From a virus, in the IMG/VR virus record IMGVR_UViG_3300022169_000033, positions 1-23,175 of that record: a DNA stretch of 23,175 nt; one strand, given 5' to 3'. This document shows positions 1 through 23,175 of the stretch, one piece after another (within the stretch, counting starts at the first letter, position 1; every line of letters starts with the position of its first letter). The position numbers and the translations under genes were made by a program. The notes under the pieces were generated by a model. The model did no database searches and was not told the DNA's origin. It saw nothing but the letters and a program-made list of their open reading frames with translations.

Positions 1-11
1 GGAATTGAAGA

Positions 12-329
12 ATGCGTAGTAAGAATGCAAAAAGGTTAGTCGAGTTTAGGGGCGAGCATCCAAAGCTGGAGGATGGTAAATGCTACACGATTGCTGAGTA
101 TGTAAAAGTCTGCAACGAAATAAACCCTGAGACCCTGAAGTACAGCACCTTAAAAGGCAGGCTATACGGCACGCAATACTGTACGCCTGACCACCTAAAA
201 CCGATTTTTGCATTTGAAAAGAATCGGCTGGGTTATGACAAGGCAGCTAGGGAAAGGGTGGCAACGGCCAGCAGGCTAGAAAACAGTTGTGAACGGATGA
301 TGGATAAATGGTTGCGGGTAAAGCTGTGA
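12..329 (+). CDS. Hypothetical phage protein, 105 aa
   Basis: I do not recognise this protein. It is 105 residues, rich in Lys and Arg (net basic), with no membrane segment and no clear catalytic motif. The N-terminal half contains YTIAEYVKVCNEI followed by STLKGRLYG, which could be a small helix-turn-helix-like arrangement, but I cannot confirm this. It starts only 11 bases into the window, so its upstream context and ribosome binding site are mostly out of view. Its 3' end overlaps the NinB gene, so the two are probably co-transcribed and translationally coupled. Position suggests an early/middle DNA-metabolism or regulatory gene, but that is inference from neighbours only. Confidence 0.6.
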   Translation: MRSKNAKRLVEFRGEHPKLEDGKCYTIAEYVKVCNEINPETLKYSTLKGRLYGTQYCTPDHLKPIFAFEKNRLGYDKAARERVATASRLENSCERMMDKWLRVKL

Positions 330-784
330 GTCAGGGCGATCATGTAAAGGTAAGCAGCAAAGAAGAGTTAGAGAAAAGGCTGCCTCATATCATTAAGCGG
401 ATGCAAGACTGGGACTACAGTACGCCTTTGGCAGTCAAGCTAGACCCCTATGAAAACCCAAGAAGCCTAAGTCAGAACGCTATGTCGCACATTTGGTACA
501 GGGAAATAGCAAAGGAAATGGCAGACAAGGGCCACAAGATTGATCACGAAGACCCTGCCGAGGTTTGGAAATTATGGTTAAAGAAGCGGTTTCTTGGCAC
601 CGCTAGTTACTCTATAGGTAACCAGCAAATCCCTGAACAAGTAAAAAGCACCAGCAAACTCACTAAAGGCGAATTTGTACACTATCTTGATAACGTCTAT
701 CATTGGGCTACCAAGCAGGGCATTCGGTTATCAATACCCGCAGAAAGCGAGTATGCCGAACTACAAGCCCAGCAGGAGGCATAG
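308..784 (+). CDS. ninB: NinB-like recombination protein
   Basis: NinB (lambda Orf) family. In lambda, NinB is a recombination mediator that loads onto SSB-coated single-stranded DNA and substitutes for RecFOR functions. The support is the order of features: a short basic N-terminus, then RSLSQNAMSHIWYREIA (the family's typical R-S-x-x-Q-N-A block), a WKLWLKKRF block, the STSKLTKGEF block, and a C-terminal helix ending with IPAESEY. At 158 residues it matches the family length of roughly 140-160. The ATG at 308 overlaps the upstream gene by 22 bases. An in-frame GTG at 326 forms a GTGA overlap with the upstream stop and is an equally good start (152 aa). The stop at 782-784 shares its last base with the next start. 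NinG occurs 1.5 kb downstream, as expected for a nin-type region. Confidence 0.8.
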   Translation: MVAGKAVSQGDHVKVSSKEELEKRLPHIIKRMQDWDYSTPLAVKLDPYENPRSLSQNAMSHIWYREIAKEMADKGHKIDHEDPAEVWKLWLKKRFLGTASYSIGNQQIPEQVKSTSKLTKGEFVHYLDNVYHWATKQGIRLSIPAESEYAELQAQQEA

Positions 785-1962
785 TGAATAAGATCGATCC
801 ACGGGTACTAAAGGAATTTGCAACCACTGAGAGGCATCATCAAATACTAGATGCAGTGATTGAAACTGGGTCAGCCAACAAAGCAAGCAAAAAGATCGGA
901 AGCTCTAGGCGCAATATAGATAAAATGCTTCGCAGGTTAGAGGGGATAGCCGCCAGCAACGGGGTTGCTCCCCATAGGGATTTAATCCACCAGACCGCAG
1001 AAGGTTTCGAAGCAAAGAGAATATCTACCGCTTATAAGGAAGATGGCTCACAAGCCTTGCAGTGGGTTATCCAAGAAAGAGCTAAGGGTTTAAACAAGGA
1101 TCAGATTGTAGAGGCGATTGAGGGATTTGAGTGGAAGCCAGCCCCAAAGATAAAGGCTGCTAAAGGACACGACTCAGAACTTTTAACTTTATATACCCTT
1201 ACAGATTTTCACTTAGGGATGTACAGTTGGCACGCTGAGACTGGCGACGATTGGGATATGTCAATAGCCGAGCATGAGGCATTGTCTGCGATGACCCGCA
1301 TGGCCAATGGTTCACCTAATAGCGAGCTAGCGATACTTAACCTGCAAGGCGACTTCCTGCACTGGGACGGCCTTTTACCAGTTACCCCTATTTCAAAGCA
1401 CGTTCTTGATGCCGACACTAGATATGGAAAGCTAATCGAGATGGCTTTGTCTGTGACTATGCAATGCGTTGAAATACTGTTAACCAAGCATAAAGCTGTC
1501 AAACTAATAGTATGTGAGGGTAACCATGATGAAAGTGGCTCTGCGTGGCTTAGAAAGGCCGCTAAGGTTATCTATAAAAACAATCCACGGCTAGAGGTAG
1601 ACGATACCGAGTTCCCGTACTACGCGCACCTTCATGGCGAGATAATGTTGGGCTTCCATCACGGACACAAAAAGAAGATAGGCGCACTGCCTTCAGTGTT
1701 TAGTTCTGATGCTCGCTATAGATCAATGTGGGGGCAAGCCAAGTATTGTTACATTCACACTGGCCACTACCATCACCAAGAGCAAGTTACCGCTGAGACA
1801 TCGGGAGCGATTGTAGAGAGACACCCGACATTGGCTGGTGCTGATGCCTATGCAGCTAGGGGTGGCTATGTAAGCTGGAGGGCAGCACACGCGATTACCT
1901 ATCATATTCGCACTGGTGAGCATTCACGAAAGACTGTTGTGCCGAGCTTAAAGGATGAGTAA
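784..1962 (+). CDS. HTH + calcineurin-like metallophosphoesterase
   Basis: A 392-residue protein with two parts. Residues ~1-60 look like a DNA-binding helix-turn-helix: ILDAVIETGSANKASKKIG followed by SRRNIDKMLRRLE resembles the insertion-type HTH of phage regulators and small terminases. Residues ~135-350 carry the full calcineurin-like metallophosphoesterase motif set: D141-x-H143 (TDFHLG), G189-D190, G246-N247-H248-D249, H292/H293, and G327-H328-x-H330. These bind two metal ions and hydrolyse phosphoesters in proteins, nucleotides or nucleic acids. I start it at GTG 784 because AGGAGG at 774-779 sits four bases upstream and the GTG overlaps the NinB stop by one base; a longer in-frame ATG at 703 lies inside ninB and has no such site. 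Lambda also has a metallophosphatase (NinI) in its nin region, but this protein is much longer and has the HTH. The substrate is unknown. Confidence 0.8.
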   Translation: MNKIDPRVLKEFATTERHHQILDAVIETGSANKASKKIGSSRRNIDKMLRRLEGIAASNGVAPHRDLIHQTAEGFEAKRISTAYKEDGSQALQWVIQERAKGLNKDQIVEAIEGFEWKPAPKIKAAKGHDSELLTLYTLTDFHLGMYSWHAETGDDWDMSIAEHEALSAMTRMANGSPNSELAILNLQGDFLHWDGLLPVTPISKHVLDADTRYGKLIEMALSVTMQCVEILLTKHKAVKLIVCEGNHDESGSAWLRKAAKVIYKNNPRLEVDDTEFPYYAHLHGEIMLGFHHGHKKKIGALPSVFSSDARYRSMWGQAKYCYIHTGHYHHQEQVTAETSGAIVERHPTLAGADAYAARGGYVSWRAAHAITYHIRTGEHSRKTVVPSLKDE

Positions 1963-2134
1963 TGTTATTAACTTTCCGTCAAATGGAATTATTGCTACTA
2001 AATGCTTTTGTGAGTGTGGTAATAGTCTTGAGTATTGGGTTGGCGACGATGGCAATGCTTACGGTATTTGCTCTCATTGCAACATTGGTATGCCTACAGA
2101 AATTGAAGTTGTTGAAAAAGGGGATGAAGAATGA
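1955..2134 (+). CDS. Small zinc-ribbon protein, 59 aa
   Basis: ATG at 1955 through TGA at 2132-2134 encodes 59 residues. It overlaps the metallophosphoesterase stop by 8 bases and the next gene by 4 bases (ATGA), the tight coupling typical of this region. The protein has a CxCxCG knuckle (C17, C19, C21, G22) and a second CxxC knuckle (C39, C42) separated by about 17 residues, a treble-clef or zinc-ribbon spacing that should bind one zinc ion. The tail is acidic. A possible Shine-Dalgarno, AAAGG, lies just upstream at 1950-1954, unusually close to the start. Small zinc ribbons in phages often contact RNA polymerase, DNA or RNA, but the target cannot be told here. A competing reading frame from 1962 is discussed among the rejected items. 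Confidence 0.68.
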   Translation: MSNVINFPSNGIIATKCFCECGNSLEYWVGDDGNAYGICSHCNIGMPTEIEVVEKGDEE

Positions 2135-2346
2135 GCGCACTAGACAATCAGGTCGGTGGAGACCACTACAAAAACAAAGCGATACAGCCTATAGAGTACA
2201 TAATGGCTAATGAGATGGATTTTTGTGAGGGTAATATTGTGAAGTACATCACGCGCTGGAAGGATAAAGGCGGGGTAGAGTCTCTTAGAAAAATTAAGCA
2301 CTACGTTGATTTCTTGATCGAGCGAGAGATTAATGGCAAAGCGTAA
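2131..2346 (+). CDS. DUF3310 protein, 71 aa
   Basis: This 71-residue protein matches the DUF3310 family, found widely in phages and sometimes annotated as a nucleotide kinase although activity is not established. Recognisable blocks are QVGGDHYKN near the N-terminus, AIQPIEYIMANEMDFCEGN, IVKYITRWKDKGG, and a C-terminal helix ending in a hydrophobic/acidic segment (HYVDFLIERE). The length is normal for the stand-alone domain. The start ATG overlaps the zinc-ribbon stop (ATGA), and the 3' end overlaps ninG by 14 bases, so it sits in the middle of a translationally coupled nin-like operon. Family assignment is confident; function is not. Confidence 0.85.
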   Translation: MSALDNQVGGDHYKNKAIQPIEYIMANEMDFCEGNIVKYITRWKDKGGVESLRKIKHYVDFLIEREINGKA

Positions 2347-2764
2347 AAAGACTACGGTCGCCCAAGAAGTAGACAAGGCAGCCAAGCTCTTACAAAGGCT
2401 TGTAAGGCTAAAGGCAAGTGATGACAACGGATACTGCCAGTGCGTTACCTGCGGCAAGATAGACCATTACAAGGCCATGCAGGGCGGTCACTTTATCCCT
2501 AGAGGCCGAACCGTATTTAAGCTATTCGAGGAAAACATCCATCCCCAATGCCCTAGTTGTAACCTGTGGGGCATGAAGCAGGCGCACTATGTCCTACGTT
2601 ACAGGCAGTGGATGGCTGATACCTACGGGGAGCGAAGGGTAAAGGCTATGGAACGTCTGGCTTGGAGGGCATCCCCTAAGCTCGACAGAGAAGAAGTTAT
2701 CCAGTTTGCGCGTCAACTAAAAGAGCAGATCAAGGATCAGGAATGGCGTATCGGAGAGAGTTAG
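2333..2764 (+). CDS. ninG: NinG/Rap-like recombination protein
   Basis: NinG (lambda Rap) family: in lambda this is a structure-specific endonuclease that cuts recombination branch points such as D-loops and Holliday junctions. The protein is 143 residues, with a basic N-terminus (AKRKKTT), a helical stretch, then the metal-binding core: C35, C37 and C40 (CQCVTCGK), the GGHFIPRG block, and N-x-H-P-Q-C-P-S-C-N with H70, C73 and C76. This HNH-like zinc arrangement is diagnostic. The C-terminal third is a charged helix. Lambda Rap is longer (about 200 residues), so this is a compact version. It is the last gene of the coupled run; an AT-rich intergenic region follows immediately. Confidence 0.88.
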   Translation: MAKRKKTTVAQEVDKAAKLLQRLVRLKASDDNGYCQCVTCGKIDHYKAMQGGHFIPRGRTVFKLFEENIHPQCPSCNLWGMKQAHYVLRYRQWMADTYGERRVKAMERLAWRASPKLDREEVIQFARQLKEQIKDQEWRIGES

Positions 2765-2922
2765 CGCAGTAAAGTGTCTATCTTTTGCGTTTATATGTAC
2801 ATAATTTTGCTATATGCATAAAAAGTTATAAAAAATATATCTTTATAACAATAAAATATTATCAATTATGTTTATAATCCCTTAATATTTAATCTCAATC
2901 AATTAAACAAGGTAATAAACAA
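2765..2922 (+). promoter_or_regulatory. AT-rich intergenic region with promoter-like -10
   Basis: This 158-base gap between ninG and the small-gene cassette is far richer in A+T than its surroundings, with long A/T runs. It contains a perfect -10 hexamer TATAAT at 2873-2878, about 45 bases before the next start codon. I see no good -35 at 16-18 bases, only weak candidates. A second weak pair is TTGCGT at 2785-2790 with TGCTATATG at 2808-2816. It most likely carries the promoter for the 2923-4268 genes; it contains no gene of its own that I can support. Confidence 0.4.
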
Positions 2923-3192
2923 ATGTCTAATTTTACTCAGTTAAAGAAAATTCTTGAGATAGATGATACTTCTGATAAGGCCGTTGAAAGTTATGGCAAT
3001 TTTGTTAAGTATATGAATAATTTAAGAGAAGGGATTAAGCAGCAAAGCAGCTTTATGGGTAGAAGCCCTACGCAATTAAGATCTAGCTTTGCCGAAGGAT
3101 CAAGAGCTATTCCGTTTTTTCATAAGGCTATCTGCGACAAGTTTGGCAGTGACGCAATGATAAAAGCGATAAACGCTCATCCATTCCATTAA
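2923..3192 (+). CDS. Hypothetical protein, 89 aa
   Basis: First gene after the AT-rich region. I do not recognise it. The 89 residues begin with a probable helix (FTQLKKILEIDD) and include a mid-section NLREGIKQQSSFMGRSPTQL and a C-terminal SDAMIKAINAHPF. There is no signal peptide, membrane segment, cysteine cluster or obvious catalytic motif. The SD is weak (AAGGTAATAAACAA before the ATG). A GC-rich hairpin follows eight bases after the stop codon, so expression of this gene may be partly separated from those downstream. Its own leader and leading position make it a candidate regulator, but that is inference. Confidence 0.6.
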   Translation: MSNFTQLKKILEIDDTSDKAVESYGNFVKYMNNLREGIKQQSSFMGRSPTQLRSSFAEGSRAIPFFHKAICDKFGSDAMIKAINAHPFH

Positions 3193-3199
3193 TCTAACC

Positions 3200-3215
3200 G
3201 CCCCCTACGGGGGGC
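3200..3215 (+). terminator. GC-rich hairpin with UACG tetraloop (terminator-like)
   Basis: GCCCCC (3200-3205) pairs perfectly with GGGGGC (3210-3215) around the loop TACG. This gives a C(UACG)G tetraloop of the exceptionally stable UNCG class. It lies just after the stop of the 89-aa gene and before the SD of the next. There is no T tract (CATCAAAAACC follows), so it is not a classical intrinsic terminator. It may stabilise the upstream mRNA 3' end, block decay, or attenuate transcription. Confidence 0.55.
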
Positions 3216-3237
3216 ATCAAAAACCAAGGGGAATAAT

Positions 3238-3444
3238 ATGAAAATTAAAGTCGAATGCACACTTGAGGTTGATCCAAAAGTAATTAAGCAATTAATGCAG
3301 GAAAGGTTATTGGCTGATAGTGACGAGACTATACAGTATTTCGTTAGGTCGCACGTCATATCTGCTGGCGTAGGAGTTTTATGTGATGCTCTTTACGATG
3401 CTAATCTTCCAGATGCTATAGATGTAATCAAAACAAATATATAA
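3238..3444 (+). CDS. Hypothetical protein, 68 aa
   Basis: An unrecognised 68-residue protein with a strong ribosome binding site (AAGGGG at 3227-3232, six bases before the ATG). It starts with a beta-like strand (KIKVECTLEV) followed by a helix DPKVIKQLMQERLL and an acidic segment, then a mildly hydrophobic C-terminal half containing VISAGVGVLCDALYDA. No transmembrane prediction would be strong. It is the second gene of the small-gene cassette, and the next gene has its own AAGGAG site ten bases after this stop. No function can be assigned. Confidence 0.6.
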   Translation: MKIKVECTLEVDPKVIKQLMQERLLADSDETIQYFVRSHVISAGVGVLCDALYDANLPDAIDVIKTNI

Positions 3445-3454
3445 GGAGAATAAT

Positions 3455-3622
3455 ATGAAAATCAACGAATGCTGTTTAAATGATATCAAGAAGCGCGAGC
3501 AAAAAGCGCAGGATATATCTGAGGCCAGAATCTTCTTTGTGGCTGGCATGGCGCTTCTGCTCTTGCTGGGTGTTGTTGGCAATATGGAATACTATGACTG
3601 CGTTAATCTGGGGGTGTGCTAA
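3455..3622 (+). CDS. Small single-pass membrane protein, 55 aa
   Basis: ATG 3455 to TAA 3620-3622 encodes 55 residues, preceded by an excellent SD (AAGGAG at 3443-3448). The first 24 residues are charged (KKREQKAQD), residues ~26-43 form one hydrophobic segment (FFVAGMALLLLLGVVG), and the short C-terminal tail has two cysteines (C49, C55). The stop overlaps the next ATG (TAATG). The topology would place the N-terminus in the cytoplasm and a short tail in the periplasm. Holin accessory, antiholin, superinfection exclusion or host-envelope roles are all possible; the sequence does not decide. I am confident it is a gene because of the SD, the coupling and its full use of the gap. Confidence 0.68.
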   Translation: MKINECCLNDIKKREQKAQDISEARIFFVAGMALLLLLGVVGNMEYYDCVNLGVC

Positions 3623-4077
3623 TGTCTTACAAGGTATTGAATGACGCTGTTGGCCTTATCCGAGACGAAACCCCAATGTGGGAGGGTAGTTATCAGGAAC
3701 TGCCAGACAAAACCAAAGACGGCCTTATAGCTCTCTGGCTAATCACTCACCAGACTTGGATGGATGACGTATTTCCTCACACAGTTAGCGACAAGCCCTT
3801 ACTGGCCCTAGAGGCTATCTACAGCGAGGACGCTACCTCTAGAATGGCTGCCGCTATGTTCCGCGATGCTGCTGACAGGAACGCTAAAGATGTTGATAAT
3901 GATGCCTACTTGTCGGAGGCTCTGGACGATTTTGAGGACATACTGGATACGCCTGACTTCCTTGAAGAAATTAGACATCAGTTATATATGTATCTTGAGC
4001 CAAGCATGGAAGAGCTTGTAATGGACTCTTATCAGGATTTAATTTATTTAGATAGACTCGTAATGGGGAGCCACTAA
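3622..4077 (+). CDS. Hypothetical acidic protein, 151 aa
   Basis: A strongly acidic 151-residue protein of unknown function. The start is ATG 3622, which overlaps the upstream TAA (TAATG); an in-frame GTG six bases earlier is less likely. The N-terminal part (NDAVGLIRDETPMWEG) leads into a tryptophan-rich LIALWLITHQTWMDD helix; the central and C-terminal parts are dense in Asp/Glu (EALDDFEDILDTPDF, EPSMEELVMDSYQD). No signal peptide or membrane segment is present. Overall acidity and the all-helical look are compatible with a protein that mimics DNA or binds basic partners, but this is only a compositional remark. The stop overlaps the next ATG, coupling it to the 63-aa membrane protein. Confidence 0.65.
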   Translation: MSYKVLNDAVGLIRDETPMWEGSYQELPDKTKDGLIALWLITHQTWMDDVFPHTVSDKPLLALEAIYSEDATSRMAAAMFRDAADRNAKDVDNDAYLSEALDDFEDILDTPDFLEEIRHQLYMYLEPSMEELVMDSYQDLIYLDRLVMGSH

Positions 4078-4268
4078 TGGACGTTAAAACGCTAATTAGA
4101 GACGCTAACAACCACGCTGACAAAGCTATCAGGCGATCAAAGGCTGAGGTTATGGCCAGAAGGTTCAGGGAGTGGCTAGAGGAACCGCTTGTAGTTTACA
4201 GGCTACATCTATTTACCATGACCGCTTTGTTGACCGCTTTTGTTGTTTATGAGGTTATAATTTACTAG
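4077..4268 (+). CDS. Small C-terminally anchored membrane protein, 63 aa
   Basis: 63 residues, starting in a TAATG overlap with the preceding stop. Residues 1-44 are charged and helical (DVKTLIRDANNHADKAIRR, VMARRFREWLEE), and residues ~44-62 form one hydrophobic segment (HLFTMTALLTAFVVYEVIIY) that ends at the C-terminus, giving a tail-anchored topology. Unknown function. Its 3' end contains a promoter-like pair, TTGACC and TATAAT, that fires into the following non-coding region. Together with the 55-aa protein it makes two small membrane proteins in this cassette. Neither has the features needed to call a holin. Confidence 0.6.
   Translation: MDVKTLIRDANNHADKAIRRSKAEVMARRFREWLEEPLVVYRLHLFTMTALLTAFVVYEVIIY
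4230..4261 (+). promoter_or_regulatory. Strong promoter-like element upstream of leader RNA
   Basis: TTGACC at 4230-4235 (five of six to the sigma-70 -35 consensus) and a perfect TATAAT at 4256-4261, separated by 20 bases. The spacing is long compared with the usual 17 but the hexamers are the best pair in this region. The predicted start would be near 4268, exactly where the coding sequence ends and the structured RNA begins. It would drive the roughly 200-nt RNA and, if its terminator is overcome, the late genes. Confidence 0.5.
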
Positions 4269-4467
4269 CCGAGGGTTTCATATTCCCTTCCGATCAGTGT
4301 GATCTACTGTGGCGGTACAGATCAGGCCAAGGTCTCCTTAACCTTTTGACCCAGATTAGTCCACTGGGGAGCTGAAACGGACTACTATTTCCAAGACTCG
4401 TTAAAAGTCGTTGCGAGTCTTACCCCACCCCCTCAGACCGATTTGTACTTGGCTGGGGGGTTTTTTT
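4268..4467 (+). ncRNA. Structured late-leader RNA candidate (lambda 6S RNA-like position)
   Basis: About 200 bases without a supportable gene, packed with inverted repeats: GAGGG 4271-4275 with CCCTT 4285-4289; GATCA 4292-4296 with TGATC 4300-4304; AAGGT 4329-4333 with ACCTT 4341-4345; TAGTCC 4357-4362 with GGACTA 4379-4384; AAGACTCG 4393-4400 with CGAGTCTT 4414-4421; and the terminal terminator hairpin. An alternative pairing, TGATCT 4300-4305 with AGATCA 4319-4324, competes with the second hairpin. A promoter ends seven bases before and an intrinsic terminator closes it. Position between nin-type genes and terminase, plus length, match lambda pR'-6S RNA-tR'. It is not a tRNA. The start point and function are inferred. 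Confidence 0.5.
4429..4467 (+). terminator. Strong intrinsic terminator of the leader RNA
   Basis: CCCCTCAG (4429-4436), a bulged A (4437) and CC (4438-4439) pair with GGCTGGGGGG (4451-4460) around an 11-base loop, giving a ten-pair GC-rich stem (one G-U). It is followed directly by seven T residues (4461-4467). This is a textbook Rho-independent terminator and the strongest in the window. It separates the nin-like/small-gene region from the packaging and structural genes, so read-through control here would set late expression. Confidence 0.88.
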
Positions 4468-4504
4468 GTTTCATAGATTAAACAATGTATATTGCAGTGT
4501 GCAT

Positions 4505-4540
4505 TTTGCATACCATTATTGATATGAATGGTATCGCAAA
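4505..4540. repeat. Long inverted repeat (operator or hairpin)
   Basis: TTTGCATACCATT (4505-4517) and AATGGTATCGCAAA (4527-4540) are reverse complements over 13 positions with a single unpaired C at 4535, around a nine-base AT-rich centre. No T tract follows on either strand, so a terminator is unlikely. The two-fold symmetry, AT-rich centre and location just upstream of promoter-like hexamers suit a binding site for a dimeric regulator. The surrounding 4468-4546 stretch contains no gene. Confidence 0.6.
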
Positions 4541-4546
4541 CAAGCA

Positions 4547-4576
4547 TTTCAAATCATAACTGATCGTCTATACAAT
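4547..4576 (+). promoter_or_regulatory. Promoter-like element upstream of 22-aa peptide
   Basis: TTTCAA at 4547-4552 and TACAAT at 4571-4576 (five of six to TATAAT), 18 bases apart, about 30 bases before the GTG of the small peptide gene. It starts seven bases after the 4505-4540 palindrome, so a protein bound there could control it. The -10 overlaps the 10-mer ACAATGCCGC, which recurs in the next promoter-like unit at 4702-4711. Confidence 0.35.
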
Positions 4577-4608
4577 GCCGCCTTAACTTACCAACAAGGG
4601 GGCAAACA

Positions 4609-4677
4609 GTGATAATTTACATGATAGTATTTGTAATTCTCTCGCTTGGCGCAGTCGCTGCCGACGATCTTAGCTAG
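4609..4677 (+). CDS. Tiny hydrophobic peptide, 22 aa
   Basis: GTG 4609 to TAG 4675-4677 encodes 22 residues. A strong SD (AAGGGGG, 4596-4602) lies six bases before the GTG, and a promoter-like pair lies upstream. Residues ~2-14 (IIYMIVFVILSLG) are almost entirely hydrophobic, followed by AVAADDLS, which resembles the end of a signal peptide or a membrane peptide with an acidic tail. Size and composition recall small toxic membrane peptides (Ibs type) or leader peptides, but I see no antisense RNA. It lies alone in the 470-base control region between 4269 and 4737. The existence of the gene rests on the SD and peptide character only. Confidence 0.42.
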   Translation: MIIYMIVFVILSLGAVAADDLS

Positions 4678-4706
4678 TTTACATTTTCGTAAAAACCATG
4701 CACAAT
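4678..4706 (+). promoter_or_regulatory. Promoter-like element for the packaging operon
   Basis: TTTACA at 4678-4683 (five of six to TTGACA), 17 bases of spacing, then CACAAT at 4701-4706 (four of six). The -10 overlaps the second copy of ACAATGCCGC (4702-4711), and the start codon of the next gene is 32 bases after the hexamer, with AGGGG in between. This would provide a terminator-independent entry into the packaging genes. Strength is uncertain because the -10 is imperfect. Confidence 0.38.
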
Positions 4707-4737
4707 GCCGCTAGTTCACTGACATTAGGGGTGTCAA

Positions 4738-4992
4738 ATGGATAGCTTAAACCTAACTAAATCACTTGAAGATTGCTTTGATTGGGAATTAAATGACGAG
4801 ATAATCCGCTTCGATGCGATTATTGAATCGTTGATGACTACCGATGTCCAAAGGCATAAGATACGAGAAGAGCTTATTGATTGGCAGGATGGCGTTGCTA
4901 ACATGGTCGATGAGCTTTCGGAGCTTGAGCCTTACGAAGGGTTTAAGGAGTTTGCAGCAATGGCAGAAGAGATATTCGGGACTGAGCAATGA
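4738..4992 (+). CDS. Hypothetical acidic protein upstream of terminase, 84 aa
   Basis: 84 residues, strongly acidic and probably all-helical (DWELNDEIIRFDAIIESL, IREELIDWQDGVANMVDELSELEP). I do not recognise a family. An SD (AGGGG at 4727-4731) lies six bases before the ATG. The 3' end overlaps the small-terminase start by four bases (ATGA), so it is translationally coupled to packaging. The gene immediately before terminase in many phages is a small unknown or an endonuclease; no nuclease motif is visible here. An accessory packaging role is possible by position alone. Confidence 0.62.
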   Translation: MDSLNLTKSLEDCFDWELNDEIIRFDAIIESLMTTDVQRHKIREELIDWQDGVANMVDELSELEPYEGFKEFAAMAEEIFGTEQ

Positions 4993-5360
4993 GTGGTGGA
5001 AGACCTAAATGGATACCTGACGAGCAAACCTGCGAAAAAGCGCAGGAGATGGCTTCTAAGGGTCTAACGGTTATGCAGATAGCCCATTGCTTAGGTGTAA
5101 GCCATACGACCGTATACGAACGCCAGAACGAATTCCCTGAGTTTGCTGAGGCTATAAAAAAGGGAAGGAGTGAAGGTATCCATGATGTTGCCAATGCTCT
5201 TTATGAAAAGGCAATCGGTGGGGACACTACGTCAATTATCTTTTATCTCAAGAAAAGAGATCGAGAGTCTTGGGGTGATGAGTATATTGAACCAGTTAAA
5301 GAGATACCCCCAATCAATATAATCGTGGATGCCGATGCAATTAACAAAGCCGCAGTCTGA
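4989..5360 (+). CDS. terS: Terminase small subunit
   Basis: Small terminase recognises the phage genome and delivers it to the large subunit and portal. This 123-residue protein begins GGRPKWIPDEQTCEKAQEMA, followed by a helix-turn-helix at ~26-47 (LTVMQIAHCLGVSHTTVYER). Next comes the frequent small-terminase segment with ALYEKAIGGDTTSIIFYLKK and RDRESWGDEY (~76-100), and a C-terminal tail that ends in the next gene. It overlaps the upstream stop (ATGA) and shares 32 bases with the large-subunit gene. Length is typical for the family. Assignment is secure from the motif pattern and adjacency to terminase large. Confidence 0.85.
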   Translation: MSGGRPKWIPDEQTCEKAQEMASKGLTVMQIAHCLGVSHTTVYERQNEFPEFAEAIKKGRSEGIHDVANALYEKAIGGDTTSIIFYLKKRDRESWGDEYIEPVKEIPPINIIVDADAINKAAV

Positions 5361-6549
5361 GATATTCTTATCTAAGGCTCGATTTGTTTCTGTCGTTGCT
5401 GGCAGGCGATTTGGCAAAACCTTTACAGCTACTGCTGCGCTGCTTAGGGCGGCTATATCTGGCCACAATAAGAACGTCTGGTATGTTGCTCCGACCTATG
5501 GGGCTGCGAAAGAAATATGCTGGAATATGCTAATCAATACCATTCCGCAAGATTACATTGCCAAGACTAACGAGACATCCCTCACGATTAAGCTGATCAA
5601 CGGATCATACATCGCCTTAAAAGGGGCAGAGAAGCCAAACAATCTTCGTGGACGAGCGTTAGATTATATTGTCCTTGACGAGTTTGCAGATATGCGGCCA
5701 GAGACTTGGTACGAAGTATGTAGAGCATCATTATCTGACCGAAAAGGGGGTGCGCTTTTTATTGGTACGCCTAAAGGAAGGAATCACTTCTATGATCTGT
5801 GGGCTAGAGGCAAAGATGGCGCAGACGATTGGGAGTCTTTCCAGTATACGACTCTTGATGGCGGGAACGTACCGCAGGAAGAGATTCAAGCTGCGCGTCA
5901 AGACCTAGATGAGCGAACCTTCAAGCAAGAGTATGAGGCTGCATTCGTAACCTATTCTGGCCGCCTCTATTACGGCTTTAACCGTGAAGACTCTGTATTG
6001 GCGATTGATGACGATAGTGGTACACTCCACATTGGGATGGACTTCAACTTAGACCCCATGTCTGCCGTTATCTGTATTCGTAAAGGCGGGACGCTGATTG
6101 CCGTTGACGAGATAGTCATGTACGGGTCTAACACTGATGAAATGGTTGCGGAGATAATAGAACGCTACCCTAGACGCAATATAATTGTTTATCCAGACCC
6201 AGCATCAAGACAGCGGAAAACCTCTGCTGGTGGTCGCACAGATTTGTCGATCTTACAAAACGCAGGATTTAGCGTTAAGGCGAAGAACTCGCACGCATTG
6301 GTCAGGGATAGAATCAACGCTGTGAATAGTCGTTTACTGTCAAGTGATGGTGAGCGGCATTTGTACATCAGCCCGAAATGCAAGCAGACGATTAAGTCAC
6401 TTGAAAGGCAGACATACAAAGAAGGCACAAGCATTCCCAATAAAGAAGATGGCTACGATCATATGAACGATGCCCTCGGCTACTTAGTGGAATACCTGTT
6501 CCCAGTTCGCACTGAATACGCCACACCACAACCACAAAGGTGGACTTGA
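5329..6549 (+). CDS. terL: Terminase large subunit
   Basis: The packaging motor: an ATPase that pumps DNA into the prohead and a nuclease that cuts it. In this 406-residue protein, the N-terminal ATPase has Walker A GRRFGKT (25-31) and Walker B IVLDEFAD with D117 and E118, followed by a coupling-like IGTPKGRNHFYDLW. The C-terminal RNase H-like nuclease shows the metal-binding acids D238 (GMDFNLDP), D290 (YPDPAS) and D377/D381 (DHMNDALGYL). The start at ATG 5329 lies inside terS; an in-frame ATG at 5335 is almost equivalent. The stop TGA overlaps the portal ATG. Around 400 residues is on the short side but normal for this lineage. Confidence 0.95.
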   Translation: MPMQLTKPQSEIFLSKARFVSVVAGRRFGKTFTATAALLRAAISGHNKNVWYVAPTYGAAKEICWNMLINTIPQDYIAKTNETSLTIKLINGSYIALKGAEKPNNLRGRALDYIVLDEFADMRPETWYEVCRASLSDRKGGALFIGTPKGRNHFYDLWARGKDGADDWESFQYTTLDGGNVPQEEIQAARQDLDERTFKQEYEAAFVTYSGRLYYGFNREDSVLAIDDDSGTLHIGMDFNLDPMSAVICIRKGGTLIAVDEIVMYGSNTDEMVAEIIERYPRRNIIVYPDPASRQRKTSAGGRTDLSILQNAGFSVKAKNSHALVRDRINAVNSRLLSSDGERHLYISPKCKQTIKSLERQTYKEGTSIPNKEDGYDHMNDALGYLVEYLFPVRTEYATPQPQRWT

Positions 6550-8069
6550 TGAGATTGAACGCAGATACAACGCACCCTGATTATGACAAGTACGAAGCAC
6601 GCTGGGAGTTTTATGTTCGCAGCTACATGGGTGGGCAAGATTACTTTAATGGCGCATACCTCACGCGCTACATATCAGAAACAACAGATGACTATGACCG
6701 CAGACTTGATCTGACCCCCCTAGATAACCACTGTAAAAATATAGTCCATATCTACAGCAGCTTCCTTTGGCGTGTGCCGCCTACTAGAGCCTACAATAGC
6801 GCAGCCAATAACGTGGCCCTTGAACCTTTCTTAAAGGATGCTGATCTTGATGGTCGCAGCTTTAACACATTTATGCGTGAAGCTCAGATTTGGTCTAGCG
6901 TGTATGGTCATGTATGGCTAATGATGGATAAGCCTAAGTCTACAGCAGGAACAAAAGCAGAAGAGCTTGAGCAAGACATTAGACCCTATGTAACGATGTT
7001 TACTCCTGAGAATGTTCTTGACTGGAACTATTCTCGCACCCCGAGTGGTCGCTTTGAGCTTGACTATCTGAAAGTCAGAGAAAGCGTTATCCGTGTTGAT
7101 GAGACCACCACAGAGACGTACTACCGCGTTTGGTACAAAGACCGAGTAGAGCAATGGCACTCAGTTAATGACCTAGATAAGATGATTGAAGTGGATGACA
7201 ACGTACTGGGTCGCATCCCTGCTGTGTTCTTACCTGCTAACCGCAGTATAACGAGAGGCATTGGCCTTAGTGACATATCTGATGCGTCCTATATGCAAAG
7301 AGCTATCTATCAGGAACTATCAGAGATCGAGCAGCTAATCCGTATCTCTAACCACCCGACACTGGTTAAATCTTTTGGCACCGATGCTAGTGCAGGTGCT
7401 GGTGCGATTATCAATCTGCCTGATGATATGGACGCACAGTTAAAACCTTACCAGTTACAGCCTAGCGGTCAGAACCTAGACGCTGTTCGTGCATCGATAA
7501 CCGATAAGGTGGAGTCAATCAACCGCATGAGTCACATGGGAGCAGTTCGCGGCACTGACGCTCAGGTAATGTCTGGCGTGGCTATGCAGACCGAATTTCA
7601 AATGTTGAATGCGAAGCTATCCGAGAAGGCTGACCTGCTAGAATTAGCGGAAGAGCAGCTTTGGGTGTTGTTCTGTGATTGGCAGGATGTCACACCAGAT
7701 GTAGAGATATTCTACCCAGACGCATTTGACCTAAGAGACTACGACAAGGAGTTAATGTTCCTACAGCAGATGAGAGCCACAGGCGTTAAGTCTGCAACCC
7801 TTGCTATGGAGATCGACAAGAAGATCAGTGACCTAATCCTTGATGACGAGCAGTTAGCTAAAGCCCATGCAGAGATTGAAGATAAAGCATCTGTTCTTGG
7901 TGACTTCTCTGACAAGACTCAGATATATAGCTATCACATTGATGCTGGAGTGGTTACGCCTAATGAGGTTAGAGAGAAGATTGGCCTTGATGACATAGAG
8001 GGTGGAGACATCCTTATTGAGCCAAAGGAAGAAGGCTCTGATGCTTCTGGTGGTGTTGGTCAGTTCTAA
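6549..8069 (+). CDS. Portal protein
   Basis: The portal forms the dodecameric ring at one capsid vertex through which DNA enters and to which the neck binds. This 506-residue protein has the sequence character of DUF4055-type portals: an N-terminal THPDYDKYEARWEFYVRSY with a YLTRYISE and DDYDRR segment, a central beta-rich part, and a helical crown-like C-terminal region ending GDILIEPKEEG. I prefer ATG 6549 because it overlaps the terL stop (TGATG) and AAAGGTGG at 6536-6543 is five bases away; GTG 6540 would put the SD inside the start. The stop overlaps the next ATG (TAATG). Position between terL and the MuF-type gene is exactly as expected. Confidence 0.88.
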   Translation: MRLNADTTHPDYDKYEARWEFYVRSYMGGQDYFNGAYLTRYISETTDDYDRRLDLTPLDNHCKNIVHIYSSFLWRVPPTRAYNSAANNVALEPFLKDADLDGRSFNTFMREAQIWSSVYGHVWLMMDKPKSTAGTKAEELEQDIRPYVTMFTPENVLDWNYSRTPSGRFELDYLKVRESVIRVDETTTETYYRVWYKDRVEQWHSVNDLDKMIEVDDNVLGRIPAVFLPANRSITRGIGLSDISDASYMQRAIYQELSEIEQLIRISNHPTLVKSFGTDASAGAGAIINLPDDMDAQLKPYQLQPSGQNLDAVRASITDKVESINRMSHMGAVRGTDAQVMSGVAMQTEFQMLNAKLSEKADLLELAEEQLWVLFCDWQDVTPDVEIFYPDAFDLRDYDKELMFLQQMRATGVKSATLAMEIDKKISDLILDDEQLAKAHAEIEDKASVLGDFSDKTQIYSYHIDAGVVTPNEVREKIGLDDIEGGDILIEPKEEGSDASGGVGQF

Positions 8070-10042
8070 TGGCAGCAGACGTTGATTACGTTGAGGCGCT
8101 AAATCAGATAGCCGACAAAAACCAAAGGCAATTATCTGAGGCGCTTATAACCCTTGAGAATCGAATCACCGATTTAATGGCAACAGCGCCATTGAAAGAC
8201 GGTAGCTTGTTCGATCTTGAGTGGGCTGTGAAGGCAAGGGCTGACATTAGAAAGCTGGTAGAGGATGAATACCTAGCTACTGTTGACGATATTGTTAGGC
8301 AATATGGTGGTGTAGCCTTAGACACTCAAAAGATGCTTGAGACTTATGGTTCGTTTACAAAGCTAGACCCTGAGATTATAAGGCAGCTACAGACGTTAGA
8401 GTTTCAAGGATTCCAAGAAGTTGGAACAGAGTATCTTGACGTTGTTAGCAAAGAAGTCTACCAGAACACTCTTACAGGCACTTCCTTTGCAGCTAGTATT
8501 GCGAGCGTTAAGGCGGTTCAAGGCGGCAGGTTGGCCAGCAACGCAAAGCAGTTGGTGCATGACAGCCTTATGCAGTTTGATGCAGCAGTCAACACCTCAA
8601 TTGGAAAGCAGTCAGGCGCGACTAAGTGGAAGTATGTGGGCCGCATAATAGAGACCACTAGACCTTTTTGCCGAGAGCATGAGGGTCAGACCTTTACAGA
8701 AGAAGAGATTGCAAACCTGTGGGAAGGTAGCTGGGCTGGCAAGGCTTCTGGCGACCCTTTTATCGTTCGAGGCGGGTACAATTGCGGCCACCAGTTTAGA
8801 CCAGTATTTGATGAAGAAGACGGCACAGAGGAAGCGGTTGCGATAGTAGCAGAGCCTGAATCTCAAGCTCCATCAGGCGCACCAGAGCTTTTAGATAAAA
8901 AAGTTGCGCTAGACCAAATATCAAAAAGCACATTGAAGGCCAACAGGCCAGTATATGATGCGTCAGATGCAAGCGGATATATTGCACTAGGGTCTAGTAA
9001 GAAATTACCGCCACACTTAGAAAAGTTGTTAGACGATAAAGGCGTTAAGGGAGAAGTATTCCCTGTTAGGTTTAAACCTTACGGGTACAAGAGAGGCACT
9101 GACGCTAACAAAACGGGAAACAAGCAATTTGGAACTATAAAAACAACAGGGATGTCCACCGAAACCCTTAGCCTGCTAGATAGCGGATTAAAAGAAATTG
9201 ACGGTATTAGCAAGCAATTTAAAACACCCCCGATCAGGGGGGTTGTTCCTGTTGGGGGCAAAAGAACAACAATGGCAATGGGTGACGGTATGCTCTCAAT
9301 CAATGGGTCATACTGGAATCCAATAGCCAAGCAAACATATCTACCGAAAGATAAGCTGTTAAAAAATACAAAATCATCAAGACTTGCGCTAAATAAAGCT
9401 GATGAATATTACGAAAAGATTCAGGAAGAATATCGGGCAGAGATGGACGCATTCATTCTGAAATTTCCTAATTATAGGAAAAGCGATTCGTACTTAGGCA
9501 CCCCTGAATATGCTGTAGTTCAGAAAAAGGCTGCCCAATTAAAAGTTGCATCAGCAGACGCTGCCAAGGCCAGAAAGAAATGGGAAAAAGATAGAAGGCT
9601 ATCAGAAGTACAGCCTGCAAGCGTTTATGTGAAGGGCGGGAATGTTGAAGATAGGCCGTGGTCAGCCAAGCAGTATCACTCTGATCCTGCTGACAAATTC
9701 CGATCTACTTTATTCCATGAGTTTGGGCATACAGTGCATCAAGAATACTGGCGGCAGGCAAGCGCGTCTGGCACCTACGCAACGCCTATAGAGAAGTATT
9801 TGAGGCAGTTGTTTTATGTAAATGGCAGAAGTGGCGCAATTAACAAAAACCTATTTTTCCCAACAAGTTACTCGCAGCATAATCCGACAGAGTGGTGGGC
9901 AGAAAACTTTAGCCTATACAACATGGGAAGGAAGGATTTAGTGGATGACAAATTATTAGCTTTAATGGATGAAATTGTAAAATCTAAAGGAAGGATTAAG
10001 GTATTTGACGGATGGGATTTTGAGATAGGAGATTACGCATGA
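8069..10042 (+). CDS. MuF-type head protein fused to zincin metalloprotease-like domain
   Basis: A two-part, 657-residue protein. Residues ~1-270 match the head-morphogenesis/minor capsid (SPP1 gp7, Mu F) family, which is packaged with the portal and can be injected: a helical N-terminus, then TRPFCREHEGQTFT (C201, H204) and GGYNCGHQFRPV (C239, H241). The C-terminal part carries the zinc-protease motif H550-E551-F-G-H554, preceded by DKFRSTLF and followed by PTEWWAENF, whose E608 or E612 could be the third ligand. A linker rich in Ala/Pro/Glu (~270-300) joins them. The DNA of the C-terminal part looks more A-rich than the rest. MuF proteins with variable C-terminal toxin or enzyme domains are known in temperate phages. 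The substrate is unknown. Confidence 0.85.
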   Translation: MAADVDYVEALNQIADKNQRQLSEALITLENRITDLMATAPLKDGSLFDLEWAVKARADIRKLVEDEYLATVDDIVRQYGGVALDTQKMLETYGSFTKLDPEIIRQLQTLEFQGFQEVGTEYLDVVSKEVYQNTLTGTSFAASIASVKAVQGGRLASNAKQLVHDSLMQFDAAVNTSIGKQSGATKWKYVGRIIETTRPFCREHEGQTFTEEEIANLWEGSWAGKASGDPFIVRGGYNCGHQFRPVFDEEDGTEEAVAIVAEPESQAPSGAPELLDKKVALDQISKSTLKANRPVYDASDASGYIALGSSKKLPPHLEKLLDDKGVKGEVFPVRFKPYGYKRGTDANKTGNKQFGTIKTTGMSTETLSLLDSGLKEIDGISKQFKTPPIRGVVPVGGKRTTMAMGDGMLSINGSYWNPIAKQTYLPKDKLLKNTKSSRLALNKADEYYEKIQEEYRAEMDAFILKFPNYRKSDSYLGTPEYAVVQKKAAQLKVASADAAKARKKWEKDRRLSEVQPASVYVKGGNVEDRPWSAKQYHSDPADKFRSTLFHEFGHTVHQEYWRQASASGTYATPIEKYLRQLFYVNGRSGAINKNLFFPTSYSQHNPTEWWAENFSLYNMGRKDLVDDKLLALMDEIVKSKGRIKVFDGWDFEIGDYA

Positions 10043-10209
10043 CGAAGTTTTTTATGGAAGCAGTGAGGCTTTCTCAGCAGCAGCCATTGCCTAGCGATAT
10101 AATAGATCAGCTAGATAAATACTATGAAATAGTGCCAGAGGAAGAAAAGGACGATTTTCTCTGGTTGTATGAAGCGGTTGAACTAGAAACTAACTTATTG
10201 GAGATATAA
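10039..10209 (+). CDS. Small acidic protein coupled to MuF-metalloprotease, 56 aa
   Basis: ATG 10039 overlaps the MuF-fusion stop (ATGA) and TAA at 10207-10209 ends it, giving 56 residues. Its SD would be AGGAG at 10027-10031, inside the upstream gene. The protein is mostly helical and acidic (DIIDQLDKYYEIVPEEEKDDF, about 18-40 approximately, and a glutamate-rich tail VELETNLLEI); no membrane segment or cysteine is present. I do not recognise a family. In MuF polymorphic toxin loci the gene just downstream often encodes an immunity protein, and this gene has the right place and size, but there is no direct evidence for inhibition. Confidence 0.62.
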   Translation: MTKFFMEAVRLSQQQPLPSDIIDQLDKYYEIVPEEEKDDFLWLYEAVELETNLLEI

Positions 10210-10210
10210 A

Positions 10211-10282
10211 ATGCCACAAGGTAAAGGTACATACGGTAGTAAGGTTGGGCGACCAAAGAAGAAGAAGAAACCAAAAAAGTAA
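10211..10282 (+). CDS. Tiny lysine-rich peptide, 23 aa
   Basis: ATG 10211 to TAA 10280-10282 encodes 23 residues: a glycine/tyrosine-containing start (MPQGKGTYGSKVGRP) and a lysine-rich C-terminus (KKKKKPKK). It begins one base after the preceding stop; GGAGATATAAA upstream supplies a reasonable SD. Peptides of this form (M-P-x-G-x-G-T-Y-G-S-K-V-G-R-P-x-K) recur between portal and scaffold genes in many tailed phages, to my knowledge without known function, so I think it is real despite its length. The very basic end suggests nucleic-acid contact. A 49-base gap with AAGAGG precedes the scaffold gene. Confidence 0.6.
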   Translation: MPQGKGTYGSKVGRPKKKKKPKK

Positions 10283-10331
10283 ATTTATGCTAGACTAACG
10301 ATTCACCAATACTCTTTAAGAGGCACGCGAC

Positions 10332-10991
10332 ATGAGCGATGAAATCATGGAAACAGAAGCAGAGACTGAAACTGCGGCAGTAGAAACTCAGGAAAGCAAG
10401 ACCTTTACTCAGGATGAACTAGACCGCATTGTTGCGGATCGTGTTGCTAGAGAGCAGCGCAAGTTCGATAAGCGACTATCTGGCGTTGACCTTGATGAAG
10501 CTAAAGACCTGTTGGCAAAAAAAGAAGCCGCAGAGTTGGAGCGACAGAAAGAGCGCGGGGAGTTCGATAAAGTCCTGAAGCAAACGGTCGAGAAGAAAGA
10601 CATGGAGATACAGAGTTACAAAAGCAAGTTGCAACAGACGCTAGTAGATGGAGCGATTCTGGGTGCAGCTTCTAACAGTAACGCTGTTAATCCGAATCAA
10701 GTCTCTCAGCTACTAAAAGACCAGACCAGACTGTCAGATGACGGAACGGTCGAGGTGCTAGACGCTAACGGAGTACCGCGATACAATGACAGCGGTGATT
10801 TGTTATCAGTCAACGAGATGGTAGCAGAGTTCTTGACAGTAAACCCACACATGGTCAAAGCGTCACAAGGTGGCACAGGATCGATGGGTAACGCTGGTGG
10901 CTCTACGCAGAAGCCTCAATCTGTGGCAGATATGGTTGCAAACTGGGAAAATGGTGGCAAAGAAGCATTTGCTGCTATGAAGAAAAAGTAA
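10332..10991 (+). CDS. Scaffolding protein
   Basis: Capsid assembly scaffold, which guides major capsid protein into proheads and is then removed. The 219-residue protein resembles GP20/DUF4355-type scaffolds: an acidic, Thr/Glu-rich N-terminus (METEAETETAA), the typical TFTQDELDRIVADRVAREQRKF block (~24-45, split here by natural variation), a charged coiled-coil (~58-106, LAKKEAAELERQKERGEFD and later KKDMEIQSYKSKLQQ), then a flexible Gly/Ser-rich stretch and a basic C-terminal tail (AFAAMKKK) likely to bind the capsid protein. SD AAGAGG lies eight bases before the ATG. It directly precedes the capsid gene, as usual. No protease motif is present here. Confidence 0.85.
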   Translation: MSDEIMETEAETETAAVETQESKTFTQDELDRIVADRVAREQRKFDKRLSGVDLDEAKDLLAKKEAAELERQKERGEFDKVLKQTVEKKDMEIQSYKSKLQQTLVDGAILGAASNSNAVNPNQVSQLLKDQTRLSDDGTVEVLDANGVPRYNDSGDLLSVNEMVAEFLTVNPHMVKASQGGTGSMGNAGGSTQKPQSVADMVANWENGGKEAFAAMKKK

Positions 10992-11031
10992 CCACAAACC
11001 ACAAACTAATTTTATTTAAAGGCAATTTATC

Positions 11032-11865
11032 ATGGCTGCAACTACTTCAACAACTCTCGACGACCTGTTCGTCAATATCGTCGCTCAGGCTCGTTTCACT
11101 GCCGAAGAGCAATCACTAATGATGGGTCTTGTAACTAACTACAACATCCAATCTACTGCTGGCAAGACCATTCAGGTTCCTAAGTACCCAGCAATCGCTG
11201 CTGCTGACTTGACCGAAGGCACTGATATGTCAAGCACCACTGTATCTACTAGCTCAGTTTCTGTAACTGTTGGCGAAGTAGGCGCACAGGTTCTGCTGAC
11301 TGATATGGCTACCTACGGTGACGGCAACCCTGCTGTAGAGCTAGGAACTGTTCTCGGTAACGCTATCGCCACTAAGATCGATACTGACCTGATCGCCCTG
11401 TTTGACGGCTTTTCTAGCTCTATCGGTGCTGCTGGTGCAGAGATCACTGTAGCTGACCTGTTCAAGGCTGCTGCTACTCTCCGTGCTGCTAAGATTACTG
11501 GCACTATCAATGCTGTAGTACATCCTTTCCAAGCGTACCAGTTGAAAGCTAACCTGACTAACACCTTTGCTAACCCAAATGGTGGCGACTTGCAGAACGA
11601 AGCAATGCGTAACGGTTATGTTGGTACTATCGCTGGCATCAATGTATATGAGTCTGCCAACGTAGCTATCGACGGTTCTGGCGATGCTAAGGGTGCTGTA
11701 TTCGCTCCCGAAGCTCTGATGATCGCTATGAAGCGCGACTTCAACATTGCTCCACAGCGTGATGAGTCACTCCGCGCATTCGAGTTGAACGCTACTGCTG
11801 TATATGGCGTAGCCGAGCTTGACGATGCATTCGGTGTTGAGATTCTGTCTGACGCTGTACTGTAA
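11032..11865 (+). CDS. Major capsid protein (HK97 fold)
   Basis: The main shell protein. At 277 residues it is a compact HK97-fold capsid protein: an N-terminal arm (ATTSTTLDDLFVNIVAQAR), a segment typical of the E-loop/backbone (KTIQVPKYPAIAAADLTEGTD), VGEVGAQVLLTDMA, a long helix region (ELGTVLGNAIATKIDTDLIAL), the AVVHPFQAYQLKAN block, IAGINVYES, and a C-terminal APEALMIAMKRDFN leading to the P-domain end. Codon choice is visibly biased to C/G-ending and frequent codons compared with neighbours, as expected for the most abundant virion protein. SD AAAGG lies 10-12 bases upstream. A UUCG-loop terminator follows within ten bases of the stop. Confidence 0.93.
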   Translation: MAATTSTTLDDLFVNIVAQARFTAEEQSLMMGLVTNYNIQSTAGKTIQVPKYPAIAAADLTEGTDMSSTTVSTSSVSVTVGEVGAQVLLTDMATYGDGNPAVELGTVLGNAIATKIDTDLIALFDGFSSSIGAAGAEITVADLFKAAATLRAAKITGTINAVVHPFQAYQLKANLTNTFANPNGGDLQNEAMRNGYVGTIAGINVYESANVAIDGSGDAKGAVFAPEALMIAMKRDFNIAPQRDESLRAFELNATAVYGVAELDDAFGVEILSDAVL

Positions 11866-11873
11866 GACTGACT

Positions 11874-11899
11874 GCCCCTTCTTCGGAGGGGGCTTTCTT
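11874..11899 (+). terminator. Terminator after major capsid gene (UUCG tetraloop)
   Basis: GCCCCTTC (11874-11881) pairs with GAGGGGGC (11886-11893) around a TTCG loop, giving an eight-pair stem (one G-U) closed by the very stable C(UUCG)G tetraloop, followed by TTTCTT. The T tract is interrupted, so partial termination is likely. That would keep capsid mRNA in excess over the downstream connector and tail genes, and the hairpin would also protect the mRNA 3' end. Confidence 0.8.
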
Positions 11900-11910
11900 A
11901 CGAGGTTTAC

Positions 11911-12198
11911 ATGGCTATAACTTATCGCGGTGAAAGGTTCGAAGGCTACAACAAGCCTAAGCGCACCCCCAAGCATGACAGCAAGAGCCACGCTGTACTT
12001 GCTAAAGAAGGCGACAAGATAAAGTTAATTAGGTTCGGTCAGAAGGGTGCAGACAACAAGCCGCCCCGCAAGAACGAATCAGAAGCAGACAAAGCCAAGC
12101 GCAGGTCGTTTAAGGCAAGGTTTGCAAAAGACATAGCAAGAGGCCGCAAAGATAAGACAGCATCAGCGGCTTACTGGGCAGATAAGGTGAAATGGTAA
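11911..12198 (+). CDS. Small basic protein after capsid gene, 95 aa
   Basis: A 95-residue, very basic protein (many Lys/Arg) with no cysteine or hydrophobic segment. It starts ITYRGERFEGYNKPKRTPKH, contains KIKLIRFGQKGADN, then a charged helix ending RRSFKARFAKDIARG, and finishes SAAYWADKVKW. The IRFG...R-x-S-F-x-A-R-H/F...A-x-Y-W-x-x-K-x-W pattern occurs in a family of small basic proteins found near head or portal genes of marine phages, whose role is not known to me. It lies just after the capsid terminator and its stop overlaps the connector start (TAATG). A DNA-binding or capsid-interior role fits the charge, but is inference. Confidence 0.68.
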   Translation: MAITYRGERFEGYNKPKRTPKHDSKSHAVLAKEGDKIKLIRFGQKGADNKPPRKNESEADKAKRRSFKARFAKDIARGRKDKTASAAYWADKVKW

Positions 12199-12608
12199 TG
12201 GCTTACTCAAGCGACGCAGATTTATTAAAGCTAATCCCCGATATTCTCGATCTAGGTATCGAGTCTTTTGTATTGGAACACCCCAAAGCACAGGCAGACA
12301 TACAGCGCGAGCTACGGATTAAGTGGTGGCCCCGCAAGAATATATCTGGTGAGATGGATAACACTAAGCTCACAGCAACGCAGTTCACCACGGTATCGGC
12401 TTATTTGGTGCTATGGCGTTATGCGCTGCCGCAGTTGACTAACTGGGTAGATGGTGACCGATTCGGAAACATGATCGACTTTTACAAAGCGCGATACGGT
12501 GAAGAGCTAGAATCTGTATTGGCAGATGGCGTTGATTATGATGAAGACGGTGATGGCACTGTTGACTACGATGAGAAGCAGCCTGTCGGCCAGCGGTTAG
12601 ATAGATAA
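12198..12608 (+). CDS. Head-tail connector with EF-hand-like loop
   Basis: By position and size (136 residues), this is probably the first head-completion/adaptor protein that docks on the portal. The N-terminal half is helical (SDADLLKLIPDILDLG, AQADIQRELRIKWW), and the middle has TATQFTTVSAYLVLWRYALPQL, reminiscent of gp15/gp6-like connector helices. The C-terminus contains a canonical 12-residue EF-hand loop, D115-E-D117-G-D119-G-T-V-D-Y-D-E126, so calcium binding is likely from sequence. I chose ATG 12198, overlapping the upstream stop, because AAGGTGA (12184-12190) is seven bases away; ATG 12192 would be only one base from it. It ends in a TAATG overlap with the next gene. Confidence 0.72.
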   Translation: MAYSSDADLLKLIPDILDLGIESFVLEHPKAQADIQRELRIKWWPRKNISGEMDNTKLTATQFTTVSAYLVLWRYALPQLTNWVDGDRFGNMIDFYKARYGEELESVLADGVDYDEDGDGTVDYDEKQPVGQRLDR

Positions 12609-13030
12609 TGCAGGTTAAGATTGATACCAATGCCAAGGCTGTTGCAAAGCGTATTGGCAAGAAAGGCAAGGAGCTATCAGCAAGCGTCAAAAGGGCGTTG
12701 TCGATTACTGCTCAAGTCGGTATTAATATTATTGAGGCCAGAACCAGTAAAGGCGTTGGCTTTAAGGGTGGGAAGTTTAAGAAGTATACGCCCGTATATG
12801 CTGCATTTAGGGCTAGTAGAGGAAGAAGCACAAACCCAGACCTACAGTTTACAGGTCAGATGTTAAGCTCGATGACATCAAGGGCGAGCAGCACTAAAGC
12901 TGAGATATTCTTTACTAGAGCCACTGAATCTAAAAAGGCTGCAATGAACAATAAGACTAGACCGTTTTTTGGGTTTAGCGATAGAGAAGAAAAGCAACTT
13001 GGCGAAGTATTCTTCAGGGCATTGAAATGA
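12608..13030 (+). CDS. Tail completion / head-tail joining protein (HK97 gp10-like)
   Basis: 140 residues with the usual features of the HK97 gp10/virion-morphogenesis family, which joins the neck to the tail or completes the tail end: a basic N-terminal helix (KAVAKRIGKKGKELSASVKRAL) and the SITAQVGINIIEARTSKG segment. Then come GGKFKKYTPVYAAFR, a conserved LQFTGQMLSSM (the L-x-x-T-G-x-M-x-x-S pattern), and a terminal block TRPFFGFSDREEKQL that matches the family's R-P-F/W-G/L-S-x-x-D/E end. It starts in an overlap with the connector stop and shares four bases (ATGA) with the next gene, so the connector genes are translationally chained. Confidence 0.75.
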   Translation: MQVKIDTNAKAVAKRIGKKGKELSASVKRALSITAQVGINIIEARTSKGVGFKGGKFKKYTPVYAAFRASRGRSTNPDLQFTGQMLSSMTSRASSTKAEIFFTRATESKKAAMNNKTRPFFGFSDREEKQLGEVFFRALK

Positions 13031-13461
13031 GCGTTAGAGAGAACATTGCAAACAACTTGGTGGCTACGCTTCAGGCAGTTAAAACGCCAGTAGATATTAA
13101 GTATGTAACGAGAGAGCCGTTTGATTTTACTAAGTTATCAAGCGCACAATTTCCTGCTATCCTTGTTCGAAGTGCAGACGAGGATAGAGAAGATAGCAGC
13201 ATCGGTGGGTCAATTACTCAGCGAATGGCTACAATCAATTATGAGTTTATTTGCTACGTTAAAGGGTCTGTGATTGATTCAGCCCGAAACAACATTATCG
13301 AAGCAATTGAAGAAGGTCTTGACGTTGACCGTTTGCGCGGGGGCTATGCCCTTGATACGCAGATAACCAGAGTCGAGATTGATGAAGGTTCTATTGACCC
13401 CATTGGTGGGGTTATTATTACAGTTCGCGTTTTGTATCAGTACACTCGCGGCACAACTTAA
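13027..13461 (+). CDS. Tail terminator-like protein
   Basis: 144 residues, beginning in an ATGA overlap with the preceding gene. Content: an N-terminal helix (VRENIANNLVATLQAV), a beta segment with KYVTREPFDFTKL and FPAILVRSADED, then the strand-helix-strand unit INYEFICYVKGS / ARNNIIEAIEEGLDVD / QITRVEIDEGSIDPIGGVIITVRVLYQY. This alternation is typical of lambda gpU-type tail terminators, which cap the tail tube and meet the connector. Its place between the neck gene and the tail tube gene is exactly where the terminator lies in siphophages. No sequence motif is diagnostic by itself. Confidence 0.68.
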   Translation: MSVRENIANNLVATLQAVKTPVDIKYVTREPFDFTKLSSAQFPAILVRSADEDREDSSIGGSITQRMATINYEFICYVKGSVIDSARNNIIEAIEEGLDVDRLRGGYALDTQITRVEIDEGSIDPIGGVIITVRVLYQYTRGTT

Positions 13462-13482
13462 CTTAAATTAGAGGTAATTATC

Positions 13483-13884
13483 ATGGCGACTAAAACAGGC
13501 GCATCTGGTGTAGTAAAAATCGCGGCATCTGGCGGCTCTGTGGCCGTTGTGGGTGAGGTTCGTTCTTTCACGTTTGATGGTTCAGCAGATACCATTGAAG
13601 ATAGTGTAATGGGCGATACCGCACGATCTTATAAAGAAGGTCTAAAGACCAATACAGTAACTATCGAGTGCTACTGGGATGAGGCTGACGCACAGCAGCT
13701 TATCCTTGACGAACGCGCTGCGGTAGATTTTGAGATTTATCCAACAGGTACTGGCACTGGCGAATCTTACTTCTCTGGTGGCGGCATTGTGACTTCTCGC
13801 TCTATTACTGGTTCTTTCGATGGTATGGTAGAAGCCAGCTTCTCCATCCAGTGCAGCGGAGCAGTAACTGAAGCAACAGCATAA
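13483..13884 (+). CDS. Major tail (tube) protein
   Basis: The protein that polymerises around the tape measure to form the tail tube. It is 133 residues and mostly beta, with the pattern of compact tube proteins: KTGASGVVKIAASGG, VVGEVRSFTFDGSADTIEDS, DTARSYKEGLKTNTVTIECYWDEAD, then ILDERAAVDFEIYPTG and a final strand pair (GGIVTSRSITGSF, MVEASFSIQCSG). Rich in Gly/Ser/Thr and acidic, with no cysteine pairs of note. SD GAGGTAATTATC lies before the ATG. It is followed by the tail-assembly chaperone pair, as in lambda (V, then G/GT), which supports the call strongly. Confidence 0.85.
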   Translation: MATKTGASGVVKIAASGGSVAVVGEVRSFTFDGSADTIEDSVMGDTARSYKEGLKTNTVTIECYWDEADAQQLILDERAAVDFEIYPTGTGTGESYFSGGGIVTSRSITGSFDGMVEASFSIQCSGAVTEATA

Positions 13885-13896
13885 GGGGATTAAACC

Positions 13897-14244
13897 ATGG
13901 GATTAGCTAAAGAGTTACGCAGTAGAAGAAAGGTTGAGGCACGAGAAGTACAGGTGCCAGAATGGGGTGACGAATCTGGAGCGTTTAAGTTGTATTGCAG
14001 AAGCATTACCTGCTATGACTTAGACCAGTTGCAGAAGAAGCACCCTAACTTCCTAAACAACACCACAGTTGGCGCGATGGTGGATTTGATCGTTATGAAG
14101 GCAGAAGACGAGGGCGGCAACAAGCTCTTTACTTCTGCTGAGGATCGCATTGATTTGATGGGCGAAGAAACTAACGTAATTAGTGAGATAGCTAATCAGA
14201 TGTTTGCACAGATCGAGTCAGTAGAGGCGGCTGAGGGAAACTGA
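13897..14244 (+). CDS. Tail assembly chaperone, short form (gpG-like)
   Basis: The unshifted product of the G/GT locus: 115 residues that bind the tape measure during tail assembly and are not in the virion. The protein starts GLAKELRSRRKVEAREVQVPEW and includes YCRSITCYDLDQLQKKHP and TVGAMVDLIVMKAEDEGG; the end is acidic, stopping with EAAEGN. The position between tail tube and tape measure is diagnostic, and the T-like reading frame follows in the -1 frame directly after the stop. SD GGGGATTAAACC is upstream. Most ribosomes should make this form; the fused form is listed separately. Confidence 0.85.
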   Translation: MGLAKELRSRRKVEAREVQVPEWGDESGAFKLYCRSITCYDLDQLQKKHPNFLNNTTVGAMVDLIVMKAEDEGGNKLFTSAEDRIDLMGEETNVISEIANQMFAQIESVEAAEGN

Positions 14245-14384
14245 GAAGCGATCAGTCGAGGATGAATCTGCTTTCCTTGGCTGACCGCCTTCACATGAGC
14301 ATAGAAGAAGCAGAGCAAATGCCTGTCAGTCACTTTAACGAGTGGTTGGCCTACTTCCAGATAATGAGCGAGAACAATGGCTGA
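13897..14384 (+). CDS. Tail assembly chaperone, frameshifted form (gpGT-like)
   Basis: A -1 ribosomal frameshift at GGGAAAC (14235-14241) would join the gpG-like 115 residues to a further 47 read from CTG at 14241 to TGA 14382-14384, for 162 residues in total. The extra part reads LRSDQSRMNLLSLADRLHM then SIEEAEQMPVSHFNEWLAYF, with the M-P-x-x-x-F-x-E-W signature of the T domain in tail chaperones. That frame is open only after a TGA at 14232-14234, so the shift must occur inside a ten-base window that contains exactly this heptamer. The T frame overlaps the tape-measure start by eight bases. GT binds both the tape measure and the tube protein. Confidence 0.85.
14235..14241 (+). other. Programmed -1 frameshift site GGGAAAC
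   Basis: A canonical X_XXY_YYZ slippery heptamer, read G_GGA_AAC in the zero frame; after slipping, the tRNAs pair with GGG and AAA. It immediately precedes the TGA stop of the short chaperone. The -1 frame is open only from 14235, and downstream sequence encodes the T domain. I saw no unmistakable stimulatory pseudoknot downstream. Lambda uses GGGAAAG at the equivalent site. Confidence 0.88.
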
Positions 14385-16215
14385 AAATGTAAACATCACG
14401 ATTAGGGCATTTGATAAAACCAAGAAAGGTTTTGGTTCTGCTGCTAATGGATTGAAGGCAATAGCTGGCTCTGTGTTTAGCCTAAGAACTGCACTGGTTG
14501 GCGTTGCTGGTGCTGCTGGTTTTGGTTTGTTAGTTAGATCATCCCTTAATGCCACCGATTCTTTAGCAAAGACCGCTGCAAAAATAGGCACAACAACTGA
14601 GGCTTTGGGCGCATTAAGATATGCGGCTGACCTTACTGGCGTGGCTACTCAAACAATGGATATGGCCCTGCAAAGGTTTACCCGCAGAACTGCGGAAGCA
14701 GCAGCAGGAACTGGTGAGGCCAAGGGTGCTATTAAAGAGCTAGGTATAAATGCTCAAGAATTAAACAGAATGCCGCTAGACAAACGAATGATTGTTCTGG
14801 CTGATGCATTTGAGAAAGTAGAAAGTGAATCTGACAGGTTACGTCTAGCCTTTAAGCTTTTTGATTCCGAGGGTGCAGCCCTTGTAAATACCTTGTCTCA
14901 GGGCAGCGATGGTCTGAAAGAAATGCTAGGTGAAGCGAAAGTGCTTGGCCTTACCATGTCTAACACTGCGGCTAAAGGTGTCGAGGATACCGTCGACTCT
15001 CTGACTAAGCTCAAGAGCTTGTTTAAAGGCGTTACTGATCAAACGGTAGCAGCCTTTGCCCCTGCTATAGAAATGATGGTAGAAAGATTCACGGGCTTCC
15101 TACAGCGATCTATAGAGGTTAAAGGTGGCGTTGAGGCATTTGCTAGGTCATTAGCTGTTGATTTACTAAATGGCGTTAAAATTGCACTGCAAGCATTTGA
15201 AGGTCTGGCAAACGGGTTTATTAAAGTCTACAACGGAGCCTTGCGGGTTAAGGATGCGCTGACTAGAGCGTTCACAGATGATAATGAAAAAAATGCCCGT
15301 CAACTTAGAACTGAAGTTGAGCAGCTTGAAGAAGCTATGGCTGAAAGAGCGCAAAGAATGCAGGGATATACTGCCAGACAAAAGCGCAGTGCAGAACTTT
15401 CACAAGAAAGCGATAGAAAGAGATTAATATCTTTACAGGCTTTGCTTGAAAAGGCAGATGAGACAGGCGAAGAGCTAGACTTTCTTAACGCGGTTAAGTT
15501 TGCAGGCGGGCTTGGCTTAGAGATTGATGGATTAATTGAAAAGCTAGAGAACTTTAAAGGCTCTGCCAGTACGATACCAGCCGCTGTTGTGCCAGCATTG
15601 AACGACATCGAGCTTGGATTTAAGTCATGGAGTGACAGCATTCCTGATATGACTACCAATATTCAGAACCTTACAAAGCAGGGACTGGATGGTTTAACAG
15701 ACTCTCTTACCGCTGGGATAACAGGTGCAGCTAACTTTGCCGATGCTATAAAGTCAATGGCTAAAAGCGTTGTTGACAGCTTAATTAAAATGCTAATCCA
15801 GAAATACATTGTTGATGCGGCATTTGGTTTTATTACTAGCTCTTTTGGTACTGGAGGCACAGGCTCAACTGGCTCTGGGATGACGGCTGGGGGTGGAATT
15901 GGTATGGGTCAAGACTATTCTGCTACCGCAGCTATTGGCGGCTCTGTGAATAGAGGCCAGCCAACCTTGGTTGGAGAGCGAGGCCAAGAAGTTTTTGTTC
16001 CTAATCAAAATGGTGCGATAATTCCTAATAACAAGTTAGGCGGTGGCTCAGGTGTTGTAGTTAACCAAACCATAAACGTCACCACAGGCATCCAAAGCAC
16101 TGTTAGAGCCGAGATAATTGGACTGATGCCACAGATAGCGCAAGCCGCTAAAGGCGCTGTAGCAGACGCTAGGGTGCGTGGTGGTAACTTCTCAAGAGCA
16201 ATGGTCGGAGCGTAA
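14377..16215 (+). CDS. Tape measure protein
   Basis: Sets tail length and is ejected with DNA. The 612 residues comprise an N-terminal NITIRAFDKTKKGFGSAANG, a hydrophobic glycine/alanine-rich stretch (~32-52), repeated helical segments around AAKIGTTTEALGALRYAADLTG (typical of tape measures), a central charged coiled coil (~305-370, with ARQLRTEVEQLEEAMAERAQ), further hydrophobic helices, and a Gly-rich C-terminus with GQPTLVGERGQEVFVPNQNG, a block seen at the end of many phage tape measures. At about 1.5 angstrom per residue this predicts a tail near 90 nm, rather short. It begins eight bases before the T-frame stop, as usual. Confidence 0.92.
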   Translation: MAENVNITIRAFDKTKKGFGSAANGLKAIAGSVFSLRTALVGVAGAAGFGLLVRSSLNATDSLAKTAAKIGTTTEALGALRYAADLTGVATQTMDMALQRFTRRTAEAAAGTGEAKGAIKELGINAQELNRMPLDKRMIVLADAFEKVESESDRLRLAFKLFDSEGAALVNTLSQGSDGLKEMLGEAKVLGLTMSNTAAKGVEDTVDSLTKLKSLFKGVTDQTVAAFAPAIEMMVERFTGFLQRSIEVKGGVEAFARSLAVDLLNGVKIALQAFEGLANGFIKVYNGALRVKDALTRAFTDDNEKNARQLRTEVEQLEEAMAERAQRMQGYTARQKRSAELSQESDRKRLISLQALLEKADETGEELDFLNAVKFAGGLGLEIDGLIEKLENFKGSASTIPAAVVPALNDIELGFKSWSDSIPDMTTNIQNLTKQGLDGLTDSLTAGITGAANFADAIKSMAKSVVDSLIKMLIQKYIVDAAFGFITSSFGTGGTGSTGSGMTAGGGIGMGQDYSATAAIGGSVNRGQPTLVGERGQEVFVPNQNGAIIPNNKLGGGSGVVVNQTINVTTGIQSTVRAEIIGLMPQIAQAAKGAVADARVRGGNFSRAMVGA

Positions 16216-16218
16216 CTG

Positions 16219-16779
16219 ATGCCTTTATCTTTTCCCAATGTCGGCATACAGAATATGTCAATGCGCCTAAAGCGTGTTGTGGCTGTTGCTGAATCTCCGT
16301 TTACTTTAGATACTCAGGTCTATACGCATCAGGGTGCAAGGTGGGAGGCAGAGGTTACTTTGCCGCCTCTTACTTATACAGAGGCAAGATCAGTAGAAGC
16401 ATTTATCATTGGTCTTAAAGGGCGTGAAGGTACATTTACTTTCGGTAACCCACTGCATACAGATACAGCCAATGTGACTACAAGCGGCACCACTGCTATC
16501 AGGGCAGAGACCCTGACAACCTCTGGAGGCAGCACAGCGGTATCGGCAGGAACATACTTTCAGTTAGGCAGTTATCTATACTTGGTTACAGCAGACAAGT
16601 CATCAGGCGCTGGTACTTTAGAGTTTCAGCCGCCCTTACGCGAGGCAATAGCTACAGGTCAGGCATTAGACTTCACCCAACCTAAGAGCCTTTGGCGCAT
16701 GGCTTCTAATGAGGTTTCTTGGTCTACTAATGAGGCCAGCTTACAGGGCTTTAGCTTTGCTATGGTTGAAGCATTATGA
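16219..16779 (+). CDS. Distal tail protein (minor tail), 186 aa
   Basis: Starts three bases after the tape-measure stop; 186 residues, beta-rich. Notable blocks are RLKRVVAVAESPFTLDTQVYTHQG near the start (split over ~17-40), RWEAEVTLPPLTYTEARSVEAFI, a segment GREGTFTFGNPL, a Thr/Ser-rich centre, and ALDFTQPKSLWRMASNEVSW near the end. Position after the tape measure and before the tip genes corresponds to lambda M/L or distal-tail-type proteins, which close the tube at the tip. Similar proteins occur in marine siphophages; I cannot name an exact family. The stop overlaps the next start by four bases (ATGA). Confidence 0.65.
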   Translation: MPLSFPNVGIQNMSMRLKRVVAVAESPFTLDTQVYTHQGARWEAEVTLPPLTYTEARSVEAFIIGLKGREGTFTFGNPLHTDTANVTTSGTTAIRAETLTTSGGSTAVSAGTYFQLGSYLYLVTADKSSGAGTLEFQPPLREAIATGQALDFTQPKSLWRMASNEVSWSTNEASLQGFSFAMVEAL

Positions 16780-17420
16780 GTAGGGCTTTATCTAGTGCAA
16801 TGCAGGCAGTATCAACTGCTGATGTGGTTCGCCCTATATTCCTTGTGCGTATGGTATTTGATTCAGGCGAAACGCCTAACGAATTAAACCTATGGTCAGG
16901 TGTTGGCGATCTTACCTATGACAGTGAGACTTATACTGGCGTTGGTGACTTGTTAGGAATTAGCCCAGTCACTGAGACATCTGATATGCAGGCCAGTGGT
17001 ATTAACGTAACCCTAACAGGCGTTAAATCATCTTTGGTGGTGATAGCCAAAGATCACGAATATCAGGGCAGGCCACTCACTGTATTGCTGGGGGCGTTTG
17101 ATGCATCTGGTAATTTGGTAGCTGATCCTACGGTGATATTTTCTGGCTTTATGGACACCATGACTATATCCGAGTCTGGTGAAACATCGACTATCAATAT
17201 AGCAGTTGAGAATAAACTAATTGCTTTTGAAAGAGCGAAGGTCAGACGATATACAGCAGAAGATCAAAAGATTGATTACCCTACAGACAAAGGGTTTGAG
17301 TTTGTGACTGCTATCGTTGAGAAAGAAATTATCTGGGGCAGGGCTTCTCCGTCATCTAATGCTGGGGGCGGCGGCAATGGTGGGCGAAGTGGTGGCCGAT
17401 ACAATGACAGAAGATCATAA
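16776..17420 (+). CDS. Tail tip / baseplate hub-like protein, 214 aa
   Basis: 214 residues, beta-rich, starting in an ATGA overlap. The body contains VRPIFLVRMVFDSGE, ELNLWSGVGDLTYDSETYTG and VGDLLGISPVTET, then DMQASGINVTLTGVKSSLV and a VIFSGFMDTMTISESGE strand pair, with a Gly/Ser/Arg-rich tail (GGGGNGGRSGGR) after ~190. The overall plan resembles DUF2163-like proteins and tip hub components that link the tape measure to the J-like protein. The C-terminal extension overlaps the acetyltransferase gene by 17 bases. Gene boundaries are firm; the exact structural role is inferred from order. Confidence 0.68.
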   Translation: MSRALSSAMQAVSTADVVRPIFLVRMVFDSGETPNELNLWSGVGDLTYDSETYTGVGDLLGISPVTETSDMQASGINVTLTGVKSSLVVIAKDHEYQGRPLTVLLGAFDASGNLVADPTVIFSGFMDTMTISESGETSTINIAVENKLIAFERAKVRRYTAEDQKIDYPTDKGFEFVTAIVEKEIIWGRASPSSNAGGGGNGGRSGGRYNDRRS

Positions 17421-17871
17421 GATAGCACATGAGTGCATGGCTAATGTAAAAGAAGATATAAAGCCATTGCTCGATAAACATTGGTCAGAGACTGAGCCAA
17501 ACCAAGATACAATACCTCTTGATCCAGACTGGAATGAATATGCCTTGTTAGATCAGATGGGTATATTGCGAATATTTACAGCGAGGAAAGATGGAGCCTT
17601 GATTGGCTACTGCGTGGTAATGATGTCTAAAAGTATCCACCACAAAGATCATCTTTTCGCCTCAACTGATGTAATATATGTCAAGCCAGAGTTTAGGAAA
17701 AGCACTACAGGAGCAGAGCTAATAAAGTTTGCTGAGGCGCACTGCAAAGAAAATGGCGCTTCATTAATGACCCTAAACATGAAGGTGGATTTTCCTTTTG
17801 ACGGGCTAATGCAACGAATGGGCTTTAATCTTTTAGAGCGCGTTTATCACAAGTGTTTTTTAGGCGAATAG
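17404..17871 (+). CDS. GNAT-family N-acetyltransferase
   Basis: A 155-residue GNAT-fold enzyme predicted to transfer acetyl groups from acetyl-CoA to an amine; the substrate is unknown. The fold order is visible: N-terminal helices, WNEYALLDQMGILRIFTARK (beta2 region), the strand GALIGYCVVMMS, then motif A with TDVIYVKPEFRKSTTGAELIKF (88-109, acetyl-CoA pyrophosphate loop at R98-A104 in the form R-K-S-T-T-G-A), and the C-terminal strand/helix GASLMTLNM...LMQRMGFNLLERVY. I start at ATG 17404 because the in-frame extension upstream to 17317 would lie wholly within the tail-hub gene. It is enclosed between two tail-tip genes, so it may modify a virion protein or host target at infection. Confidence 0.85.
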   Translation: MTEDHKIAHECMANVKEDIKPLLDKHWSETEPNQDTIPLDPDWNEYALLDQMGILRIFTARKDGALIGYCVVMMSKSIHHKDHLFASTDVIYVKPEFRKSTTGAELIKFAEAHCKENGASLMTLNMKVDFPFDGLMQRMGFNLLERVYHKCFLGE

Positions 17872-17872
17872 A

Positions 17873-20866
17873 ATGGCTACAGCAGTAATAGCAGGTTTGG
17901 TAAGCGCGGCAGGAGCTGCTGCAACTATAGGGTTTGCCGCAATAACATTCAGCCAAGTTGCGATAGCCTTTGCTATTGGTGCTGGTCTATCTCTAGTGTC
18001 CAAAGCCCTAATGCCTTCGCCGAATTTAGGCGCTGTGATGGGCGGTCGATCCATTACCACTAGGGATGCTGCGCAGTCTCGCAAGATAGTATACGGTCGC
18101 GCTAGAATAGGCGGCAATATCGTTTACTTGGAGTCAACAGGTACTGACAATAAATACCTTTGGCTGGTTATTGCTGTTGCTGGCCATGAGATCGACGCAT
18201 ACGAGGAAGTCTGGTTTAACGATGTTAAAATATGGGATGGTAGTTTTGTTGGGACTTGGGGCAACTATGTAAGCATAGGTTTCCACAAGGGAGATCAGAC
18301 TACAGCAGACAGCGCATTAAATGCTGCATCAACCAAATGGACATCAGACCACAAGTTGCTGGACACTGCCTATATGGTGGTTAAGCTGACTTATGACATC
18401 GATCAGTTTGCCAATGGATTGCCTAATATATCCACCGTTATTCGCGGAAAAAAAGTTCTAAACCCTGCTACTAGCACTACTGCGTGGTCACAGAATCCAG
18501 CATTGTGTGTTTATGATTACCTGCGAGATACTAAGTATGGACTGGGTGAATCTGTAGGCAATATACTTACCTCTACTGTGACTGCTGCTGCAACGGTTTG
18601 CGATGAGACAGTATCTCTCGCTGCTGGCGGCACTCAGCCTAGATATACGATAGATGGCGTGGTAGATACTGAGGGTTCTATTAAAGACAACCTAGATTCG
18701 ATGCTCGGCTCTATGATTGGGCGGCTTGTTTTCTCGGCAGGTAAGTTTGAGATATATGCAGGCGAATATGTGGCCCCTACCTACAGCGTAGATGAATCGG
18801 TCGCTGTTGGTGATATAAGCATCCAGACCAAGCAGTCTAGGAGAAACGCTTATAACGGTGTGAAGGGTGTTTTCTTGTCAGAGGAAGACAACTATATTCT
18901 TGCTGATTACCCTGCACAGATATCCAGCACTTTTGCCGCTGAAGATGGTGACCCTATCTATTTAGATATGCCTCTGCCTTTCACGGTAAACAACATTCGC
19001 GCACAACGTATTGCAAAGCTGGCCTTGTTCCGTAGCCGCCAGCAAGAAGCAATAACCATACCCTGCAACCTTAGTGCTTTACGTTTTAAGATTGGCGACA
19101 ATATCAACGTAACGAATGCTCGACTGGGTTATTCCAATAAGGTGTTTGAAGTTGTTGGGTATAACTTAGATTTTGCCAATGGGCAGATTATAGTCAACGT
19201 AGATGCTATTGAGACTGCGGCATCTATCTGGGACTGGACTACCTCAGATGAAGAAGTATATCTTGGCGCTGGTGAGGTTGCTCTGTATGACGGTCTAACT
19301 GCTGCTGCCCCTACTAGCCTAAACATTACAGGCGATTCGTTCCTTAACTCTGACGGCACTTTCAACACCGCATTCAATGTTGCGTGGACTGACGCGGATG
19401 ATGCGTTCACTGATCACTATGTTGTCGAGTGGAAAAAATCATCAGATAGCAACTACTTCACTATGGATGCCAAGGCATCTCCAGCAGTAATTACGGGCTT
19501 ACAGAATAGTCAGCAATACAATGTGCGGGTTAAAGCTGTAAACGAAATTGGCGTATCGTCAACATATATATCCTCTGCCCCTACTGCCGCCGTCGATACT
19601 ACTGCGCCTGATGCTCCATCATCTGTATCTGCAAGCGGTCAGTATCAGCACATTAGTATTAGCTGGACTAACCCTAGCCAAAAAGACCTTAGCCATATTG
19701 ATGTTTATAGGTCTACCAGTTCAGGTGGAACTTATAGCTTAATTGGTAACACAGACGGAACCGTCTTTATTGATGATGATCTAGCCAATGCGGCTACCTT
19801 CTACTACAAAGTAAAGGCAATTGATTTTACTGGCAATGCTTCTGCCTTTAGCAGTGTGGTCAATGCAACCACTACTACAATTGCGGCTGGTGATCTAGGT
19901 AATGACGCTGTAGGAACGGGTAATATACAAGATGACGCTATAACGAATGCCCTTATTGCTACAGACGCTGTAAATCAAGATTCAATTGCTGCTAACGCTG
20001 TAACAGCAGTAGAAATTGTTGCAGGCACTATTACAGCCACAGAGATCGCATCCAATACCATTACTGCTGGGCAAATAGCATCGAACACTATCACTGCATC
20101 TCAGATTGCGGCCAATACTTTAACTGCTACTGAAATACAGGCATCTAGCATAACGGTAGACAAGCTATCGGGCGATGTGTCTGAGCTTTACCCTGCATCT
20201 ATATATGAGAATATCACCGCTACTAGCAGCACTCAGTTTGGGCAAGACTTTGCGATACCTGCACCATCTTTAAGTATCTCAAAGCGGCAGAGATTAGACT
20301 TAGATTTTGACTTCACTACTGCGAACAGCAGTGGCACAGATCATCAGGTTCAATTCACCTTAAATATGCAAAGAAAAAGCAAAGGGGCTACAGGTACAGC
20401 AGTTGGAACTGTAACTCTTGCATCTGGTGCGCCACCATACAATCAGTGGGTTTATATTAGCGGCAATGTACTTGCATTGCTTGATAATACTGGCGGGGTT
20501 GCCGATAACAGTTCTGGAAGCGGTACAACTGGCAATATTAATAGCGTGTATTATGATTCAGGCAACAATCGCACCTATGTAATGGTTTCTTCATCTAGCC
20601 CGTTTTTTTCTAATGGCGAAACTATGTATTTCAGTCCCAGCAAGTTTACATCGGCTGGTACTTGGGTAGAGGCTGATTATGGTATCGATAACAACATATT
20701 TGCACCAACAGGCAAGACTGTGAATGCACGAATACCTTTTTCAAATACCTATGGCGAATCTACTACTGCTACTGAATTCAGACCTAGTATTGTAGGCACG
20801 ACAAATATCAGCAATGTTACTTGCAGGCTGGTAAAATGGGTCGGCACTATGGAGAATGTATCGTGA
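17873..20866 (+). CDS. J-like central tail fibre / tail tip protein with FN3 domains
   Basis: The largest gene (997 residues) and the likely host-contact tip protein. Order: an N-terminal hydrophobic segment (~2-46, alanine/glycine-rich), then a tip domain resembling the lambda J / Phage-tail_3 group with KIVYGRARIGGNIVY, WLVIAVAGHEIDAYEEVWFN and NPALCVYDYLRDTKYGLG. Next come a strand-rich middle (~300-470), two fibronectin type III domains (~478-572 and ~573-665, with YVVEWKKS and IDVYRSTSSGGTY), a degenerate T-I-T-A-x-x-I-A-x-N repeat (~675-760), and a C-terminal domain of ~230 residues with no recognised family, possibly the receptor-binding part. It starts one base after the acetyltransferase stop and overlaps the next gene by four bases. 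Confidence 0.87.
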   Translation: MATAVIAGLVSAAGAAATIGFAAITFSQVAIAFAIGAGLSLVSKALMPSPNLGAVMGGRSITTRDAAQSRKIVYGRARIGGNIVYLESTGTDNKYLWLVIAVAGHEIDAYEEVWFNDVKIWDGSFVGTWGNYVSIGFHKGDQTTADSALNAASTKWTSDHKLLDTAYMVVKLTYDIDQFANGLPNISTVIRGKKVLNPATSTTAWSQNPALCVYDYLRDTKYGLGESVGNILTSTVTAAATVCDETVSLAAGGTQPRYTIDGVVDTEGSIKDNLDSMLGSMIGRLVFSAGKFEIYAGEYVAPTYSVDESVAVGDISIQTKQSRRNAYNGVKGVFLSEEDNYILADYPAQISSTFAAEDGDPIYLDMPLPFTVNNIRAQRIAKLALFRSRQQEAITIPCNLSALRFKIGDNINVTNARLGYSNKVFEVVGYNLDFANGQIIVNVDAIETAASIWDWTTSDEEVYLGAGEVALYDGLTAAAPTSLNITGDSFLNSDGTFNTAFNVAWTDADDAFTDHYVVEWKKSSDSNYFTMDAKASPAVITGLQNSQQYNVRVKAVNEIGVSSTYISSAPTAAVDTTAPDAPSSVSASGQYQHISISWTNPSQKDLSHIDVYRSTSSGGTYSLIGNTDGTVFIDDDLANAATFYYKVKAIDFTGNASAFSSVVNATTTTIAAGDLGNDAVGTGNIQDDAITNALIATDAVNQDSIAANAVTAVEIVAGTITATEIASNTITAGQIASNTITASQIAANTLTATEIQASSITVDKLSGDVSELYPASIYENITATSSTQFGQDFAIPAPSLSISKRQRLDLDFDFTTANSSGTDHQVQFTLNMQRKSKGATGTAVGTVTLASGAPPYNQWVYISGNVLALLDNTGGVADNSSGSGTTGNINSVYYDSGNNRTYVMVSSSSPFFSNGETMYFSPSKFTSAGTWVEADYGIDNNIFAPTGKTVNARIPFSNTYGESTTATEFRPSIVGTTNISNVTCRLVKWVGTMENVS
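19892..20160 (+). repeat. Degenerate short-repeat region in the J-like gene
   Basis: Encodes a run of roughly 10-13-residue units such as GTITATEIASN, TITAGQIASN, TITASQIAAN and TLTATEIQAS, preceded by looser units (DDAITNALIATD, NAVTAVEIVAG). Hydrophobic Ile/Leu alternate with Ala/Thr, consistent with a trimeric beta-helical or coiled shaft linking the FN3 domains to the C-terminal domain. The DNA units are similar enough to recombine. This type of repeat is familiar in tip proteins of siphophages. Confidence 0.7.
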
Positions 20867-21060
20867 TAGAAGTTGGATATACTACGCTAGACGGCACTGA
20901 TACTATTACAGATACGGTGGCAGATGCGCCAACAGCAAATGAAGCTGTTAGCAATCGCAGAGAAGAGTTGCGGCAACGCACTGATATATATACATTTTTT
21001 ATACAGACCAATTATGACGGCATAAAACGATACGGGTTTGTTGACCCGCTAGAGGCGTGA
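20863..21060 (+). CDS. Hypothetical protein after J-like gene, 65 aa
   Basis: 65 residues from GTG 20863, which overlaps the J stop in a GTGA arrangement and has GGAGA (20851-20855) seven bases upstream. A longer in-frame ATG at 20821 lies inside the J-like gene and is less likely. Content: a strand IEVGYTTLDGTDTITDTV, a helix TANEAVSNRREELRQR, and a terminal strand TDIYTFFIQTNYDGIKRYGF, giving a small mixed alpha/beta protein. I do not recognise it. Its place between tip protein and the baseplate-like gene suggests a small structural or assembly part. Confidence 0.6.
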   Translation: MIEVGYTTLDGTDTITDTVADAPTANEAVSNRREELRQRTDIYTFFIQTNYDGIKRYGFVDPLEA

Positions 21061-21061
21061 A

Positions 21062-21388
21062 ATGATTTATCAATTAGTACAGGGCGATCAAGCCCCACAG
21101 ATTCAAGCAAAGCTGACCCGTGATGACACAGGCGTTGCTATAGACTTTTCTGGCGGCTCTTGTGCGCTGAAGTTTAGGGCCAAAGGCACCACTACTACTT
21201 TGTTTACATTGGCGGCTGCTGACGTAGGTGGCAACTTTGCAGACGGTATTGCTGTCTTTTCATTCTCAGGAACCCAGTTGGTGCTTGATGAGGGCTACTA
21301 TGAGGGTGAGATCGAAATCACTTATGACAGTGGCACAGTAGAGACTATATTCCAAGTGTTAGACTTTTACATTCGAGCCGACTTCTAA
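21062..21388 (+). CDS. BppU-like baseplate/tail accessory protein, 108 aa
   Basis: 108 residues of immunoglobulin-like beta sandwich character. It begins YQLVQGDQAPQIQAKLTRDD with the VQGDxAPxI motif of upper-baseplate (BppU N-terminal) type domains, followed by DFSGGSCALKFRAKGTT and a closing LDEGYYEGEIEITYDSGTVE / VLDFYIRADF. Such stand-alone domains attach fibres to the tail tip in many phages. It starts two bases after the previous stop and its stop overlaps the next ATG (TAATG), so it is coupled to the repeat protein that follows. Family resemblance is good; binding partners are inferred. Confidence 0.78.
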   Translation: MIYQLVQGDQAPQIQAKLTRDDTGVAIDFSGGSCALKFRAKGTTTTLFTLAAADVGGNFADGIAVFSFSGTQLVLDEGYYEGEIEITYDSGTVETIFQVLDFYIRADF

Positions 21389-22230
21389 TGATTAAGGCAG
21401 CCATTGCATTTAAGAAAGCCGTAGCCGATATTGGCTTTAAAAAGGCTGTTGCTGAAATTAAGTTCGGTGACTTCCTGATATTCAGGTTTTTTGCTGATGC
21501 TCTAGGGCTGTCTGATTTGCCGTCTAAGGGCGTTGGTAAGACCCTGACAGATACACAGGGTGCAACTGACTCTGCTGCTCTAGGGGCTGGGAAGGTGGCT
21601 TCTGATGCATCCTCTACTGCTGACTCTGCTGCATTTAGTATTGGCAAGGTTCAAAGCGACTCTGGGTCAATATCCGATCAAATAGATACGCTAGGCATTG
21701 GCAAGCTGTTGACTGATTCATCCTCTGTGGCTGAGAGCATAGACATACTGACTGCATTTAACAGATCGCATACGGATGCATTCTCTGCGGCTGAGTCGAT
21801 TAGCTTAGGCGCAGGCAAAGCATTTGCAGATGCTTCTGCATTTACTGACTCTGAGGCAATGGCGTTTGGTAAAGGTTTGGCTGATAGTTCGGCCATGACT
21901 GATAGTGCTTTTTTCTCTCCCAACAAGATTATATCTGATTCTTCTTCTGCTGCTGAAGATCAGACTATGGACTTTCACAAGTTTATAGATGAGGTCACTG
22001 GTGTCACAGATGATCTGGACGGTGAAGCCACCGCAGATGATGACCAAGAAATGACCTTTGTAAAAGTTCGATCCGATCTGGCTACTATTGTCGATTTGTT
22101 TGCTTATTCCACGTCAAGGGGTTTGAGTGATACAATGGGTGCATCCGATTCTGGTTCGATGCGCGGTCAGGGCTATTGCTCTTTCGATTACTTTGCCGAA
22201 GATTATGTCGGCTACTCACAATCCTTTTAA
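21388..22230 (+). CDS. Tail-associated repeat protein with 18-residue repeats
   Basis: 280 residues. The N-terminus (1-45) contains two copies of a short hydrophobic/basic unit (AFKKAVADI and GFKKAVAEI) and an aromatic stretch LIFRFFADAL. From ~48 to 258 runs an array of repeats of about 18 residues with the form G-x-G-K-x-x-x-D-x-S-S-x-x-D-S-x-x-x: conserved K/R at 51, 69, 87, 106, 126, 144, 162, 180, 198, 226 and 244. Composition is dominated by Ser, Asp, Ala and Gly, with no cysteine until the end. The C-terminus is aromatic (SFDYFAEDYVGYSQSF). It begins in an overlap with the BppU-like gene, so it is probably an extended fibre or decoration part. Confidence 0.72.
   Translation: MIKAAIAFKKAVADIGFKKAVAEIKFGDFLIFRFFADALGLSDLPSKGVGKTLTDTQGATDSAALGAGKVASDASSTADSAAFSIGKVQSDSGSISDQIDTLGIGKLLTDSSSVAESIDILTAFNRSHTDAFSAAESISLGAGKAFADASAFTDSEAMAFGKGLADSSAMTDSAFFSPNKIISDSSSAAEDQTMDFHKFIDEVTGVTDDLDGEATADDDQEMTFVKVRSDLATIVDLFAYSTSRGLSDTMGASDSGSMRGQGYCSFDYFAEDYVGYSQSF
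21529..22161 (+). repeat. Array of ~54-bp coding repeats (about 11 units)
   Basis: DNA encoding the 18-residue units described for the enclosing gene. Spacing of the anchor Lys/Arg is 18 residues in most steps, with one 19, one 20 and one 28, so single-residue insertions and one longer insert occur. DNA of the units has diverged (protein pattern conserved more than bases), so this is an old array rather than a recent tandem duplication. Confidence 0.75.
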
Positions 22231-22240
22231 CAGGTGACTT

Positions 22241-22690
22241 ATGATTAATGATGATTTAAAACTACGCGGTGACGTTGCGATAGTTCTGAAAGACAAAGAC
22301 GGCAAGGTAAAAGAAAGCCGTGAAATTAACAACTTGGTAGTAAGTGCGGGTCTGACCTACATTTGCTCTCGTATGGCTGATGCTTCTGCTGGCGTTATGT
22401 CTCACATGGCCTTAGGTAGCGGTACTACTGCTGCTGCGGCTGGTGATACTGATCTTGAGTCGATTTTAGGCTCTAGGGAAGCGTTAGACAGCACTACTGC
22501 TTCAAGCAATACCATTACCTATGTTTCGTCTTTCGAAGCAGGCGAAGGCACTGGTGCGGTTACAGAGGCAGGCATCTTTAATGCTGCTACTTCTGGCACT
22601 ATGCTTTGTCGTACTGTATTCGCTGTTGTAAACAAGCAAGCTGACGATACCATGTCAGTGACTTGGACTATTACACTAACTGCATCTTAA
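22241..22690 (+). CDS. Phage tail/structural protein, 149 aa
   Basis: 149 residues, starting ten bases after the repeat protein, with AGGTGACTT as a modest SD. It has a charged N-terminal strand-hairpin (LRGDVAIVLKDKDGKVKES) and REINNLVVSAGLTYICSRM, followed by SHMALGSGTTAAAAGDTDLE, and a C-terminal VTEAGIFNAATSGTMLCRTVF with a strand NKQADDTMSVTWTITLTA. The order G-D-V-A-I-x-L-x-D...L-V-x-x-G...M-A-L-G-S-G-T-x-x...E-A-G-I-F-N-A matches proteins that sit just before tail-fibre genes in many siphophages and are annotated only as structural. No enzymatic motif is seen. Function unknown. Confidence 0.7.
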   Translation: MINDDLKLRGDVAIVLKDKDGKVKESREINNLVVSAGLTYICSRMADASAGVMSHMALGSGTTAAAAGDTDLESILGSREALDSTTASSNTITYVSSFEAGEGTGAVTEAGIFNAATSGTMLCRTVFAVVNKQADDTMSVTWTITLTAS

Positions 22691-22706
22691 TTAGAGGGGG
22701 CTACCT

Positions 22707-23175
22707 ATGTCTACTATTACAACAAGGGCAGGCAAAGGCTCGCCCCTTACTAATAATGAAGTTGATGCTAACTTTACCAATCTAAATACCGATAAGGCCG
22801 AGCTATCTGGTGCGGCTTTTACTGGTGCTATAACTACCACTTCCACTGTTGATGGGCGTGATGTCGCTACTGACGGAAGTAAGCTAGATGGCATTGAAGC
22901 TGGGGCAGACGTAACGGACACAGCCGCTGTAACGGCCGCTGGTGCCTTGATGGACAGTGAGTTGACTGCTATTGCAAGCGTTAAGGCTTTGAATCAGGGT
23001 GTTGCTACTACTGACAGTCCTACGTTTGCGGCACTTACAAGCACAGGAGAAATCACAGCCAACGGTGGCATTGCATTGGGTGACAATGACAAGGCTACGT
23101 TTGGTGCTGGTGATGATTTACAGATTTATCATGATGGTAGTCATAGCCGAATTGTAGATGCAGGGACAGGCATAA
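22707..23175 (+). CDS. Tail fibre protein, N-terminal part (cut by window end)
   Basis: Open reading frame from ATG 22707, with AGAGGGGG at 22693-22700, running off the window end without a stop; 156 residues are visible. It starts STITTRAGKGSPLTNNEVDA with N-F-T-N-L-N-T-D-K (a common fibre start). Then come LSGAAFTGAITT and SKLDGIEAGADVTDTAAV, a fibre unit frequent in aquatic phages, and later GIALGDNDKATFGAGDD followed by LQIYHDGSHSRIV. The end of the gene, presumably with receptor-binding or chaperone domains, is not in view. It fits the position of a distal tail fibre. Confidence 0.82.
   Translation, partial: MSTITTRAGKGSPLTNNEVDANFTNLNTDKAELSGAAFTGAITTTSTVDGRDVATDGSKLDGIEAGADVTDTAAVTAAGALMDSELTAIASVKALNQGVATTDSPTFAALTSTGEITANGGIALGDNDKATFGAGDDLQIYHDGSHSRIVDAGTGI

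Follow-up and report, generated by a model that had tools for sequence, protein, structure and literature searches.

Positions 4268-4384 of the phage DNA analysed here (the window, the 23,175-base IMG/VR virus record IMGVR_UViG_3300022169_000033) encode two head-to-tail copies of one RNA module of 57-64 nt each. The module folds into a three-way junction (P1, P2 and P3) with a pseudoknot (P4) between the P3 loop and the bases immediately 3' of P1. We regard this four-helix fold, pseudoknot included, as practically certain. Defined by covariation among its sequences, the RNA is an undescribed structured family of uncultured phages. By analogy with known RNAs, its leading mechanism (to which we give a probability of a little over one in three) would be mechanical: a compact fold that halts an enzyme travelling 5' to 3'.

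The RNA is retained at the same place by a large uncultured phage group with three types of terminase. Were the proposed barrier true, exonuclease-stopping RNA knots would not be confined to eukaryotic RNA viruses but would extend to phages, and RNA decay could set the timing of early and late phage mRNAs.

The RNA at the early/late gene junction

The features of the locus are collected in Table 1. As the initial annotation had stated, NinB and NinG are encoded upstream of the RNA and the terminase downstream, both TerS and TerL being present in the window. It had also recognised no Q protein, and no Q-type antiterminator appears among the ten window proteins scanned against PHROGs and Pfam. 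The RNA sits directly 3' of the last gene of a transferable NinB/NinG early cassette and closes this same cassette beside three different large terminases (the window type; the type of loci L174, L118 and L222, 29% identical; and the type of L087 and L262).

Table 1. Features of the locus in window coordinates; paired strands of each helix are separated by a slash.
Feature	Position	Strand	Remarks
ORF, 63 aa	4077-4268	+	Single membrane segment, judged by eye
Claimed promoter, TTGACC-20 nt-TATAAT	4230-4261	+	Weak; within ORF 4077-4268
Module A, divergent tandem copy	4268-4324	+	Weak CM matches upstream of the core in relatives
Module A, P1	4268-4270/4311-4313		
Module A, P2	4272-4275/4285-4288		
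Module A, P3	4293-4297/4307-4311		
Module A, P4	4300-4305/4319-4324		
Module B, conserved core	4324-4387	+	CM R1 85 bits; covariation in P1-P4
Module B, P1	4325-4327/4371-4373		
Module B, P2	4329-4333/4341-4345		
Module B, P3	4350-4354/4364-4368		
Module B, P4	4357-4362/4379-4384		
Hairpin C, loop GTTAAAAGTCGTTG	4393-4421	+	z -4.0; seen in terminator-bearing clades
Intrinsic terminator	4427-4467	+	Stem 4427-4461, then T7; -19.1 kcal/mol, z -3.2
Imperfect inverted repeat ACCATTattgatatgAATGGT	4503-4530		Before Pa
Promoter-like Pa: CATTTC, TATACAAT	4545-4576	+	3' of the RNA; similar in many relatives
ORF, 22 aa, GTG start, VIIYMIVFVILSLGAVAADDLS	4609-4677		Between Pa and Pb; one membrane segment by eye
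Promoter-like Pb, TTTACA-17-CACAAT	4678-4706	+	Before ORF 4738-4992
ORF, 84 aa, acidic, FGTE motif near end	4738-4992	+	Usual downstream partner of the RNA

The stop codon (4266-4268) of the ORF preceding the RNA ends on the base with which module A begins, and in relatives, too, the RNA starts where a gene for a small membrane protein ends or close to that point. Where module B occurs alone and the ORF can be scored, the last stop-codon base is the first base of P1 in 32 of 42 contexts; this abutment may simply mirror genome compactness. Some single-module copies (L045, L049, L079, L125, L155, L066 and L262) have a run of 4-6 C just before them, placed between the module and the upstream stop codon or spanning that codon.

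Downstream, the typical order is zero to two ORFs, a terminator-like hairpin (38 of 104 contexts), Pa, a micro-ORF of 22 aa, Pb and the 84-aa ORF. One or two ORFs in the same direction lie 3' of the RNA in L013, L054, L128, L266 and L271, and an ORF of about 58 aa (M[RK]VKIYQLIEQIVEVGAEAGYNRAHKHTDTPD..) is seen between core and terminator in these loci (at 3660-4000 in L013). The motif of the micro-ORF is recognised in 85 of 103 RNA-bearing contexts, a few of them possibly false matches. An HMM places the 84-aa ORF beside 140 of 171 core loci, across the three terminase types, with several of the misses being contig ends or omissions of the ORF caller; the window's copy has no match in PHROGs, Pfam or cultured phages.

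Evidence for the fold

The base alignment for the fold comprised 59 distinct cores. In this alignment 96% of cells are paired vs 88% in shuffled sequence, and 94 cells are changed on both sides vs 30. When partners are slid along the alignment as a control, pairing drops to 22-55%. In addition, RNAalifold, which is unable to draw pseudoknots, independently yields the three-way junction of P1, P2 and P3. The initial annotation had made its structured RNA depend on covariation, and the covariation is strong.

A structure-based parse was extended to 70 distinct cores, including later and more divergent members, among which there are nine P3 stems and nine P1 pairings. It gave 927 Watson-Crick, 43 G-U, no A-C and 10 other cells; because the parser maximises pairing, these counts are a best case, for which shuffling and sliding serve as controls. 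The 43 G-U cells against no A-C cells place the RNA on the + strand, and a DNA cruciform or pac site was rejected because G-U is kept while A-C is absent. Mapped on a TerL tree with 76 tips, the helices show an estimated 37 or so compensatory double changes, 14 of which are U-A/C-G switches of one pseudoknot pair; the count assumes the TerL tree and may be too high if RNA and terminase have recombined. Divergent members that were found with the model, and that lie outside its build, have all of the four helices, P3 and P4 being formed by new sequences. For example, the L229/L222 group has P3 GUAGG/CCUAU with P4 UGGCUC/GAGCUA or UGGCUC/GAGCCA, and the L262/L266 group has P3 CCUGG/CCAGG.

Folding of single sequences misses this structure (minimum free energy z -1.6 for 200 nt and z +1.5 for the core alone). 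A coding region was rejected as an explanation, since the P2 loop varies in length by 1-4 nt and no frame is shared. Stop-codon readthrough was rejected too: CCTTTTGA holds an in-frame TGA, but the frame is unconserved.

Two copies of one module

In core numbering, module B consists of P1 (2-4/48-50), P2 (6-10/18-22), P3 (27-31/41-45) and P4 (34-39, in the P3 loop, with 56-61). Module A came to light as a weak second covariance model match (best E 3e-4) that many loci show immediately 5' of the core. Its 26 distinct copies parse into 321 Watson-Crick, 25 G-U, one A-C and 17 other cells, with a mean parse score of 12.0 vs 1.1 in shuffled sequence, and four types of fully paired P4 occur (UGAUCC/GGAUCA, UUAUCC/GGAUUA, UGAUGC/GCAUCA and UGAUCU/AGAUCA). 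P3 of module A is weak in the window's clade, with two mismatches.

The module accounts for several details that had been noticed in the sequence. The structured RNA that the initial annotation placed before the terminator is indeed conserved and covarying; its 'six or more hairpins' give way to two pseudoknot modules, the hairpin at 4393-4421 and the terminator. The competing pairings it had seen at 4292-4324 are explained: GATC-type repeats there make up P3 of module A and its pseudoknot, P4 (4300-4305 with 4319-4324). CATATT at 4279-4284, taken for a -10-like element, is the P2 loop of the same module.

Both modules share one topology and differ in the sequence of the P2-P3 junction (UUCC-type in A, UUUUGA in B), as would be expected if the fold itself is under selection. 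Many unpaired bases of module B are invariant, a pattern that would fit a binding site for a protein or a ligand just as well.

Distribution and novelty

A search with TerL returned 80 related loci, and most of those with enough upstream sequence have a relative of 4318-4390. Scans with the core pattern (TTTGANNNAGNNTAGYCCACTN{8,16}ACGGRCTA) matched at least 119 stretches in IMG/VR, vs none for a control pattern with two P4 positions changed, and the exact pattern had no match in 84,980 bacterial and archaeal genomes. After further terminase families were added, the core is present at 239 loci, or 106 distinct contexts, of which 50 carry A and B and 56 carry B alone. Each near-complete contig that holds the RNA has one locus. 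Among the records searched for the RNA, 20 of 21 match, the exception being a contig that starts just before TerL.

Rfam 15 gave no match, either at the gathering threshold or at E 10. In a DNA search of 50,697 phage records the 2-kb region matched nothing and the core gave chance matches only. The nearest cultured relatives are the Pelagibacter phages HTVC111P, 202P, 026P, 112P and DSL-LC06, with 51-54% in TerL, and a covariance model search of these phages found no copy. From these relatives we infer that the carrier phages are marine. TerL had no match in bacterial and archaeal genomes, so no host is assigned.

Promoter-like sites, hairpin C and terminator

The initial annotation read the locus as a counterpart of lambda pR'-6S RNA-tR'. 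Two parts of this hold up: the conserved RNA where the early genes give way to the late ones and, in the window, an intrinsic terminator ending in T7 at 4467. The 6S-type unit does not, and was rejected on account of its unconserved promoter, along with a terminator in 38 of 104 contexts, intervening ORFs and promoter-like sites downstream. In particular, the supposed near-consensus promoter has a spacer of 20 nt between TTGACC (4230-4235) and TATAAT (4256-4261). At a spacing of 17 nt the -35 hexamer is ACCGCT (1/6), and a promoter scan with spacers of 16-18 nt did not list the pair. TATAAT forms the last codons of the preceding ORF (..YEVIIY), and an exact TATAAT stands 5' of the RNA in 20 of 106 distinct contexts.

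In the window's clade the claimed promoter would begin the RNA close to 4268. Here TATAAT and the terminator co-occur, which makes an RNA of about 200 nt with its own start (4268-4467) conceivable in this clade. Hairpin C is possibly a second RNA element. By eye, versions with varying stems and similar loops (GTTTAAACGTTTTCTG, GTTAATCGTTTTCTG) occur before the terminators of L036, L125 and L155. Across contexts, 66 of 104 are without a terminator-like hairpin 3' of the RNA, and in several clades whole ORFs lie between RNA and terminator.

Judged by sequence, the likely promoters sit downstream of the RNA, ahead of the late genes. Regular expressions for Pa and Pb match 59 and 67 of 103 contexts, respectively. 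Varied versions of the inverted repeat before Pa are found in relatives, and it may be an operator.

A proposed barrier to 5' to 3' decay and its alternatives

Flaviviral exoribonuclease-resistant RNAs (xrRNAs) contain a three-way junction and a pseudoknot, formed by L3 with the downstream S4, and one of them stops the bacterial RNase J1 in vitro (PMC5760640). In subclass 1b, P1 has 3-4 bp (PMC7527734), a length that P1 of the phage RNA shares. The order of helices, the tandem copies, the placement after a stop codon and the stopping of RNase J1 are why we put a nuclease barrier ahead of other mechanisms. The fold would stop an enzyme moving 5' to 3' on the early mRNA, in the simplest case an RNase J-type 5' to 3' exoribonuclease. 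Decay would consume the upstream ORF after the ribosomes have left it, and the sequence 3' of the modules would persist as a stable RNA. The protected part would be hairpin C and the terminator here, and one or two extra ORFs in other clades, in parallel to the subgenomic RNAs that flaviviral xrRNAs yield. The more specific proposal, that these DNA phages possess an exoribonuclease-resistant RNA of their own, independent of flaviviruses, whose ring-type pseudoknots in tandem halt RNase J where the early operon ends, with a stable phage RNA left over, is tentative and somewhat less probable.

About half as probable as the barrier is an antiterminator like put of phage HK022, in which the nascent module would bind the RNA polymerase transcribing it and let this enzyme read through the 4467 terminator and on into the late genes. 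The site at the early/late junction and the terminator that follows 38 of 104 copies suit this proposal, as does the fact that put RNA, which consists of two stem-loops, antiterminates without phage proteins (PMC9378689); no Q is recognised here. Yet the remaining 66 contexts are without such a hairpin, promoter-like sequences lie downstream, and put has another fold and starts rather than ends early operons. The suggestion in the initial annotation that the RNA itself might be the active part is supported, and its likeness to put is not.

A new self-cleaving ribozyme or metabolite aptamer is unlikely, by a shade more so than antitermination. Such an RNA could well have a compact 60-nt junction with a pseudoknot and the many invariant unpaired bases of module B, and terminators or ORFs bearing ribosome-binding sites come next in some clades. 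However, module A retains the fold without the junction bases of B, the RNA matches none of the known families of ribozymes or riboswitches, and there is no common expression platform.

Close behind, and similarly improbable, comes a trans-acting RNA or decoy released from the mRNA by cleavage, which might, for example, imitate a type III (ToxI-like) antitoxin or titrate an RNA-binding protein of the host. Phage PhiTE, which has pseudo-ToxI repeats, offers a precedent (PMC3475682), and a decoy would share the pseudoknotted modules in tandem, the single locus in each contig and the terminator that comes next in some clades. On the other hand, ToxI units measure 36 nt vs three-way-junction modules of 57-64 nt, 56 of 106 contexts have a single module, and the junction sequences of A and B diverge. 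The neighbouring small ORFs have no match in PHROGs or Pfam, and no toxin gene was identified among them.

The least probable of these readings, a stabiliser of the 3' end or operon boundary that would block 3' to 5' exonucleases or Rho and so protect the upstream early ORFs, agrees with the position directly after the last early stop codon and with the 66 of 104 contexts lacking a terminator-like hairpin, but it is at odds with the same-direction ORFs beyond the RNA in L013, L054, L128, L266 and L271.

Comparison with known systems

The RNA is not classed as an xrRNA, as put, as a 6S-type leader or as ToxI, because it departs from each in at least one of the defining features tested. With lambda pR'-6S RNA-tR' it shares the early/late junction after the nin genes and, in the window, an intrinsic terminator before the late genes. 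A 6S-type leader has a sigma-70 promoter directly upstream and a Q-type antiterminator gene, whereas here there is neither a conserved promoter in front nor a Q. The terminator at the leader's end is present in the window and unconserved (66 of 104 contexts are without it), and conserved pseudoknot modules and downstream promoter-like sites set the locus further apart.

ToxI and the pseudo-ToxI of PhiTE are likewise tandem pseudoknot RNAs, one of them borne by a phage. However, ToxI consists of near-identical repeats of about 36 nt, each an H-type pseudoknot, beside a ToxN-like toxin, whereas the phage RNA is larger and divergent, has one or two copies and is built on a three-way junction.

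As for put, both are phage RNA elements of around 70 nt with two similar copies per genome, and both are thought to act in cis. They differ in fold and position: put comprises two stem-loops near the start of the early operon and has no three-way-junction pseudoknot.

The differences from class 1 xrRNAs lie in sequence and carrier. No sequence similarity was found, there is no match to a curated xrRNA family in Rfam 15, and the carrier is a bacterial DNA phage; among titles and abstracts of the open literature, no description of an xrRNA in phages was found. In xrRNAs, Pk1 pairs the 5' end with the junction and so closes a ring about that end; a Pk1-like pairing (A1-U24/Y0-G25, by eye) is possible in many B modules, where it is invariant, and absent in A. 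The architecture is nevertheless the same: covariation in the phage RNA gives the junction and pseudoknot that define the class, with a short P1, a P2 hairpin and a P3 hairpin whose loop pairs just 3' of P1, and both kinds of RNA are frequently in tandem and placed 3' of a coding region.
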